From: Micromonospora coxensis
GTDB lineage: Bacteria > Actinomycetota > Actinomycetes > Mycobacteriales > Micromonosporaceae
NCBI RefSeq assembly: GCF_900090295.1
Contig: NZ_LT607753.1
Location: forward strand, 1,426,001-1,490,000
Length of the DNA stretch: 64,000 bases
Reading direction: 5' to 3'
Position 1 is the stretch's first letter. Each line of letters begins with the position of its first letter. Made by a program: the position numbers and the translations under genes. This document shows, piece after piece, positions 1-64,000 of this stretch. The notes below the pieces were generated by a model that was not told the DNA's origin, did not search any database, and saw only the letters and a program-made list of their open reading frames with translations.

Positions 1-141
1 GATCCCGGACGGGCGGCGCGGGACGCACCGGCGCCCCGGCTCCTGGCCACCACCCGTCCTCTCGGACCGATCGTGGCAGGCGCCGGGGCGCGGGATGAGC
101 GTTTCTCGCGTTTGCCGTCGCGGGGCGGCGTGACGCCGGGG

Positions 142-1257
142 TCAGCCCCGTTCGCGCTGGTCGGCCGGGTCGTTCAGCAGGCTCGCCGGGGAGACGGGCT
201 CCGGGGCGGGCAGCCCCTGCGGGGTCTTCCCGCCGGTGGCCTGCGCCTCGGCGACGCGTACCTCGTCGTGGATCTGCTGGGCGGCGGTGGCCGCTGCCCG
301 CGCCGCCTCCGCGGCCTCGCGCTCGACCTCGCTCGCGGTGTCGGACGCCTCCGGCGTCGGCTCGTCGCCGACCATCCGGCTCAGCCCGCCCAGCGCGCCA
401 CCCATGCCCTCCAGGGCCTTGGTCAGCTCGGCCGGGACGATCCAGACCTTGTTGGCCGAGCCGTTGGCGATCTGCGGCAGCGCCTGGAGGTACTGGTAGG
501 CGAGCACCTTCTGGCTCGGGTTGGCCTGGTGGATGGCGTCGAACACGGTCCGGATGGCCTTGGCCTGGCCTTCGGCCTGCAGGATCCGGGCCTGCCGGTC
601 ACCGTCGGCGCGCAGCACCGCCGCCTGCTTCTCACCCTCGGCGGTGAGGATCTGCGACTGCTTGTGCCCCTCGGCGTTGAGGATGGCCGCGCGCCGGTCC
701 CGCTCGGCGCGCATCTGCTTCTCCATCGAGTCGCGGATGCTCGGCGGCGGCTCGATCGCCTTGATCTCCACCCGGGTCACCTTGATGCCCCACCGGCCGG
801 TGGTCTCGTCCAGCACCCCGGACAGGTGCCGGTTGATCTCCTCGCGGCTGGTCAGCGCCCGCTCCAGGTCCAGCGAACCGATCACGTTGCGCAGGGTGGT
901 GACGGTGAGCTGCTCGATCGCCTGGATGAAGTTGGCGATCTCGTAGGTCGCCCGCACCGAGTCGACCACCTTGTAGTAGAGGACCGTGTCGATGGAGACG
1001 ACCAGGTTGTCCGAGGTGATCACCGGCTGCGGCGGGAAGCTGACCACCTGCTCGCGCATGTCGACCTTGGTCCGCACCGCGTCGATGAACGGGACCAGCA
1101 GGTTCAGGCCCGGGTTCAACGTCCGCTTGTACTTGCCGAGGCGCTCGACGACGTCCTGCCGCTGCTGCGGCACGATCCGCACCGCCTTGATCAGGGTCAC
1201 CACGACGATCACCGCCACGGCGATCAACAGGACCGCTGCAAATTCCATACTGCTCAC
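142..1257 (-). CDS. SPFH/Band 7 (stomatin-like) membrane protein
   Basis: 371-residue SPFH (stomatin/prohibitin, QmcA-type) scaffold protein. An N-terminal hydrophobic segment (residues about 5-22) anchors it; the Band 7 core follows (VPQQRQDVVERLGKY, then NPGLNLLVPFID and MREQVVSFPPQPVIT), and then a long Ala/Glu/Arg coiled-coil (about 195-250) with AEGEKQA-type repeats typical of oligomerising SPFH proteins. The last 70 residues are acidic, Ala/Pro-rich and probably disordered. The GTG start overlaps the stop of the upstream NfeD gene (GTGA), so the two are translationally coupled; an ATG three codons inside is an alternative start. SPFH+NfeD pairs are a known partnership in membrane microdomain organisation. 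The precise role here is not visible. Confidence 0.93.
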   Translation of the reverse strand: MSSMEFAAVLLIAVAVIVVVTLIKAVRIVPQQRQDVVERLGKYKRTLNPGLNLLVPFIDAVRTKVDMREQVVSFPPQPVITSDNLVVSIDTVLYYKVVDSVRATYEIANFIQAIEQLTVTTLRNVIGSLDLERALTSREEINRHLSGVLDETTGRWGIKVTRVEIKAIEPPPSIRDSMEKQMRAERDRRAAILNAEGHKQSQILTAEGEKQAAVLRADGDRQARILQAEGQAKAIRTVFDAIHQANPSQKVLAYQYLQALPQIANGSANKVWIVPAELTKALEGMGGALGGLSRMVGDEPTPEASDTASEVEREAAEAARAAATAAQQIHDEVRVAEAQATGGKTPQGLPAPEPVSPASLLNDPADQRERG

Positions 1258-1727
1258 CTTTTCGCTTCCGGCAGCTCACCGGGGGAGGAAATGTCGTCCT
1301 GCCACACCAGGGCGGTGGCGCCCCGCACCTTGATCACCTGCACCCGCTCACCGGGTTCGAAGGACTGCGTCGCGTCGTACGCCCGCGCCGTCCACAACTC
1401 GCCGTCGATCTTGACCAGACCGTGGTCCGTGTCCACCCGCTCCAGCACCAGGGCGGTGGTACCCTCCAGCGCCTCCACCCCGAACGGCTGCTCACCGGTC
1501 TCCAGTGTGCCGCGCGCGTGCCGCTTGATCACCGGCCGCGCCAGCAGCACCGACAGCGCCGACACCACGGCGAAGACCACCGCCTGCACCGGGACCGGAG
1601 CACCCAGGGCGGCGGCGCCCGCGGCCGCGAACGCGCCGGCCGCGAACATCATCAGGAAGAGGGTCGTCGTGAAGATCTCGGCGACACCCAGCAGCACTCC
1701 CAGCACGATCCACACCACGGCGTCCAC
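1254..1727 (-). CDS. NfeD family membrane protein
   Basis: 157-residue NfeD-like protein lacking the ClpP-type protease domain (short NfeD1b class). Two or three hydrophobic segments lie in the first 75 residues (VVWIVLGVLLGVAEIF; FLMMFAAGAFAAAGAAAL; VVFAVVSALSVLLA). A soluble OB-fold domain follows, with the typical GTTALVLERVDTDHGLVKIDGELWTA pattern split around residues 90-115 and GERVQVIKVRGATALV near 130-145. Starts at GTG; its stop overlaps the start of the SPFH gene. It probably assists or anchors the SPFH partner. The 88-bp divergent space to the next gene would hold the promoter. Confidence 0.9.
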   Translation of the reverse strand: MDAVVWIVLGVLLGVAEIFTTTLFLMMFAAGAFAAAGAAALGAPVPVQAVVFAVVSALSVLLARPVIKRHARGTLETGEQPFGVEALEGTTALVLERVDTDHGLVKIDGELWTARAYDATQSFEPGERVQVIKVRGATALVWQDDISSPGELPEAKR

Positions 1728-1815
1728 CCTTCGATCGTGACACGCCCGCGCACCTCCCGACGACCCCCATGATCAGTAAGCTCGACGGCAGCCGCGCCGA
1801 CCCGGGGAGACCGCC

Positions 1816-3129
1816 GTGACCCTGCTGCCCGAGACCGTCCGCCAGCTCGACACGCTCGTCGCCCGGGCCCAGTCCACCGGCCGGGCCCCGTCGCTGGGGC
1901 TCGGGGTGGTGCGCGACGGGACGCTGGTCCACCTCGCCGCCGCCGGCGAGCACCCCCGCCCCGACGCCGATCTCCAGTACCGCCTCGGGTCGATCAGCAA
2001 GACCATGACCGCGACCCTGGTCCTGCAGGAGCGCGACGCCGGCCGGCTGCGCCTCGACGACCCGGTGGAGCAGCACCTGCCCGGCACGCCGGTCGGCGCG
2101 CTCACCCTGCGTCAGCTGCTCGGGCACGTCGGCGGCCTGCAACGCGAGCCGGACGGGCAGTGGTGGGAGCGGGTCGAGGGCGTCGACCTGGCCACCCTCC
2201 TCGGCGGGCTCAGCCCCGACAAGATCGCGTACCCGCCGCTGCGCGGCTACCACTACTCCAACCTGGCGTACGGGCTGCTCGGCGGGGTGCTGGAACGGCT
2301 CACCGGCACGCCCTGGGCGCAGCTGCTGCGCGAACGCATCCTGACGCCGCTGGGCATGCGCCGCACCAGCTACCACGCCACCGAGCCGTACGCCCGGGGC
2401 TACGTGGTCCACCCGTGGCACGACACGCTGCGGGAGGAGCCGCGCACCGACACCGGGGCGATGGCGCCGGCCGGGCAGCTCTGGTCCACCGTCGCCGACC
2501 TCGGGCGCTGGGCGGCGTTCCTGGCCGACCCCGACCCGGAAGTGCTCGCGCCGCAGACGCTGACGGAGATGTGCGCGCCGGTGGTGATCAGCGACCTCGA
2601 CTCGTGGACCGGCGGGCACGGCCTCGGGCTGGAGCTCTACCGGGAGGGCGAGCGGGTGTACGTCGGCCACGGCGGCTCGATGCCCGGCTACGTCGCCGCC
2701 CTGGCGGTGCACCGCCCCACCCGGACCGCGGTGGTGGGCTTCGCCAACGCGTACGGGATGCGCTCCGGGCACATCGGTGGGCTCGCCCGGCAGCTGCTCA
2801 CCCTGGTGCTGGACGCCGAGCCCGCCCCGGTGACGCCGTGGCGGCCGGCACTCGCCCCGCCCGCCGCCGAGCTGACCGAACTGACCGGCCGCTGGTGGTG
2901 GATGGGCATCGAGTTCGAGGTCCGGGTCGACGCCGCCGGCGAACTGTGGGCCGGCCCGCCCGGCGAGCCGACGCTGCGCTTCACCCCGGAGGGCCCGGAC
3001 CGGTGGCGGGGTCGCTCCGGCGGCCAGGACGGCGAGATCCTCACCGTCGTACGCGACCCGGCGGGGCGGGCGGTCGCCCTCGACATCGCCACCTTCGTCC
3101 TCACCCGGACCCCGGAGCAGGAGCCCTGA
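1816..3129 (+). CDS. Serine hydrolase, beta-lactamase/class C family
   Basis: 437-residue serine hydrolase of the beta-lactamase/penicillin-binding-protein fold (Pfam Beta-lactamase). The SxxK nucleophile motif is SISK at residues 59-62 (GSISKTMTATLV). The YxN motif is YSN in YHYSNLAYGLLGG near residue 145, and the third motif is HGGS (GHGGSMPGYVA) in place of KTG, as in esterases and D-aminopeptidases of this group. The last 100 residues form a beta-rich C-terminal domain (LTGRWWWMGIEFEVRV). No signal peptide is visible, so it is probably cytosolic. GTG start at 1816. Substrate unknown: esterase or peptidase activity is more likely than beta-lactam hydrolysis. Confidence 0.9.
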   Translation: MTLLPETVRQLDTLVARAQSTGRAPSLGLGVVRDGTLVHLAAAGEHPRPDADLQYRLGSISKTMTATLVLQERDAGRLRLDDPVEQHLPGTPVGALTLRQLLGHVGGLQREPDGQWWERVEGVDLATLLGGLSPDKIAYPPLRGYHYSNLAYGLLGGVLERLTGTPWAQLLRERILTPLGMRRTSYHATEPYARGYVVHPWHDTLREEPRTDTGAMAPAGQLWSTVADLGRWAAFLADPDPEVLAPQTLTEMCAPVVISDLDSWTGGHGLGLELYREGERVYVGHGGSMPGYVAALAVHRPTRTAVVGFANAYGMRSGHIGGLARQLLTLVLDAEPAPVTPWRPALAPPAAELTELTGRWWWMGIEFEVRVDAAGELWAGPPGEPTLRFTPEGPDRWRGRSGGQDGEILTVVRDPAGRAVALDIATFVLTRTPEQEP

Positions 3130-3234
3130 CCGGCGGCGGCCGACGGCCGCCCCGACCGCGCCGCGCCCGTCGTGCGCGGACCGGCCGGCCGACGGGGGTC
3201 GAGCGCGCGCTCGGGCCGGCGCGAGGACGAACCC

Positions 3235-4047
3235 TCAGGCCGGCTCGGTGACGAAGTCGATGAGGCGCTCCATCGCGTTGATCAGCGGGGTCTCCACGTC
3301 GGCGAAACTGTCCACCCGGGACAGGATGTGCCGCCACATGTCGGCCGGCTCGGCCACCCCGAGCGCGGCGCAGACGCCCTCCTTCCACGGCCGTCCCGGC
3401 GGCACCACCGGCCACGCCGCGATGCCGAGCGCCCTCGGCTTCACCGCCTGCCAGACGTCCACGTACGGGTGGCCGGTGACCAGCACGTGCGGGGAGGTGA
3501 CCCGCGCGACGATCCGGCTCTCCTTGGAGCCGGGCACGAGGTGGTCGACGAGCACGCCGAGGCGCCGCCCCGGGCCGGGGGCGAAGGCGCGCACCTCGGC
3601 GTCGAGCGCGTCGATGCCGTCCAACGGCTCCACCACCACGCCCTCGATGCGCAGGTCGTCGCCCCAGATCCGCTCGACCAGGGCGGCGTCGTGCACGCCC
3701 TCCACCCAGATCCGGCTGGCCTTGGCCACCTGCGCCCGGACGTCGTCGACGGCGATCGAGCCGGACGCGGTGCGCCTGCGGGCCGCCGGCACCGCCGCGC
3801 GCGTCGGCCGGCGCAGCGTCACCGGCCGGCCGTCGAGCAGGAACGCGGCGGGCAGCAGCGGGAAGTTGCGCCGTCGGCCGTGCCGGTCCTCCAGCACCAC
3901 CGCGCCGGACTCGAAACCGACCACCGCGCCGCAGAAACCGGAGTCGGCGTCCTCGACCACGAGGTCGGGTTCGGCGTCCACCTCGGGGGTGACCTTCCGT
4001 CGCCGCCAGTCGCCCGCCAGCACGTCCCCGTCGTATCGCCCCGCCAT
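3235..4047 (-). CDS. DUF3097 family protein
   Basis: 270-residue conserved actinobacterial protein of the DUF3097 family. It begins MAGRYDGDVLAGDWRRRK; an upstream in-frame extension is Arg-rich and looks like non-coding read-through, so the ATG at 4047 is chosen. The N-terminal half is a small beta-barrel-like region (VVGFESGAVVLEDRHGRRR). The C-terminal half has a Toprim-like flavour: WVEGVHDAALVERIWGDDLR, then GVLVDHLVPGSKESRI and a HPYVDVWQAVKP segment. Toprim similarity would suggest nucleic-acid work, but this is inference. It is convergent with the serine hydrolase gene. Confidence 0.85.
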   Translation of the reverse strand: MAGRYDGDVLAGDWRRRKVTPEVDAEPDLVVEDADSGFCGAVVGFESGAVVLEDRHGRRRNFPLLPAAFLLDGRPVTLRRPTRAAVPAARRRTASGSIAVDDVRAQVAKASRIWVEGVHDAALVERIWGDDLRIEGVVVEPLDGIDALDAEVRAFAPGPGRRLGVLVDHLVPGSKESRIVARVTSPHVLVTGHPYVDVWQAVKPRALGIAAWPVVPPGRPWKEGVCAALGVAEPADMWRHILSRVDSFADVETPLINAMERLIDFVTEPA

Positions 4048-4239
4048 GTGGATCACGCTAACCGGACGGCCGGCACGCCGCCCGACGACGCGCCGCCGGA
4101 CCCGCCGGCCCGGGTCGGCGTGGCGGGTGGGCGAGGCCCGGCGATCCACGCCGAGCCGTCCGGGAAGGGGCGAAGCGGGCAGTTCGGGTCAGGCCACGCC
4201 ACCGGAGCGGCAGTCGAGACAGGGCGCGCGGAAACCACG

Positions 4240-4251
4240 TACCCTTTCGGC
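4240..4251 (+). promoter_or_regulatory. -10 box of a leaderless promoter
   Basis: TACCCT at 4240-4245 followed by 6 nt and the ATG at 4252, with no Shine-Dalgarno sequence. The spacing places the transcription start at or next to the A of ATG, as in leaderless actinobacterial transcripts. No convincing -35 box was found. Confidence 0.5.
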
Positions 4252-5046
4252 ATGTCCCTCCCCGCAACGGGCGCGGCCACGCTGGCCCCGCGCCGGTCGA
4301 GCCGGTTCGTTGCCTGGGTGCGCGCCTGGCGCGCCGGCCTGGTGCCCTTCGACGAGGTCGCCGAGGAGATCGCCGGCGACGAGGAGCACCTGGTGGCCGA
4401 CGCCCCCGGCACCTGGACCGACGTGCCGCTGGGGCAGGCGCTGCCCAGCCTCGCCAAGCTCTCCCCGGACGAGATCCGCCTGGTGCTGCCCGCGCCGGGC
4501 GACCCGCGCGGGCTGCCCGGCCCCGGTGACTTCACCGGCGCGGCGCTGCTGGCCGGGGAGGCGGTCGTCGCCGGGCCGCTGGGGCTGATCCCGCAGGTGC
4601 GCACGCACACCTCCGGCTCGGGGATGACCTGGGAGACGGTGCTGTGGCGGGTCTACCCGCTGCCGGCGGACGCGCCGAAGGCGTCGCCGTTCTCCCCCGG
4701 GGCCGCCGAGGCGGAGGCCGAGCTGGCCGCCGCGCTCGCGGAGTCCACCGCCGCGCTGACCCGGCTCGACGTGGCCCAGTGGCGGCCCGAGCTGGCCGGC
4801 GCGCTGGCCGCGCTGCGCCGCCCGGACGGCACCACCGACCTGCCACCCGGCTTCGACCCGCGCGCCCGGCGACTCTTCGCCCGGGCCGCCGTGCTGGACC
4901 GGGTCCTCGCCCTGGCCGGCGAGAGCGCCCCGGGCGGGGCGATCAACAACTACGAGGCCCAGCAGCGCGACGCGGCGCTGCGCCCGCTCACCACCGCCTG
5001 CCGGCAGGCGCTGGTCGCCGCCTGCAACGCCCCGCTGCGTCCGTAG
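4252..5046 (+). CDS. Conserved hypothetical protein
   Basis: 264 residues, no family recognised. Begins MSLPATGAATLAPRRSSRF and is acidic, Ala/Leu-rich and soluble, with no signal peptide or membrane segment. Two segments look conserved in style: FVAWVRAWRAGLVPFDEVAEEI near residues 20-40 (an amphipathic start) and GLIPQVRTHTSGSGMTWETVLWRVYPL near 100-125. The C-terminal half is mostly helical (EAEAELAAALAESTAAL). Start chosen because TACCCT sits 6 nt upstream and the reading frame before it is Arg/Pro-rich shadow sequence. The gene is monocistronic and convergent with the TetR gene. Function unknown. Confidence 0.8.
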   Translation: MSLPATGAATLAPRRSSRFVAWVRAWRAGLVPFDEVAEEIAGDEEHLVADAPGTWTDVPLGQALPSLAKLSPDEIRLVLPAPGDPRGLPGPGDFTGAALLAGEAVVAGPLGLIPQVRTHTSGSGMTWETVLWRVYPLPADAPKASPFSPGAAEAEAELAAALAESTAALTRLDVAQWRPELAGALAALRRPDGTTDLPPGFDPRARRLFARAAVLDRVLALAGESAPGGAINNYEAQQRDAALRPLTTACRQALVAACNAPLRP

Positions 5047-5091
5047 GCCCCGCCCCCCACCCGCACACCCCGAGGCGCCCGGCGGACAGCT

Positions 5092-5697
5092 CTACGCGCC
5101 GTACGCGGCGAGGAAGACCCGCACGGCCTCGTCGGCCCAGCGGTCCAGCTCCGTCGGCGGGAACGTGTCGCGGACGGCGAACATCGCCTCGTTGAGCGGA
5201 ATCGACAGGATCAGGTAGTTGAGGTGCTGCGCGGCGAGCAGCGGGTCGGGCGCGCGCAGCAGCCCCCGCTCCGCCAGTCGCGTGATGACGGCCGCGAGAG
5301 TGGCGTGGCCGCGCTCCGGGGCGGCCCGGTGCCAGCCGCGGGCCAGGTCGGGAAAGCGGCCGGCCTCGCCGATGAGCATCCGGCGCAACTGGACGAGGTG
5401 CGGACGGGTCACCGTGGCGATGTGTTCCCGGGCGAAGGCGCGCAGGTCGCGGGGCAGGTCGTCGGATTCGGCCAGCGCGTCGACCAGCGCCGATCCGGCC
5501 CGCTCGGCGTCGGCGACGGCGGACGCGAAGACCGCCTCGAACAGGGCACGCTTGTCGGCGAAGTGCGCGTACACGGTGACCTTGGACGCGCCGGCTCGCT
5601 CGGCGACGCGGTCCATCCCGGCGCCGCGGAATCCGTGCTCCAGGAACTCCGCGAGCGCGGCGTCGAGGATCGCCCGCCGCTTGAGGTCCTTCCGCAT
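5092..5697 (-). CDS. TetR/AcrR family transcriptional regulator
   Basis: 201-residue TetR-type repressor. The N-terminal helix-turn-helix is clear (residues about 8-55: RRAILDAALAEFLEHGFRG, then MDRVAERAGASKVTVYAHF and DKRALFEAVF). The C-terminal ligand/dimer domain is all-helical with LNYLILSIPLNEAMFAV, resembling AefR-type C domains. It is divergent from an alpha/beta hydrolase, and only 28 bp separate the two start codons; that gap is nearly filled by one palindrome. It therefore probably represses itself and the hydrolase and responds to the hydrolase substrate or a related compound. The ligand is unknown. Confidence 0.92.
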   Translation of the reverse strand: MRKDLKRRAILDAALAEFLEHGFRGAGMDRVAERAGASKVTVYAHFADKRALFEAVFASAVADAERAGSALVDALAESDDLPRDLRAFAREHIATVTRPHLVQLRRMLIGEAGRFPDLARGWHRAAPERGHATLAAVITRLAERGLLRAPDPLLAAQHLNYLILSIPLNEAMFAVRDTFPPTELDRWADEAVRVFLAAYGA

Positions 5698-5701
5698 GCT
5701 G

Positions 5702-5725
5702 GAACTGTACTGTACCGTTCAGTTC
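5702..5725. promoter_or_regulatory. Palindromic TetR operator between divergent starts
   Basis: Inverted repeat with outer arms GAACTG (5702-5707) and CAGTTC (5720-5725) and an inner GTAC-rich core (TGTACTGTACCG). It touches the ATG of the hydrolase gene on its right and lies 4 bp from the ATG of the tetR gene on its left, so a bound dimer would block both transcription starts. Binding by the adjacent TetR protein is inferred from position. Confidence 0.65.
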
Positions 5726-6484
5726 ATGGGGACGGTGACCTCGCGGGACGGCACCCGCATCGCGTACGAGAGCGCCGGCTCCGGGCCGCCGGTGATCCTC
5801 GTCGACGCCGCCGGCCACTACCGGGCCAACAGCCCGCTCGGCGAGTTGGCGGACCTGCTCGCCGCCGAGTTCACCGTGCACCGGTACGACCGCCGGGGGC
5901 GCGGTGACAGCACCGACACCCCGCCGTACGCGCCGGAACGCGAGGTGGAGGACCTCGCCGCGCTGATCGCCACGGTAGGGGGCCCCGCCTCGCTGTACGG
6001 GTACTCGTCCGGCTGCCTGGTCGCGCTGCACGCGGCGGCCGCCGGTCTCGACGTCCACCGGTTGGCCCTGCTGGAGCCCGCGCTCGACCCGACGGAGGGC
6101 TCGGCCGCGCAGCGGGCGTTCACGACGAAGCTGCGCGAGCTGTCCGGCGCGGACGCGGTCACCTTCTTCCTGACGTCCGTCGGAGTGCCGCCGGAGATGC
6201 TGGCCGGCATGCGCGGTTCGCCGCACTGGACGGCGATGGTGTCGGTGGCGCACACCCTGGCGTACGACAGCAGCCTCAGCGAGGCCACCACCGCCGGCCT
6301 GCTGGCCCGGGTCACGACACCGGCGCTGATCCTCGGCAGCGCCGGCAGCAGCGACGACCTCGCCGGCATGGCCGCCACCGCGGCGGCGCTGCTGCCGAAC
6401 GCGGTGCACCGCACCCTGCCCGGCGAATGGCACCAGGTGCCGGCCTCGACCCTCGCGCCGATGGTGGCCGACTTCCTCCGCTGA
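5726..6484 (+). CDS. Alpha/beta fold hydrolase
   Basis: 252-residue alpha/beta hydrolase. Begins MGTVTSRDGTRIAYESAGSG, the usual first strand pair. The oxyanion segment is unusual (VDAAGHYRANS in place of HGxxxS). The nucleophile elbow is GYSSG (Ser near residue 96) and the C-terminal His lies in PGEWHQVPAS near residue 235. The acid is probably in the ALILGSAGSSDDL stretch. Start is fixed by the palindrome immediately upstream and the divergent tetR gene. It is likely induced by a small substrate through that repressor. Enzyme specificity (esterase, lactonase or other) cannot be read from the sequence. Confidence 0.9.
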   Translation: MGTVTSRDGTRIAYESAGSGPPVILVDAAGHYRANSPLGELADLLAAEFTVHRYDRRGRGDSTDTPPYAPEREVEDLAALIATVGGPASLYGYSSGCLVALHAAAAGLDVHRLALLEPALDPTEGSAAQRAFTTKLRELSGADAVTFFLTSVGVPPEMLAGMRGSPHWTAMVSVAHTLAYDSSLSEATTAGLLARVTTPALILGSAGSSDDLAGMAATAAALLPNAVHRTLPGEWHQVPASTLAPMVADFLR

Positions 6485-6577
6485 CCCGGGTGCGGGCTGT
6501 CGGCGTACCGACGCGGCGGGCCGGGACCGGTGACGCCGCCGGCCGCGCGCGGCCGGCGGCCGCGGCGGTGGCCGGCG

Positions 6578-7357
6578 TCAGATCTCGTCGATCAGGTCGG
6601 CCACGGAGTCGACGATGCGCGAGGGACGGTACGGGTAGCGCTCCGCCTCCACCCGGGTGCTGATCCCGGTGAGCACCAGGATCGTCTCCAGCCCCGCCTC
6701 CAGCCCGCAGAGGATGTCGGTGTCCATCCGGTCACCGATCATCGCGGTGCTCTCCGAGTGCGCCTCGATGGTGTTGAGCGCCGACCGCATCATCATCGGG
6801 TTGGGCTTGCCGACGAAGTACGGCTCCACCCCGGTCGCCTTGGAGATCATCGCGGCCACCGAGCCGGCGGCCGGCAGCGCGCCCTCCACCGAGGGGCCGG
6901 TGACGTCCGGGTTGGTGCAGATGAACCGGGCCCCGTCGTTGATCAGCCGGACCGCCTTGGTGATCGCCTCGAAGCTGTAGGTGCGGGTCTCCCCCAGCAC
7001 CACGTAGTCCGGGGCGAAGTCGGTGAGCACGTAGCCGACCGCGTGCAGGGCCGTGGTCAGCCCGGCCTCGCCGATCACGTACGCCGTGCCGCCGGGCCGC
7101 TGGTCGGCCAGGAACTGCGCAGTGGCCAGCGCGGACGACCAGATCGCCTCCTCCGGCACGTCCAGCCCCATCCGCACCAGCCGGGCCTGGAGGTCGCGCG
7201 GGGTGTAGATGGAGTTGTTGGTCAGCACCAGGAACGGCTTGCCCGAGGCGCGCAGCCGTTTGACGAACTCCGGCGCGCCGGGGACGGGCTGGCCCTCGTG
7301 CACCAGCACGCCGTCCATGTCGGTGAGCCAGCTCTGCACCGGCTTGCGGTCCTGCAT
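6578..7357 (-). CDS. HAD-IIA family phosphatase (NagD-like)
   Basis: 259-residue haloacid dehalogenase hydrolase of subfamily IIA (NagD/AraL type). Motif I is DMDG (residues 13-16, nucleophile and acid Asp), motif II is TNN (LVLTNNSIY near residue 46), motif III Lys is in VGKPNP and motif IV is GDRMDTD (near residue 210). A C2-type cap lies between motifs II and III. It should dephosphorylate small phospho-metabolites such as sugar or nucleotide monophosphates. It is the last gene of the fabG-fabI-hemH run, 33 bp after the ferrochelatase stop, so probably co-transcribed. Confidence 0.9.
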   Translation of the reverse strand: MQDRKPVQSWLTDMDGVLVHEGQPVPGAPEFVKRLRASGKPFLVLTNNSIYTPRDLQARLVRMGLDVPEEAIWSSALATAQFLADQRPGGTAYVIGEAGLTTALHAVGYVLTDFAPDYVVLGETRTYSFEAITKAVRLINDGARFICTNPDVTGPSVEGALPAAGSVAAMISKATGVEPYFVGKPNPMMMRSALNTIEAHSESTAMIGDRMDTDILCGLEAGLETILVLTGISTRVEAERYPYRPSRIVDSVADLIDEI

Positions 7358-7390
7358 CGTGTCGTCCCAGGGGGTGTCGGGGTCGGTGGT

Positions 7391-8422
7391 TCAGGGACGC
7401 CGGGCGGCCGGCACGCAGCACGGCGTGGGGCAGGTGTCCCACATCGGCAGCTCGCCGAGGCGGCGGCGCAGCCGCTCCCCGCCGGGGGTGGTGCGCTCGG
7501 CCACCAGCTCCCGGACCATCGCCACGAAGCGCGGGTCGGTGCCGGGGGTGCCGGCCCGGGCGAAGTCCAGGCCGAGCTGCTTGGCCGTCTCCAGCGCCTC
7601 GGTGTCCAGGTCCCAGACCACCTCCAGGTGGTCGGAGACGAACCCGATCGGGGAGACCACCACGCCGGTCACGCCCTGCCCGGCGAGCGCGGTCAGGTGG
7701 TCGTTGACGTCCGGCTCCAGCCACGGCACCTGCGGCGGCCCGGAGCGGCTCTGCCACACCAGGTCGTACGGCAGCTCGGGCGCGGCGGCGGCGTGCACCA
7801 GCCGGGCCACCTCCGCCATCTGGGCGGTGTAGCGCCCGCCGGTGGGGCCGGCGGTGGCCGCCGCCGAGGTCGGCACGGAGTGGGCGGTGAAGACGATCCG
7901 GGTGGTGTCCCGCTTCGCCGGGTCGAGCTGGGCGAGGGCGGCCCTCACCGCGTCGGCGTGCGGCTCGATGAAGCCGGGGTGGTCCCAGAACTGGCGCAGC
8001 TTCTCGATCACCGGGGCGTCCGGGCCGACCGCCGCCCGGGCGGCGGCGATGTCCTCCTGGTACTGCCGGCAGGACGAGTAGCCGCCGTACGCGCTGGTGA
8101 CGAAGGCCAGGGCCCGCTTCACCCCGTCGTCGCGCATCTGCGTGACGGTGTCGGCGAGCATCGGGTCCCAGTTCCGGTTGCCCCAGTAGACCGGCAGGTC
8201 GACGCCGTGCGCGGCGAAGTCCTCCCGGATCGCGGCGAGCAGGTCCCGGCACTGCTGGTTGATCGGGGAGACCCCGCCGAAGTGCAGGTAGTGCTCGGCG
8301 ACCTCGGCTAGCCGCTCGGGCGGGACGCCCCGGCCCCGGGTCACGTTCTGCAGGAAGGGCATCACGTCCTCGGGCCGCTCCGGGCCGCCGAAGGAGACCA
8401 GCACCAACGCGTCGTACGCCAT
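7391..8422 (-). CDS. hemH: Ferrochelatase (coproporphyrin III type)
   Basis: 343-residue ferrochelatase inserting Fe(II) into the porphyrin. Actinobacteria use the coproporphyrin-dependent branch, so CpfC is the functional name. Start is the ATG giving MAYDALVLVSFGGPE, the family's standard N-terminus; an upstream in-frame Met adds a non-conserved tail. Landmarks: LVSFGGPE (8-15), the catalytic-His segment FTAHSVPTSAA, WQSRSGPPQVPW and the C-terminal region with clustered cysteines (MWDTCPTPCC). The tail cysteines plus the one in YSSCRQYQ match the [2Fe-2S] ligands of actinobacterial ferrochelatases. It follows fabI by 55 bp, the same fabG-inhA-hemH order as in Mycobacterium. Confidence 0.95.
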   Translation of the reverse strand: MAYDALVLVSFGGPERPEDVMPFLQNVTRGRGVPPERLAEVAEHYLHFGGVSPINQQCRDLLAAIREDFAAHGVDLPVYWGNRNWDPMLADTVTQMRDDGVKRALAFVTSAYGGYSSCRQYQEDIAAARAAVGPDAPVIEKLRQFWDHPGFIEPHADAVRAALAQLDPAKRDTTRIVFTAHSVPTSAAATAGPTGGRYTAQMAEVARLVHAAAAPELPYDLVWQSRSGPPQVPWLEPDVNDHLTALAGQGVTGVVVSPIGFVSDHLEVVWDLDTEALETAKQLGLDFARAGTPGTDPRFVAMVRELVAERTTPGGERLRRRLGELPMWDTCPTPCCVPAARRP

Positions 8423-8477
8423 GGCGCCATTCTCCCCCGACGGCCGTGCCGGCCCGGCGGCCACCCCTGCCGTCGGG

Positions 8478-9245
8478 TCAGGCGCCGATCGCGTGGTAGC
8501 CGCCGTCGACGTGGACGATCTCGCCGGTGGTGGCCGGGAACCAGTCCGACAGCAGCGCCAGACAGGCCCGGGCCGCCGGCTCCTGGTCCGTCAGGCTCCA
8601 GCCGAGCGGGGCCCGCTCGGTCCAGGCGTCCTCGAACTGCTCGAAGCCGGGGATGGACTTGGCGGCGATGGTGCGCAGCGGGCCGGCCGCCACCAGGTTG
8701 CTGCGGATGCCCTGCTTGCCCAGGTGCAGCGCGAGGTAGCGGGAGGCGGACTCCAGTCCGGCCTTGGCCACGCCCATCCAGTCGTAGACCGGCCACGCCT
8801 TGGTGGCGTCGAAGGTGAGCCCGACCACGGCGCCACCGGCGGACATCAGCGGCAGCGCCGCCATCGCCAGCGACTTGTACGAGTACGTGGAGACCTGCAA
8901 CGCGGTCGCCACGTCCTCCCAGGGGGCGTCGAGGAAACCGCCGCCGAGGCAGCTCTGCGGGGCGAAGCCGATCGAGTGCACCACCCCGTCGAGGCCGTCG
9001 ACGTGCTCGCGCACCTTGTCGGCGAGGCCGGCCAGGTGCTCCGGGTTCGTCACGTCCAACTCGATCACCGGGGCCGGCTCGGGCAGCCGCTTGGCGATCC
9101 GCTCGACCAGCGACAGCCGGCCGTAGCCGGTGAGCACGACCTGCGCGCCGTTCTCCTGGGCGAGCTTCGCCACCGAGAAGGCGATCGAGGCGTCGGTGAT
9201 GACACCGGTGACCAGCAGCCGCTTACCGGCGAGCAGTCCTGACAT
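8478..9245 (-). CDS. fabI: Enoyl-[acyl-carrier-protein] reductase (FabI/InhA)
   Basis: 255-residue NADH-dependent enoyl-ACP reductase, last step of the FAS II elongation cycle. The N-terminal nucleotide-binding segment is LLVTGVITDASIAFSVAK, as in InhA. The catalytic Tyr-x6-Lys is YDWMGVAK (near residues 158-165), preceded by GLTFDATKAWPVYD. The substrate-binding loop is GPLRTIAAKSIPGF and the C-terminus is EIVHVDGGYHAIGA. It is InhA-like rather than E. coli FabI-like. It lies 70 bp downstream of fabG and upstream of hemH, probably one operon. As the InhA target class it could matter for isoniazid or triclosan response, which was not assessed. Confidence 0.95.
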   Translation of the reverse strand: MSGLLAGKRLLVTGVITDASIAFSVAKLAQENGAQVVLTGYGRLSLVERIAKRLPEPAPVIELDVTNPEHLAGLADKVREHVDGLDGVVHSIGFAPQSCLGGGFLDAPWEDVATALQVSTYSYKSLAMAALPLMSAGGAVVGLTFDATKAWPVYDWMGVAKAGLESASRYLALHLGKQGIRSNLVAAGPLRTIAAKSIPGFEQFEDAWTERAPLGWSLTDQEPAARACLALLSDWFPATTGEIVHVDGGYHAIGA

Positions 9246-9315
9246 GTGCGTGTTCCTCCGTGCTTGCTCGTGGCCGTGCCGAGGCCGCTTGATCGGGTCG
9301 CCGTGCCGGTGCCGG

Positions 9316-10086
<771 letters not shown>

Positions 10087-10110
10087 TCAGCTGATCTCCA
10101 CGTCGGTCGG

Positions 10111-10134
10111 AGCCTAGGCGTTACCGGCAGGTAA
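10111..10134 (-). promoter_or_regulatory. Candidate fabG promoter with inverted repeat
   Basis: Read on the minus strand, TAGGCT (complement of 10111-10116) is a good -10 hexamer about 40 bp before the fabG ATG. Immediately upstream, inside the spacer, is an inverted repeat TTACC-GGCA-GGTAA (10121-10134) that could be an operator of a fatty-acid regulator. Inferred from sequence only. Confidence 0.4.
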
Positions 10135-10207
10135 TCGCTAACCCCGGCCCTCCGGGCGGGCCGACGGGGGCCACTCGGCCGAGTGCGCGTCCCCACCGTC
10201 CCCGTTG

Positions 10208-10360
10208 TACGATGATCGGCGTTTGCGGGCCGGCGTGCGGCCCGCGTTCCGGGCCCCGCCGACCGCAGGAGGTGATCGCTGTGCGAGATAGCGATCCTCC
10301 CAGTCGTGGCCGGGCCGCTCGTCAGCCCCGCTGAGCCACGACTCAGTCGGCAGAGCTGAC
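10208..10360 (+). ncRNA. Candidate structured leader RNA or riboregulator
   Basis: A gene-poor stretch with dense self-complementarity. TACGAT (10208-10213) could be a -10 box. Hairpin 1 is GCGGGCC/GGCCCGC (10225-10231 with 10239-10245). Hairpin 2 pairs GATCGCT (10274-10280) with AGCGATC (10290-10296), extended by GGAG (10268-10271) with CTCC (10297-10300); its loop holds a GTG start, and its 5' arm is a near-perfect Shine-Dalgarno sequence (AGGAGGTGATC). Hairpin 3 is a perfect 9-bp stem AGTCGTGGC/GCCACGACT (10302-10310 with 10335-10343). A fourth stem GCGGTCCG/CGGACCGC lies further on at 10496-10518. The layout suggests translational control of the tiny ORF at 10281 or of the downstream peptide. 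No known RNA family was recognised. Confidence 0.4.
10281..10334 (+). CDS. 17-codon leader ORF with strong ribosome binding site
   Basis: GTG start preceded by AGGAGGTGATCGCT, one of the best Shine-Dalgarno matches in the window, which encodes MRDSDPPSRGRAARQPR then TGA. It is hydrophilic, with 5 Arg in 17 residues. The SD and the start codon fall in a hairpin (10268-10300) that would hide them when folded. It may be a regulatory leader peptide whose translation matters more than its product. Not recognised as a known leader peptide. Confidence 0.35.
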   Translation: MRDSDPPSRGRAARQPR

Positions 10361-10540
10361 CCAGCTCCCGCTCCACCACCCCCGTCCCGCCCCCGACCCG
10401 CTGTCGGGGCCGCCGGCCCGTGCCGTCGGAGAGCCGGGACGCCCGCGGTGGAGCCGCCCGGTCACGACTTCGTGTGCGCGTCCTGATCAGCCCTCGCGGT
10501 CCGCCCCACCCGGACCGCAGTCGCCACCCGGAGCCGTTCC

Positions 10541-10627
10541 ATGAGCCGTTACGTCGCCCCGCTGGGATTCACCCTCGCCGCCGTCTGGGTGGCCGTCGTC
10601 TTCGTGCTGGCCGGCGGCGGTCACTGA
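10541..10627 (+). CDS. 28-residue single-pass membrane peptide
   Basis: ATG-initiated micro-ORF encoding MSRYVAPLGFTLAAVWVA followed by VVFVLAGGGH. One hydrophobic helix of about 20 residues (LGFTLAAVWVAVVFVLAG) is preceded by a positive N-terminus (Arg3), so it would insert as a small membrane protein. It lies 206 bp after the leader ORF, and a long dyad follows it. No clear Shine-Dalgarno sequence precedes it. Function unknown; possible partners are membrane enzymes or transport proteins. It could also be a chance ORF. Confidence 0.4.
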   Translation: MSRYVAPLGFTLAAVWVAVVFVLAGGGH

Positions 10628-10628
10628 C

Positions 10629-10683
10629 CCACCGCCGGCCGCACGGCCGCCGCCGACCGGCGCGCCCGACGCGCCGGCGGTGG
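10629..10683. terminator. Terminator-like dyad between convergent units
   Basis: Outer arms CCACCGCCGGC (10629-10639) and GCCGGCGGTGG (10673-10683) pair perfectly, and an inner hairpin CGGCGCG/CGCGCCG lies inside. Sits between the 28-residue ORF and the VWA gene reading towards it. No U-tract, as is usual in high-GC actinobacteria. Confidence 0.5.
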
Positions 10684-10693
10684 CCCCGCCGAC

Positions 10694-11644
10694 TCAGAGC
10701 ATCCGGGACGTCCAGAGCAGGCTCAGCCCACCCGCGCAGAGCGCCAGCAGCAGCGCCACCCCGGCGTACCACTGGGTGATCTCGCGGGGCTCGGTGCGGA
10801 ATCCGATCGAGCTGCCCATGTCCTGGTAGACCTGCTTCAGCTCGGCCACCGAGGCGGCCTCGTAGAAGTAGCCCTCGGTGGTCTCGGCGAGCTGCGCCAG
10901 CGCCAACCGGTCCACCGGCACCCGCTGCGGCTGGCCGTTGATCTCCACCTGTCCGGAGTCGGTGCCGAAGGCGATGGTGGAGACCGGCACGTTCGCCGCC
11001 TGCGCCGCCGCCGCGGCCTCCTCCACCGAGCGGCCCGAGGTGCGGTACCCGTCGGAGAGCAGCACGATGCGGGCCGGTGGGATGCCGGCCGTGCCGTCGG
11101 CCGGCACCGAGCGGATCGCCTCCAGGCAGGTGAAGACGGCCTCCCCGGTGGCGGTCGCCTCGGCCAGGGTCAGCCCGTCGATCGCGGCGGTCACCGCCGC
11201 CCGGTCCTTGGTCGGCGCGACCAGCACGTTCGCCGACTTGGCGAAGGAGACCAGCCCCAGGTTGTAGCTCTCCGGCAGCTCCCCGACGAACTGCTTGGCC
11301 GCCTCCTGGGCGGCCTCCAGCCGGTTCGGCGACACGTCGTCGGCCTGCATGGACAGCGACACGTCGATGGCGAGCATGACGGTGGCCCGCTCCAACGGCT
11401 CGCGGGTGTCCACCGCCGGACGGGCCATCCCGGTGGCGAGCGCCAGCAGGGCGAGCAGGAACGCGGTGGCCGCCGCGTGCCGCCGCCAGCCCAACCCCTT
11501 CGGCGCGACGGTACGCAGCAGGTCCACGTTGGTGAAGCGCATCGCGTACGCCCGACGGTGCCGCTGCCGCCAGACGTAGAGGGCGGCGAGGGCGAGCACC
11601 GGCAGCACGGCCAGCAGCCACCACGGTTGCAGAAAACGGATCAT
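10694..11644 (-). CDS. VWA domain-containing membrane protein (BatA-like)
   Basis: 316-residue protein with two N-terminal membrane segments (WWLLAVLPVLALAALYVW near residue 8-25; AATAFLLALLALATGMA near 55-72), a von Willebrand factor A domain and one C-terminal membrane helix (VALLLALCAGGLSLLWT). The MIDAS motif is DVSLS within MLAIDVSLSMQADDVSP, and the second metal-site Thr/Asp are in the LAEATATGEA and IVLLSDGYRT stretches. Last gene of a MoxR-DUF58-VWA unit; its ATG overlaps the DUF58 stop (ATGA). Such units are thought to use the MoxR ATPase as a chaperone working through VWA metal-binding domains. The client protein is not evident here. Confidence 0.92.
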   Translation of the reverse strand: MIRFLQPWWLLAVLPVLALAALYVWRQRHRRAYAMRFTNVDLLRTVAPKGLGWRRHAAATAFLLALLALATGMARPAVDTREPLERATVMLAIDVSLSMQADDVSPNRLEAAQEAAKQFVGELPESYNLGLVSFAKSANVLVAPTKDRAAVTAAIDGLTLAEATATGEAVFTCLEAIRSVPADGTAGIPPARIVLLSDGYRTSGRSVEEAAAAAQAANVPVSTIAFGTDSGQVEINGQPQRVPVDRLALAQLAETTEGYFYEAASVAELKQVYQDMGSSIGFRTEPREITQWYAGVALLLALCAGGLSLLWTSRML

Positions 11645-12624
11645 CGAGTCGTCCCCCGGGTGCGGGCGTGCCGCTGCGCGGCCACGAATCGCACCATGTC
11701 CAGCAGCCAGTCTCGGTCGGTACGCAGACGCAGGTGTCCGGCGCCGGCGGCACGCAGCTCCGCGGCGATCGTGTCGCGCTGGGCGGCGGCCGCGTCGGCG
11801 TACCGTCGGCGCAACCCGGCGTCGGCGGTCTGCACCTCGTGCAGCTCACCGGTCTCCGGGTCGACCACCGGCAGCACCCCCACGTCCGGCAGCTCCAGCT
11901 CACGCGGGTCGACCACCTCGATCGCCAGCACGTCGTGCCGGACCCGCAGCTTACGCAGCGGGCGTCCCCACTGCCCAGGTGGCGCGAGGAAGTCCGAGAT
12001 CACCACGGCCAGGCCGCGGCGGCGCGGCGGCCGGTTGAGCAGGTCCACCAACGCGCCCAGGTCGCTGCGGCCGGGCCGGACCGGGGTGTGGACGAGGGCC
12101 CGGAGCAGGGCCTGGGCCTCCCGGCGGCCGGAGCGCGCCGGCACCCGGGTCAGCACGCCCGGCCCGGCGGGCGGGGGCGGGGCGGAACGCCACCGGCCGG
12201 CGCGGGCGGGTGGTTCGGCGCCGGTGCCGATGACCGCGCCGATCCGGTTGCCCCCGCGCACGGTCAGGTGGGTGAGCGCGGCGGCCGCCGCGACGACCAC
12301 CTCCCGCTTGAGCCACCGCCCGGTGCCGAAGTCGAGGCTCGCCGAGAGGTCGACCGCGAGCCAGGTCTCCAACTCCCGGTCGGCCACCGTACGGCGCACG
12401 TGCGGCATGGTGGTCCGGGCGGTGACCGGCCAATCCATCCGGCGTACGTCGTCGCCGGGCCGGTACTCGCGCGACTCCCCCGCCTCGCTGCCCGGCCCGG
12501 GCAGCAGCCCGGCGTAGTCGCCCTGGAGCAGGCCGTCGAGTTTGCGGGTGACCAGGAGTTGCAGCCGGGCCAGCACCGCCTCGTCGCGTTCGCCGCCGGC
12601 CGACGGTCGCCCGGGTGAGGTCAC
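11641..12624 (-). CDS. DUF58 domain-containing protein
   Basis: 327-residue DUF58 protein. The family signature is EYRPGDDVRRMDWPVTART (near residues 60-80), followed by a VWA-like region beginning TWLAVDLSASLDFGTG, with LAVVISDFLAPP as the later strand. GTG start overlaps the moxR stop (GTGA), and its own stop overlaps the next ATG, so all three genes of the unit are coupled. An open frame continues upstream but only as moxR shadow. A short Gly/Pro/Ala-rich insert (GTGAEPPARAGRWRSAPPPP) sits mid-domain. Biochemical role is unknown in the family. Confidence 0.9.
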   Translation of the reverse strand: MTSPGRPSAGGERDEAVLARLQLLVTRKLDGLLQGDYAGLLPGPGSEAGESREYRPGDDVRRMDWPVTARTTMPHVRRTVADRELETWLAVDLSASLDFGTGRWLKREVVVAAAAALTHLTVRGGNRIGAVIGTGAEPPARAGRWRSAPPPPAGPGVLTRVPARSGRREAQALLRALVHTPVRPGRSDLGALVDLLNRPPRRRGLAVVISDFLAPPGQWGRPLRKLRVRHDVLAIEVVDPRELELPDVGVLPVVDPETGELHEVQTADAGLRRRYADAAAAQRDTIAAELRAAGAGHLRLRTDRDWLLDMVRFVAAQRHARTRGTTR

Positions 12625-13733
12625 GGCCGCTGCCCGGGCCAGCCGGCCCCGGGTGGGGCGCTGACCGGTGGCGGCGTCGGGCTGGCCTGCTGCCGGGGCG
12701 CGACCGACGGCAGCGGAATCGTCGACATGACCCGGTGCACCACGTGGTCGGCGGGCACGTCGTCGGCGAGCGCGTCGTAGCTGAGCACGAGCCGGTGGCG
12801 CAGGATGTCCGGGGCGATGTCCTGCACGTCCTGCGGCAGGGCGTAGTCCCGGCCGCGCAGCAGGGCCAGCGCCCGGGTGGCCCGCACCAGCCCGAGGGAG
12901 GCGCGCGGGCTCGCGCCGTACTGGATGAGCCGGGCGACGTCCGGCATGCCGTGCTCGGCCGGGGTACGGGTGGCCAGCACCAGCCGCACCGCGTAGTCGA
13001 CGAGCGCGTTGTGCACGAAGACCTGGTCGGCCTTGCGCTGCAGGGCGAGCAGGTCGTCGGTGGTGAACACCTGGGCGGGCTCCGGCGCGGCCACGCCCAT
13101 CCGGTAGACGATCTCCCGCTCCTCGGCGTCGGTCGGGTAGCCCACCACGATCTTCATGAGGAAGCGGTCCCGCTGCGCCTCCGGCAGCGGGTAGACGCCC
13201 TCCTGCTCGATCGGGTTCTGGGTGGCCATCACCAGGAACGGGTCGGGCACCCGGTGCGTCTCGCCGCCGATGGAGACCTGCCGCTCGCTCATCACCTCCA
13301 GCAGCGCCGACTGCACCTTCGCCGGCGCCCGGTTGATCTCGTCGGCGAGCAGGAAGTTGACGAAGACCGGCCCCAGCTCGACGTCGAACTTCTCGCTGGA
13401 CTGCCGGTAGATCCGGGTGCCCATGATGTCGGCGGGCACCAGGTCGGGGGTGAACTGCACCCGGGCGAAGTCGCCGCCGACCACCTTGGCCAGGGTCTCC
13501 ACCGCGAGGGTCTTCGCCACCCCGGGTACGCCCTCCAGCAGGCAGTGCCCCCGGGCCAGCAGTGCGACGAACATCCGCTCGACCATCCGGTCCTGCCCGA
13601 CGATGACCCGTTTGATCTCGAACAGCGCCTTCTCCAGCAGGCCGGCGTCCTGGGCGGGGGTGCTCACCGTCGCGGGTGGCTCCGGGGCCGCCCCGTTCGG
13701 GTCGGGGGAATCGGGCATGGTCGGCTGGGCCAC
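12621..13733 (-). CDS. MoxR-family AAA+ ATPase
   Basis: About 370-residue MoxR ATPase. After a 35-residue Pro/Ala-rich N-terminus come Walker A GVPGVAKT, Walker B LLADEINRAP, sensor MATQNPIEQEGVYPLPEAQ, and the arginine region DRFLMKI. The C-terminal lid domain is present, then a Pro/Ala tail. Start: GTG at 13733 is preferred because GGAGG lies 4 nt upstream; the ATG at 13718, five codons in, has no such site. Heads the MoxR-DUF58-VWA operon and is divergent from the small gene at 13972 over about 240 bp. Confidence 0.93.
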   Translation of the reverse strand: MAQPTMPDSPDPNGAAPEPPATVSTPAQDAGLLEKALFEIKRVIVGQDRMVERMFVALLARGHCLLEGVPGVAKTLAVETLAKVVGGDFARVQFTPDLVPADIMGTRIYRQSSEKFDVELGPVFVNFLLADEINRAPAKVQSALLEVMSERQVSIGGETHRVPDPFLVMATQNPIEQEGVYPLPEAQRDRFLMKIVVGYPTDAEEREIVYRMGVAAPEPAQVFTTDDLLALQRKADQVFVHNALVDYAVRLVLATRTPAEHGMPDVARLIQYGASPRASLGLVRATRALALLRGRDYALPQDVQDIAPDILRHRLVLSYDALADDVPADHVVHRVMSTIPLPSVAPRQQASPTPPPVSAPPGAGWPGQRP

Positions 13734-13958
13734 CGGTCCTCCACAGCATGGTCGTCGTCGCGTCGTGGTGCGTATCAAGACTCGCATGCCCGGCTGAGAG
13801 CCGACGGAGGGAGAACCCGATTTCCGCCACGCCGTCGCCGCTGACCGAATCGCTGAACGAGGGTGGACACGGAGGGGTCCGGCGCGTGTACGATTCACCC
13901 CGTCGCCGGGCGGCTCCCCCCGTGGCCGCCCGGCGCTCAATCTTCCGGTGCCCCGGCC

Positions 13959-13971
13959 TAGACTGGCCCGG
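13959..13971 (+). promoter_or_regulatory. -10 box of a leaderless promoter
   Basis: TAGACT (13959-13964) lies 7 nt before the GTG at 13972, with no Shine-Dalgarno sequence. This is the spacing expected when transcription starts at the initiation codon. Confidence 0.5.
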
Positions 13972-14202
13972 GTGACCGTACCCACCCCCGCCGACGAGGC
14001 CCCGATCTGTTCGGCCCGTGGGTGTCGCGCCTCCGCCGTCTGGGCGTTGCGCTGGAACAATCCCCGCCTGCACACCCCCGAGCGCCGCAAGACGTGGCTG
14101 GCCTGTCCGGAGCACCGGACGTCGCTGGGTGACTTCCTCGACGCGCGCGGCTTCCTGCGCGAGGTCTCGCCGCTGCCCGGATCGCATACGCTCGAAGCGT
14201 GA
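13972..14202 (+). CDS. Small conserved hypothetical protein
   Basis: 76 residues, starting at GTG just behind a TAGACT box. Sequence features: CSARGCRASAVWALRWNNP near the N-terminus, ERRKTWLACPEHRTSLGDFL in the middle, and a short tail LREVSPLPG. Three cysteines and a CPEHR segment suggest a small zinc-binding fold (C..C..CxxH), but the ligand set is not certain. It resembles a small protein widespread in actinobacteria and often found beside PH-domain genes. It is followed after 22 bp by the PH-domain pair, so may be co-transcribed. Function unknown. Confidence 0.75.
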   Translation: MTVPTPADEAPICSARGCRASAVWALRWNNPRLHTPERRKTWLACPEHRTSLGDFLDARGFLREVSPLPGSHTLEA

Positions 14203-14224
14203 GCGCGCAGAGCGGACGTTTGCG

Positions 14225-14743
14225 GTGAACGGGCCCGAGCCGGCACAGCCCCCGGTCAGCGCCCTGGAACCCTGGCCGGACACCGTCCGCTGGCAGCCGA
14301 TCTCCCGCGACCTGATCTGGGTGGAGCTGCTCCGGCTGGCGATGGGCTTGGCGGTGCTGCTGGTGGGGCTCGGCGTCGGCTGGGCGCTCAGCGGTCACCG
14401 GCTGGTCGGCGTCGCGTTCGGCGTGGTGCTGCTGCTCGGGCTGTGGCGGGCGGTGGCGATCGTCCGGGCGGTGCACGCCTGGGGGTACGCCGAGCGCGAG
14501 AACGACCTGCTGGTCCGGCACGGGCTGCTGGTGCGCCGGCTCTCCATCGTGCCGTACTCGCGGATGCAGTTCGTCGACGTCAGCGCCGGCCCGCTGGAGC
14601 GGGCGTTCGGCCTGGCCACCGTGCAGTTGCACACCGCCGCGGCGGCCAGTGACGCCCGGGTCCCCGGGCTGCGGCCGGCGGAGGCGTCCCGGCTGCGCGA
14701 CCGGCTCACCGCGCTCGGCGAAGACCGCGCGGAGGGGCTGTGA
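14225..14743 (+). CDS. PH domain-containing membrane protein (YdbS-like)
   Basis: 172-residue protein of the bacterial PH (bPH2) group. Two adjacent membrane segments (LRLAMGLAVLLVGLGVGWAL near 38-57; VGVAFGVVLLLGLWRAVAIV near 62-81) are followed by one bPH2 domain with ENDLLVRHGLLVRRLSIVPY and RMQFVDVSAGPLERAFGLAT. GTG start at 14225; upstream frame is shadow of the previous gene. Its stop overlaps the GTG of the next, larger PH protein (GTGA), a fixed pairing in actinobacteria (YdbS/YdbT). Role in the membrane not established. Confidence 0.9.
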   Translation: MNGPEPAQPPVSALEPWPDTVRWQPISRDLIWVELLRLAMGLAVLLVGLGVGWALSGHRLVGVAFGVVLLLGLWRAVAIVRAVHAWGYAERENDLLVRHGLLVRRLSIVPYSRMQFVDVSAGPLERAFGLATVQLHTAAAASDARVPGLRPAEASRLRDRLTALGEDRAEGL

Positions 14744-16545
14744 CCGAGGGCCCGGGCGGGCCCGAGGTCGCGCCGGACCGTGCCGGGACGCCCACCGACG
14801 CGCCGTCGCCCGACCCGTGGTCCCGGCCGGCCGGCCCGCCCGGGCCGGAACCGGCCACCGCACCGCCCGCCGGCACCGCCCCACACGTGCCGGCCGGCCC
14901 GCCTGAGCCTGAACCGGCCACCGCACCGCCCGCCGGCACCGCCCCGCACGTCCGGGGCGCGACGGACGCCGACCCGCACGCCGGATCCGGCCCCGGGCCT
15001 CGCCTCGCCGGCGGCCCTGACGTCCCCGCCGGCCCGCGCGCGGCGTCCCCGGTCGGCCGTCCCGGTGGTACGCCGCCACTCGCGCCCGGTGCGGTCGCGC
15101 CCTGGGCACCGCCGCCGACCGACGCGGTCCGGCCCCCCACCGACGCCGGCACGCCGCGGACCGACGCCGGCAGGTCCCCCACCGGTGCAGTCAGGCCCCC
15201 GGCCGGTGCCGGCACGCCGCCGGCCGACCCGGCCGGGGCGGAGCCGCGGCAGCGGCTGCACCCGCTCAGCCCGGTGCTGCACGGGGCGAAGTCGCTGGTC
15301 GTGGTGATCGCCGGGCTCTCCTGGTCGACGCTGTCCCGGGTGGGCTTCGGCTGGTTCGTGGCGATGGTGGTGGTGCTCGCGCTCGGCGCGACCGTGCTGG
15401 CGGTGGTGAGCTGGTGGAACACCGGCTACCACATCGTCGGGCGGGAGCTGCGGATCCACGAGGGGCTGCTGTGGCGGCGCACCCGGGCGATCCCGCTGGA
15501 GCGGTTGCAGGCGGTGGAGGTGGTCCGGCCGCTGCTCGCCCAGCTCACCGGCTTGGCGGAGCTGCGCCTGGAGGTGGTCGGCGGCGGCAAGACCGAGGCG
15601 CCGCTGGCGTACCTCGGCGTGGGTGAGGCGGCGGCGCTGCGCCAGCGGCTGCTCGGCATGGCGGGCCGGGCGCCGGCCCACCCGCCGAGCGCGGCGGTCG
15701 TGCCCGGCGGGCCGGCGCCGCGACCCGAGGCCGCCGGGCGTCCGCTGCACGCGGTACGCAACGCCGACCTGCTGGTCAGCCAACTGCTCACCCCGCAGGC
15801 GTTCCTGCTGCCGTTCGGCGTGGCGTTCGTGGTGGCGCAGTTCCTGTCCGAGGGCTCCTGGTCGTTCATCGCGGTGGCCAGCACGCTGACCGCGATGGCA
15901 GGTGTCCTGCTGCAACCGGTCCGCCGGGTGCTCGACGACTGGAACTTCCGGCTGGCCCGGGAGGACGACAGCCTGCGGGTGCGCAACGGCCTGCTGGAGA
16001 CCCGGGTGCAGACCGTCCCGTTGGACCGGGTGCAGACGGTGGGGGTCACCTGGCCGCTGCTCTGGCGGGTCAAGGGCTGGCTGCGGCTGCGGCTGGAGGT
16101 GGCCGGCTACTCCGCCGGCGAGCCGGACGACCGCAACCGCCCGGACCGGCTGCTGCCCGTCGGGGACCTGTCCACCGGCGCGCGGATCGTGGCGGAGGTG
16201 CTGCCCGGGGTACGACTGGCCGGGCTGCCGCTGGCGCCGCCGCCGGCTCGGGCCCGCTGGCTGCGCCCGCTGAGCGTCCGGGTGCTCGGCGCGGGGCTGG
16301 ACGAGCGGGTCTTCGCCGCCCGGTCCGGTCTGCTGACCCGCCGGCTGGTGATCGTGCCGTACGCCCGGATCCAGAGCGTGCGGGTGGTGCAGGGACCGGT
16401 GCAGCGACGGCTGCGGCTGGCCACGGTGCACGCGGACACCGCGTCCGGCGGCGGCGCCGTGGCGCACCACCGTGACCTGGCCGAGGCGTGGGTCCTCGCC
16501 GCCGAGCTGACCGCCCGGTCGCACGCCGCGCGGCTGGCTCGCTGA
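14740..16545 (+). CDS. PH domain-containing membrane protein (YdbT-like)
   Basis: 601 residues. The first 165 or so are Pro/Ala/Thr/Gly low-complexity sequence with near-repeats (PATAPPAGTAPHV twice; TDAGTPRTDAG, PPAGAGTPPAD). Then come paired membrane helices (FGWFVAMVVVLALGATVLAV) and a bPH2 domain (ELRIHEGLLWRRTRAIPLE), a second membrane pair (FLLPFGVAFVVAQFL) and bPH2 domain (DSLRVRNGLLETRVQTVPLD), and a third bPH2-like domain (VFAARSGLLTRRLVIVPYA). Translationally coupled to the smaller PH protein. The disordered N-terminus is longer than usual for the family. Function unknown. Confidence 0.88.
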   Translation: MTEGPGGPEVAPDRAGTPTDAPSPDPWSRPAGPPGPEPATAPPAGTAPHVPAGPPEPEPATAPPAGTAPHVRGATDADPHAGSGPGPRLAGGPDVPAGPRAASPVGRPGGTPPLAPGAVAPWAPPPTDAVRPPTDAGTPRTDAGRSPTGAVRPPAGAGTPPADPAGAEPRQRLHPLSPVLHGAKSLVVVIAGLSWSTLSRVGFGWFVAMVVVLALGATVLAVVSWWNTGYHIVGRELRIHEGLLWRRTRAIPLERLQAVEVVRPLLAQLTGLAELRLEVVGGGKTEAPLAYLGVGEAAALRQRLLGMAGRAPAHPPSAAVVPGGPAPRPEAAGRPLHAVRNADLLVSQLLTPQAFLLPFGVAFVVAQFLSEGSWSFIAVASTLTAMAGVLLQPVRRVLDDWNFRLAREDDSLRVRNGLLETRVQTVPLDRVQTVGVTWPLLWRVKGWLRLRLEVAGYSAGEPDDRNRPDRLLPVGDLSTGARIVAEVLPGVRLAGLPLAPPPARARWLRPLSVRVLGAGLDERVFAARSGLLTRRLVIVPYARIQSVRVVQGPVQRRLRLATVHADTASGGGAVAHHRDLAEAWVLAAELTARSHAARLAR

Positions 16546-16577
16546 CCGCTCGGCCGTAGCCGGCCGACAACTCGACC

Positions 16578-16610
16578 GCCGCCGTCGACCGCTCAGCGGT
16601 CGACGGCGGC
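16578..16610. terminator. Bidirectional terminator
   Basis: Arms GCCGCCGTCGACCGCT (16578-16593) and AGCGGTCGACGGCGGC (16595-16610) are perfectly complementary. It lies between the convergent PH and PAP2 genes, so can serve both strands. Confidence 0.7.
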
Positions 16611-16667
16611 CCGGTCAGCGGCGGGCCGGAGCTCCGTCAGGGGCCGGACGGTGACGCGGCGGGCCGG

Positions 16668-17705
16668 TCAGCGGCGGGCCGGCTCCGCCGCTGCGGGTTC
16701 GCCCGCCTGCTCCGGGACGGCGGCGACGGCCTCCTCCGCACCGGCCGGCCGGCGGCGGGCCCGGCGGGCGGCCCACCAGCGCTCGGCCAGGCCGACCACC
16801 AGGAACGTCAGCCCGACGTAGGCCCAGCCGACCAGCACGTCGATCACGTAGTGCTCGCCGGAGTAGACCAGCGTGAAGGTCATCGCCAGCGGGTACGCCA
16901 GCAGCAGCGGCCACCAGCGCTTGCGGGTGGCGCGGAGGAAGAACAGCACCACGAACAGCGCCCACGCGGTGTGCAGCGACGGCATCGCGGCCACCGGGTT
17001 GGAGGCGATCTGGCCGGCGTTGAGCAGGTTGCCCGCGCCGTGCATGCCGAACGCCTTCCAGCCCCGGGTGGAGATCCGGGCGACCTCGGTGAGCAGGCCG
17101 TTCTGCGCCGCCCACCACGGCGGGGCGGCCGGATAGAGGAAGTAGGTGACCAGGCCGGCGGCGCAGAGGAAGCCGAACCTGCGCATGTACGCGGCCCAGC
17201 GGCTCCGGTTGCGCAGCCAGAGCACCGCGGCGGCGGCCAGCGCCACCACGAAGTGGGAGAAGTAGACCCAGCTCACCGCCACGTCCCACCAGTGCACCTC
17301 GGGCCGGTACAGGTGCTCCTGGAGCCAGACCGTGGGCACCTGGCCGCCGGTGGCCCAGCCGAACATCACCCGGTCGGCGACGATCAGCTCGTAGGCGTGC
17401 GGGGTGGCCCCGTTGTCGGCGAACCCCCGGGAGAGGTTGTAGACGGCCAGCAGCAGCACCACCGGCACCCAGTCGCGTGCGAAGGCCAGGTGGCTGCGCC
17501 ACGGTCGGGAGGAGTTCCAGGCGATGGTGGCGGCCCAGATCCAGACGAAGGCGTACGCCGGGTCCGTGGGCAGGCCGATCGCCAGCCAGGCGACGACGAA
17601 GGCGACGCCCCAGACCGCCATGGCGATCACGCGGCGACGCCCGCCGTCGGAGGACGCGGCGGGTCCGGTCGGGGCGGGGGGCTGGGGGTCAGTCACGACG
17701 GCCAT
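16668..17705 (-). CDS. PAP2-superfamily membrane phosphatase/transferase
   Basis: 345-residue polytopic protein with about six membrane helices and the Aur1/Ipt1-type PAP2 signature: MPSLHTAWALFVVLFFL (phosphatase motif 2) and YSGEHYVIDVLVGWAY (motif 3). These lie in the last third, with the catalytic His residues adjacent to the membrane. Members act on lipid phosphates or transfer phospho-head groups such as inositol phosphate. Start ATG at 17705 (MAVVTDPQPPAP); an upstream in-frame Met is less likely. The C-terminal 35 residues are Ala/Glu/Pro-rich. Single gene with its own terminator downstream. Substrate not determinable. Confidence 0.87.
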   Translation of the reverse strand: MAVVTDPQPPAPTGPAASSDGGRRRVIAMAVWGVAFVVAWLAIGLPTDPAYAFVWIWAATIAWNSSRPWRSHLAFARDWVPVVLLLAVYNLSRGFADNGATPHAYELIVADRVMFGWATGGQVPTVWLQEHLYRPEVHWWDVAVSWVYFSHFVVALAAAAVLWLRNRSRWAAYMRRFGFLCAAGLVTYFLYPAAPPWWAAQNGLLTEVARISTRGWKAFGMHGAGNLLNAGQIASNPVAAMPSLHTAWALFVVLFFLRATRKRWWPLLLAYPLAMTFTLVYSGEHYVIDVLVGWAYVGLTFLVVGLAERWWAARRARRRPAGAEEAVAAVPEQAGEPAAAEPARR

Positions 17706-17763
17706 CGCGGTCAAGGTTAACGGCGGCTGACGCATCGACCGACGCCGACCGTCCCGGGGCGGG

Positions 17764-18354
17764 TCAGTCCCGGGGTGCGCTGCGGCGGTGGTGGGCGGCC
17801 CGGGCCTTGGCCCGGTTGCCGCAGATCTCCATCGAGCACCAGGTGCGCCGCCGGTTGCGGGAGTGGTCGTAGTAGGCCCAGCGGCAGCTCGGCTCCCGGC
17901 ACGCCTTGAGCCGGTGCCAGGCGCCGGTGGCGACGGCCTCCGCGACGACCGCGAGCAGGGTCGCCAGCGCGGCGTCCACGGGGTCGGCGGTGCCGGGCAC
18001 GAGCCGGGGCGCCGGTCCGGTCACGTCGAGCACCAGCGGCAGGTCACGGGTGAGCGCGGCGAGCGCGGCCCCGGCGGCCGGGTCCAGCCCGTCCGGACGG
18101 GGGGAGGCCACCGGCGCGACGTTGTTGGCCGCGATCAGGGCCCGCAGCCCTTCGCGTACGGCTTCGGCCCGGTCGCGGCCGGCGGGGTCGACGGCGGCGT
18201 CGGCGGGCAGCAGGCCCCGGTCGCGCAGCCAGTGGCCGAGCTGCTCGGGCGCGGCGATGTCGTCGCCGTCCTCGCGGCGGGTGTTGACGAACTCCTCGAT
18301 CCACCGCAGCCGCCCGGGAGCGGCGGTGTCGTCGACGGGCGGGTCGGTGGCCAT
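17764..18354 (-). CDS. CGNR zinc-finger / ABATE-domain regulator
   Basis: 196-residue protein with an N-terminal ABATE (stress-induced) domain, WIEEFVNTRREDGDD at residues 16-30, and a C-terminal CGNR zinc-finger: CREPSCRWAYYDHSRNRRRTWCSMEICGNRAKARAAHHRR. Cys residues and the eponymous CGNR motif are intact. Such proteins are considered DNA-binding regulators. It is divergent from a VOC-fold gene over an 84-bp gap full of inverted repeats, which suggests it controls that gene and itself. Start ATG at 18354. Confidence 0.9.
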   Translation of the reverse strand: MATDPPVDDTAAPGRLRWIEEFVNTRREDGDDIAAPEQLGHWLRDRGLLPADAAVDPAGRDRAEAVREGLRALIAANNVAPVASPRPDGLDPAAGAALAALTRDLPLVLDVTGPAPRLVPGTADPVDAALATLLAVVAEAVATGAWHRLKACREPSCRWAYYDHSRNRRRTWCSMEICGNRAKARAAHHRRSAPRD

Positions 18355-18362
18355 GCGGCGGA

Positions 18363-18424
18363 GTCTAACCGGCCATTGACGATGGCCGGTCGTATAACTA
18401 GCGTACGGCTTACGTTGGTTAGAC
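18363..18424. promoter_or_regulatory. Nested inverted repeats in the CGNR/VOC divergent promoter
   Basis: Two dyads. Inner: ACCGGCCAT (18368-18376), 5-bp gap, ATGGCCGGT (18382-18390), a perfect 9-bp arm pair. Outer: GTCTAACC (18363-18370) and GGTTAGAC (18417-18424), perfect 8-bp arms 46 bp apart. The segment between them is locally AT-rich (GTATAACTAG), as expected for promoters. A likely target of the adjacent CGNR regulator, inferred from position. Confidence 0.55.
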
Positions 18425-18438
18425 GAAGGGACATCATC

Positions 18439-18774
18439 GTGGGCATCCGTATCGGCGGCGTCGGCATCGACACGAACGACCTGGCCGCCAGCACCGCCTT
18501 CTGGCAGGCGGCCACCGGCTACCGGGTCACCTCCTCCGACGCCGCCTCGACGTACCTGACCGCGCCCGAGGGCGCCGGGCCGCACCTGTTCCTCCAGGTC
18601 GTCCCCGAGCGGCCGACCGGCAAGAACCGGCTGCACCTGGACCTGGTCACCGGGGACGTGGCCGGTGAGGTCGACCGCCTCCAGGGGCTCGGGGCCACCG
18701 AGGTGGGACGGCACGACGGCTGGGTGGTGCTCGCCGACCCGGACGGCAACCAGTTCTGCGTGGTCGGGTCCTAG
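18439..18774 (+). CDS. VOC-family (glyoxalase/bleomycin resistance-like) protein
   Basis: 111 residues, one full vicinal-oxygen-chelate unit: two beta-alpha-beta-beta-beta modules beginning IGGVGIDTNDLAASTAFWQ and KNRLHLDLVTGDVAGEVDRL, ending LADPDGNQFCVVGS. His in LHLDLV and Glu/Asp in the last strand could bind metal, but the first module has ID in place of the usual His. Starts at GTG 18439 behind GAAGGG. Divergent from the CGNR regulator and likely controlled by it. Substrate unknown; many relatives are uncharacterised. Confidence 0.85.
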   Translation: MGIRIGGVGIDTNDLAASTAFWQAATGYRVTSSDAASTYLTAPEGAGPHLFLQVVPERPTGKNRLHLDLVTGDVAGEVDRLQGLGATEVGRHDGWVVLADPDGNQFCVVGS

Positions 18775-18824
18775 CGGCGCGGCCACGGCGGGCGGGACAC
18801 CGGACGGCTGCGCCTCTCCTGCAC

Positions 18825-18836
18825 TACGCTCGGTCC
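18825..18836 (+). promoter_or_regulatory. -10 box of a leaderless promoter
   Basis: TACGCT (18825-18830) followed by exactly 6 nt and the ATG at 18837, the same geometry as at 4240 and 38991. No Shine-Dalgarno site. Confidence 0.5.
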
Positions 18837-19241
18837 ATGCAGGAGCAGCCGGAGCCGCCCTTTCCGCCCGGGCTGACCGCCCGGGTCGAGCTGACCGTCA
18901 CCGACGCCGACACCGCGCAGGCGGTGGGTTCGGGTGACGTGCCGGTGCTGGGCACCCCCCGGGTGCTCGCCCTGGTCGAGGCGGCCACCGTCGCGGCCAC
19001 CGCCGTCCGGATGCCGCCCGGGCGGACCACGGTGGGCAGCCGGATCGAGCTGGAGCACCTGGCGGCGACCCCGGTCGGCCGGACGGTGGTGGCGCAGGCC
19101 CGCCTCGGCGAGGTCGACGGCCGACGGCTGGTCTTCGAGGTGGCGGTCACCGACGGCGACGAGACGGTGGCCCGGGGTCGGGTGGAGCGGGTGCTGGTCG
19201 ACCGGCAGCGCTTCGTGGAACGCGCCGTGCGGGTGTCATGA
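18837..19241 (+). CDS. Hotdog-fold thioesterase (FlK-like)
   Basis: 134-residue hotdog protein resembling the fluoroacetyl-CoA thioesterase FlK group. Segments: GLTARVELTVTDADTAQAVG, VPVLGTPRVLALVEAATVAA (a long helix with Glu, the usual catalytic region), TTVGSRIELEHLAATPVGRT and VFEVAVTDGDETVARGRVER. FlK-type catalytic Thr/Glu/His equivalents are plausible (Thr42-like in LGTPR, Glu in VEAAT, His in LEHLA). It hydrolyses or protects against an acyl-CoA; the natural substrate is unknown. Its stop overlaps the ATG of the MBL hydrolase (ATGA). Confidence 0.85.
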   Translation: MQEQPEPPFPPGLTARVELTVTDADTAQAVGSGDVPVLGTPRVLALVEAATVAATAVRMPPGRTTVGSRIELEHLAATPVGRTVVAQARLGEVDGRRLVFEVAVTDGDETVARGRVERVLVDRQRFVERAVRVS

Positions 19242-20068
19242 GCCTCCGGTTCACCGAGGTCGCCGACCGGGTCCACGTGCTGCGCGAGCCGTTGCTCGAC
19301 GTCAACGTCACGCTTGTCGTCGGCGACGGCGAGGCGCTGCTGGTGGACACCCTCTCCACCGCCGGTCAGGCGGCCGGGCTGGCCGAGGCGGCGCGTGCCG
19401 TCACCGGCCACCCGTGGACGCTGGTCAACACGCACCACCACTTCGACCACTGCTTCGGCAACGCCACCCTCGCCACCGACCCGCCCCGGCCGGTGTACGC
19501 GCACGAACTGGCCGCCGCCGCGCTGCGTGACGCGCCGGACCGGCTGCGCCGGGAGGCGTACGAGGAGCTGCGGGGCGAGCGGCCGGGGCTCGCCGCCGAA
19601 GTCGCCGACACCGCGCTGCTGGCCCCGACCCACCCGGTGCACACCGAGGCGGTGCTGGACGTCGGTGGCCGTCGGGTGGTGCTGCGCCATCCGGGTCGCG
19701 GGCACACCGACGCCGATCTGGTGGTGCACGTGCCCGACGCCGACGTGCTGGTCGCCGGCGACCTGGTCGAGCAGAGCGGGCCGCCCGCCTTCGAGGACTC
19801 GTACCCGCTCCAGTGGCCGGACGCGGTCGCCGAGCTGCTGCGGCTCACCACGCCCGCGACGGTGGTCGTGCCCGGGCACGGCGAGCCGGTCGACGTGGAC
19901 TTCGTCCGGGCGCAGCACAAGCAGCTGGTCGACCTGGCCTGGCTGATCCGGGCCGCGCACACCGCCGGCGCCCCGCCCGAGCGGGTCGCCGCCGAGGCGC
20001 CGTTCGGCGCCCGTCCGGCCCTGATCGCCGCCCGGCGCGGCTACGCCGAACTCGACGGCACCGCCTGA
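19238..20068 (+). CDS. MBL-fold metallohydrolase
   Basis: 276-residue metallo-beta-lactamase-fold hydrolase. The metal motif HxHxDH appears as NTHHHFDHCFGN (near residues 64-75), the second His lies in RHPGRGHTDADLVVHV, the bridging Asp in VLVAGDLVE, and the last His in VVVPGHGEPVD. All expected ligands are present. Coupled to the upstream thioesterase by an ATGA overlap, so the two likely act together on thioester or ester substrates. The last 28 bp overlap a small ORF on the opposite strand. Confidence 0.9.
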   Translation: MSLRFTEVADRVHVLREPLLDVNVTLVVGDGEALLVDTLSTAGQAAGLAEAARAVTGHPWTLVNTHHHFDHCFGNATLATDPPRPVYAHELAAAALRDAPDRLRREAYEELRGERPGLAAEVADTALLAPTHPVHTEAVLDVGGRRVVLRHPGRGHTDADLVVHVPDADVLVAGDLVEQSGPPAFEDSYPLQWPDAVAELLRLTTPATVVVPGHGEPVDVDFVRAQHKQLVDLAWLIRAAHTAGAPPERVAAEAPFGARPALIAARRGYAELDGTA

Positions 20069-20259
20069 CCGACCTCGCCTGCGGCGGTGGGGCCGGCGGG
20101 GAAGCCGTGCACCGCGTCGCGGTCGGCCGGGTCGCGGTCGGCCGGGTCGCGGTCGGCCGGGTCGCGGTCGGCCGGGTCGCGGTCGGCCGGGTCGCGGTCG
20201 GCCAGGGCGGCGGCGAGCCACGTCGCGCGGTGCCGTTCGTAGTCGGCCAGGCGGCGCAC
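20041..20259 (-). CDS. Possible small protein with DRDPA repeats
   Basis: 72-codon ORF starting at GTG, 8 bp after the PfkB stop on the same strand. The N-terminus RRLADYERHRATWLAAALAD looks protein-like; it is followed by five copies of DRDPA produced by a 15-bp tandem repeat, then HGFPAGPTAAGEVGQ. It might be the shortened remains or start of a coding region expanded by repeats. It overlaps the MBL gene end on the other strand. Reality as a gene is uncertain; no family recognised. Confidence 0.35.
   Translation of the reverse strand: MRRLADYERHRATWLAAALADRDPADRDPADRDPADRDPADRDPADRDAVHGFPAGPTAAGEVGQAVPSSSA
20116..20205. repeat. Six tandem copies of a 15-bp unit
   Basis: GTCGCGGTCGGCCGG repeated head to tail six times (starts 20116, 20131, 20146, 20161, 20176, 20191); only the last copy differs, by one base (GCCAG for GCCGG). 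The unit is a multiple of three, so on the minus strand it reads as repeated DRDPA. It is located between convergent genes. Near-perfect identity implies recent expansion. Confidence 0.9.
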
Positions 20260-20267
20260 GGCCCCGG

Positions 20268-21203
20268 TCAGTCGGCGAAGCGGCGCAGCACCTCGGCGCG
20301 GGTGGGCATCGACACCGCCCCGCCGGGCGACTCGCAGACCAGGCCGGCCACCCGCAGCGCGAACGCCACCCGCTGGTGCCAGTCCGGCGGTCCGGCCGGC
20401 TCGCCGTCGACGAGCAGGTCGGCGATGAGCGCCGCCATCACCGAGTCACCGGCGCCGGTGGCGTCCACCGCGCGCACCTTCGGCGCGGGGACGCGTACCG
20501 GGTCGCCACCGGCGGGGGCGACCACGGCGCCGTGCGCGCCCAGGGTGACCACGACGGTGCCGGCCCCCAGCTCCCGCAGGTACGCGGCGACCCCCTCGAC
20601 CGGCTCCCGGGGGTAGAGCAGCTCGGCGTCGGCGGCGCTCAGCTTGACCAGGTGCGCCCCGGCGGCGAACTCCGCGACCACCTCGCGCAGCCGGTCCAAC
20701 GCCGCCGGCCCGTCCAGCAGGCGGGGCCGCACGTTCGGGTCGAAGACCCGCAGCCCGGCGCCGAGCGCCCAGGCGCGGCGGGCGGCGGCGAGCACCGGCG
20801 GGCAGAGCAGCACGATCGAGCCGCAGTAGAGCACGTCGGCGCCCTCCACCAGCGCGACGTCCAGGTCGTCGGCGGTGAGCAGGCCGTGGGAGGGCGGCTC
20901 GCCGTAGAAGCGGAAGTCCGGCTCGGCCCCGGCGTGGGTGGTCACCGCGAGCGTGGTGGGGGCCGCGACGGTCACCGCCCCGGCCGTGCCCACCCCGGCG
21001 TCGTCGAGGAAGGCCCGGATCCGGCCGGCGAGCACGTCGTCGCCGAGGGAGCCGACGAACTGGACGCTCCCGCCGAGCCGGGACACGCCGACGGCGACGT
21101 TCAGCGGGCCGCCGCCGATCTCCTGCCGGAAGACGGGCCGCCCCTCGCACTCGACGTCGAGCAGGTCCACCAACGCCTCACCGAGCACCACCGCGTATCC
21201 CAC
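20268..21203 (-). CDS. PfkB-family carbohydrate kinase
   Basis: 311-residue ribokinase-fold sugar kinase. N-terminal GYAVVLGEALVDLL and GGGPLNVAVGVSRLG form signature 1. Signature 2 with the catalytic Asp is DATGAGDSVMAALIADLL. KLSAADAELLYP is the mid-protein conserved stretch. It phosphorylates a sugar such as fructose; the substrate is not determinable, though fructokinase is the common annotation. GTG start at 21203 behind GGGAGG. It is divergent from the AA10 monooxygenase gene across 339 bp, and may be followed by the DRDPA ORF. Confidence 0.9.
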   Translation of the reverse strand: MGYAVVLGEALVDLLDVECEGRPVFRQEIGGGPLNVAVGVSRLGGSVQFVGSLGDDVLAGRIRAFLDDAGVGTAGAVTVAAPTTLAVTTHAGAEPDFRFYGEPPSHGLLTADDLDVALVEGADVLYCGSIVLLCPPVLAAARRAWALGAGLRVFDPNVRPRLLDGPAALDRLREVVAEFAAGAHLVKLSAADAELLYPREPVEGVAAYLRELGAGTVVVTLGAHGAVVAPAGGDPVRVPAPKVRAVDATGAGDSVMAALIADLLVDGEPAGPPDWHQRVAFALRVAGLVCESPGGAVSMPTRAEVLRRFAD

Positions 21204-21542
21204 ATCGCCTCCCAGCGTCCGTCGTCCGTACCAAGGCTGGCACAGCGCCCGGCGCGACGGGCGGTGATGCCGCGTCCGCGCATATCGAGCAACGGCTATT
21301 GCGCGGCTCCGGCGGGCGTGATGGGATTGTGTCAGCCGGATCGGCGCGGGGGGCTGCCGTGTCGACGGCGACGAGCTGGAGCCGACGCGAGGGCACCGGT
21401 CCGCGGGACGCGGACCGTCGGCGGCGCGCGCGACCACCGGCCCTCTCCGCTGTTCCCGGGCCGGGCGTGGCGCCGCGATCGACGCATCCCCCGCCACAGC
21501 GGGGCCGGCCGTCGCGCCTGCCCCGCGGATCAGGAGAAGCTC
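21204..21542. other. Divergent intergenic region, PfkB / AA10
   Basis: No gene. Holds the promoters of both neighbours. Two hairpins would lie in the AA10 leader: CGGTCCGCG/CGCGGACCG (21397-21405 with 21409-21417, loop GGA) and CCCCGC/GCGGGG (21489-21494 with 21499-21504, loop CACA). I looked for a CebR-type TGGGAGCGCTCCCA operator and did not see one. Confidence 0.6.
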
Positions 21543-22640
21543 GTGCTCCGTTCCCGTACCGCCGCGTTGCTCACCGCGGCCGCCACCCTCGCCCTGGGCG
21601 CCGTCGCCCTGGTGAGCCAACCCGAGCCGGCCGCCGCGCACGGCGCGGCGATGACCCCGGGCAGCCGGACCTACCTGTGCTGGAAGGACGGCCTCACCGG
21701 CACCGGCGAGATCCGGCCGAACAACCCGGCCTGCTCCGCCGCCGTCGCCCAGAGCGGCGCCAACTCCCTCTACAACTGGTTCAGCGTGCTGCGCTCGGAC
21801 GCCGGCGGGCGGACCGTCGGCTTCATCCCCGACGGCAAGCTGTGCAGCGGGGGCAACCCCGGCTTCGCCGGGTACGACCTGGCCCGCACCGACTGGCCGC
21901 TGACCCACCTGACCGCCGGCGCCCGGCTGGACTTCCGGTACAGCAACTGGGCCCACCACCCGGGCACCTTCTACTTCTACGTCACCAAGGACAGCTGGAG
22001 CCCGACCCGCCCGCTGGCCTGGGGCGACCTGGAGGAGCAGCCGTTCCTGACGGTGACCAACCCGCCGCAGCGCGGCGCGGTGGGCACCAACGAGGGGCAC
22101 TACTACTTCAGCGGCAACCTGCCGTCGAACAAGTCCGGCCGGCACATCATCTACTCCCGCTGGGTCCGCTCGGACAGCCAGGAGAACTTCTTCGGCTGCT
22201 CGGACGTCACCTTCGACGGCGGCAACGGCGAGGTGACCGGGATCGGCTCCGGTCAGACGACCCCGCCGCCCAGCCCCACCACGCCGCCGCCGAGCCCGAC
22301 GACTCCCCCGCCGAGCCCGACCACGCCGCCGCCCGGCGGTGACTGCATGGCGGTCTACAAGGTGGTCAGCTCCTGGAGCGGCGGGTTCCAGGGCGAAGTC
22401 ATGATCATGAACCACAGCACCCGGACCTACGGCGGCTGGACGGCGTCCTGGACGCTGCCCAGCGGCCAGTCGATCAGCCAGGTGTGGAACGGCACGGCGA
22501 GCACCAGCGGGTCGACGGTGACCGTCACCAACGCCGCGTACAACGGCACCATCGCGCCGGAGGGCACGACGACGTTCGGCTTCATCGCCAGCTCCAGCGG
22601 CGCGAGCAGCCTGCCGACCGTCACCTGCACCGGTCGCTGA
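21543..22640 (+). CDS. Secreted lytic polysaccharide monooxygenase AA10 with CBM2
   Basis: 365-residue secreted copper enzyme. Signal peptide of 32 residues ends PEPAAA; the mature protein begins His33-Gly-Ala-Ala-Met, giving the histidine brace N-terminus; the second His is in NWAHHPGTFYFYV. The CSDVTFDGGNGEV end carries the axial Phe. The catalytic domain resembles the cellulose-active Streptomyces AA10 group (MTPGSRTYLCW; GTNEGHYYF). A TTPPPSP repeat linker (near residues 240-262) leads to a C-terminal CBM2 (CMAVYKVVSSWSGGFQGEV ... SSLPTVTC). It should cleave cellulose oxidatively outside the cell. Start GTG at 21543 after AGGAG. A strong terminator follows. Confidence 0.93.
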   Translation: MLRSRTAALLTAAATLALGAVALVSQPEPAAAHGAAMTPGSRTYLCWKDGLTGTGEIRPNNPACSAAVAQSGANSLYNWFSVLRSDAGGRTVGFIPDGKLCSGGNPGFAGYDLARTDWPLTHLTAGARLDFRYSNWAHHPGTFYFYVTKDSWSPTRPLAWGDLEEQPFLTVTNPPQRGAVGTNEGHYYFSGNLPSNKSGRHIIYSRWVRSDSQENFFGCSDVTFDGGNGEVTGIGSGQTTPPPSPTTPPPSPTTPPPSPTTPPPGGDCMAVYKVVSSWSGGFQGEVMIMNHSTRTYGGWTASWTLPSGQSISQVWNGTASTSGSTVTVTNAAYNGTIAPEGTTTFGFIASSSGASSLPTVTCTGR

Positions 22641-22703
22641 CCCCGCCGGGGTGACGGGCCAGCCGCCCGCCACCCCGGCACCGTCGGCGGTCCGGAAACG
22701 ATC

Positions 22704-22740
22704 AGGAGGTCCGCGTCCCCGGCGGGGGCGCGGACCTCCT
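22704..22740. terminator. Bidirectional terminator
   Basis: Perfect 12-bp arms AGGAGGTCCGCG (22704-22715) and CGCGGACCTCCT (22729-22740), with extra C/G pairs in the loop. Lies between the convergent AA10 and asparagine synthase genes. Confidence 0.75.
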
Positions 22741-22775
22741 GGTCGACGGGCGTACGCCCCGGCCGGGGCGGCCGG

Positions 22776-24737
22776 TCAGCGGACCATGCTGCCGACCACC
22801 GGCTTGGTGAGCAGGGCGGACTGGTTGCGCTGGATGCCCGGGTCGAGGGTCTTCGCCACGAAGATGGCGTGCCAGATGCAGAAGATCAGCACGGTCCACA
22901 CCTTGCGGGAGTGGTCCGCCTCCTCCCGCTTGTGCTCGTCGAGCAGCCGCATCGCGTACGACAGGTCGATGAGGTCACCGGCGCCGGAGGTGGCCAGCAC
23001 GTGCCGGGCCCACTCGTACATCTCGCCGCGCAGCCAGACCCGGGTGGGGGTCGGGAAGCCGAGCTTCTTGCGGTTGACGATGGCCGGGGGCACCACGCCC
23101 TGCAACGCCTGGCGCATGGCGTACTTGGTGGCGTCGGAGCGGGGCGGCAGCTTCAGGTCCACCGGGATGCCGGCCGCGACGTTGAAGACTTCCCGGTCGA
23201 GGAAGGGCACCCGCACCTCGAGCGAGTGGGCCATCGAGATCCGGTCGGCCTTGACCAGGATGTCGCCGCGCAGCCAGGTGTAGAGGTCGACGTACTGCAT
23301 CTTGGTGACGTCGTCGAGTTCGGTGCACTCGGCGTAGATCGGCGCGGTGACGTCGGTGTAGCGCACCGAGGGGTCGTAGCGGCGCAGCAGGTGCTGCTTC
23401 TCCTCCTCGGTGAACATCCGGGCGTTGCCGTAGTAGCGCTGCTCGATCGGGGTGGTGCCGCGCTCCAGGAAGCTCTTGCCCTTGACCCCCTGCGGGATCG
23501 CCTTGGAGACCGCCCGCAGCCCCTTCTGCACGCCGCCGGGCAGCCCGTTGACCGCGCCGAGCGAGAGCGGCTCCCGGTAGATCGTGTACCCGCCGAAGAA
23601 CTCGTCCGCGCCCTCGCCGGAGAGGACCACCGTGACGTGCTCGGCGGCCTTCTTCGCCACGAAGTACAGCGGCACCAACGCCGGGTCGGCCACCGGGTCG
23701 TCCAGGTGCCAGACGATCTTCGGCAGCGCGTCGATCATGTCCTGCGGCCCGATCTTGGTCGGGATGGTGGTCACGTCGAGGTGCCGGGCGGAGTCCTGGG
23801 CCACGTCGATCTCGGAGTAGCCCGGCACGTCGTAGCCGACGGTGAAGGTGAGGATGTTCGGGTTGAACTCCCGGGCCAGCGCCACCACCGCGGTGGAGTC
23901 GATGCCGCTGGAGAGGAAGGAGCCGACCGGCACGTCCGAGCGCATGTGCATCCGGACGCTCTCCCGCAGCGTCTCCCGGATCTCGTGGTAGAGCCGCTGC
24001 TCGTCGGAGACCGGGGCCGGGCGGAACACCGGCCGGTACCACCGGCGCACGTCGATCCGGCCGCCCGGGGTCCAGGTCAGGTACTCCCCCGAGCCGATCC
24101 GGCTGATCCCCTTGTGCAGGGTGCCGGGCTCCGGGACGTACTGCAGGGTGAGGTAGTGGCTCAGGCTGGCCGTGTCGATGCCGGCGTCGCCCTGGTACGC
24201 CGAGTGCGCGAACGGCAGCAGCGCCTTCTTCTCCGAGGCGAGGTAGAGCCCGTCCTGCGTCTCCAGGTAGTGCAGCGGCTTGATGCCGAAGTAGTCGCGG
24301 GCGCCGAAGGCCCGGCGCTCCTGCCGGTCCCAGATGACGAAGGCGAACATGCCGCGCAGCCGGGTGAGCACCTGCTCGCCCCAGTAGTGGTACCCGGCGA
24401 CGATCACCTCACCGTCGCCGGCGGTGGCGAACTGGGCGCCGAAGGTCCGCACCAGCTCGTCGCGCAGCTCGATGTAGTTGTAGATCTCACCGTTGAAGGT
24501 GAGCAGGTAGCGGCCGCCCGCGTAGGGCAGCGGCTCGTGGCTGGAGGCCACGTCGATGATCGCCAGCCGCTTGTGCGCGAACACCCCGTCCGCGTACCGG
24601 CCGGAGGCGTCCCCGACCACCTCGACACCGGTCTCGTCCGGGCCGCGGTGGTGCAGGCATTCCAACGCCCCGGCGATGTTGTCGCGGTGAGCGGCGGCGT
24701 CGCCGCGCGCACTGAAGAAGGCCAGGAGTCCGCACAT
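22776..24737 (-). CDS. asnB: Asparagine synthase (glutamine-hydrolysing)
   Basis: 653-residue class B asparagine synthetase making Asn from Asp, Gln and ATP. Start fixed by the N-terminal nucleophile: MCGLLAFF leaves Cys2 at the mature N-terminus. The glutaminase domain has LHHRGPDE (29-36), RLAIID (57-62) and FNGEIYNY (81-88). The synthetase domain has the PP-loop SSGIDS at 276-281 and LSGEGADEFFGGY near 380. Length is normal for actinobacterial AsnB. Monocistronic, divergent from the aminopeptidase gene over 187 bp. It could instead amidate another carboxylate, as some paralogues do, but no biosynthetic genes are adjacent. Confidence 0.94.
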   Translation of the reverse strand: MCGLLAFFSARGDAAAHRDNIAGALECLHHRGPDETGVEVVGDASGRYADGVFAHKRLAIIDVASSHEPLPYAGGRYLLTFNGEIYNYIELRDELVRTFGAQFATAGDGEVIVAGYHYWGEQVLTRLRGMFAFVIWDRQERRAFGARDYFGIKPLHYLETQDGLYLASEKKALLPFAHSAYQGDAGIDTASLSHYLTLQYVPEPGTLHKGISRIGSGEYLTWTPGGRIDVRRWYRPVFRPAPVSDEQRLYHEIRETLRESVRMHMRSDVPVGSFLSSGIDSTAVVALAREFNPNILTFTVGYDVPGYSEIDVAQDSARHLDVTTIPTKIGPQDMIDALPKIVWHLDDPVADPALVPLYFVAKKAAEHVTVVLSGEGADEFFGGYTIYREPLSLGAVNGLPGGVQKGLRAVSKAIPQGVKGKSFLERGTTPIEQRYYGNARMFTEEEKQHLLRRYDPSVRYTDVTAPIYAECTELDDVTKMQYVDLYTWLRGDILVKADRISMAHSLEVRVPFLDREVFNVAAGIPVDLKLPPRSDATKYAMRQALQGVVPPAIVNRKKLGFPTPTRVWLRGEMYEWARHVLATSGAGDLIDLSYAMRLLDEHKREEADHSRKVWTVLIFCIWHAIFVAKTLDPGIQRNQSALLTKPVVGSMVR

Positions 24738-24924
24738 GGTGGTCATCTTTTCACGCGGTCGGTGCGGCCGTCGCGGCACCGCTGCCTGTCTCCCTCCCGG
24801 CGGACGGCGGGTCGCGCCGACCAGCGCCGACACCGCACCCGGAGCCGGCGGCGGCACCACGGGTCCCGGCGTCGCCCGCCGAGGCGGTACGGTCGGACCA
24901 GCGACGACACGGGAGGAGCGGACC

Positions 24925-26406
24925 ATGGCCGAGGACCGGACCAGCGGCAAGCCGGCGGACGGCACCGAATCGCACGACCCGGACTTCCCGGAGGCCTTCC
25001 TGGCGTTCATGCGCCAGGGCTGGGCGGACAGTGCGCTGCCGGTGGGCCCCCGTCCGGAGGTGCCCAACTACGCCAAGCGCCGCGCGGCGCTCTCCGCGGC
25101 CTTCCCGGGCGAGACCCTGGTCATCCCGACCGGCACCGAGAAGGTACGCGCCAACGACACCGACCACCCGTTCCGGCCCGGCAGCGACTTCGCGTACCTG
25201 ACCGGCGACCTGGACCCGGACAGCGTGCTGGTGCTGCGGCCCAACGGCTCCGGGCACGACGCCACGCTGTTCATGCGGCCGCGCTCGTCGCGGGAGACCG
25301 ACGAGTTCTTCCGCAGCCGGCACGGCGAGCTGTGGGTGGGCCGGCGGCACACCCTGGCCGAGAAGTCGACCGAGCTGGGCCTGCCGACCGAGGACCTGGC
25401 CGGGCTGGACGCGGCGCTGGCCGGGCTGGCGCCGGGGCGTACCCGGGTGCTGCGGGGGTTCGACGCCCGGGTGGACGCGGCCGTGCGCCCCTGGGACGGC
25501 CCGCTCGTCGACGGCCGGCCGGCCCGTGACCGCGAGCTGGCCATCGTGATCTCCGAGCTGAAGCTGGTCAAGGACGAGTGGGAGATCGCCCAGCTCCAGG
25601 AGGCGTGCGACGCGACCGTGCGTGGCTTCGAGGACGTGGCCCGGGCGCTGCCGGCCGACCGGGGCGTCTCGGAGCGGCTGCTGGAGGGCATCTTCGCGCT
25701 GCGCGCCCGGCACGACGGCAACGACGTCGGGTACGGCTCGATCGTCGGCGCGGGCGAGCACGCCACGATCCTGCACTGGGTGCACAACCACGGCGCCACC
25801 CGCCCGGGTGAGCTGCTGCTGATGGACATGGGCGTGGAGAACCGCAACCTCTACACCGCCGACGTGACCCGGGTGCTGCCGGTCGACGGCCGCTTCACCC
25901 CGCTGCAGCGGCAGGTCTACGACGCCGTCTACCAGGCGCAGCAGGCCGGCATCGACGTGATCCGGCCGGGCGTGGCGTTCCGGGACGTGCACCTGACCGC
26001 CATGCGGGTGCTGGCCGAGGCGCTGAAGGACCTGGGCCTGCTGCCGGTGAGCGTGGACGAGGCGATGGACCCGGCGTCGACGGTCTACCGGCGGTGGACC
26101 CTGCACGGCACCAGCCACATGCTCGGCATCGACGTGCACGACTGCGCCAACGCCCGCAAGGAGAAGTACCGCGACGGCGCGCTGGGCGAGGGTTACGTGC
26201 TCACCGTCGAGCCCGGGCTCTACTTCCAGCCGGAGGACGAGCTGGTCCCCGAGGAGCTGCGCGGCATCGGCGTGCGGATCGAGGACGACATCCTGGTCAC
26301 CGCGACCGGGTCGGTGAACCTGTCGGCCGGTCTCCCCCGCCGCGCCGACGAGGTGGAGACCTGGCTGGCCGAGCAGCGGGAGGCGGGCCCGCGCCTGCCC
26401 GGCTGA
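24925..26406 (+). CDS. pepP: Aminopeptidase P family (Xaa-Pro aminopeptidase)
   Basis: 493-residue metallopeptidase releasing N-terminal residues before proline. An N-terminal AMP_N domain (FPEAFLAFMRQGWADS; SDFAYLTGDLDPDSVLVL) is followed by the pita-bread catalytic domain. The dinuclear-metal ligands are visible: two Asp in LLMDMGVENRNLYTADVTRV, His in LHGTSHMLGIDVHD, Glu in LTVEPGLYF and Glu in GVRIEDDILV. Start ATG at 24925 with GGGAGGA 7-13 nt upstream. Cytosolic, no signal peptide. Downstream is a 300-bp promoter region of the first beta-helix gene. Confidence 0.94.
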   Translation: MAEDRTSGKPADGTESHDPDFPEAFLAFMRQGWADSALPVGPRPEVPNYAKRRAALSAAFPGETLVIPTGTEKVRANDTDHPFRPGSDFAYLTGDLDPDSVLVLRPNGSGHDATLFMRPRSSRETDEFFRSRHGELWVGRRHTLAEKSTELGLPTEDLAGLDAALAGLAPGRTRVLRGFDARVDAAVRPWDGPLVDGRPARDRELAIVISELKLVKDEWEIAQLQEACDATVRGFEDVARALPADRGVSERLLEGIFALRARHDGNDVGYGSIVGAGEHATILHWVHNHGATRPGELLLMDMGVENRNLYTADVTRVLPVDGRFTPLQRQVYDAVYQAQQAGIDVIRPGVAFRDVHLTAMRVLAEALKDLGLLPVSVDEAMDPASTVYRRWTLHGTSHMLGIDVHDCANARKEKYRDGALGEGYVLTVEPGLYFQPEDELVPEELRGIGVRIEDDILVTATGSVNLSAGLPRRADEVETWLAEQREAGPRLPG

Positions 26407-26573
26407 CCGGGGGTACGACCTACCTGCGGCGGGCCTCGCCTGCGGCACGCGGACGTCTCGGACGTTCCGCCTGCCGTGGTCGGGGCCCGTCGTGTTTGCG
26501 CTGCTCACCCGCTTCCTGCCGGGAGCCGTCGAGTTGACCCGCCGATGCCCGAAGTGAGGGGAATGCGGGCTTT

Positions 26574-26645
26574 TCTCGGATAAGTCCTCGTCGCGAGGAT
26601 CCTTCTCATACGGTGGGGATCAGAGAGCTGCAAACCATTTGTAGC
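26574..26645 (+). promoter_or_regulatory. Upstream control element, copy 1 (beta-helix gene 1)
   Basis: Three blocks shared with copy 2. Block A TCTCGGAT (26574-26581); block B TTCTCATACGGTGGG (26603-26617), 29 bp after A start in both copies; block C inverted repeat GCTGCAAACCATTTGTAGC (26627-26645). A further hairpin TCCTCG/CGAGGA (26585-26599) is found only here. Blocks A and B may be a promoter and C an operator or RNA hairpin. Confidence 0.6.
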
Positions 26646-26705
26646 TGGTCGCGCCGCTCTGGGTGGTGCGACCCCGTCTGCAGCAGGAAAGGTCGGAAAG
26701 CTCTG

Positions 26706-28280
26706 ATGTCCAACGACGTAACGACTCCCGACGGCGGGGCACCCATGGCCGCACCGGCGAAGAAGCGACGCGCCCTGTGGGTGGCCGGCGTGGCCGGACT
26801 GTCCGGCGTCGTCGGCCTGGCGGCCCTGGGCGGCCTCGCCGCCCGTGACGACAAGGCCGACGACACGCAGCGCGTCTCCGAGGTGCAGTCCGCCACGGCG
26901 CAGCAGAAGGCCAGCGGCACCGGCACCGCCGATGTCGGCTCCGGCGAAGAGGAAGACAAGAAGACCGGCCAGGACCCCGGCCAGGGGTACGACCGGCAGG
27001 ACGCCACGGCCGCCCCGGGCGGCAAGCAGTGGCGTGGCAAGGAGGACAAGGGCAAGGACAAGGAGAAGGACGAGTACGGTCCGGCCAAGCAGTTGCCGTG
27101 TGACAGCGACGTGCTGGTCGAGGCGGTCAACCGGGCCAACCTCGACAACGGTGGGGTGTTCCGGCTCGCGAAGGACTGCGAGTACAAGCTCACCGAGCAG
27201 ACCGACAACAACGCCTTCCCGGCCATCGACGAGCGCATCGTCCTGCTCGGGCACAACTCCAAGCTGGTCCACGACGGCAGTGAGCTGTTCCGGTTCTTCG
27301 AGGTGCTCTCCGGCGGTGAGCTGATCCTCAAGGACCTCACGCTCAAGGGCGGCCAGGTCACCTCACCGCCGCCGCTGCAGCCCAACGGCGCCAACGGCGG
27401 CGCCCTGTTCGTGCAGGAGGGCGGCCGGGCGGTCCTCAAGCACACCAAGTTGGTCGACAACCGGGCCACCGGCGTCGGTGCCACCGGCGGCAACGGCGGC
27501 GCGATCTACAACCTCGGCGACGTCGAGATCCACAAGAGCCTCCTGGCCGACAACCACGCCCGCGGCACCGGCACGCCCGGCGGCAACGGCGGCGCCGTCT
27601 ACAACGAGGGCACCCTGGCCGTGCACGACTCGGAGCTGGCGAACAACACCGCGACCAGCACCGGCAACGGCGGCAACGGCGGCGCCATCGCCAACGACGA
27701 CAACGGTGTCACCACCGTCACGTACAGCAAGATCGTCAGCAACAAGGCCAGCAACGACGGCGGCGGCATCTGGAGCGACGACGACACCCGCCTCACCGTC
27801 ACCCGCACGAAGATCGCCGACAACGTCGCGTGCGACGACGGCGGCGGCATCTTCAACGACGGCGACTCCGTCATGACGCTGGAGTACGTCGTCGTGTCCG
27901 GCAACAAGGCCACCGACGACGGCGGCGGCGTCTTCCACGACAGCAACAGCGTCGCCACCGTCAAGCACAGCAAGTTCCTGGACAACACGGCCGGCGACAA
28001 CGGTGGTGGCCTCTTCAACGGCGAGACCTTGAACCTCTTCGACAGCGAGTTCAAGGGCAACCACGCCGAGGAGGGTGGCGCCATCTACAACGACGGCGAC
28101 GGCGTCCTCACCGTCCGCAAGAGCACCATCGTCTACAACTTCGCGGCCGAGGCCGGCTCCGCCAACAGCGGCGCCGGGGGCATCTTCAACGACAACGGCA
28201 CGGTCACTCTCGACGACAAGACGATCGTCGCGAAGAACGAGCCGCGCAACTGCGTCGACGTGCCCGGCTGCGCCAACTGA
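26706..28280 (+). CDS. Right-handed beta-helix repeat surface protein, copy 1
   Basis: 524 residues. A membrane anchor or signal segment at about 20-45 (RRALWVAGVAGLSGVVGLAA) is followed by a Lys/Asp/Glu/Gly-rich linker (to about 125), then a globular start (LPCDSDVLVEAVNRANLDNGG) and a long parallel beta-helix with repeated GGNGGAIYN/GGGIWSDD motifs, resembling the GGA[I/L]xN repeats of polymorphic membrane (Pmp) proteins. C-terminal Cys pair in RNCVDVPGCAN. No catalytic motif or sortase signal is seen. Start chosen at MSNDVTTPDGG with GGAAAG upstream. Very similar to the next gene. Likely an exported adhesin- or carbohydrate-contacting protein; function unknown. Confidence 0.85.
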   Translation: MSNDVTTPDGGAPMAAPAKKRRALWVAGVAGLSGVVGLAALGGLAARDDKADDTQRVSEVQSATAQQKASGTGTADVGSGEEEDKKTGQDPGQGYDRQDATAAPGGKQWRGKEDKGKDKEKDEYGPAKQLPCDSDVLVEAVNRANLDNGGVFRLAKDCEYKLTEQTDNNAFPAIDERIVLLGHNSKLVHDGSELFRFFEVLSGGELILKDLTLKGGQVTSPPPLQPNGANGGALFVQEGGRAVLKHTKLVDNRATGVGATGGNGGAIYNLGDVEIHKSLLADNHARGTGTPGGNGGAVYNEGTLAVHDSELANNTATSTGNGGNGGAIANDDNGVTTVTYSKIVSNKASNDGGGIWSDDDTRLTVTRTKIADNVACDDGGGIFNDGDSVMTLEYVVVSGNKATDDGGGVFHDSNSVATVKHSKFLDNTAGDNGGGLFNGETLNLFDSEFKGNHAEEGGAIYNDGDGVLTVRKSTIVYNFAAEAGSANSGAGGIFNDNGTVTLDDKTIVAKNEPRNCVDVPGCAN

Positions 28281-28294
28281 ACCACCACATAGCC

Positions 28295-28333
28295 GAAGGG
28301 GTCCCTTCCGTCGCGTACGGGAGGGACCCCTTC
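28295..28333 (+). terminator. Terminator after beta-helix gene 1
   Basis: Arms GAAGGGGTCCCTTCCGT (28295-28311) and ACGGGAGGGACCCCTTC (28317-28333) pair over 17 positions with one G-T type mismatch and a 5-nt loop. Confidence 0.75.
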
Positions 28334-28505
28334 CGTACCGCGTCGGGACGGCCGACGGCCGGGTCGGCCCCGGCGAGCACGTGCCCGCGACGACTCCGGT
28401 GGGGTCCGCGCCGCATATCGCCCGTCCGGGGCGGTGCGCCCGGAGTGCTCCGTCCCCGTCCCGAGCATGCCGGACTGCGCCCGTCTTACCCCTAACGTGG
28501 GTATA

Positions 28506-28576
28506 TCTCGGATCTGACCGTGAAGAGAAAAACATTCTCATACGGTGGGCCTCAGCAGCTACAACCGATTTGTAGC
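28506..28576 (+). promoter_or_regulatory. Upstream control element, copy 2 (beta-helix gene 2)
   Basis: Same order as copy 1: TCTCGGAT (28506-28513), TTCTCATACGGTGGG (28535-28549), and inverted repeat GCTACAACCGATTTGTAGC (28558-28576), here with perfect arms GCTACAA/TTGTAGC. Sequence between the blocks has diverged, so the blocks appear selected. Joint control of both paralogues is inferred. Confidence 0.6.
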
Positions 28577-28638
28577 CAGGGGAGCTGCCCCATGGTCGAG
28601 CGCCCCTGTCTGGTACGAGGAGAGAGCAGAGAGCTCCG

Positions 28639-30204
28639 ATGTCCAACTACCTTCGCAAGAACTCCGAGAACACCGCGCCGGGCAGCCGGCGCAAGCTGTG
28701 GCTCGCCACCGGCGTGGCCGGCCTGACCGGCGTGGTCAGCCTGGCCGGCGTCGCCGCCGGGACCAGCGCGGGTGCCGCCGGGGCCGACCGTCTCGCCGAC
28801 CTGAAGTGGGCCACGGCCGAGCAGGTCACCAAGGACGCCGGCGCCGGTCAGGGCAGTGAGGGCGAAGCCGACAAGGGTGGCAAGGGCCCGGACGCCCGCG
28901 GCGGTCAGGGCAAGGACTGGCAGGGCAAGGGTCAGGGCCAGGACTGGCAGGGCAAGGGGAAGGACGGCCGGGACCAGAAGGGCAAGGAGAAGGACGAGTA
29001 CGGTCCGGCCAAGCAGTTGCCGTGTGACAGCGACGTGCTGGTCGAGGCGGTCAACCGGGCCAACCTCGACAACGGTGGGGTGTTCCGGCTGGCCAAGGAC
29101 TGCGAGTACAAGCTCACCGAACAGACCGACAACAACGCCTTCCCGGCCATCGACGAGCGCATCGTCCTGCTCGGGCACAACTCCAAGCTGGTCCACGACG
29201 GCAGTGAGCTGTTCCGGTTCTTCCAGGTCCTCAACGGCGGTGAGCTGATCCTCAAGGACCTCACCCTCAAGGGCGGCCAGGTCACCTCACCGCCGCCGCT
29301 GCAGCCCAACGGCGCCAACGGCGGCGCCCTGCTCGTCGAGGAGGGCGGACAGGCCGTCCTCAAGCACACCAAGCTGGTCGACAACCGGGCCACCGGCGTC
29401 GGTGCCACCGGCGGCAACGGCGGCGCGATCTACAACCTCGGCGACGTCGAGATCCACGACAGCCTGCTCGCCGACAACCACGCCCGCGGCACCGGCACGC
29501 CCGGCGGCAACGGCGGCGCCATCTACAACGAGGGCACCCTGACCATCCACAAGTCGGAGCTGGCGAACAACACCGCGACCAGCACCGGCAACGGCGGCAA
29601 CGGCGGCGCCATCGCCAACGACGACAACGGCATCGTCAGCGTCGCGCACAGCAAGATCGCCAACAACAAGGCCAGCAACGACGGCGGCGGCATCTGGAGC
29701 GACGACGACACCCGGGTCACCGTCACGCACAGCAAGGTGATCGGCAACGTCGCCTGCGACGACGGCGGCGGCATCTGGAACGACGGCGACAGCGAGCTGA
29801 CCCTCGAGCACGTCGTCGTCGCCGGCAACAAGGCCACCGACGACGGCGGCGGCCTCTTCCACGACAGCAGCGCCGTCGTGGTCGTCCGGCACAGCAAGTT
29901 CCTCGACAACACCGCCGGCGACAACGGTGGCGGCATCTTCAACGGTGAGCGGATGAACATCTACGCCACCGAGTTCAAGGGCAACCACGCCGAGGAGGGT
30001 GGCGCCATCTACAACGACGGCGACGGCGACCTGGCGATCCGCACCAGCAAGATCGTCTACAACTTCGCCGCCAACACGGGTACCGCCAACAGCGGCGCCG
30101 GAGGCATCTTCAACGACAACGGCACCGTCGTTCTCGACGACAAGACGATCGTCGCGAAGAACGAGCCGCGCAACTGCGTCGACGTCCCCGGCTGCGCCAA
30201 CTGA
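28639..30204 (+). CDS. Right-handed beta-helix repeat surface protein, copy 2
   Basis: 521-residue paralogue of the preceding gene. Same architecture: N-terminal hydrophobic anchor (KLWLATGVAGLTGVVSLAG), a charged linker containing GKDWQGKGQGQDWQGKGK repeats, then the beta-helix and the same RNCVDVPGCAN C-terminus. From KEKDEYGPAKQLPC onward the first third of the helix is nearly identical to copy 1 in both protein and DNA, whereas the N-terminus differs clearly and the rest has moderate change, a mosaic pattern. It has its own control element and terminator, so it is a separate transcription unit. Function unknown; probably a surface protein. Confidence 0.85.
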   Translation: MSNYLRKNSENTAPGSRRKLWLATGVAGLTGVVSLAGVAAGTSAGAAGADRLADLKWATAEQVTKDAGAGQGSEGEADKGGKGPDARGGQGKDWQGKGQGQDWQGKGKDGRDQKGKEKDEYGPAKQLPCDSDVLVEAVNRANLDNGGVFRLAKDCEYKLTEQTDNNAFPAIDERIVLLGHNSKLVHDGSELFRFFQVLNGGELILKDLTLKGGQVTSPPPLQPNGANGGALLVEEGGQAVLKHTKLVDNRATGVGATGGNGGAIYNLGDVEIHDSLLADNHARGTGTPGGNGGAIYNEGTLTIHKSELANNTATSTGNGGNGGAIANDDNGIVSVAHSKIANNKASNDGGGIWSDDDTRVTVTHSKVIGNVACDDGGGIWNDGDSELTLEHVVVAGNKATDDGGGLFHDSSAVVVVRHSKFLDNTAGDNGGGIFNGERMNIYATEFKGNHAEEGGAIYNDGDGDLAIRTSKIVYNFAANTGTANSGAGGIFNDNGTVVLDDKTIVAKNEPRNCVDVPGCAN

Positions 30205-30254
30205 GCCGGTGACACGGTGATCGGCCGGGACGACACCGGCTGACACAGGAACGA

Positions 30255-30294
30255 GGTCCGGCCCCCTTCCGCGACAGCGGAAGGGGGCCGGACC
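30255..30294. terminator. Strong bidirectional terminator
   Basis: Perfect 18-bp stem: GGTCCGGCCCCCTTCCGC (30255-30272) and its complement (30277-30294), loop GACA. Separates beta-helix gene 2 from the convergent pullulanase gene. Confidence 0.85.
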
Positions 30295-30303
30295 GTGCCG
30301 CGC

Positions 30304-33300
30304 CTACTTCTGGACGAAGACCGCCACGCTACGGGCCGGCACGGTGAACGTGCCGCTGGCCCGGTCGAACGAGGCGGTGCGCAGCACCGGGTCGGCCGAG
30401 CCGGCCAGCACCGGGTGCAGCGTCACGTTCGCCCCGCGCAGACCGGTCACCCGCTGCTTCGCCGCCTCCGGGGTGGCGTTGAAGACGACGGTGAGCGACT
30501 TCCACTTCCCGTCCAGCCCGCGGGCGTCGAGGGTCATGGTCAGCACACCAGGAGTCTCCTCGGCGCCGGAGAGCGGGAAGGCGACCCGCTTCTGCACCTG
30601 GTCGGCGGTGGGCAACCCGAACACCGGCGAGGACTCACGGATCTTCAGCAGTTCCGCGTACCGGGCGTCGGTCAGGTTGATCGCCGCGCAGTCCGGGACC
30701 AGCTTCTCGTCGGCCAGCAGCGGCTTCGCGTACGACCACTTGTCCTTGTTGTCCTGCTCGGGCGGGAGCCCGATGCCGAAGCCGTTGCCCTGGGCGCAGT
30801 CCCAGCGGATCTGGTTGAACCAGTCCCCCGAGTTGTAGGAGTTGCGGTCCAGCGACTTCGAGCGCAGCCGCTCGGTACCGGTGGTGACGAAGCCACTGCC
30901 CTGCCCGAGGGCGGTGGTGGCCAGCGCCAGCACCTGCATCCGGGACCGGTCGGTGACCGAGGTGCCCTGCGGCAGCTTGTACGCCAGCGCGTCGTACAGG
31001 ATCTCGTTGTCGTGCGCGTCGACGTAGGTGACCGCCTCGCCCGGCGCGGCGGTGTACCCGGCCGGGGAGCCGTTGTAGTCCACCTGGGCGCCGGTGACCC
31101 GCTTGCCGGACGAGTCGGTGAACCGGTAGCCCTTCAGGTTGCCGGCCAGGCCGACCTTGATCAGGTCCTGGTAGTGCAGCAGCCGGGCCTTCTGCTCGGC
31201 GGGCGTGCCGTTGACGTCGTCGCCGTTCGGGTCGGTGTAGAGACCCGAGGCGAAGCCCTGGACCCGCGGGTTGCCGTCGAACGGGCCGCCACCGCGCACC
31301 GCGTCCCGCAGCCGGTCGTTGAAGGTGCCGATCCCGGTGCCGGCCATGTTGGCCTGGGTGGCCTGCACGAAGCGGGCGTCGTCGGCGACCTCGCCGAAGT
31401 TCCAGCCCTCGCCGTAGAGCAGGATCTTCCTGCCGTCCACGCCGTCACGGGCCAGGGTCAGCTCGTTCAGCGCGGCCCGGACCGCCAGCAGGTTCGCCTT
31501 CGGGTGGTGGCCCATCAGGTCGAACCGGAAGCCGTCCACCTTGTACTGCTTCGCCCAGGTGACCAGCGAGTCCACCACCAGCTTGCCCATCATGGCGTGC
31601 TCGGGGGCGGTGTTGGCGCAGCAGGTCGAGTTGGCGACCGTGCCGTCGTCCAGCAGCCGGTGGTAGTAGCCCGGCACCACCTGGTCCAGCACCGACTTGG
31701 GGTCGTTGCCGGAGGCCGAGGTGTGGTTGTAGACGACATCCATCACCACCCGCAGGCCGGCGCCGTTGACCCCGGCGACCATCTGCCGGAACTCGGTGGT
31801 CCGCTTCGCCCCGGCCGGGTCGACGGCGTAGCCGCCCTCCGGCACGGTGTAGTGCAGCGGGTCGTACCCCCAGTTGTAGCCGTCCTTCTCGGCCACCGCC
31901 GCGACGCACTTCTGCTGCTCGGCGGAGTCCGGCGGCAGCTTCGCCAGGTCGCAGGCGGGCTGCTGCTGGTCGGCGCGACGTTCGGGGATGGTGGCGAAGT
32001 CGAACGACGGGAGCAGGTGCAGGTAGTTCACCCCGGCGTCACCGAGGGCCTTGAGGTGCTTCATCCCGGCCGTGTTCGGGTCGGTGAAGGCGAGGTAGCT
32101 GCCCCGCCGCTCGGCCGGCACGGTCTCGTCGGCGATCGAGAAGTCGCGTACCGACAGCTCGGAGATCTGCGCCTTGGCCGGCGGCACGGCCGGCGGCTTG
32201 CGCAGCTTCGACCAGCCGGCCGGAGCCAGCGCCGGGTCGCCGAGGTCGACGATCTGGCTGTGCGTCGAGTCCGGCGCGAGCGCCACCGAGTACGGGTCGG
32301 TCACCGAGGCGGTGACCACCTTCTGCGCGGCCGGCTGCCACGCCTCGACCTGGTAGCGGTAGTACTTTCCGGTCCAGTCGCGGCTGCCGCGCACCGACCA
32401 GACGCCGGTGCGGTCGTTGCGGCTCATCGCCACGGTCCTCGGCTGCGCCGTGGGCGCGTCGAAGAGCTGCAGCGACACCTGCCGCGCGGTGGGCGCCCAG
32501 ACCGCGAGGGTGGGCACCTTGCCGGCGAAGGTCGCGCCGAGCTTCGCGCCGGTGGCGGCGCGGTAGACGTCGTCGAGCACGCCCGGGATCTGCACGCCGG
32601 TCGCGCCGAGCAGCTTGCCCTCGGCGTCCCGCTCGGTCACCACGAGCTGTCCGCGCAGCGCCGCCGGCACCTTGGCCAGGTCGGCCCGGTCCAGGCTGAA
32701 GGCGCGGTAGGCCCACAGGTGCGGGAAGGCCGCGCGCTGGGCCTCGGTGAGCCCGTTGCGCTGCGCCCGCAACGGCAGCGAGGTGTACGTCCCGGACAGC
32801 TCGCCGTCGGCGATGGTCAGGCCACCGGTCGGGGCGGCGACCAGGGCGTACCGCTTGCCGTCGGTCGGGCCGGTCTGCCAGGCGACGGTGGACCGGTCGA
32901 TCCACTGCGCCTTCTGCTTGGTGACGTCCAGGTCCCGGGCCGGGCCGGAGGAGGTGGACGGCAGCAGCCGGCCCTTGACCCCGGCGAGCAGCCAGACCTC
33001 CCGCCCGGCGCCGGCGAAGTCCAGCCGCTGGTCCTCGGGATGATCCTTCACGTCACCCTTGTGGATGATGTAGCTGAGCCCGGTCGCGCCCGAGGCCAGC
33101 GGCACCCGGAAGACCGCGCCGAAGGAGTCGACCTTCTCCGGGGCGAGTGGCCGGGCCCAGTCGGTCGGGTTGGCGGCGCCGTCCCAGAGGTGCAGGCCCC
33201 ACCCGTCGTAGTCGTTGTCGGCCTTGCGCCAGTGGATCAGCGCGGTGCCCTCGTCGACCGTCGGGTCCGGCTCGCCGGTGGCGGCCTGCCGGGTCGGGTA

Positions 33301-35802
33301 GAGCGTCGGGTCGCCCTGCTTCACCCAGACCTCGCCGGTCTGCGTGACGTCGACGGTGCGGTCGTTCGCGACGTCCTTGTTCCCGTCGGAGTCGACCACG
33401 AGGAAGCCGACGCTCTTCGCGCCCGGCTTCAGCTTGACCCAGGCGAACCGGCCGTAGGAGTCCTCACCGGCGAATGGCTGCCCTTTGGGCCACTCGGTGG
33501 CGTACGCGGGGTCGACATCGCCCCAGGTGTAGAGGCCCCAGTCGTCGTACCCGCCGGCCGGACGCTGGTAGTGCACGACCACCCAGTCGCGGGACGCGCC
33601 CTGCGCCGGGGTGCCGACGATCCCGCTGGAGCGGGTGGCGGCGGTGCGCCCCTTGCCGTCGCGGACGACGGCCTTGTACTCGACCTTCGTCCCGCCCGGC
33701 AGGCCGGTCAGGTCGTGGTGCACGGTGTACGGGGCCTTGTGCGCGCTGCCGAGCAGGGTCCACTTGCCGCCGGGGACCCGGGCGGCGAAGGTGACGGTGG
33801 CGAGCGGGTCGCCGGTGACCTCGGCGGTGACGGCGGCCTTGGTGGCGACCGGGGTGTCGCCCGGTCCGGTGATGGTGATCGTCGGGGTGTCGGCGGCCTG
33901 CGGGATCGCCGCGCCGGCCTTGAAGACCACGGCCGACATCGCCGGCACGGAGATGCTCAGCTTGCCGTCCGCCCCGGCGGCCGGGGTGGTGACGCCGCCG
34001 TAGATGCCGGTGAAGGTGGTACCGGGCGACCAGGTGTCCACCGTGACAGTCTGCTCGGTGGCGGCGTTGTTCACGGCCACCACGTACTCGGTGCGGTCGG
34101 CCGGGGAGATCCGGGAGAAGGCGAAGACGCCCGGGCCGTCGGCGGCGTGCCGGGTCACCTGGACGCCGTCGCGCAGCCCGGCGTGGGCGGCGCGGAGCTT
34201 GCCCAGCTCGGAGATGGTGCGGTACAGCGGGTGGCCGGAGTCGAACTGGTCGGCGGCGTGGGTGCGGGTGGTGCCGATCAGGTCGTCGTCGAGGTAGTCC
34301 GCCACCTTGCTGGCGAACATGTCCTGCCGGGCGTCCTTGTCCCCGCCGGGGCCGGTGAAGCCCTGCTCGTCGCCGGAGTAGACGACGGGCTGGCCACGGG
34401 TGAGGAACATCAGCTGGTGGGCGAGCTGGCTGCGGCGCAGCTGGCTGGCGTCGTCACCACCGGTGGCGGCGATGAAGGAGCCGATCCGGCCCATGTCGTG
34501 GTTGCCGAGGAAGGTGGTCAGCCGGTTGGCGTTCGTGTCCCGGGCGGCGTAGAGGTCGTCGCGGGCGTACACGTCGGCGAGGGACTTGGCGGAGCCGTCG
34601 GCGGCGGTGTAGCCGCGGGCGGCCTCCTGGAAGGAGAAGTCGAGGGTGGCGGGCAGGCCGCCCCGGCGCACGTACGTGGAGGCGATCTCCTGGTCGGCGC
34701 TGTACACCTCGCCGAACATGAAGAAGTCCTTCTTGCCGGCCCGCTCCGCGCGCCGCTCGATGCCCTGGCTGAACTGCGGCCAGAAGTCGAGGTTGGCGTG
34801 CTTGACGGTGTCGAGGCGGAAGCCGTCGACGCCGGTGGACTCGATCCAGTCGCCGTAGACCTTGGTCAGGCCGCGCACCACCTCGGGCCGCTCGGTCCAG
34901 AGGTCGTCCAAGCCGAAGAAGTCGCCGTACTCGCTGTTCTCGCCCGCGAAGGTCGAGTCACCGCGGTTGTGGTACATCGTCGGGTCGTTCAGCCACGCCG
35001 GCACCTTGACCTTCGCGTCGGCCGGGTTGGCGAAGGTGGGCGTGTACGGGAACGACGTCGTGTCCACGTCCGGGAAGTCGCGGGTGCCGTCGGCGTAGTT
35101 GCGGTCCTCGAAGGCCCGGCCCCGGGAGTCGGTGTACGGGGAGGACTTCTTGTCGACGTAGGTGTACGTGTCCTCGGCGTACTTGATGACGTCCGCGGTG
35201 TGGTTGACGATGACGTCGAGGTAGACCTTGATGCCCCGCTGGTGGGCGAGCTTGACCAGCTTCTTCAGGTCCTCGTTGGTGCCGAAGTGCGGGTCGACCT
35301 GGGTGAAGTCGGTGATCCAGTAGCCGTGGTAGCCGGCGGAGACGTCCGATCCGGTGCCCTGCACCGGCCGGTTCTTGAAGACCGGGGCGAGCCAGATGGC
35401 GGTCGTCCCCATCCCCTGGATGTAGTCGATCTTGTCCATCACCCCCTTGAGGTCGCCGCCGTGGTAGAAGCCCTTGTCCTTCGGGTCCAGGCCGGTGCGG
35501 AGCCGGTCACCGGTCAGTCCGCCGGTGTCGTTGCGCTTGTCGCCGTTGGCGAACCGGTCCGGCAGGACGAAGTAGAACTGCTCGGCCCGGCCCGTGCTCG
35601 CACCGGCCTTGAGCAGGGCGTCCGCGGAGGGCTCGGTACGCCACTGCACGGCGCCGGCGGCGGCCAGGGGGTCGGTGCCGCCGGACCGGTCGGTGGCGTC
35701 CGCGCCGAGCTGCTGGACGGCGACCGGGACGCCGACGAGGGCGAGGGTAAGTGTGGAGATCAAGGCGAACAGCGCCTTGCGGGATATCGGCGGGGGTTTC
35801 AT
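30304..35802 (-). CDS. pulA: Secreted bifunctional alpha-amylase / pullulanase
   Basis: 1832-residue two-catalytic-domain starch enzyme. Signal peptide at residues 1-36 ([19 protein letters not shown]). The first GH13 domain has VNHTADVI, nucleophile region [12 protein letters not shown], acid MFGEVYSAD and [11 protein letters not shown]: an alpha-amylase. In the middle are two pullulanase-type starch-binding (PUD/CBM41) modules, [19 protein letters not shown] and [19 protein letters not shown]. The second GH13 domain has the pullulanase hallmark YNWGYDP, then [25 protein letters not shown] and [10 protein letters not shown]; an all-beta C-terminal domain ends AVFVQK. Cleaves alpha-1,4 and alpha-1,6 links extracellularly. 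Typical of actinobacterial amylopullulanases. Upstream are CTTGC repeats, likely maltose-type operators. Confidence 0.94.
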
Positions 35803-35844
35803 CGACGGCCTTCCTCTGGTCGTTGATTCGCCCGCACGCTAGCT

Positions 35845-35908
35845 CTTGCCGAAACATTCTGCAATACCTTGCAAACGGCGTCGCAACAAAGCAGTGCTCT
35901 TGCGAAAC
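35845..35908. promoter_or_regulatory. CTTGC-type operator repeats upstream of pullulanase
   Basis: Three same-direction (plus-strand) elements: CTTGCCGAAAC (35845-35855), CTTGCAAAC (35868-35876) and CTTGCGAAAC (35899-35908), in an AT-rich patch 43-106 bp upstream of the start codon. Streptomyces amylase promoters carry CTTGC(A)-type direct repeats that bind the LacI-family MalR/Reg1 repressor; by analogy these may be its sites. No lacI-type gene is in the window. Confidence 0.5.
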
Positions 35909-36008
35909 ATGGCGTCGCCCGCGGGCGTATCCGCCGTCACCGTGCGCTACCTGGACACGGAACCGCCGCCCGGCCGGCGAGTCGGCGGGGCGGCGGCAGC
36001 GGCGCGGA

Positions 36009-36722
36009 TCAGAGGCCGGAGCAGGCGAACCCGTCGACCGTGCAGGTGCTCGGACGGTTGGCCCCGCCGGTGTGTTCGAAGTGGAACCGCAGCGGCACCG
36101 AGGAGCGGCCGTCCAGGTCCACCCCGCTGGTGTACGTGAAGACGCCGTCGCTCATCCGGGCGGTTCCCTGCGGGGCGCCCTCGACCCACGAGGTGACCAG
36201 CCGGCCACGGGGCAGCACCAGCCGGACCGTCCAGGACCGGGAGCCCGACGCGGAGTTGGTCAGCAGCACCTCGCCGATGAAGGCGTCGCCGTAGTCGTTG
36301 AGCTTGCTGTACCGGCCGGTCACCGACGGGGCGGGTGCCGGCGGCGCGGGAGCGGGCGGTGGGGCCGGCGGACGGGTCTGCCCCGGCGGGACGGGGTCAC
36401 CGCTCGGGGGCGGGGCCCCGGTGCCGCCCGCCGTGCCGGGCAACGGCTCGGTCCGGCGGGGGGACAGACCGGGCACCACCGGCATCGGCAGCGTCGCGGC
36501 GACCCGGGTCGGCGTCGTCGGTGGCGGCAGGTCCGGCAGCGCCAGGGTCGGCGCCGGCTCGGGCGACCCGTCCTCCCACCGGTCCCGTCCGGGAACCGCC
36601 AGCAGCGCCACCACCTGCAGGGTCACCAGGGCCAGCACGCCGGCGACCACCACGATCCAGGGGGACCAGGCCACCTGCCGCAGACCGCCGAGCGGCGATC
36701 GTGCGTGACGTCTGCCGGACAT
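36009..36722 (-). CDS. Membrane-anchored protein with CBM2-like domain
   Basis: 237 residues: short basic N-terminus (MSGRRHARSPLGG), one membrane helix (WIVVVAGVLALVTLQVVALLAV, near 24-45), a Pro/Thr/Ala-rich linker to residue about 130 (PPAPPPAPAPPAPAPS), and a CBM2-like beta-sandwich (VTGRYSKLNDYGDAFIGEV ... TSWVEG ... NRPSTCTVDGFACSGL). The terminal NRPSTC...FAC matches CBM2 C-termini, but some aromatic cellulose-binding positions are not evident. No catalytic domain. AAGGAGGGGC precedes the ATG. A homologue follows upstream on the same strand. Confidence 0.8.
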   Translation of the reverse strand: MSGRRHARSPLGGLRQVAWSPWIVVVAGVLALVTLQVVALLAVPGRDRWEDGSPEPAPTLALPDLPPPTTPTRVAATLPMPVVPGLSPRRTEPLPGTAGGTGAPPPSGDPVPPGQTRPPAPPPAPAPPAPAPSVTGRYSKLNDYGDAFIGEVLLTNSASGSRSWTVRLVLPRGRLVTSWVEGAPQGTARMSDGVFTYTSGVDLDGRSSVPLRFHFEHTGGANRPSTCTVDGFACSGL

Positions 36723-36826
36723 GCCCCTCCTTCTCAGGTGCCGTCCGAGAGCGTAGCGATGATCGGCAATGCCGGAAAGAGCCCGACTCCCACTAAGTGT
36801 CCTAACAGTACGACTGGGGCGAACGG

Positions 36827-37498
36827 TCAGCCGATCGTGCAGGCGGCGCCGTTGACCGTGCACTGGCCCGGACGGTCACCGCTGCCGCTACGGCTGAACG
36901 TCATCGACACCACGGCGCTCTCCCCCGCCGGCAGCGGCCCGGTGCCGCGCAGGACGAACCAGCCGCTGCCGCGCGTACGGACCGACAGCCCGCTGGACGA
37001 CGAGGCCCGGATCGACTTGACGTTGCCGGTGAACAGCAGCTCCACCTCCCACTCCTGGGCACCGCCGGTGCCGTTGCGCACCGTCAGGGTCGCCGCGAAC
37101 GAATCGCGGTCGCTGGAGGTGGCCCGGTACGCCGCGGTCACCCGACCGGAGCCACTCGTGCCCGCCTTGCGACTGCTCGACGGGGACGCCGTGGGCCGCG
37201 GTGAGGTGACGCTCGGAGAGGGTGTCGGGGTGACGCTCGGTGACCGGGTGGCGCCGGCCACGACCAGCGGGGTGTCCGTACTCGCCACGGCGGCGGGAGT
37301 GGCGGGCAGCCGGGGCAGGTACATCGGCGGCGCCGGCTCCGGCGCGGCCTGGTGCTCGGCCCCACGGAACGACAGCATCGCGAAGAGCAGCAGCACCGCC
37401 AGCAGGCCGACACCGAGCAGCACCACGATCCACGGCGTCGACGCCAGCAGGGTCGGTGCGGATCGCGCCCCGGACCGCGCGGCCGAGCGGTCGAACAT
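36827..37498 (-). CDS. Membrane-anchored protein with CBM2-like domain, second copy
   Basis: 223 residues with the same plan: N-terminal basic stretch (MFDRSAARSGARSAP), membrane helix (WIVVLLGVGLLAVLLLFAML), Ser/Thr/Pro linker (SPSVTPTPSPSVTSPRP) and a C-terminal CBM2-like domain (VTAAYRATSSDRDSFAATL ... QEWEVELLFTG ... RPGQCTVNGAACTIG). Paralogue of the gene downstream (36009-36722), separated by 104 bp. Both are extracytoplasmic modules without enzyme domain, perhaps tethering polysaccharide or acting as sensors. Function uncertain. Confidence 0.78.
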   Translation of the reverse strand: MFDRSAARSGARSAPTLLASTPWIVVLLGVGLLAVLLLFAMLSFRGAEHQAAPEPAPPMYLPRLPATPAAVASTDTPLVVAGATRSPSVTPTPSPSVTSPRPTASPSSSRKAGTSGSGRVTAAYRATSSDRDSFAATLTVRNGTGGAQEWEVELLFTGNVKSIRASSSSGLSVRTRGSGWFVLRGTGPLPAGESAVVSMTFSRSGSGDRPGQCTVNGAACTIG

Positions 37499-37822
37499 GA
37501 AAGTCCCCCTAGTCCGAGCAGACGCGCCAGCCTAGCCAGTGACGTACGTGCTGCGCAGCGGACCCGCCGGGTACCGTCCGTAGGTCCGGCCGGTCCAGGA
37601 AAACGGGTGAGCCGAGCTGACCGGATCGGGGCCAGGGCGGGCCGTGCCCGTCCCGACGCCACCCACCGTCCGGATGCCGCGAGCGCGCCCGGCACCGGGC
37701 GCCGGACCGACCGGCACGACGCCCGGACGCCGGCCACCGCGCCGAGGCCGGGGCGCGCGGACCCGACACTGTGGTGGTCGGGCGGCGCCGGGGCACGCCG
37801 GGCCGCCGTGCGCGGCGGACGG
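37499..37822. other. Gene-free interval
   Basis: No supported gene. It contains the presumed promoter of the CBM2-like gene (start 37498) and the 3' end region of the NTF2-like gene. Open frames here are Arg/Pro-rich shadows. No repeats of note. Confidence 0.5.
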
Positions 37823-38212
37823 TCAGGCGGTACGGACGACGGTGCAGATGACCGGCCCGTCGTCGGTGGTGCGCAGCAGGTAGCGGTACCGCTCGCCGGG
37901 CACCGCCCGGCCCTGGCTGTCCAGGAACTCCCACTGCACGGCCACCATCGTGAGCAGCGCGGAGACCGGCTGCACGTCCTCGATCAGGGCGTTCGCCGCG
38001 ACCAGCTCGCGCTCCTGGTAGTCGGGCGCCGCGCCGACGAAGGAGAGCGCCACGGCGGCCATGGTGCTGAACGAGAAGCTGTAGGTGTCGGCCACCACCA
38101 GCCCAGGCAGGGCGTAGCACCCGGCGATGGCGGGCACGTCGCCGGCGGTGAGCGCCACGCCGTACCGGTCGAAGAAGTCGGTCAGCGTGTCGAGATCGGT
38201 GGAGGCTGTCAC
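37823..38212 (-). CDS. NTF2-like protein
   Basis: 129 residues. An alpha-plus-beta cone fold of the SnoaL/NTF2 type is suggested by LDTLTDFFDRYGVALTAGDVPAIAGCY (first helices), FSTMAAVALSFVGAAPDY, NALIEDVQPVSALLTMVAVQWEFLDSQG and YRYLLRTTDDGPVICTVV. No catalytic dyad is evident. GTG start; 37 bp after the stop of the gene that precedes it on the minus strand. Many such proteins are enzymes of small-molecule pathways or stress-related; none can be assigned here. Confidence 0.65.
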   Translation of the reverse strand: MTASTDLDTLTDFFDRYGVALTAGDVPAIAGCYALPGLVVADTYSFSFSTMAAVALSFVGAAPDYQERELVAANALIEDVQPVSALLTMVAVQWEFLDSQGRAVPGERYRYLLRTTDDGPVICTVVRTA

Positions 38213-38249
38213 GGGCTCAGTGATTGCCGTCGAGGGGCATCGGCAAACC

Positions 38250-38912
38250 TCAGCGCGCCGGGATGCGCACCTCGATCTCCGCGCCGAGCCGGGCGCCGCC
38301 GGTCAGGTCCAGGTCGTCGCCGCTCCAGAACCGGCCCGGGTCGTACCAGTTGGGACGCCGACCGGCCGGGAGCAGCCCCATCGCCTCGTAGGTCACCGCC
38401 ACCACCTCCGCGCAGTACGCCGTCTCCAGGGCCCGGTCCGACAGCGGCGTCCCCCGCCGGTCGGCCCGGCCGGGCAGCGGCAGCCGGACCTGCGGCACCC
38501 GGCCCCGGGCCCACCGCCACGCGAGTTGGGCGGTGCTCGGGAACGGGGTGCCGTCCAGCCGGGCGATCGTCCGCAGCACCGCCTCCTCCCGGTCCGGCCC
38601 GGCCGGCGGTTCGAGCTGACGCAGCCAGCCGCGCTGGCCGTACCGGTTGGCCCAGACGCAGACCGCGTCGCGCAGGTCGTGCAACTGCACGCCGCGCTGG
38701 TGGGTGCCCGCCCACATGTCCGGCAGCGACCGGCCCAGCTCGGCGTGCCACATCAACGGCGGCATGTCGTCCAGCACCACGGCCATGCCGACGTGGTTGA
38801 CCGGGCTGTTGGTGGTCAGCTGGATGGCCCGGTCCGGCACGCTGCGGCCCCGGAACACCCAGACATCCCCGGTACGGGTCAGCTCGACGGCCTCGTCCAG
38901 GCTGATGCTCAT
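38250..38912 (-). CDS. Permuted papain-like hydrolase (YiiX/NlpC-P60-like)
   Basis: 220 residues, cytosolic, no signal peptide. A circularly permuted papain-like fold is suggested by the His-first segment NHVGMAVVL (near residue 39) and the later Cys segment TAYCAEVVAVTYEAMGLL (near 165). YiiX/YaeF-type enzymes have that order. Another landmark is DGTPFPSTAQLAWRWARG. Starts at the ATG at 38912 (MSISLDEAVELTRTGD), giving the typical entrance strand DVWVFRGRSVPDRAIQ. Substrate may be peptide or lipid amide. It is separate from, and divergent to, the small gene at 39003. Confidence 0.65.
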   Translation of the reverse strand: MSISLDEAVELTRTGDVWVFRGRSVPDRAIQLTTNSPVNHVGMAVVLDDMPPLMWHAELGRSLPDMWAGTHQRGVQLHDLRDAVCVWANRYGQRGWLRQLEPPAGPDREEAVLRTIARLDGTPFPSTAQLAWRWARGRVPQVRLPLPGRADRRGTPLSDRALETAYCAEVVAVTYEAMGLLPAGRRPNWYDPGRFWSGDDLDLTGGARLGAEIEVRIPAR

Positions 38913-38990
38913 GCCGCCGCCCCGCCCGCGCCGCCCATCGGCGCCGGGCGTCGGCCGGCACATCGCTCGCTGCGCTCGCTCATGGAGCAC

Positions 38991-39002
38991 TACCCTAAGC
39001 CG
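38991..39002 (+). promoter_or_regulatory. -10 box of a leaderless promoter
   Basis: TACCCT (38991-38996), then AAGCCG, then the ATG at 39003; same hexamer and spacing as at 4240. No Shine-Dalgarno sequence. Confidence 0.5.
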
Positions 39003-39194
39003 ATGCGGCAACGGATGCGGTGGTGGAAGGTCCTCGGATTGGCCGGTCTGGCCGGCGTCGCGGCGTCCGGCGTGGTCATCGCCCGCGCCGAGCGACGCCG
39101 TCGGGCGTACACCCCGGAGGAGATCCGGGACCGGTTGCGGGAGCGGCACGCGCAGGCCGCCGGGAGCGGCACACCGGCCGACGGGCCGGCCTGA
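39003..39194 (+). CDS. Small membrane protein, hypothetical
   Basis: 63 residues. One hydrophobic helix near the N-terminus (VLGLAGLAGVAASGVVIARAE) after a basic MRQRMRWWK, then a charged C-terminal half (ERRRRAYTPEEIRDRLRERHAQAAG). Would be a single-pass protein with a cytosolic tail. Start at 39003 by the promoter box; an ATG seven codons earlier (38982) is possible. 71 bp separate it from the next gene, so possibly an operon. Confidence 0.7.
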   Translation: MRQRMRWWKVLGLAGLAGVAASGVVIARAERRRRAYTPEEIRDRLRERHAQAAGSGTPADGPA

Positions 39195-39265
39195 CCCGGC
39201 CCCTCATCCACGGGTTGCCGCCTCGTCCTACCCTCGGGCTCCGCTGCGACGACGGGGAGACGCAG

Positions 39266-40921
39266 GTGCCCGAATTCCTGGGGTGGGAGACGCTGCGGCA
39301 GGTGCCCGGCGACACCGACGCCCGGCGCCGCCGGGGCGCGGCCGGCGCGCTGGTGCTCGTCGGCGGGTTGGCGCTGCTGATCACCGTCATGGCGGCCGCG
39401 CCCTACCCACCCTGCACCGAGGCGGCCCCGTGCGCCCCGGAGCGGTTCGGCAACATGCTGATCGGCCTGCTGCTCAGCACCGTCGTGGTCGGCTGGCTGG
39501 GACTGCGCTTCGCCGCCGGGGTGGGCGCGGTCACCGCCGCCGGCCTGGCCGGCTACATCCTGGCCCGCCCCGAGCAGGGGCCGCCGCTGTGGACCGTCGG
39601 GCCGGCCCTCGCGTACACCGCCGGCTGTCTGCTGCTGCACCGCCGCTCCGCCCGCCGGGCCGCCGCGCCGGCGCCCGAGCCGGGCGAGCGGCAACCGGTG
39701 CCGCCGGTGCGCTGGGCGCTGCGCCCGCCGCTCGCGCCGACCCTCGCCGCGGCGACGCTGCTCGGCGCGGGCGTCGCGGTGGCGCTCTGGATCGGGCACG
39801 CGCAGGACCGGGCGGACGCCCGGCAGGCCGCCGCCACGGTGGTGACCGGCACGGTCCGCGCGCACCCGGACCGGACGACGGTGGACGTGGCCCTGCCCGA
39901 CGGCGGTAGCACGCGGATGGCGGTGTTCGAGGCCGACGACTACCCGGTGGGCGACCCGTTCCGGTTCGCCGTCGACGGCCGTGGCCTGCGGCAGCCGCTC
40001 AGCGAACCGTACGACCTGACCCCGTGGCTGTCCCTGGCCACCCTGCTCGGCGTGGTGGGCCTCGGCCTCTGCGCGCCGGTGGCGACGGCCGTGCTCTCCC
40101 GGCGGCGGTTCACCCGTCGGCCCCAGCCGGTGCGCCGGGTCTTCGCCGAGTTCGACGGCGGGGTGGTCCGGCTCTGCCACCGGGCGACGGGCGGGCGGCC
40201 CTTCGGTGAGGTGCCGATCCGGCCGGAGGACGGCCTGCCCGTCGGGGAGCGGCGGCCGGCGCTGCTGCACGGCGTCCCGGTCCACGGTCGCTGGTGCACG
40301 GTGACCGTCAACGGTCGGACGCTGTCGCCCCGGGCACCGCTGCGGGCGACGGCCACGCCCCGGCCGGCACGGGACCGCACGGGCGCGCCGGACTGGCCGA
40401 CGCTCACCCCGCTGGAGGTCGTCGGCACGGCGGCGGCCGTCCTCGCCGCGATCGTGGTCGGCATCCAGCGCGCCGGCACGATCCTCAGCGGCCTGTTCGA
40501 CCTGCTCTGCACCACCGACCGCTGCCAGCCGGTGGGGCTCGCCGTCGCCGGCTGGACGGCGGTGGGCGGCACGATGGTGCTGGCCGGCCTGCTCTACCGG
40601 CACGCGCGGCCCGGCCGTCCCGCCCTCTACGCGCTCGTCGGCTGCGTCGTCCTGCTCGCCTTCGGCCTGACCGTCCTCTTCGCCGGCGGCGGTCCCGCCG
40701 AGGACCTGCCACCGGGGGCCGGCGCGCTCCACGTCGGCCTCCTGGCCGGACTGGCCCCCCTGCTGATCGGCGGGATCGCCCGGCCGCCGGCCGCCCCGGC
40801 CCCTCGGCGAGGACGCCAGCAGGCCGAGCGGACCGACCCGGGGCGGCCGTTGCTGCTGGTCAACATCGGGCAGGGCGTCACCCTGGTCGCCGTGGTGCTC
40901 TGGGCCGCGCTGCTCGGCTGA
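39266..40921 (+). CDS. Polytopic membrane protein, hypothetical
   Basis: 551 residues with about ten predicted membrane helices, for example LVLVGGLALLITVMAAA, MLIGLLLSTVVVGWLGLRF, LAAATLLGAGVAVALWIG, LATLLGVVGLGLCAPVATAV, AAAVLAAIVVGIQRAGTIL, ALYALVGCVVLLAFGLTVL and GVTLVAVVLWAALLG. Between helices 4 and 5 is a soluble segment of beta character (VVTGTVRAHPDRTTVDVALP), and a second one lies between helices 5 and 6. Four Cys pairs with acidic residues occur in loops (PCTEAAPCAP; CTTDRCQP). GTG start behind GGGGAGA. No family recognised. Confidence 0.75.
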   Translation: MPEFLGWETLRQVPGDTDARRRRGAAGALVLVGGLALLITVMAAAPYPPCTEAAPCAPERFGNMLIGLLLSTVVVGWLGLRFAAGVGAVTAAGLAGYILARPEQGPPLWTVGPALAYTAGCLLLHRRSARRAAAPAPEPGERQPVPPVRWALRPPLAPTLAAATLLGAGVAVALWIGHAQDRADARQAAATVVTGTVRAHPDRTTVDVALPDGGSTRMAVFEADDYPVGDPFRFAVDGRGLRQPLSEPYDLTPWLSLATLLGVVGLGLCAPVATAVLSRRRFTRRPQPVRRVFAEFDGGVVRLCHRATGGRPFGEVPIRPEDGLPVGERRPALLHGVPVHGRWCTVTVNGRTLSPRAPLRATATPRPARDRTGAPDWPTLTPLEVVGTAAAVLAAIVVGIQRAGTILSGLFDLLCTTDRCQPVGLAVAGWTAVGGTMVLAGLLYRHARPGRPALYALVGCVVLLAFGLTVLFAGGGPAEDLPPGAGALHVGLLAGLAPLLIGGIARPPAAPAPRRGRQQAERTDPGRPLLLVNIGQGVTLVAVVLWAALLG

Positions 40922-40940
40922 CGGCCCGCGCCCGCCGGGC

Positions 40941-41309
40941 TCACCCGTGGGCGCGGCGGACCGCCTCGTCGAGCGCGTCCGGGGTACGGCCGACCAGCGC
41001 GCTCCCGTCGTCGAGCAGCAGGATCGGGCGCTGGATCAGCTCGGGGTGGGCCACCATCGCCTCGATCCAGCGCGGCTCGGTGGCGTCGTCACGGGTCCAA
41101 CCGGCCATGCCCAGCGCCACCCCGGCCGGCTCCCCCGTACGGCAGACGTCCCAGGCGCGTGCCCCGAGCCGGCGCAGCACGTCCCGCAGCTCGTCCGCGT
41201 CCGGCGGCTGCTCCAGGTACGCGCGCAGCCGCACCGGCACCCGCGCCTCCTCCAGGCTGGCGCGTGCGCCCGCGCACTTCGAGCAGGCCGGGTTGTGCCA
41301 CATCTCCAT
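40941..41309 (-). CDS. ArsC-family (arsenate reductase/Spx-like) protein
   Basis: 122-residue thioredoxin-like protein. Begins MEMWHNPACSKCAGARASL: His-Asn-Pro-x-Cys at residues 5-9 matches the ArsC active site, with CSKC giving a second Cys12. The later RPILLLDDGSALVGRTPDAL carries the conserved Arg of the RP segment. Either a glutaredoxin-coupled arsenate reductase or a general ArsC-like oxidoreductase; no ars genes lie nearby, so the arsenic role is uncertain. Convergent with the membrane gene, 19 bp apart. An upstream open frame is shadow. Confidence 0.8.
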   Translation of the reverse strand: MEMWHNPACSKCAGARASLEEARVPVRLRAYLEQPPDADELRDVLRRLGARAWDVCRTGEPAGVALGMAGWTRDDATEPRWIEAMVAHPELIQRPILLLDDGSALVGRTPDALDEAVRRAHG

Positions 41310-41443
41310 GCCGACATCGTGACAGAGCCCACCGTCCATCCCCTGTGGATGGTCGGCGGGGCCGTGGAGCAGCGTATCGTCCGGCTGGCATACGGCGTGG
41401 CCACTGCTGTCGCCGTTCGTCCTCTCCCCCGCCGGCCGCCCCG

Positions 41444-41682
41444 GTCGAGCGGCACGGCCGGGTCGACCCGGGCCTGCCGGCGGGTGACGGGCCGCGCCCC
41501 GCCGTCGTGGTGGTGCACGGCGCCCGCTGCCGCCCGGCGTGCCGGACGCCTGGACCGGCCGGTACGACTGATCGAGGTACCGGACGGCCGGCACAGCTGC
41601 GACATCCTCGACCACACCGACAGTCCCGGGACACCCTCCGCCACGGCGCGCGACACGGTGGTCGCACTGCTCGGCGTCCGGT
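41444..41682 (+). pseudogene. Remnant of an alpha/beta hydrolase (dienelactone-hydrolase-like)
   Basis: Fragments of one gene in different frames. Frame 1 has VERHGRVDPGLPAGDGPRPAV followed by VVVHG, the usual first strand and oxyanion loop. A following frame gives PLPPGVPDAWTGRYD. From about 41563 another frame reads RLIEVPDGRHSCDILDHTD and then ARDTVVALLG, matching the C-terminal catalytic-His region (usual pattern EVPDGHHSFD). The central part with the GxSxG nucleophile is absent. A frameshift and internal deletion explain this best. The identification rests on motif memory, not a search. Confidence 0.5.
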
Positions 41683-41885
41683 GCGGGCCCCGTCGTCCGG
41701 TCACGTACCGGATGTCCGGTGCGCGCCTGGGGTGGCACGGCCCGGATGTCGGCTCTGACCTGCGGGATCCCGTGGTGGGGGCCACCTCGGTGGCGGAATC
41801 GGCGGCGGGGTGGGGGCGTTGTACATGGCATAACCACCGGCGCTCCCCGCCCGGGACGCCATCCGCAACGGCCCCCGCCACCCGG

Positions 41886-42099
41886 CCTGCGGAATGCGGG
41901 CCCCGCCGGACGGGTTACATCCCCCCGGACACCGAACCCGCCCGGCCCCTCGGACAGTGGCTCGGTTACCTCCCCCGGACACCGAGGCCCCGCCCCGGAA
42001 TGTGGGCCCGGCCGGCTTGGTTACCTCCCCCGGGACGCCGAGACACGGCCTGCGGAATGCGGGACCGACCGGATCGGTTACATCCCCCTGGACACCCGA
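41886..42099. repeat. Four-copy imperfect tandem repeat of about 55 bp upstream of the C39-type peptidase gene
   Basis: The core GGTTACATCCCCCCGGACAC and close variants start at 41913, 41964, 42019 and 42076 (spacing 51, 55 and 57 bp). A second shared box, CCTGCGGAATGCGGG or a variant of it, lies before copies 1, 3 and 4 (41886, 41995, 42049). The last copy ends 135 bp before the ATG of the secreted peptidase. No open frame fits it. It might be a multi-site regulatory region. Confidence 0.7.
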
Positions 42100-42234
42100 G
42101 CAGGCACCGCCGCCAGGGTCCCCCCGGACCCCGCGCAGGCACCGCCGCCGGACCGTCCCCCTCGAACTTCCCCCTCGCGGCACACCGCCCCCCAACGCGC
42201 GCTGCCGCACCCCCGACGCAGAAGGAGCATCCCC

Positions 42235-42885
42235 ATGCGTACCGACATCCTGCGCAAGACCGCCCTGACCGCCCTCACCATCACCGCCACCACCGGCGGC
42301 ATCGCCGCCCCCGCCCTGGCCGCCCACGCCGCCCCGGCCGACAAGCCCGCGGCGCAGGCCGAGCGCAAGCCCAACGGCGAACGACAGCTCAAGGTCGACT
42401 ACCAGGCCCAGCCCAACTTCTACTACTGCGGCCCCGCCGCCGCCCGCAACGCCCTCAGCGTCCAGGGCAAGGACATCGACGTCGACGCCATGGCCAAGAT
42501 CATGGGCACCACCGAGAACGGCACCAACAGCATCAACGACATCACCCCCGTCCTGAACAAGGAAACCGGCAAGACCGACGCCTACCGCAGCGTCGAGATC
42601 AAGACTCCGAAGGCCGACACCAAGCAGACCGACACGATGCGCGCCGACATCGTCGCCGCCATCAACGACGGCCACGCCATCGTCGCCAACATCGCCGGCA
42701 CCGCCACCGACACCAACGGCGGCGTGCACTCCTTCGAAGGCGGGCACTACATCAGCGTCACCGGCTACCGCGACAACGGCCACACCGTCACCATCGCCGA
42801 CTCCGCCAACCCGAACACCGCCAGCTACGAGATGGACATCGACACCCTCGCCGACTGGACCGCCACCCGCGGCTACGCCCACTGA
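42235..42885 (+). CDS. Secreted C39-family peptidase-like protein
   Basis: 216 residues with a signal peptide (MRTDILRKTALTALTITATT, cleavage near AAHA, residue about 32). The papain-like C39 domain has catalytic Cys65 in NFYYCGPAAARNAL, His171 in EGGHYISVTGY and Asp189 in TIADSANP. The TEN-rich centre (GTTENGTNSINDITPVLN) is the usual joining loop. Start ATG at 42235 with GAAGGAG about 8 nt upstream. It is not fused to an ABC transporter, so it is a free extracellular peptidase or transglutaminase-like amidase. Substrate unknown. Confidence 0.88.
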   Translation: MRTDILRKTALTALTITATTGGIAAPALAAHAAPADKPAAQAERKPNGERQLKVDYQAQPNFYYCGPAAARNALSVQGKDIDVDAMAKIMGTTENGTNSINDITPVLNKETGKTDAYRSVEIKTPKADTKQTDTMRADIVAAINDGHAIVANIAGTATDTNGGVHSFEGGHYISVTGYRDNGHTVTIADSANPNTASYEMDIDTLADWTATRGYAH

Positions 42886-42896
42886 CCCACCACGAC

Positions 42897-42929
42897 AAGG
42901 GCCGACCCCCACCCAGGGGTCGGCCCTTT
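42897..42929 (+). terminator. Terminator after the C39-type peptidase gene
   Basis: Arms AAGGGCCGACCCC (42897-42909) and GGGGTCGGCCCTT (42916-42928), perfect 13-bp stem with a 6-nt loop and a short T run (TTT). Confidence 0.85.
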
Positions 42930-43023
42930 CGTCGTACCCGCATGTCCCGCCCCCGGACGTCGGCAGGCCGGGTGGCGGCCGGGGCGGCACCACACCGGCC
43001 TGCGCGAGGGGCGGACAGGAGGA

Positions 43024-43070
43024 GATCTTGGCGAGTTGACGTTCACGGTGAACGACAACTCGCCAAGATC
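43024..43070. repeat. 47-bp near-perfect palindrome
   Basis: Arms GATCTTGGCGAGTTG (43024-43038) and CAACTCGCCAAGATC (43056-43070), with an inner inverted repeat CGTTCAC/GTGAACG (43040-43046 with 43048-43054) around a single G at 43047. Only the A-A pair at 43039/43055 breaks the symmetry. It lies in gene-free sequence (42930-43191) between a terminator and the 3' end of the VOC gene. It may be a dispersed palindromic element or a protein-binding site. Confidence 0.85.
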
Positions 43071-43191
43071 CAGCCCACCTCGCGGGCCCCCGGCCGCACG
43101 ACGAACGATGCCTCAGCCTGCACGGGGCTCGGACGTGGCTGCCGACGGGGTCGTCCCGTCCGGGACCGGTGTCCCGGCGGGTCGACGGCGA

Positions 43192-43551
43192 TCAGTCGCC
43201 GACCGGGGCGAGGAACTCCAGGCGGTTGCCGTGGGCGTCGTGGGTGTGGAAGCGGCGCATGCCGGGCAGCTCGCCGTCACCCCAGGTGACCGGGTGACCG
43301 GCGGCGGCCAGCCGGGCGGCGAGGTCGTCGAGGTCGGGGCGGAGCAGGGCCGGGTGGGCCTTGCGGGCGGGACGGAAGTCGTCCTCGACACCGAGGTGCA
43401 GCTCCGCGCCGTGCCCGGTGAACCAGCACCCGCCGCGGGCGGCGAGGGCCGGCGGCTTGGGCTTCTCGGTCATGCCGAGCAGGCCGGCGTAGAAGGCCCG
43501 GGACGCCTCCTCGGAGCCGCGTGGGCAGGCGAGCTGGACGTGATGGATCAT
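43192..43551 (-). CDS. VOC-family (glyoxalase-like) protein
   Basis: 119 residues, full VOC unit: MIHHVQLACPRGSEEASRAFYAGLLGM (first module, His4 as a metal ligand candidate), CWFTGHGAELHLGVE, HPALLRPDLDDLAARL (second module start) and MRRFHTHDAHGNRLEFLAPVGD with the terminal Glu of LEF. Metal-binding His/His/Glu are present. Start ATG at 43551 preceded by GAGGAGGTGCCACC. Divergent from the aconitase gene. Possibly a dioxygenase or isomerase; substrate unknown. Confidence 0.88.
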   Translation of the reverse strand: MIHHVQLACPRGSEEASRAFYAGLLGMTEKPKPPALAARGGCWFTGHGAELHLGVEDDFRPARKAHPALLRPDLDDLAARLAAAGHPVTWGDGELPGMRRFHTHDAHGNRLEFLAPVGD

Positions 43552-43599
43552 GGTGGCACCTCCTCGTCCCGAACCCTGGCACGAGGTTGCGCGAATAGC

Positions 43600-43617
43600 A
43601 AGACGGACGTACGGTTT
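43600..43617. promoter_or_regulatory. AcnR-like operator upstream of aconitase
   Basis: AAGACGGACGTACGGTTT, an imperfect palindrome around ACGTACGG. It closely matches the perfect palindromic core at 58282 (AAGCCGTACGTACGGTTT) in front of the AcnR-like gene: 16 of 18 positions agree. Located 110-127 bp before the aconitase start codon and 49 bp from the VOC gene start. Confidence 0.6.
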
Positions 43618-43726
43618 TGTAGACGACGACAATCGGCGGTAAGTGTCACCTAACCTGGGCGGCGCTCCGGCCGGTGCGACAGACTGCTCAGGACTACTCA
43701 CGGTCGCTGGTGTGAAGGAGTACGAC

Positions 43727-46567
<2,841 letters not shown>

Positions 46568-46580
46568 CGCGACGTACGGA

Positions 46581-46616
46581 CGGCGGGCCCCCGGTCGGAC
46601 GACCGGGGGCCCGCCG
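46581..46616. terminator. Terminator between acnA and cvnD
   Basis: Perfect 16-bp arms CGGCGGGCCCCCGGTC (46581-46596) and GACCGGGGGCCCGCCG (46601-46616), loop GGAC. Bidirectional between convergent units. Confidence 0.8.
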
Positions 46617-46684
46617 CGTCGTCAGGCCCGGCCGGGGCCGGCGGACCGCCGTCACATGGGTGTCCACCGATCGGTGCGTGCCGG

Positions 46685-47287
46685 TCAGCCGGCGCGGCCC
46701 CGCGACTCCCGCGACTTCATCGCGTGCTCCAGCAGCGTGATCAGCACGTCCCGGCTGGACTGCCGTTGCCGGGCGTCGCAGAGCACCACCGGCACGCCGG
46801 GATCGAGGTTGAGCGCGGCCTGCACCTCGTCCAGCCGGTAGCGACGCGCCCCCTCGAAGCAGTTCACCGCCACCACGAACGGCGTGCCGCGCTCCTCGAA
46901 GTAGTCGATCGACGGGAAGCAGTCGGCCAGCCGCCGGGTGTCGGCCAGCACGACCGCGCCGATCGCCCCCAGGGCCAGCTCGTCCCAGACGAACCAGAAC
47001 CGGTCCTGCCCCGGGGTGCCGAAGAGGTAGAGCACCAGATCGGGACTGATCGTGATCCGGCCGAAGTCCATCGCCACCGTGGTGGTGGTCTTCCCCTCCA
47101 CCCCGGACAGGTCGTCGACCCCGATGCCCGTCTCGGTCAGCACCTCCTCGGTGCGCAGCGGCTTGGTCTCACTCACCGCCCCGACCAGCGTCGTCTTGCC
47201 GGCCCCGAAGCCGCCGGCGATCAGGATCTTGATCGCGGTGGGCAGCGGCGGCGCGTCCGCCGGCCGCTCAGAGTGCCCGTAGTCCAT
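46685..47287 (-). CDS. cvnD: Conservon GTP-binding protein (CvnD-like)
   Basis: 200-residue Ras-like G protein of actinobacterial conservons. G1 is GGFGAGKTTLVG (near residues 24-35), the switch region has DDLSGVEGKTTTTVAMDFG, G3 is LFGTPGQDRFWF, and G4 is the divergent VAVNCFEG in place of NKxD. Last gene of the cvnA-B-C-D unit; its start lies within the end of the DUF742 gene (20-bp overlap). In Streptomyces the four proteins are thought to form a membrane-associated, heterotrimeric-G-protein-like switch. The signal sensed here is unknown. Confidence 0.92.
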   Translation of the reverse strand: MDYGHSERPADAPPLPTAIKILIAGGFGAGKTTLVGAVSETKPLRTEEVLTETGIGVDDLSGVEGKTTTTVAMDFGRITISPDLVLYLFGTPGQDRFWFVWDELALGAIGAVVLADTRRLADCFPSIDYFEERGTPFVVAVNCFEGARRYRLDEVQAALNLDPGVPVVLCDARQRQSSRDVLITLLEHAMKSRESRGRAG

Positions 47288-47654
47288 TGATAACCGCCTC
47301 GAATACGCTCTCATCGGGTACGCCGGCACTGCCCCTGGGCGGCCGGACCTGGACCAGGTCACGGGCCATCAGGTCGCCCAGCAGGACCCGGACGGTGCCC
47401 ACCGGCAGGTCCAGGTGGGCGGCGACCTCCGCCACGGACTGCATCCGCTGGCAGAGCGCGACGATCGCCACGTGCTCCGGGCCCAGCCCGGACTCGCCGG
47501 CGACGTCCGCGCGGGTCGCCGTGACCAGGGAGATCAGGTCGAACGTGCCGGTGACCGGGCGGGCTCGGCCCCGGGTCACCGCGTACGGGCGGACCACCGG
47601 GCCCGCGTGGTCGTCGACCCACCTGTCCTCTGTGGAACCGCCCTCGACCGTCAT
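47268..47654 (-). CDS. cvnC: DUF742 family protein (CvnC-like)
   Basis: 128 residues, DUF742 family. Conserved pieces: VRPYAVTRGRARPV near residue 20-33, FDLISLVTATRADVAG, LGPEHVAIVALCQRMQSVAEVAAHLDLPVGTVRVLLGDL (a winged-helix-like segment) and the ending SVFEAVINGLRAL. Third gene of the conservon, 5 bp after cvnB. It likely serves as a regulatory adaptor between the roadblock protein and the G protein. Confidence 0.92.
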   Translation of the reverse strand: MTVEGGSTEDRWVDDHAGPVVRPYAVTRGRARPVTGTFDLISLVTATRADVAGESGLGPEHVAIVALCQRMQSVAEVAAHLDLPVGTVRVLLGDLMARDLVQVRPPRGSAGVPDESVFEAVINGLRAL

Positions 47655-47659
47655 CGCCG

Positions 47660-48082
47660 TTACTTCCCGCCGGCCGGCTGGTCGAGCCCCCGGGTCGGTG
47701 ACGCGACGAACTTGCCCACCCGGGTCACCAGCATCGCCATCTCGTACGCGATCAGTCCGACGTCCGCGTCCTCCGAGGCGAGCACCGCCAGACAGGCGTT
47801 ACGCCCGGCCGCCGTGACGAACAGGAACGACGACTGCATCTCGATGATGGTCTGCTGGACCTGCCCACCGCCGAACCGCTTGCCCGCGCCCCGGGCCAGG
47901 CTCTGGATGCCGGCCGCCATCGCCGCCAGGTGCTCGCCGTCGTCCCGGCTGAGGCCCTGCGACGAGGCCATCAGCAGGCCGTCCGAGGAGAGCGCCACGG
48001 CGTGTTCGGCCTGCTTCACCCGGCCGACCAGATCGTCCAGCAGCCACGTCAGGTCGGCACTCGAAGCCGTCTTCTGCACCAC
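47660..48082 (-). CDS. cvnB: Roadblock/LC7 domain protein (CvnB-like)
   Basis: 140 residues. The roadblock/LC7 fold is shown by DLTWLLDDLVGRVKQAEHAVALSSDG, HLAAMAAGIQSLARGAGKRF, QTIIEMQSSFLFVTAAGRNACLAVLAS and DVGLIAYEMAMLVTRVGKFV. Such proteins regulate G-protein nucleotide exchange or hydrolysis. 84 bp after cvnA. GTG start at 48082. Confidence 0.92.
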   Translation of the reverse strand: MVQKTASSADLTWLLDDLVGRVKQAEHAVALSSDGLLMASSQGLSRDDGEHLAAMAAGIQSLARGAGKRFGGGQVQQTIIEMQSSFLFVTAAGRNACLAVLASEDADVGLIAYEMAMLVTRVGKFVASPTRGLDQPAGGK

Positions 48083-48166
48083 TCGCGTCCTCTTCTCCCC
48101 CGGCTGGTGTCGCCGTTGCTCAGTTGCCGTGCGCCGTCGCGCCTCGGCGCGGCCGTCCCGCCGCCG

Positions 48167-50701
48167 TCAGGTCGCCTGCCCGTCCCCGGTGTCCGGCCCG
48201 TTGCCGGCCCGCGCCCCGGCGGTGGAGCCACCGAGGAGTCGGGCGGCGTCGGTGCGGCCACGCCGGGTCCCCGTCTGGTACGAACTCATCATCCGCCGCA
48301 CCTGCTCCGGCGGACGTGGCGCCTGCTCCTCCGCCTCGTCGTCCGCGGCGGTGTCCGCCGGGTCCGACCGCAACTCCGGCGCGATGCTCGCCTGCCGTAC
48401 CCGCACCGGCAGTCCGGCATCGGTCACCGGGCCGGCGGCGGGCGTCGGCCCGGCCGAGCCCGGGTCGCCGGACGGGGTGTCGCCGTCCGGTGCCGCCGCG
48501 ACCGGAGCCGCCGGCTCCGCCGCCGTGGACGGTCGGACGGTCGGCAGGGCGATCGGCACGGTCGGCCCGGTCAGCGCCCCCTGACCGGCCCGGGTCCGGG
48601 TCCGGGTCGGCAGCCCCGACTCGGTCACCGGCGGGGTGGGGCGCTCGGAGGTGGAGGCGCGTCGCGCCCGTACCGGCAGCACCGCCGGCTCCTCGTCGGC
48701 CCGGGCCGGCGCGGGCCGCGGCCCGGCGGGCCCGTCGACCGCCGGCGCCGGCACGTCGTCGTCGGCCCGGGTCGTGTCGAGCCCGATCCCGGTCGGGAAG
48801 CCGCCCGAGGCGCTCGGGTCCTCACCGGTCTCGACCAGGGCCGCCGGGATCAGCACCACGGCGGTGGTGCCGCCGTACGCGGACTCCTTGAGGCCGACCT
48901 TGACCCCGTGCCGCTCGGTCAGCCGGCTCACCACGTACAGGCCCAGCCGGGAGGCGTTGGCCAGGTTCAGCTCCGAGCGGTCCACGATGCGGTGGTTGGC
49001 GGCGGCCAGGTCCTCCACGGTCATGCCGAGGCCACGGTCCTCGATCTCGATGGCGAAGCCGTTGGCCACCAGTTGCCCGCGCACCTCCACCGAGGTGTGC
49101 GGCGGCGAGAAGGTCAACCCGTTCTCGATCAGCTCGGCGAGCAGGTGGATGACGTCACCGACCGCGCGACCGGCCAGCGAGACCGGGCCCAGCGGCAACA
49201 CGTTGACCCGGGTGTAGTCCTCGACCTCGGCGACCGCGCCGCGCACCACGTCCACCATCGGGACGTTGCGCCGCCAGGCGCGGCCCGGGGTCGAGCCGGA
49301 GAGCACGATCAGGTTCTCGGCGTTGCGTCGCATCCGGGTGGCCAGGTGGTCCACCCGGAACAGGTCCTCCAGCTCCTCGGCGTCGTGCTCGCGCCGCTCC
49401 ATCGCGTCGAGCAGGGTGAGCTGGCGGTGCACCAGGGCCTGCGTGCGCCGGGCCAGGCTGAGGAAGACCTCACGTACGTTGCGGCGCAGCTCGGCCTGTT
49501 CCACCGCGGTCCGCACGGCGGTCTCCTGCACGACGTTGAACGCCTTGCCCACCTGGCCGATCTCGTCGTCGCCGAACTCCAGGGGCGGGGCCTCCTTGGC
49601 GACGTCGACCTGCTCGCCCCGGCCGAGCCGCTCCACCACCCCGGGCAGCCGTTCGTTGGCCAGCCGGAAGGCGGCCTCGCGGAGCCGTTCGAGCTGCCGG
49701 ACCAGGGCGCGGGCGGTGGTGATCGAGACGACCACCGAGGCGATGACGGCGATCAGGCCCAGACCGGCCGCGAGCACCATCCGGATGATCACCCAGACCG
49801 CCACCGGGGTGGCCCGGTCGACCAGCGCGTCACCGCTGGCCAGCACGGCCGCCTCCTGGTCGTCCAGGGCCGGGTCGATGGCGGCCTGCCAGGCGTCCGC
49901 CTCGACCGGCAGCGGGGCGTTGGGGCGGCCCTCGCGGATCAGCCGGTCCTCCAGGGCCCGCAGCCGGCCGAACGACTCGCCCTCGGTCATGGCGACGTAC
50001 CGTTCCCGGTCGGCGGCGGGCAGCTCGGCCAGGGCCTCCTGGGCCAGGAACCGCTGCGCGCCGACCAGGTGGGCGAACTGGGCGTACTCCTTGTCGTTGA
50101 TCCGGCCGGCCGCGGCGACCCCGGCGAAGAGGGCGTCCTCCTGGGACATCAGCTCCCGGACCCGGACCAGCTGGGTGAGGGTGGCGGTGTCCTTGGCGAT
50201 CTGCTCGTCGTCGAGCTTGCCGAGCGAGGCGTAGACCCGGAACAGCGAGTCCAGCACCCCGGTGTACGCCGCGGCCGCCCCGGCCCGGTCCACCGAGCGG
50301 GCGACCACCGAGTCACGGACCGGCCCCAGGCCGTTCAGCCCGGCGACCACCTCGTCGATGCGCTGCCCCAGCTCGTCGCTGGAGGCGAGCCGGGCCCGCC
50401 AGCTGCGGGCCGACTCGGCGAAGGAGGCGGCCAGCGCCTCGCTGCGCTGCCGCTGCTGCCGCAGTTGCTCCGCCTGCTGCTGGCTCGGGCGGCCCAGGTA
50501 GGCCAGGGACATCCGGCGCTCCCGCTGCAACTCGGTGCGCAGCGACTCGCTCGGCTCGGCGACCTGGGCGTCGAGGGTCTGCACACCGAGGACGTTGAGA
50601 CCGTCCCGCAGGGTCACCCAGGCCGCGAACGCCCAGAGTGCGGTCAGCGAGACCAGCAGGGCCACAACCTTGGTGCGCAGACTTGCACTGCGGGAACCCA
50701 T
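48167..50701 (-). CDS. cvnA: Conservon sensor histidine kinase-like protein (CvnA-like)
   Basis: 844-residue membrane sensor. First helix at LRTKVVALLVSLTALWAFAAW, then a large extracytoplasmic nitrate/nitrite-sensing-type helical domain (about 35-295), a second helix VWVIIRMVLAAGLGLIAVIAS, a HAMP-like linker and a dimerisation segment with RRTQALVHRQLTLLDAME. The ATP-binding region has HLLAELIENGLTFSPPHT and DRGLGMTVEDLAAANHR; a GRC-type Ser/Thr ladder (LANASRLGLYVVSRLTERHGV) follows. The last 250 residues are Pro/Ala-rich and disordered. The conventional phospho-acceptor His is not obvious, as in conservon sensors. Start ATG at 50701 with GAGGG six nt before; a GTG one codon earlier is possible. 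Confidence 0.92.
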   Translation of the reverse strand: MGSRSASLRTKVVALLVSLTALWAFAAWVTLRDGLNVLGVQTLDAQVAEPSESLRTELQRERRMSLAYLGRPSQQQAEQLRQQRQRSEALAASFAESARSWRARLASSDELGQRIDEVVAGLNGLGPVRDSVVARSVDRAGAAAAYTGVLDSLFRVYASLGKLDDEQIAKDTATLTQLVRVRELMSQEDALFAGVAAAGRINDKEYAQFAHLVGAQRFLAQEALAELPAADRERYVAMTEGESFGRLRALEDRLIREGRPNAPLPVEADAWQAAIDPALDDQEAAVLASGDALVDRATPVAVWVIIRMVLAAGLGLIAVIASVVVSITTARALVRQLERLREAAFRLANERLPGVVERLGRGEQVDVAKEAPPLEFGDDEIGQVGKAFNVVQETAVRTAVEQAELRRNVREVFLSLARRTQALVHRQLTLLDAMERREHDAEELEDLFRVDHLATRMRRNAENLIVLSGSTPGRAWRRNVPMVDVVRGAVAEVEDYTRVNVLPLGPVSLAGRAVGDVIHLLAELIENGLTFSPPHTSVEVRGQLVANGFAIEIEDRGLGMTVEDLAAANHRIVDRSELNLANASRLGLYVVSRLTERHGVKVGLKESAYGGTTAVVLIPAALVETGEDPSASGGFPTGIGLDTTRADDDVPAPAVDGPAGPRPAPARADEEPAVLPVRARRASTSERPTPPVTESGLPTRTRTRAGQGALTGPTVPIALPTVRPSTAAEPAAPVAAAPDGDTPSGDPGSAGPTPAAGPVTDAGLPVRVRQASIAPELRSDPADTAADDEAEEQAPRPPEQVRRMMSSYQTGTRRGRTDAARLLGGSTAGARAGNGPDTGDGQAT

Positions 50702-50789
50702 CACACCGTCCCTCGCCGGTCATGATTCACGTTTCGGGTTGGCCGAAAGCGCGAGCCGGCCCCGGCGCACGCTAGCAGTGTCCGGAACT

Positions 50790-52388
50790 TCACTCAAGCA
50801 GTGCAGACCAGGGGCCGGCCGGGCTATAGGGGTGGCCCCGCAACCGCTCGGCCGCCAGCTTGCCCGCCGCGACCACGGCGGCCCGGACGATCGCCTCCGG
50901 ATGGTAGAGGTCCTTGTCGTGCCAGAGTGGAGGGTCGTCGCGCGCGCCGTCCAGGAGGGACAGCCGCCGGGCCGCCCGGGCCACCACCGCGTCGACGGCC
51001 GGGCCGCCGGGCCCGACGAGCAGCATCTGCAGGGCGTACGCGGTCTCCTCGGCGGTGCTGCGCCAGCGCCCCCAGCCGCCGTCCGGGCGCTGGGTGTCGC
51101 GCACCCAGTCGACCGCGCGCCGTACCGCCGGCCGGGCCGCCGTGCCGCCGTGGTCGTACAGGGCGAGCACCGCGCAGCAGGTGGCGTAGTACGGGGAGGC
51201 GTGCCAGCGGTCCGTCCACGACCCGTCGGCCCGCTGCTGGTCGAGCAGCCAGCCGGTGAGCCGGCGGGGCACCGCCGAGGCGGACCGGTCGGCGCCCCAC
51301 CCGAGCGCCTCCAGCACGTGCGCGTTGGTGGTCACCGAGGCGCCGTCCTCCCCGCGCCAGGTGCAGAAGTGCGCCCCGGTGTCGTACCGGGACAGGCACG
51401 ACGGGTCGACCGGCCGGCCCAGCCGGGCCAGCGCGTACAGCGTCGCGGCGGTGGTGTCCGCGTCGGTGGGCAGGCCGGGCCCGGTCGCCGCGCCGTCGGG
51501 GCCGAGCGCGTCGCGCAGGTCGGCGACGAGGGCCGGCGGCACGGCCAGCGGCACCCCGGCGCGGGCCAGCGTGCTGAGCACCCAGGAGCGTTCGAAGACG
51601 GTGATCGGGGTGGCGCACGGCACCGGTCCACCGTGCTCGGTGACCACGGCACGCAGGTAGTCCACGGTGGCCGGCCGACTGTCGTCCGGGGTGCCGAGCC
51701 AGGCGGCGGTGGCGGCCGGGGACGCGCCGACCGGCCCCGCCGCCGTCGGGACCACGGCGGGCAGCCGGCGTGCGGCGGGCCCGAGCACCTCCAGCGCGTG
51801 CGCCAGCTTCGGCGGCAGGCCGGCGCCGGAGCCGGCCAGCAGCCGGACCCGGTCCAGCCGCCGCCGGTCCAGGCCGGCGGGCAGCGGCGGCGGGCCGGTG
51901 TCGCGCCAGTCGGCAAGCCCTGCGGGCGGGTCGGTCAGCCGCTCGCCGATCCGCTCGGCCAACGCCGGTACGACCAGGTCGGCGGCCGGCAGGTCCGGCA
52001 CCGGGTACGCCGCCGGACCGGTCGGGTCGTGCAGCAGGCGCAACGCCCGGTCGACGCCGTGGCGCACCCCGTGGACGGACCAGCCGACCGGCGCGTCCCG
52101 GTCGAGCACGGCCAGCAGCGCCTCCACCGCGCTGAGCGTGGGCACCAGGGCGTAGCCCTCCGGCCCGCCCCAGCCCCCGTCCGGCCGCTGCGCGGTCAAC
52201 AGGTGCCGGATCCGCTCGGCGTGCCGGGTCAGCCAGGGCGCGAGGGAGACCAGCCGGGCCGTCTCGTACACCGACACCGAGGTCCGGCCGGCGGGCCGGG
52301 CGACGAGGTCGGCGACCAGTTCGGCGGCGGCCTCCGCCGGCCCGGCGGCCTCGGGCGCGGCGCCCCGGGTGAGCGCGCCGGTGCTCAC
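50790..52388 (-). CDS. Class II diterpene cyclase (CPP synthase-like)
   Basis: 532-residue protonation-initiated (class II) diterpene cyclase, converting GGPP to a bicyclic diphosphate. It has alpha-barrel QW-type repeats: QRPDGGWGGPEG (68-79), DGSWTDRWHASPYYAT and QRPDGGWGRWRST. The acid motif is DADTT at residues 309-313, within LPTDADTTAATLYALAR, the variant DxDTT form in place of DxDD. The N-terminal helices resemble copalyl and halimadienyl diphosphate synthases. GTG start overlaps the stop of the class I gene (GTGA). The product could be ent- or normal-CPP or a halimane skeleton; sequence alone does not decide. It precedes the conservon by 88 bp. Confidence 0.85.
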   Translation of the reverse strand: MSTGALTRGAAPEAAGPAEAAAELVADLVARPAGRTSVSVYETARLVSLAPWLTRHAERIRHLLTAQRPDGGWGGPEGYALVPTLSAVEALLAVLDRDAPVGWSVHGVRHGVDRALRLLHDPTGPAAYPVPDLPAADLVVPALAERIGERLTDPPAGLADWRDTGPPPLPAGLDRRRLDRVRLLAGSGAGLPPKLAHALEVLGPAARRLPAVVPTAAGPVGASPAATAAWLGTPDDSRPATVDYLRAVVTEHGGPVPCATPITVFERSWVLSTLARAGVPLAVPPALVADLRDALGPDGAATGPGLPTDADTTAATLYALARLGRPVDPSCLSRYDTGAHFCTWRGEDGASVTTNAHVLEALGWGADRSASAVPRRLTGWLLDQQRADGSWTDRWHASPYYATCCAVLALYDHGGTAARPAVRRAVDWVRDTQRPDGGWGRWRSTAEETAYALQMLLVGPGGPAVDAVVARAARRLSLLDGARDDPPLWHDKDLYHPEAIVRAAVVAAGKLAAERLRGHPYSPAGPWSALLE

Positions 52389-53284
52389 GCCACGCCCCAG
52401 AAGTCGGTCGACCGGTAGAAGCCGCTGGTGTAGCCGAGCTGACGGGTCAGGTAGGCGGCCTCGCGGGGGCAGTCGGGACGCAACTGGTCGAGCAGTTCGG
52501 TGGCCCGCGCGACCAGTCCGGTCAGCTCCCGTTCGACCACCGACCGGTCGTCGGCCAACAGCAGGGCGTTGAGGTCGCCCCAGCGCCGGTCCCGGTCCCA
52601 GGTGGCCAGGTCGTTGACGAGCCGCAGGGCGCGCTGCACGGCGTCGCTGGCGGCGACCAGCCGGTCGAACCGGTCGTGGGCGTCGGAGCCGCCCGCCCGG
52701 ATCCAGTGCGCCACGTTCACCACCGTGCAGGCCAGGTTGTCGGCGTTGGCGAGGTAGTCGGCGAGCCCGGGCAGCGGTGCGCCGTCGCGGGCCGCGGCCC
52801 GCCAGTGCCACTCCCGCCGCATCGCCGCGCAGGTCCGGCGCACCGCCTCCCGCCAGACCCCGCCCAGCGTGGCGAAGGCCGGCACGGCGGCCAAGTCGGC
52901 GTGCAGGCCGGCGAGGAACCGACCCAACGGGTCGTCGACGTCGGCCGGCCGGCCGTCGGCGATCGCGACCTGCCGACGGACCAGCAGGTCGAGGTCGGCG
53001 GCGGCGGCGGTCTGGTGGTCCACCTGCCAGTCGAGGGCGAACCCCCAGAGCACCGCCCGGTTGGTCAGCCGCAGCTCCGCCGGGTCGCACCAGGGCGCGC
53101 TGAACGCGATGGCGAGGGCGATGCTGCTGGCCAGCGCCCCGTCGAAGGGGCCGTCGGCGAACAGGTCCGGGTGCGCGGCCAGGCAACGCTGCAGGTCCCG
53201 CTGGCCCTGCGCGGCCAGGGCGCAGATGCGTCCGTGTTCGGCGGCCTCCCGCAGTTCGTCGGTGGCCGTCTCGACTGCTGCCAC
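52385..53284 (-). CDS. Class I terpene synthase
   Basis: 299-residue class I synthase. It carries variant metal motifs: the aspartate-rich motif reads DWQVD (85-89, DxxxD instead of DDxxD) and the NSE triad is NDLATWDRD at 224-232, with Asp for the last Glu. Helices around GRFLAGLHADLAAVP, YLANADNLACTVVNVAHW and WHWRAAARDGAPLPGLADYL fit the single-domain bacterial fold. It would ionise the CPP-type product of the class II cyclase to a hydrocarbon or alcohol. GTG start 5 bp after the P450 stop. Paired metal motifs are weaker than usual, so activity deserves testing. Confidence 0.8.
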   Translation of the reverse strand: MAAVETATDELREAAEHGRICALAAQGQRDLQRCLAAHPDLFADGPFDGALASSIALAIAFSAPWCDPAELRLTNRAVLWGFALDWQVDHQTAAAADLDLLVRRQVAIADGRPADVDDPLGRFLAGLHADLAAVPAFATLGGVWREAVRRTCAAMRREWHWRAAARDGAPLPGLADYLANADNLACTVVNVAHWIRAGGSDAHDRFDRLVAASDAVQRALRLVNDLATWDRDRRWGDLNALLLADDRSVVERELTGLVARATELLDQLRPDCPREAAYLTRQLGYTSGFYRSTDFWGVA

Positions 53285-53289
53285 GGCGG

Positions 53290-54678
53290 TCAGGCCAGGG
53301 CCGGCTGCCGGTGCGGGGTGAGCATCAGCGGCACCCGCTCCCGGGGACGCAGCGACGCGGCGAGCTGCGGGTGGGGCATCCCGGGCTCGCAGAGCCGGTA
53401 CCGGAAGCGGCTGAACAGCGTCGCCACGATCAGCGGCGCCTCCAGCTGGAACAGGTACTGGCCGATGCACTGGTGGGCGCCGCCGCCGAACGGGTAGTAG
53501 GCGTACCGGTGGGCACGCCGGGGCCGCTCGGGGGCGAACCGCTCCGGGTCGAAGACCTCCGGCCGGTCCCAGAAGCGGGCCAGCCGCTGGGTGACGTACG
53601 GGCTCAGGATGATGGTCGCGCCGGCGGCGATCCGGGTGCCGCCGATGACGTCGTCGGCGACCGCCGTGCGCGGCACCAGCCAGCCGGACGGGTACGCCCG
53701 GACCAGCTCGTCGAGGACCATCCGGGTGTAGCGGAGCTGGCCGAGCTGATCCCGGCTGATCACCTCGCCCGGGCCGACCACCCGGTCGATCTCCTCGTAG
53801 AGCCGGGCGGCGACGTCGGGCAGCTGCTCCAGCAGGGGGAAGAGCCAGGTGAGCACCACGTAGGTGGTCTCGGTGGTGGTGGCGAAGATGGACACCAGGT
53901 CGTCGCGGACCTGCTGCTCGTCCAGCTTGTTGCCGTGCGCGTCGCGGGCCCGGGCCAGCGTGGCGAGGATGTCGTCCCCGCCGTCGCCGCCGGCGCGCTC
54001 GGCGCGGACCAGCGGCAGCAGGATGTCGTCGATGTTGCGCACCGCCCGGCGGAACGCCCGGTCCCCGGGCATCGGGACCGCGTCGGGCAGGAAGGGGGTG
54101 AGCAGCCGGTACCGCAGCGAGGTGGCCACGACGTCCCCCTCGGCGACCACCCGTACGCCGTCGGCGACGGAGATCTTGTCGCCGAAGAAGACCCGGATGA
54201 CGGCCTGGCAGATGATCCGGGAGATCTCCTTGGCCGCGTCGACCGGCGCGCCGTCGCGGGCCGGGGCGGCCAGTTCGTCGACGGCCTCGCTGATCGCCCG
54301 GCTCAGGTCGTCCACCACCGCGTCGATCCGCTTGGCGGTGAAGTGCGGCTGGAGCCGTCGCCGGCTCGCCTCCCACGACGGGCCCTCGCCGAGGATCCCG
54401 TCGCCGGTCATCTTCCGCACCGACTTCCACATCATGCTGTCGCCGGCCCGGGTGTAGTTGGCGGCGTTGTCGCGCAGGACGTGCTGCACGTGGGCCGGCT
54501 CGGCCACCAGGTACGGGCGGATGGTGCCCAGGTTGAGCCGGACCACCTGCTCGGGTGCCCCGTCGGCGAGCGCGACCAGGGTGCCGAGCGGGTCGCGCAG
54601 CAGCCCGGGCAGGGTACGCCGCAGCGACGCGACGTACGGCGGGCGGAGGGTGGGGGTGGGGGCGGTCGAGTCAGCCAC
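53290..54678 (-). CDS. Cytochrome P450
   Basis: 462-residue P450. I-helix oxygen-binding region SIFATTTETTYVVLTW (the usual acidic/Thr pair appears as E-T), K-helix ExxR at 324-327 (ELVR), the meander PERFAPERPRR, and heme loop PFGGGAHQCIGQ with Cys404 as ligand. No N-terminal membrane anchor, as in bacterial P450s, so it needs separate ferredoxin partners, none of which is nearby. First gene of the terpene operon. It probably oxidises the diterpene produced by the next two genes. The P450 / class I / class II set resembles a diterpenoid operon described in Salinispora arenicola (isopimaradiene-type), recalled from the literature and not searched. Confidence 0.92.
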   Translation of the reverse strand: MADSTAPTPTLRPPYVASLRRTLPGLLRDPLGTLVALADGAPEQVVRLNLGTIRPYLVAEPAHVQHVLRDNAANYTRAGDSMMWKSVRKMTGDGILGEGPSWEASRRRLQPHFTAKRIDAVVDDLSRAISEAVDELAAPARDGAPVDAAKEISRIICQAVIRVFFGDKISVADGVRVVAEGDVVATSLRYRLLTPFLPDAVPMPGDRAFRRAVRNIDDILLPLVRAERAGGDGGDDILATLARARDAHGNKLDEQQVRDDLVSIFATTTETTYVVLTWLFPLLEQLPDVAARLYEEIDRVVGPGEVISRDQLGQLRYTRMVLDELVRAYPSGWLVPRTAVADDVIGGTRIAAGATIILSPYVTQRLARFWDRPEVFDPERFAPERPRRAHRYAYYPFGGGAHQCIGQYLFQLEAPLIVATLFSRFRYRLCEPGMPHPQLAASLRPRERVPLMLTPHRQPALA

Positions 54679-55212
54679 GGCTCACCTGCACGGGTCCTCC
54701 TCGCGTCGAGCGCCGTACTGCGCTGCGTACCCCCGTGGTCATTGCGCGTGACGGTCCCGGGAAGCATGCCATCGACACACTCACTTTCTCCAGACATCCC
54801 GGCGGGAGAAAATTTCACAGCGCTCCCCCGAACCTCCACTTTGGACGGGCAGCCGGCCGGTTCGGCGCACAGGATTTCGCTGGTGGCACCACCTGACACC
54901 GACCCGCCGGTAACCTGAACCTCGGTTGACGCCGAGCGTCACCGTGTTGCCGGCGTCATGCGCCGGGACGCATCCCGCAGGCCCGGGTCGGTACGCCCCG
55001 CCCGGCGGTGCGGACCCCGGGCGTCGCGGACCCCCAGGCGTCGCGGAACCGGGCGTCGCGGACCCGGGCCCGCCACCGGGCCGGCGGGCGCGGGCGGCCC
55101 GGCAACGCCGGGCTGGCGGGCGCGGGCGGCCCGGCGACGCGGCCCGGCGGCGGCCCGGCGGCGGTCGGGCGAATCCGGGCGCGCCCGGACGCCCTGTGCC
55201 AGGCTCAGGGGC
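54679..55212. other. Divergent intergenic region with promoter and tandem repeats
   Basis: No gene. An AT-rich pocket around 54770-54850 probably carries the promoter of the P450 operon; it contains the inverted repeat TTTCTCC (54785-54791) / GGAGAAA (54805-54811). From 55018 to 55163 the sequence is made of GC-only direct repeats: GCGTCGCGGA units (55021, 55038-type) and a longer GGCGGGCGCGGGCGGCCCGG unit occurring twice (55083 and 55114). Ahead of the plus-strand gene is CAGGCT (55200-55205), 7 nt before its ATG: a likely leaderless -10 box. Confidence 0.55.
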
Positions 55213-55461
55213 ATGGACGACAAGACCATCCTGAACCGGATCTCGGAACTCGTCGACGAGGAGCACCGGCTGCGCTCCGCGGCACAGGAGCACGAGACCG
55301 GCACCGACGACGAGGCCCGGGAACGGCTGCGCGCGCTGGAGGAGTCGCTGGACCAGTGCTGGGACCTGCTGCGCCGGCGGCGGGCGGCCCGCCAGGCGCA
55401 CGGCGACCCGGACGCCCAGGGCGAGCGCCCGCTGTCGGAGGTGGAGCGCTACCTCCAGTAG
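55213..55461 (+). CDS. DUF2630 family protein
   Basis: 82-residue actinobacterial DUF2630 protein: MDDKTILNRISELVDEEHRL at the N-terminus, then ERLRALEESLDQCWDLLRRR and the typical ending LSEVERYLQ. It is a short all-helical, probably coiled-coil protein. Start ATG preceded at 7 nt by CAGGCT, with no Shine-Dalgarno site, so likely leaderless. Function unknown. Convergent with the RIO kinase gene. Confidence 0.85.
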   Translation: MDDKTILNRISELVDEEHRLRSAAQEHETGTDDEARERLRALEESLDQCWDLLRRRRAARQAHGDPDAQGERPLSEVERYLQ

Positions 55462-55515
55462 CCGGCGCATCGGACGCGCGCCCCGGGCGGTCGGTGGACC
55501 GCCCGGGGCGTCGGC

Positions 55516-56445
55516 TCAGCGGATGCCCGCCTCGCGCAGCAGCAGCCCGGTCAGCTCGGCCGGGTCCGCCCCGTCGGGCGGCAGCCCGCGCGAGGCGAAC
55601 CAGGCGCCCACCACCCGTACGTCGCGAGCCAGGAACTCCGGCCCCTGCGGGTTGGCCACCACGTCGACCACCTGCGGCAGGTCGATCATGACGAGTCGGC
55701 CCCGGTGCACCAGCAGGTTGTACGGCGACAGGTCGCCGTGGGCGTACCCGGCCCGGGCCAGCACGACCAGGGCGTCGACCAGTTGCTCCCACAACGAGCG
55801 CAGCTCGGCGCCCTCCGGACGCAGCTGGGCCAGCCGGGGTGCCGCCGTGCCCTCGTCGGGGTCGCCGACGAACTCCAGCATCAGCTCGGTGCCGATGAGC
55901 TGGACCGGGTACGGCACGGCGATCCGGCCGGTGGCGGAGCCGATCTCCCAGAGCCGGGACAGCGCGGCGAACTCGGCCGCCGCCCACTGCCCGGCAATCA
56001 TCTGCCTCCCGAAGGCGGTCCGCCCGGCCATCGCCCGGTTCTCCCGGGAACGGCGGACCCGGCGTCCCTCCAGGTAGCCGGCGTCGCGGTGGAAGAGGCG
56101 GTGCTGGGCGTCGCGGTAGCGCTTGGCGGCCAGCAGGCAGGAGCGCCCGGTGTCCGGCACGCCCCGGCGGACGAGGTGGACGTCCGCCTCCTTGCCGGTC
56201 TTGAGCACACCGAGTTCGGTGTCCCGGGCGGCCAGCTCGGTGACCAGCCAGTCCGGGTGGGGTTCGGGCCCGTGCACGGCCTCGTCCCAGGAGGACCAGC
56301 GGTCCTCGGGGTCGGGCTCGTCGTCGGGTTCGGCGAGGGCGGGCTCGGCGGCCCGTCCCCGCTTCAGGAACTGTGGTTCGTCGTCGTCGAAGCGGCCCTT
56401 GCCGCGGCCACGGCGCTGCGGCGCCGGGAGTTCGTGTTCACGCAC
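55516..56445 (-). CDS. RIO1-like serine/threonine protein kinase
   Basis: 309 residues. After an acidic/basic N-terminal tail of about 75, the RIO fold begins with LGVLKTGKEADVHLVRRG (ATP-binding, modified P-loop), then AAKRYRDAQHRLFHRD. Catalytic loop YAHGDLSPYNLLVH (Asp and Asn) and metal-binding IDLPQVVDVVANP are intact, as in RIO1. In archaea and eukaryotes RIO1 acts in small-subunit ribosome maturation; the bacterial role is uncertain. Start GTG at 56445 is tentative, chosen where the conserved-looking tail starts. Confidence 0.85.
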   Translation of the reverse strand: MREHELPAPQRRGRGKGRFDDDEPQFLKRGRAAEPALAEPDDEPDPEDRWSSWDEAVHGPEPHPDWLVTELAARDTELGVLKTGKEADVHLVRRGVPDTGRSCLLAAKRYRDAQHRLFHRDAGYLEGRRVRRSRENRAMAGRTAFGRQMIAGQWAAAEFAALSRLWEIGSATGRIAVPYPVQLIGTELMLEFVGDPDEGTAAPRLAQLRPEGAELRSLWEQLVDALVVLARAGYAHGDLSPYNLLVHRGRLVMIDLPQVVDVVANPQGPEFLARDVRVVGAWFASRGLPPDGADPAELTGLLLREAGIR

Positions 56446-56648
56446 TGAGCTGGTGATCCCTTGATCGAGGCTGATGGAGGCAGGTGGTACGACCCTGCGA
56501 AGACGGCCATGACCGACCTCCTCTCCTCGACCGGGCACACCCCGGTTGCGCGCTCGCGCGGCCCCCATGCTGGCGGGTACGCCGAGCCGGGGTCAACCGA
56601 ATTACCGCACCCCTCGACCCGCCGCCGGGCCGACGCCCCGCCGGACGC

Positions 56649-57293
56649 TCAGCCGCCGAGCACGACGGAGACCGCGGCGATCAGCGAGTCCACCGTGCGG
56701 GTGGGGGCGAAGCGGGCGTCGGACCAGCGGCGTCCCCGGTGCAGCCAGACGCTGGGCAGGCCGACGGCGGCGGCCCCGCCGATGTCGGCCTCGGGGCCGT
56801 CCCCCACCACCCACGCCCCGCGCAGCGACATCCGGGCCCGCTGCGCGGCGAGCGCGAAGATGCGCGGGTTGGGTTTGCTGACCCCGGCCTCCTCGGAGAT
56901 CACCCAGTCCGCGACGTACCGGTCCAGCCCGGTCCCCCTGATCTTGGCGTCCTCCTGCTGGACCGAGCCGTTGGTGACCACCACCGGCACCCAGCCGGCG
57001 TCGTCGGCGATTCGCAGCGCGCAGGCGACCAGCGGATCGAGGCGGGTGTTCGCCACCACTCCGTCGCGCAGTTCGTCCACCAGGTCGATGGAGGGGATGC
57101 GCAGGTCGTACCGGTCGCGGATGGCGTCGGCGACGTCCCACCGGTCGGTGAGCCCGTCGGCGTCGATGGAGAGCAGCCAGTCGATGTCGGTGCCGGGCGC
57201 GCCGATCGCGGACAGGAAGCGCTCACCCCACGCGCGGAACGACCCGGCCCGGTCGAGCAGGGTGTTGTCCAGGTCGAGGAGGAGCAGCGGCAC
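56649..57293 (-). CDS. HAD-family phosphatase
   Basis: 214 residues. Motif I LDLDNTLLDRAG (residues 5-16), a helical C1 cap (20-90), motif II VVVTNGS (near 110), motif III KPNPRIFALA (near 143), motif IV VVGDGPEADIGGAAAVG (near 165). A typical class IA HAD. Probably dephosphorylates a small metabolite. Downstream of the carbon-nitrogen hydrolase on the same strand (61 bp apart), so likely co-transcribed. Confidence 0.9.
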   Translation of the reverse strand: MPLLLLDLDNTLLDRAGSFRAWGERFLSAIGAPGTDIDWLLSIDADGLTDRWDVADAIRDRYDLRIPSIDLVDELRDGVVANTRLDPLVACALRIADDAGWVPVVVTNGSVQQEDAKIRGTGLDRYVADWVISEEAGVSKPNPRIFALAAQRARMSLRGAWVVGDGPEADIGGAAAVGLPSVWLHRGRRWSDARFAPTRTVDSLIAAVSVVLGG

Positions 57294-57354
57294 TCGGGCA
57301 CCTTACGGGAGTGGGCGTCTCGGTCGACAGGGTCGAGGGCCCCGACGACGTCCG

Positions 57355-58227
57355 TCAGGCCGACAGCGCCGATCGGGGGAACCCCTGGTCGGCGGGTCGG
57401 TCGGCGAGCATGGTGTGCGCGGAGCGGGTGGCCGCCAGCACCGCCGGATCGAGCGTGGCGACCAGCACGTCCTCGCCGGAGTCGGCGCCCCGGGCCAGCG
57501 GGCGGCCCTGCGGGTCGTAGACCGCCGCGCCGCCGTTGAACCGCCACGGCTCGGCGCCGTCCACGGCGTTGGCGAAGACCACGTACATGGTGTTGTCCAG
57601 GGCCCGGGCGGCGTAGTAGAGGTCGCGGCGGTGCGCGGAGCCGGCCAGGTAGCCGCTCGGGCACAGGTAGCCGTGCGCGCCGTCGAGCGCCGCGGCCCGG
57701 GCGTGCTCGGGGAAGCAGCCGTCGTAGCAGATGCCGAGGGCGAGCCGCCAACCGTCGACGAGCAGCGACGCGCCTCGCCGGCCGGGGTCGAACAGGTCCC
57801 GCTCGCCGCCCCAGAGCTGCTGCTTGTCGTACCCGGCCCGGACCGCGCCGGTCGGGTCGACGACCAGGGCGGAGATGGTCCGGCGGCCGTCCGGGTGGCG
57901 CACCGCCGCGCCGACGACCGCGGTGAGCCGGCCGTCGCGGGCGGCGGCCCGCACCGGGTCGAGCCGGGGGTCGTCGACCGTGCCGTCGTCGGTGGCGGCC
58001 ACGTCGGTGCCGGCCGGGTCCGCGGCCAACGTCGGCGGGTGGTACGCCGGCAGGAACAGCTCGGGCAGCACGGCCACCCGGGTGCCCTGTCCGGCGGCCC
58101 GGGCGAGCAGCCGGGCGGCGGTCGTCGCGTTGCCGGGCAGGTCGCCGGGGGTGGGGTCGGCCTGCACGGCGGCGACGGTCAGCGGGGTGGGAGGAGGGGG
58201 TGCGGAGGTGACCGGGGGCGTCGTCAC
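57355..58227 (-). CDS. Carbon-nitrogen hydrolase family protein
   Basis: 290-residue nitrilase-superfamily amidase. The Glu-Lys-Cys triad is present: Glu in VLPELFLPAYHPP, Lys in YDKQQLWGGERDLF and Cys in LGICYDGCFPEHAR. The expected strand SALVVDPTGAVRAGY and ending TLDPAVLAATR are also seen. It hydrolyses an amide or nitrile C-N bond; relatives include amidases of carbamoyl or omega-amide compounds. Start ATG at 58227 (MTTPPVTSAPPPPTPLTVAA). Divergent from the AcnR-like gene over 105 bp. Confidence 0.9.
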   Translation of the reverse strand: MTTPPVTSAPPPPTPLTVAAVQADPTPGDLPGNATTAARLLARAAGQGTRVAVLPELFLPAYHPPTLAADPAGTDVAATDDGTVDDPRLDPVRAAARDGRLTAVVGAAVRHPDGRRTISALVVDPTGAVRAGYDKQQLWGGERDLFDPGRRGASLLVDGWRLALGICYDGCFPEHARAAALDGAHGYLCPSGYLAGSAHRRDLYYAARALDNTMYVVFANAVDGAEPWRFNGGAAVYDPQGRPLARGADSGEDVLVATLDPAVLAATRSAHTMLADRPADQGFPRSALSA

Positions 58228-58281
58228 CGGGCGATCCTAACCGCAGCGGCCCGGATCGCCGTCCCGCGAGGGGAGCAATCC

Positions 58282-58326
58282 AAGCCGTACGTACGGTTTG
58301 CGTAACGGAGGGTCAGCTGGGACGAT
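58282..58326 (+). promoter_or_regulatory. acnR promoter with palindromic operator
   Basis: AAGCCGTACGTACGGTTT (58282-58299) has the perfect 12-bp palindromic core CCGTACGTACGG. A -35-like TTGCGT (58298-58303) and -10-like GACGAT (58321-58326) are separated by 17 bp, and the GTG at 58333 follows the -10 by 6 nt, so the transcript may be leaderless. The palindrome overlaps the -35 box. A near-match lies upstream of acnA at 43600. Confidence 0.6.
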
Positions 58327-58332
58327 CGACCC

Positions 58333-58905
58333 GTGCCCAGAGTAAGTCAGGACCAGCTCGACGCGCGCCGGCAGGAGATCCTCGGTGCGGCGCGGGCCTG
58401 TTTCGCCCGGCACGGCTACGAGGGAGCCACCGTGCGCCGGCTGGAGGAGGCCACCGGGCTGTCCCGGGGCGCGATCTTCCACCACTTCCGGGACAAGGAC
58501 TCGCTCTTCCTCGCCGTGGCCGAGGACGACGCCGCCGCGATGGTCGAGACGGTGGCCCGCAACGGTCTGGTCCAGGTCATGCGGGACCTGCTCGCCCGGG
58601 CCGTCTCCCCGGACACCACCGGCTGGCTGGGCAGCCAGCTGGAGGTCTCCCGCCGGCTGCGCACCGACCCGGCCTTCGCCCGCCGCTGGGCCGAGCGCTC
58701 CGCCGCGATCGCCGAGGCGACCCGGGAGCGGCTGGTCCGCCAGCGGGAGGCCGGAGTGCTGCGCGAGGACGTCCCGATCGACGTGCTGGCCCAGTTCCTG
58801 GAGCTGGCGTACGACGGTCTGGTGCTGCACCTGGCCATGGGGCGCCCGGCCGGCGACCTGGGGCCGGTGCTGGACCTGGTCGAGGAGGCCGTGCGCCGGC
58901 GCTGA
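58333..58905 (+). CDS. acnR: TetR-family regulator, AcnR-like (aconitase repressor)
   Basis: 190 residues. The N-terminal HTH (RRQEILGAARACFARHGYEG; ATVRRLEEATGLSRGAIFHH; FRDKDSLFLAVA) is very close to Corynebacterium AcnR, which represses aconitase and senses citrate/Mg. C-terminal domain is helical (LVQVMRDLLARAVSPDTTGWL; FLELAYDGLVLHLAMG). In corynebacteria acnR sits beside acn; here they are about 12 kb apart, but the same palindrome precedes both genes, supporting the assignment. The symbol is given by similarity. It probably represses itself as well. Confidence 0.75.
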   Translation: MPRVSQDQLDARRQEILGAARACFARHGYEGATVRRLEEATGLSRGAIFHHFRDKDSLFLAVAEDDAAAMVETVARNGLVQVMRDLLARAVSPDTTGWLGSQLEVSRRLRTDPAFARRWAERSAAIAEATRERLVRQREAGVLREDVPIDVLAQFLELAYDGLVLHLAMGRPAGDLGPVLDLVEEAVRRR

Positions 58906-59004
58906 GCGCAATATCGACTCGGTAACTGGACCGGCGCACCGGTCGGCGCGTGGCGGGGCTGCTCCACAATGATGCCGCGATCCCCTCGCGCGACAGGAGC
59001 AGCC

Positions 59005-59919
59005 ATGACCGTCCTCGCCGCCCCGGGTGACACCTGGGGCATCCCCGGTCCCGTCTTCCTCGGCCTGTACCTGACGGCCGCCGTCGTGGTGGTCGTCGGC
59101 GCGATCGTGCACCGGTCCCGGATCATCGCCGGACGGCCGGTCGGCCGGATCGACGCCCTCGGCCCGCAGCAGGTGGCGTACCTCAACGGCGGCGACCAAC
59201 TCGCGGTCTGGACCTCGCTCGGCGGGCTGCGCGGCAGCGGCGCGGTCGGCGTCCGCCCCGACCGGCGGCTCACCACCGGCAGCGCGCTGCCCGCCGGGGT
59301 CACCCCGCTGGACCAGGCGGTCCACCACGCGGCCCGGCGCAACCTGTACGCCCGCGAACTCAGCCGCGACGAGTGGGTGGTCCGGGCCCTGACCCAGCTG
59401 CGGGAGGGCCTCGAACGGCAGGGCCTGGCGCTCTCCCCCGCGCAGCGGCGCACCGCCCGCAACGGCTCCCTGGCGGTGCTCGGCCTGCTCGTGCTCGGCG
59501 CGGTACGGATGGGCGCCGGGCTGTCCCAGGGCAAGCCGATCGCCTTCCTGCTGATCGCCTTCCTCGTCCTGGCCGGCACGGCAATCCTGCTGAACCGGGT
59601 GCCGTGGCGTACCCGGGCGGCCGACGCCGCGCTGCGTGAGCTGCGCCGGCGGCACACCCACCTCGCCCCCTCCTCCGCGCCGGCGTACGCCACCTACGGC
59701 GCGGCCGGCGCGGCGATGGGCGTCGCCCTGTTCGGCACGGTCTCGCTCTGGAGCCTGGACCCGGGCTTCGCCGAGCAGGCCGAGATCCAGCGGCAGGCGC
59801 TCAGCGGCGGCGGCGCGGGCAGTTCCGGCGGCACCTCCTGCGGGGGCGGCAGCTCGTGCAGCGGCGGCAGCTCCTGCGGCGGCGGTGGCGGCTGCGGCGG
59901 TGGCGGGTGCGGCGGGTGA
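59005..59919 (+). CDS. TIGR04222 membrane protein with Gly/Cys-rich tail
   Basis: 304 residues. Four hydrophobic segments: FLGLYLTAAVVVVVGAIVH (18-36), SLAVLGLLVLGAVRMGAGL (155-173), IAFLLIAFLVLAGTAIL (179-195) and YGAAGAAMGVALFGTVSLW (231-249). The region DQLAVWTSLGGLRGSGAVGV to RRRHTHLAP matches TIGR04222. The tail from residue 268 is nearly only Gly, Ser and Cys. All five Cys of the protein are there (279, 285, 291, 297, 302), spaced 6, 6, 6 and 5, which looks like a modification substrate. GACAGGAG upstream of the ATG supports the start. Its stop overlaps the GTG of the DUF692 gene, so they are translated together. Confidence 0.8.
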   Translation: MTVLAAPGDTWGIPGPVFLGLYLTAAVVVVVGAIVHRSRIIAGRPVGRIDALGPQQVAYLNGGDQLAVWTSLGGLRGSGAVGVRPDRRLTTGSALPAGVTPLDQAVHHAARRNLYARELSRDEWVVRALTQLREGLERQGLALSPAQRRTARNGSLAVLGLLVLGAVRMGAGLSQGKPIAFLLIAFLVLAGTAILLNRVPWRTRAADAALRELRRRHTHLAPSSAPAYATYGAAGAAMGVALFGTVSLWSLDPGFAEQAEIQRQALSGGGAGSSGGTSCGGGSSCSGGSSCGGGGGCGGGGCGG

Positions 59920-60728
59920 CCGGCCCGAGCGGGGTGGGCATCGGCTGGCGGCCGGAGATCGCCGGTTTCGTCGCCGAGCTGCCCGGGCTGCGCTTCGTCG
60001 AGGTGGTCGCCGAGTCGGTGCACGCCGAGCTGCCGCCGGGCCTCGCCGAGCTGCGGGCGCGCGGGGTCACCGTCGTGCCGCACGGGGTGCGGCTCTCCCT
60101 CGGCGGCGCGGAGCCGGTCGACCCGTCCCGGGTGGCCCACCTGGCGCGGGTGGCGGAGCTGGTCGACGCGCCGCTGGTCAGCGAGCACATCGCGTTCGTC
60201 CGGGCCGGTGGCCTGGAGGCCGGCCACCTGCTGCCCCTGCCGCGCAGCCGGGAGGCGGTGGCCGCGGTGGTGGCCAACGTCCGGCGCACGCAGGCCGAGC
60301 TGCCGGTGCCGCTGGCCCTGGAGCCGATCGCCGCCCTCTTCGACTGGCCCGACGACGAGCTGGACGAGGCGGACTTCCTCACCGAGATCCTCGACGCCAC
60401 CGGGGCGGGGCTGCTGCTCGACGTCGCCAACGTGCACGCCAACGCCCGCAACCGGGGCGGCGACCCGCTCGCCCTGCTGGACCGGCTGCCGCTGGACCGG
60501 GTCGCCTACGTCCACGTGGCCGGCGGCGCGCAGCGGGGCGGTTTCTACCACGACACGCACACCGACCCGGTGCCGCCGGAGGTGCTCGACCTGGTCGGCG
60601 CGCTCTGCGCCCGGCGCCGCCCCCCGGCGCTGCTGCTCGAACGCGACGGCCACTACCCGCCCGCGCCGGAGCTGCGGGCCGAGCTGGACGCCCTGGCCGC
60701 CGCCTCCGGGTACCCGGTGGTCACGTGA
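59916..60728 (+). CDS. DUF692 (MNIO) family multinuclear iron enzyme
   Basis: 270-residue TIM-barrel protein of the DUF692/MbnB-TglH-ChrH superfamily, multinuclear non-heme iron-dependent oxidative enzymes that modify Cys or other residues in peptides. Candidate metal ligands: His56 (VVPHGVRL), Glu90-His91 (VSEHIAF), Glu136 (LALEPIA), Asp169-Asn172-His174 (LLLDVANVHANARN), His200 (YVHVAGG), Asp213 and His215 (YHDTHTDP) and Glu242 (LLERDGHY). The ligand pattern looks complete, so an active enzyme is likely. GTG start coupled to the TIGR04222 gene (GTGA), and its own stop overlaps the next start. Role inferred: modification of the neighbour's cysteine tail. Confidence 0.85.
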   Translation: MTGPSGVGIGWRPEIAGFVAELPGLRFVEVVAESVHAELPPGLAELRARGVTVVPHGVRLSLGGAEPVDPSRVAHLARVAELVDAPLVSEHIAFVRAGGLEAGHLLPLPRSREAVAAVVANVRRTQAELPVPLALEPIAALFDWPDDELDEADFLTEILDATGAGLLLDVANVHANARNRGGDPLALLDRLPLDRVAYVHVAGGAQRGGFYHDTHTDPVPPEVLDLVGALCARRRPPALLLERDGHYPPAPELRAELDALAAASGYPVVT

Positions 60729-61363
60729 CCGCCACCGACCCGCCGGGGCCGCCCGCCGGGGCCGGACCACCCGCCTCGGCGGCACCCCGCACCGGGACCG
60801 GAGCACAGGCGGCAGCACCGCAGGTCGCCGGACCGCCCGCCGGGACCGCAGCGCAGACGGTTCCGCGAGGCGGCGGGCCCGCGGCCACGCCGTCGTCCGT
60901 ACCACCGGTGGTGGCGCCGTCCGGCGACCTGGCCGCCCGACAGGCCGCCCTGGTGGCGGCCCTGGTCGCCGGCGCGCCCACCCCGCCCGGCTTCGCCACC
61001 GCCCCGGTGGCGGCGGCCCGGGCCGCGCTGCTGCGCAAGCGGGCCGGTGACGTGGCGCGGCACTGGCCGCTGCTCGCCGCCGGTCTCGGGGACACCTGGT
61101 GGGAGACATTCCGTGCCTGGGCGGCGGACCGGCCGACCAAAGGGTCGCTGCGCGACGGCTGGGACCTGGCCCGCGACCTGCGCGCGCGGGACGCCCTGCC
61201 CCCGCTCGGCGCCGAGGAGCTGGCGACCCGGGAGGCGAGCACCCGCTACGACGGCCGGGGCACGCCGCGACCCCGCCGGCTGCCGGCCGTCGCCCGCGCC
61301 GGCGGCGCCGTCGCGGTCCAGCTCGCCGGTCGGGTACGCCTGCTGCGCCCGGCCCGCCGCTGA
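60725..61363 (+). CDS. SCO6045-like protein, MNIO partner candidate
   Basis: 212 residues. The first 70 are Pro/Ala/Gly/Thr-rich and disordered (PPGPPAGAGPPASAAPR). The rest is a helical domain: RQAALVAALVAGAPTPPGF, RAALLRKRAGDVARHWPLLAA, WWETFRAWAADRPTKGSLRDG and RDALPPLGAEELATREAS. That domain resembles the SCO6045-like family recalled from actinobacterial genomes next to DUF692. It could act as a substrate-recognition or delivery partner, as small partner proteins do for other MNIO enzymes. The GTG is coupled to the DUF692 stop (GTGA). No catalytic motif. Confidence 0.7.
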   Translation: MTATDPPGPPAGAGPPASAAPRTGTGAQAAAPQVAGPPAGTAAQTVPRGGGPAATPSSVPPVVAPSGDLAARQAALVAALVAGAPTPPGFATAPVAAARAALLRKRAGDVARHWPLLAAGLGDTWWETFRAWAADRPTKGSLRDGWDLARDLRARDALPPLGAEELATREASTRYDGRGTPRPRRLPAVARAGGAVAVQLAGRVRLLRPARR

Positions 61364-61411
61364 GCCCACCGCCGGGTGCGACCGGTACCCGGGTACGGCA
61401 GGATCGACGGT

Positions 61412-62173
61412 ATGGATCTCGGACTCACCGATCGGGTGTACGTGCTGACCGGCGCCTCACGCGGGCTGGGCTTCGCCACCGCGCAGTGCCTCGTCGCCGA
61501 CGGCGCCCGGGTGGTCGTCTCGGCACGGGTGCCGGAGCAGGTCGCCGAGGCGGTCGCGCGGCTGGGCGGCCCGGAGCACGCGATCGGGCTCACCGCCGAC
61601 CTGGCCGACCCGGCCACCCCGCAACGGCTGGTCGCCGCGGCCCGGGAGCACTTCGGCCGGCTCGACGGCGCGCTCGTCTCGGTCGGCGGACCCCCGCCGG
61701 GCACCGCCGCCCAGGTCGACGACGAGCAGTGGCGGCAGTCCTTCGAGACGGTCTTCCTGGGCAGTGTGCGGATGGCCCGCACGGTCGCCGCCGCGCTCAC
61801 CGACGGTGGCGCGATCGGGCTGGTGCTGTCCACCTCGACCCGCAGCCCGGTCCCCGGCCTCGGCATCTCCAACGGCCTACGGCCCGGCCTGGCCGGGGTG
61901 GCCAAGGACATGGCCGACGAGTACGGGCCCCGGGGCGTCCGGGTGCTCGGCCTGCTGCCCGGACGGATCATGACCGACCGCAACCGTGCGCTCTTCGCCG
62001 CGACCGGCGACGCGGAGGCGGCCCGGGTCGAGGCGGAGGCGGGCATCCCGCTGCGTCGCATCGGCGACCCGGCCGAGTTCGGGCGGGTCGCCGCGTTCCT
62101 GCTCTCCCCCGCGGCGGGCTACGTCACCGGCGTGACCGTGCCGGTCGACGGCGGCGCGCTGCGCGGCCTGTGA
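61412..62173 (+). CDS. Short-chain dehydrogenase/reductase, atypical active site
   Basis: 253-residue SDR. Cofactor motif TGASRGLG is intact near residues 12-19, and the C-terminus is the usual TVPVDGGALRGL. The active site is atypical: the Ser region STSTRSPVPGLGISNGLRP has Asn where Tyr normally sits and Arg for Lys (pattern SNxLR). The SSS...SNALR type exists in SDR subgroups with uncertain chemistry. Start ATG at 61412; CAGGAT seven nt upstream could be a leaderless -10. Its stop overlaps the GTG of the mug gene. Confidence 0.85.
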   Translation: MDLGLTDRVYVLTGASRGLGFATAQCLVADGARVVVSARVPEQVAEAVARLGGPEHAIGLTADLADPATPQRLVAAAREHFGRLDGALVSVGGPPPGTAAQVDDEQWRQSFETVFLGSVRMARTVAAALTDGGAIGLVLSTSTRSPVPGLGISNGLRPGLAGVAKDMADEYGPRGVRVLGLLPGRIMTDRNRALFAATGDAEAARVEAEAGIPLRRIGDPAEFGRVAAFLLSPAAGYVTGVTVPVDGGALRGL

Positions 62174-62985
62174 CCCCGCCCCGCCGTACCCCCGCCGGGG
62201 GACGGCCCACGGACCCGGCCACCGGCGGTCGTGGGCGCACCACCGACGGCACCACCGACGACCTCGCGCACACCGCCGACGGCCCCGGCCGCAGCACCGA
62301 CGACCTGGGGCACAACGCCGACGGCTACGGCCGCGCCACCGGCGAACTCGGGCACACCGCCGACGGCCTCAGCCGCAGCACCGGCGGCCTCGGGCACACG
62401 GGCGGTGACCTCGCGCGGACCGGAGGCGGCGGGCGACGCGCGCGGCCGACGAAGGCGGAGCTGGCCGCGGCGGCGGACCGGACCATCCCGGACGTCATCG
62501 CCGACGGGCTGGACGTGGTCTTCGTCGGAATCAACCCGGGCCTGTGGTCGGCGGCGACCGGCTGGCACTTCGCCCGGCCGGGCAACCGCTTCTGGCCGGC
62601 CCTGCACCGGGGCGGATTCACCCCGCGCCAGCTGCACCCCGGCGAGCAGGACGAGCTGCCCCGCCTGGGGCTGGGCATCACCAACATGGTGGCCCGGGCC
62701 AGCGCCCGCGCCGACGAGCTGACCGCCGCCGAGCTGGTGGCCGGCGCGGAGATCCTGGCCGACAAGGTGCGGCGGCGCCGGCCGGCCTGGGTGGCGGTGG
62801 TCGGGGTGACCGCGTACCGGATCGGCTTCGCCCGGCCGAAGGCCGGATTCGGCCCCCAGCCGGAGCGGCTGGCCGGCGCCCGACTCTGGGTGCTGCCCAA
62901 CCCGAGCGGGCTGAACGCCCACTTCACCGCCGAGACGCTCGGCGCCGCCTTCGGCGAGCTGCGCGCGGCGGTCACCCGCCCTTAG
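62170..62985 (+). CDS. mug: Mismatch-specific uracil/thymine-DNA glycosylase (Mug-like)
   Basis: 271 residues. The C-terminal 170 residues form a G/U-mismatch glycosylase: VVFVGINPGLWSAATG (motif A; GINPG at 120-124), HFARPGNRFWPALHRGG and PNPSGLNAHF (motif B). The Asn of GINPG is the expected catalytic-site residue. It removes U or T opposite G after deamination. Oddity: an N-terminal extension of about 95 residues with four 14-residue repeats of the type DDLGHTADGxGRST, which the catalytic fold does not need. GTG start overlaps the SDR stop, and the stop overlaps the convergent ABC stop. Confidence 0.88.
   Translation: MTPPRRTPAGGRPTDPATGGRGRTTDGTTDDLAHTADGPGRSTDDLGHNADGYGRATGELGHTADGLSRSTGGLGHTGGDLARTGGGGRRARPTKAELAAAADRTIPDVIADGLDVVFVGINPGLWSAATGWHFARPGNRFWPALHRGGFTPRQLHPGEQDELPRLGLGITNMVARASARADELTAAELVAGAEILADKVRRRRPAWVAVVGVTAYRIGFARPKAGFGPQPERLAGARLWVLPNPSGLNAHFTAETLGAAFGELRAAVTRP
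62257..62421 (+). repeat. Four 14-residue coding repeats in Mug N-terminus
   Basis: Degenerate 42-bp in-frame repeat covering residues 30-84: DDLAHTADGPGRST, DDLGHNADGYGRAT, GELGHTADGLSRST and a shortened GGLGHTGGDLART. Diverged, unlike the 15-bp array at 20116, so older. Confidence 0.8.
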
Positions 62986-64000
62986 TTGGCGGCGGCGGGC
63001 GGCAGCGCCTCCTGGGCGACGTACGTGCCCATCGGCACCGTGGTCACCACCGGCTCGGGCTCCACCTCGTCGGCGTACGGGGCGGGCGAGTCGGTGACCG
63101 CGAACTGGGTGCGGTACAGCTCGGCGTAGAGGCCGCCGACGGCGACCAACTCGTCGTGCCGGCCCCGCTCCACGATCCGGCCGTCGTCGAGGACCAGGAT
63201 CTGGTCGGCCTCCCGGACGGTGGAGAGCCGGTGCGCGATGACCAGCGCGGTACGCCCGGTCAGCGCCACCGACAGGGCCCGCTGCACGGCCGCCTCGCTC
63301 TCCGAGTCCAGGTGGGCGGTGGCCTCGTCGAGGATCACGATCGACGGCGCCTTGAGCAGCAGCCGGGCGATCGCGATGCGCTGCTTCTCCCCGCCGGAGA
63401 AGCGGTAACCGCGCTCGCCGACCATGGTGTCCAGCCCGTCGGGCAGGGCCCGGACCAGGTCGGCGACCTGCGCGCCGGCCAGCGCCGCCCAGATCTCGTC
63501 GTCGGTGGCCTCGGGCTTGGCGTACCGCAGGTTCTCCCGGATGGTCTCGTGGAAGAGGTGGCTGTCCTGGGTGACCACGCCGATCTCGTCGCGCAGCGAG
63601 GCGAGCGTGGCGTCGCGGACGTCCACCCCACCGACGCGCACCTCACCGTCGGTGACGTCGTAGATCCGGGAGATCAGCATCGACAGCGTCGACTTGCCGG
63701 CGCCGGAAGGGCCGACCAGGGCCACCATCTGGCCCGGCTCGACGGTGAACGAGACGCCCTTGAGCACCGGCTCGTTGACCGTACGGTCGAGGGTGGCGAC
63801 CTCCTCCAGCGAGGCCAGCGACACCTCGGCGGCGGCCGGGTAGCGGAACCGCACGTCGCGGAACTCGACCCGGCCGTTGCCCCGGGGCACCGGCGTCGCG
63901 TCCGGCTTCTCCTCGATGCCCGGACGCAGGTCGAGCACCTCGAAGACCCGGTCGAAGGAGACGAGGGCGCTCATCACGTCCACCCGGACGTTGGAGAGCG
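62982..64000 (-). CDS. ABC transporter, ATP-binding/permease (partial)
   Basis: C-terminal part of an ABC exporter half-transporter; the reading frame runs off the window at 64000, so the membrane domain and start are missing. Present: linker VSFDRVFEVLDLRP, Walker A GPSGAGKST, Q-loop VVTQDSHLF, signature FSGGEKQRIAIARLL, Walker B IVILDEATAHLDSE and the H-loop IAHRLSTV. The tail (PEPVVTTVPMGTYVAQEALP) is Pro/Val-rich. It overlaps the mug stop by 3 nt. Family: MsbA/lipid or multidrug-type exporter; substrate unknown. Confidence 0.92.
   Translation of the reverse strand, partial: LSNVRVDVMSALVSFDRVFEVLDLRPGIEEKPDATPVPRGNGRVEFRDVRFRYPAAAEVSLASLEEVATLDRTVNEPVLKGVSFTVEPGQMVALVGPSGAGKSTLSMLISRIYDVTDGEVRVGGVDVRDATLASLRDEIGVVTQDSHLFHETIRENLRYAKPEATDDEIWAALAGAQVADLVRALPDGLDTMVGERGYRFSGGEKQRIAIARLLLKAPSIVILDEATAHLDSESEAAVQRALSVALTGRTALVIAHRLSTVREADQILVLDDGRIVERGRHDELVAVGGLYAELYRTQFAVTDSPAPYADEVEPEPVVTTVPMGTYVAQEALPPAAAN

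Follow-up and report, generated by a model that had tools for sequence, protein, structure and literature searches.

A coupled TIGR04222, MNIO and PF26136 gene unit of Micromonospora and its predicted cysteine-tail substrate

What does the MNIO enzyme (DUF692, PF05114) encoded between a TIGR04222 membrane protein gene and a PF26136 gene of Micromonospora coxensis act on? We addressed this question in a window of 64,000 nucleotides, the whole stretch of DNA that was analysed, and in related loci of other actinobacteria. Overall, the three genes probably form one unit in which the MNIO, with its PF26136 partner, would oxidise the cysteines of the Gly/Ser tail of the TIGR04222 protein, with the tail being what the enzyme follows. 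The coordinates and frames of all three genes (Table 1) were verified against the window sequence, and the genome holds one TIGR04222 match and one MNIO match. An earlier note, made from this DNA alone, had described GTGA overlaps at both gene junctions. Both are present in the sequence, and the genome search that the note proposed finds the pairing again together with 4-nt overlaps at 63 of the 85 junctions between TIGR04222 and MNIO genes and at 63 of the 80 between MNIO and third genes (unfused, same strand; window included in both counts). That these genes have to be produced in step, as the note stated, goes further than the overlaps warrant. A TetR-family gene (58333-58905, same strand) lies directly 5' of the TIGR04222 gene, and a blastp relative of it occurs in 12 of 12 Micromonospora main loci and 37 of 40 other Micromonosporaceae loci, with none in the remaining class loci. 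No copper link was found among two neighbours scanned with NCBIfam and Pfam.

Table 1. Features of the three-gene unit (window positions) and of Cys-tail frames in three other loci (locus positions)
Feature	Position	Strand	Remarks
TIGR04222 membrane protein gene	59005..59919	+	304 aa; predicted MNIO substrate
MNIO (DUF692, PF05114) gene	59916..60728	+	270 aa
PF26136 (SCO6045-like C-terminal domain) gene	60725..61363	+	predicted MNIO partner; alternative start 60908
GTGA overlap, TIGR04222 stop / MNIO start	59916..59919	+	
GTGA overlap, MNIO stop / third-gene start	60725..60728	+	
Tail from first Cys onward	59839..59916	+	all five Cys, ends CGGGGCGG; predicted modification site
Small Cys-tail protein in L225	L225:1654-1929		91 residues, one helix, Trp-Trp motif, Cys/Gly/Ser tail
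Larger Cys-tail frame	L293:2116-3543		476 aa frame, just 5' of fused MNIO-PF26136
Larger Cys-tail frame	L294:4451-5806		452 aa frame, just 5' of fused MNIO-PF26136

The first protein of the unit scores 166.1 bits with the NCBIfam TIGR04222 (near_uncomplex) model over residues 21-249, which is above the cut-off of 43. Its nearest relatives, from Micromonospora citrea and M. halophytica, are 93% identical over 88% of the query, and two relatives of 304 aa each (P0121 and P0122) begin at the identical Met. Hydrophobic stretches are located at residues 10-44, 153-202 (two) and 232-251, in line with the four helices described earlier, although the fourth is weak, with a Kyte-Doolittle value of 1.53 across 19 residues, and a value of 1.3 is attained in 46% of 114 aligned rows. 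When the positive-inside rule of membrane topology is applied to the Lys plus Arg content of 114 aligned Cys-tail rows (0.12 per residue for the domain past helix 1, 0.20 for the loop leading into helix 4 and 0.02 for the tail), the TIGR04222 domain is predicted to be cytoplasmic. Because helix 4 is weak, the membrane side of the window tail is a guess. The published description, in the available part of the paper, places large domains of TIGR04222 proteins, and their tail, in the periplasm (PMC12452194).

The only Cys residues of the window protein are at 279, 285, 291, 297 and 302 in the Gly/Ser tail, exactly as first noticed; the 6-residue spacing reported with them holds for the first three gaps, whereas the last gap is 5. 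This spacing is also modal in Micromonosporaceae Cys tails (91 of 173 spacings; n=59 tails), which have 2-6 Cys each and end with GCGG in 54 cases, and in which all 232 Cys are preceded by Gly or Ser. It is broader among the 61 other Cys tails, 25 of which end with GCGG. Across the 180 extracted regions plus the window, 9,086 stop-to-stop frames reach 100 aa; 122 of them have a Cys tail, and 120 of the 122 belong to the set of 200 TIGR04222 genes. This scarcity among background frames rules out chance tails in GC-rich frames. A second Micromonospora TIGR04222 gene (L038, L144, L146, L148, L150, L152, L154, L156, L158 and L160) has no MNIO in its stretch, no Gly/Ser/Cys tail and a short end such as PKPARR. 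TIGR04222 relatives P0167 and P0232 carry a precomputed match to PF20990, which we take to be the DUF2207 C-terminal domain.

The second protein scores 261.8 bits with PF05114 (cut-off 25). In the available text on TglH, this enzyme has nine Fe ligands, an essential Asn73 and a C-terminal Cys as its target. All nine ligands have a counterpart in the window enzyme (H56, H91, E136, D169, N172, H200, D213, H215 and E242), which bears out the complete His/Asp/Glu set claimed before, while Asn73 has no aligned counterpart. These ligands are intact in 118 of 119 MNIO rows, window included, the partial row L168 being not alignable. The window MNIO is a predicted oxidase of residues in a ribosomal product.

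For the third protein the database gene call begins at 60908 (151 aa); we favour the start at 60725 because the overlap recurs in relatives. The window's own third protein (P0001) has a precomputed PF26136.1 match, which our Pfam scan did not return. Counting the window, 117 of 119 MNIO loci contain a PF26136 relative (exceptions L075 and L168), which is fused to the MNIO in 37 of the 119. Among 6,059 database matches to an MNIO-PF26136 fusion, the best 120 are 433-564 aa long with both Pfam domains present. The third gene lies directly 3' of the MNIO gene, or is fused to it in relatives, which is the placement of a PME-type 2 partner. The overlaps, the fusions and the co-occurrence all argue for the earlier suggestion that this gene encodes the MNIO partner. 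With regard to a possible relation to DUF2063, NGO1945 and TglI, the partner profile scores 24.8 against 25 DUF2063 rows, a value reached by none of 200 column shuffles (maximum 16.9), and at most 18.4 against nine other families, but hhalign gives a probability of only 5.6% over 29 columns. The resemblance of the profile to DUF2063 is weak, though it exceeds these controls. The Pfam scan found no DUF2063 match in the partner protein, and no PDB relative of the partner alone was found by sequence. Searches with PF26136 and related terms found no literature, and SCO6045 appears once, in an RNA-seq table, in the text available.

We next compared the presence of the tail with the presence of an MNIO in samples of 394 class genomes and 250 family (Micromonosporaceae) genomes. 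The class search gave 109 genomes with a TIGR04222 match and 120 of the 180 extracted regions, covering 104 genomes, 103 of which have a stop-ended TIGR04222 gene; the remaining 60 regions come from the best matches listed in the family search and consequently lean to high scores. An MNIO was called local when it lies within the extracted stretch, about 4.5 kb on each side of the TIGR04222 gene, and a Cys tail was defined as at least 2 Cys and a Gly+Ser+Cys fraction of at least 0.7 in the last 30 residues. This criterion was set after the first result; an earlier one misplaced plain Cys tails such as L020 and L023 yet gave the same overall picture. Genes without a stop in the stretch, such as L003 whose Cys tail is cut by the contig end, were left out of the counts. 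Family f1 was labelled Micromonosporaceae from the nearest relatives in M. citrea and M. halophytica, and genus g7 Streptomyces-like from P0241, which is identical to the L019 fusion and named Streptomyces fructofermentans.

Among the 132 TIGR04222 genes of the class sample, 57 have both a Cys tail and a local MNIO, 7 only the tail, 23 only the MNIO and 45 neither; for all 200 genes these values are 112, 8, 26 and 54. All eight Cys tails without a local MNIO are in genomes with an MNIO elsewhere. Counted by genome (103 actinobacterial genomes), 59 have a Cys tail and an MNIO, none a Cys tail only, 20 an MNIO only and 24 neither (Fisher 9.9e-12, relatedness uncorrected). Thus 59 of 59 genomes with a Cys-tail TIGR04222 gene contain an MNIO, and the Cys tail is missing from 24 of 24 MNIO-less genomes, where MNIO absence per genome comes from one search that missed at least one MNIO (G462, positive by a separate profile). 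Gly/Ser-rich tails differ in the same direction: with a local MNIO 112 contain Cys and 2 do not, as compared with 8 and 8 without one, and 6 of these last 8 Cys-free tails belong to MNIO-less genomes. The 250 Micromonosporaceae genomes comprise 171 with both genes, 6 with TIGR04222 only, 4 with MNIO only and 69 with neither. For the TIGR04222-only genomes the rule had been predicted beforehand, and no Cys tail was found in 6 of 6 genomes and 7 of 7 genes at 1e-8, one of these genes having a single Cys. A tree built from 178 TIGR04222 rows yields no more than 8 well-supported independent pairs whose members differ in local MNIO; with averages of 2.9 agreeing, 0.1 disagreeing and 5.0 showing no difference, these pairs cannot reach 0.05. 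Since there are few independent MNIO changes on this tree, the Fisher values mainly count relatives.

The 20 class genomes that have an MNIO but no scored Cys-tail TIGR04222 gene include 15 Streptomyces-like ones, 13 of which contain a fused MNIO and a Cys-less TIGR04222 gene in one locus (the others are G566 and G706). A degenerate MNIO was ruled out by the intact Fe ligands, and a search for hidden Cys-tail TIGR04222 genes found none in 16 genomes while being positive in both controls. The latter search, made with a Streptomyces Cys-tail TIGR04222 protein, gave a weak extra match in G706, which proved to be another protein, the small single-helix protein of L225 (Table 1). Relatives of this small protein were found in 14 of 63 genomes by a single-sequence search, with G750 matched by this search only, and in 25 of 80 genomes by an alignment search. 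The latter comprise 15 of 15 Streptomyces-like exceptions, 24 of 36 g7 MNIO genomes and 1 of 20 other MNIO genomes, as compared with 0 of 24 MNIO-less genomes, only two of which are Streptomyces-like and one of which (G171) is called MNIO-less because it is not among the 94 genomes of the MNIO search. The class test's own 24 MNIO-less genomes also gave no small protein (single-sequence search of all 24, alignment search of 18). The alignment search is not exhaustive, since G634, G650, G494 and G461 are unmatched yet carry such a gene beside the MNIO. All 25 matches are Cys-tailed and 80-121 aa long, and 24 have the Trp-Trp motif. None has Lys or Arg before the helix and all have at least 4 after it, so their tails are predicted to be cytoplasmic, facing the MNIO. 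In Streptomyces-like genomes the small gene is not adjacent to the MNIO gene. This family of small single-helix Cys-tail proteins of Streptomyces-like MNIO genomes, encoded in L238-L275 and exemplified by L225, has an SWWAG-like motif. A PF25184 (YxzE) lead, at 32.7 bits against a cut-off of 40, gave nothing.

With regard to the other exceptions, G698 contains the small protein and a Cys-tail gene that a contig end truncates, and the G600 tail fails solely by the chosen cut-off. G540, G427 and G590 have an MNIO and TIGR04222 with no Cys tail found in TIGR04222 genes or by the small-protein search; the G590 MNIO adjoins a DUF2063 gene. Overall 76 of 79 MNIO genomes (59 + 15 + 2) have a Cys tail on either scaffold. 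The earlier note had named an intact DUF692 protein beside a Cys-less TIGR04222 tail as refuting its idea. Streptomyces-like genomes do show this combination, yet in them a different protein bears the Cys tail.

MNIO loci without TIGR04222 were analysed with a relaxed criterion (Gly+Ser+Cys fraction 0.6, length 30), which 14 of 22,277 non-TIGR04222 frames in the 180 loci satisfy as background. In ten of 20 such loci a Cys-tail frame lies on the same strand as the MNIO. In seven (L276, L278, L279, L280, L286, L287 and L288) the overlap of a small single-helix Cys-tail gene with the MNIO stop is 4 or 16 nt long, and the partner gene comes next; for L278 the overlap is 52 nt, or 4 nt from a later ATG, so that both possible starts overlap the MNIO gene. 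The small gene of L290 is 3' of the partner gene. The larger frames of L293 and L294, which have no Pfam or NCBIfam match, possibly represent a third tail scaffold. For loci without the tail, the small protein is encoded elsewhere in the genome in G023, G193 and G566, and a Cys-tail TIGR04222 gene lies elsewhere in G486, G478 and G714, the G486 locus being its second MNIO locus; G635, G729, G595 and G663 show an MNIO but no Cys tail within the stretch analysed. Two further actinobacterial clusters (L183 and L185) combine MNIO and DUF2063 genes with a Cys-rich frame ahead (207 aa in L183, where the locus edge may truncate it, and 184 aa in L185) and are possibly bufferin-like. Because all 15 Streptomyces-like exceptions and the seven TIGR04222-less loci carry the tail on a small protein, it is the tail and not the scaffold that follows the MNIO. 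This suggests that the tail itself, on quite different membrane proteins, is what the MNIO recognises.

These results bear on three other explanations. That the MNIO has another main substrate, with unmodified Cys tails binding metal or partner proteins and bringing, for example, iron or the enzyme to the membrane, would fit the seven MNIO genomes found without a Cys tail. It is nevertheless unlikely given that the tail recurs on unrelated scaffolds adjoining MNIO genes, and that MNIO-less TIGR04222 tails are without Cys although six such genes keep Gly/Ser tails. We give very little credence to co-inheritance only, where an old operon moved the genes together and the counts mirror ancestry. 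The few independent changes on the TIGR04222 tree are what it has in its favour, but both gene orders exist in same-strand Cys-tail pairs (MNIO downstream in 98 and upstream in 15), Cys tails are kept where the MNIO is elsewhere in the genome, the prediction for the six TIGR04222-only genomes was borne out, and another scaffold takes the place of TIGR04222. Least probable of all is a TglH-like modification of the terminal Cys alone, with another role for the inner Cys: these are conserved with their modal spacing of 6, and the TglH-essential Asn73 is missing from the window alignment, even though TglH acts on a C-terminal Cys, in the text available, and the last Cys is third from the C-terminus in 54 of 59 Micromonosporaceae tails.

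Modification of the tail by the MNIO and its partner is consistent with the overlaps, fusions, co-occurrence and unrelated scaffolds, and we infer that it is the tail that serves as substrate. The window unit belongs to this predicted class, and its relatives considerably strengthen the tail-as-substrate reading. Rings formed from Cys (thiooxazole, or oxazolone/thioamide, of the kind seen in bufferins and methanobactin) would be the likeliest products and would give a membrane-tethered metal-binding tail; chemistry, metal and function are guesses here. With somewhat less confidence, we lean towards a portable Cys/Gly/Ser tail as the tag by which a large MNIO-PF26136 system of actinobacteria would recognise its substrates and modify at least two unrelated membrane scaffolds in place with no classical leader peptide, the MNIO-less TIGR04222 proteins being an unmodified Cys-free form. 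Most MNIO substrates studied so far are peptides. Should the tail prove to be modified, the reach of MNIO chemistry would widen to membrane proteins across Actinomycetota, and a tail transferable between scaffolds would be practical for peptide engineering. An 80-residue protein and a natural single-chain MNIO-partner fusion ease testing.

The families and gene order of the window are the same as in the TIGR04222/MNIO/PME-type 2 clusters of Antoine et al. 2025 (PMC12452194), in the available text of which TIGR04222 tails are already proposed as MNIO substrates with PME-type 2 partners. The examples there include a Micromonospora TIGR04222 protein (WP_179806563), so a membrane-protein tail as substrate is not the novelty that it had been taken for, and a 158-aa M. 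matsumotoense PME-type 2 protein, which P0047, a relative of the window third protein, resembles in species and length. That text gives no modified product for this arrangement, and it calls the TIGR04222-MNIO association "loose", with 490 of 1372 TIGR04222 genomes lacking an MNIO and partners in at least 10% of clusters, as compared with the Cys-free tails of MNIO-less genomes, the partner in 117 of 119 loci and the 37 fusions found here. The question, raised in print, of why an MNIO is missing from a third of TIGR04222 genomes may find its answer in the Cys-free tails of such genomes in our sample. Its adjamnio-V group, "very small proteins" after the MNIO, may correspond to our small Cys-tail proteins. 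The text available contains no Cys-versus-MNIO count, mentions no MNIO-partner fusion for the TIGR04222 group and describes no small Cys-tail membrane protein in these terms.

Among characterised systems, bufferins (BufA/BufB/BufC) also have an operon of a Cys-bearing protein, an MNIO and a partner, and BufB is the best NCBIfam model for the window MNIO (177.8 bits, below the equivalog cut-off of 310); unlike in bufferins, a membrane protein is the predicted substrate here, and Pfam shows no DUF2063 match for the partner. TglHI of 3-thiaglutamate synthesis, as far as the available text goes, shares the nine Fe ligands and the enzyme-partner pair with the window but differs in Asn73 and in its peptide substrate with a C-terminal Cys. 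Finally, the window MNIO scores 26.6 bits with the MbnB model (cut-off 325), and in MbnBC of methanobactin, in the text available, an MNIO with a partner acts on Cys, as is proposed here for the tail.
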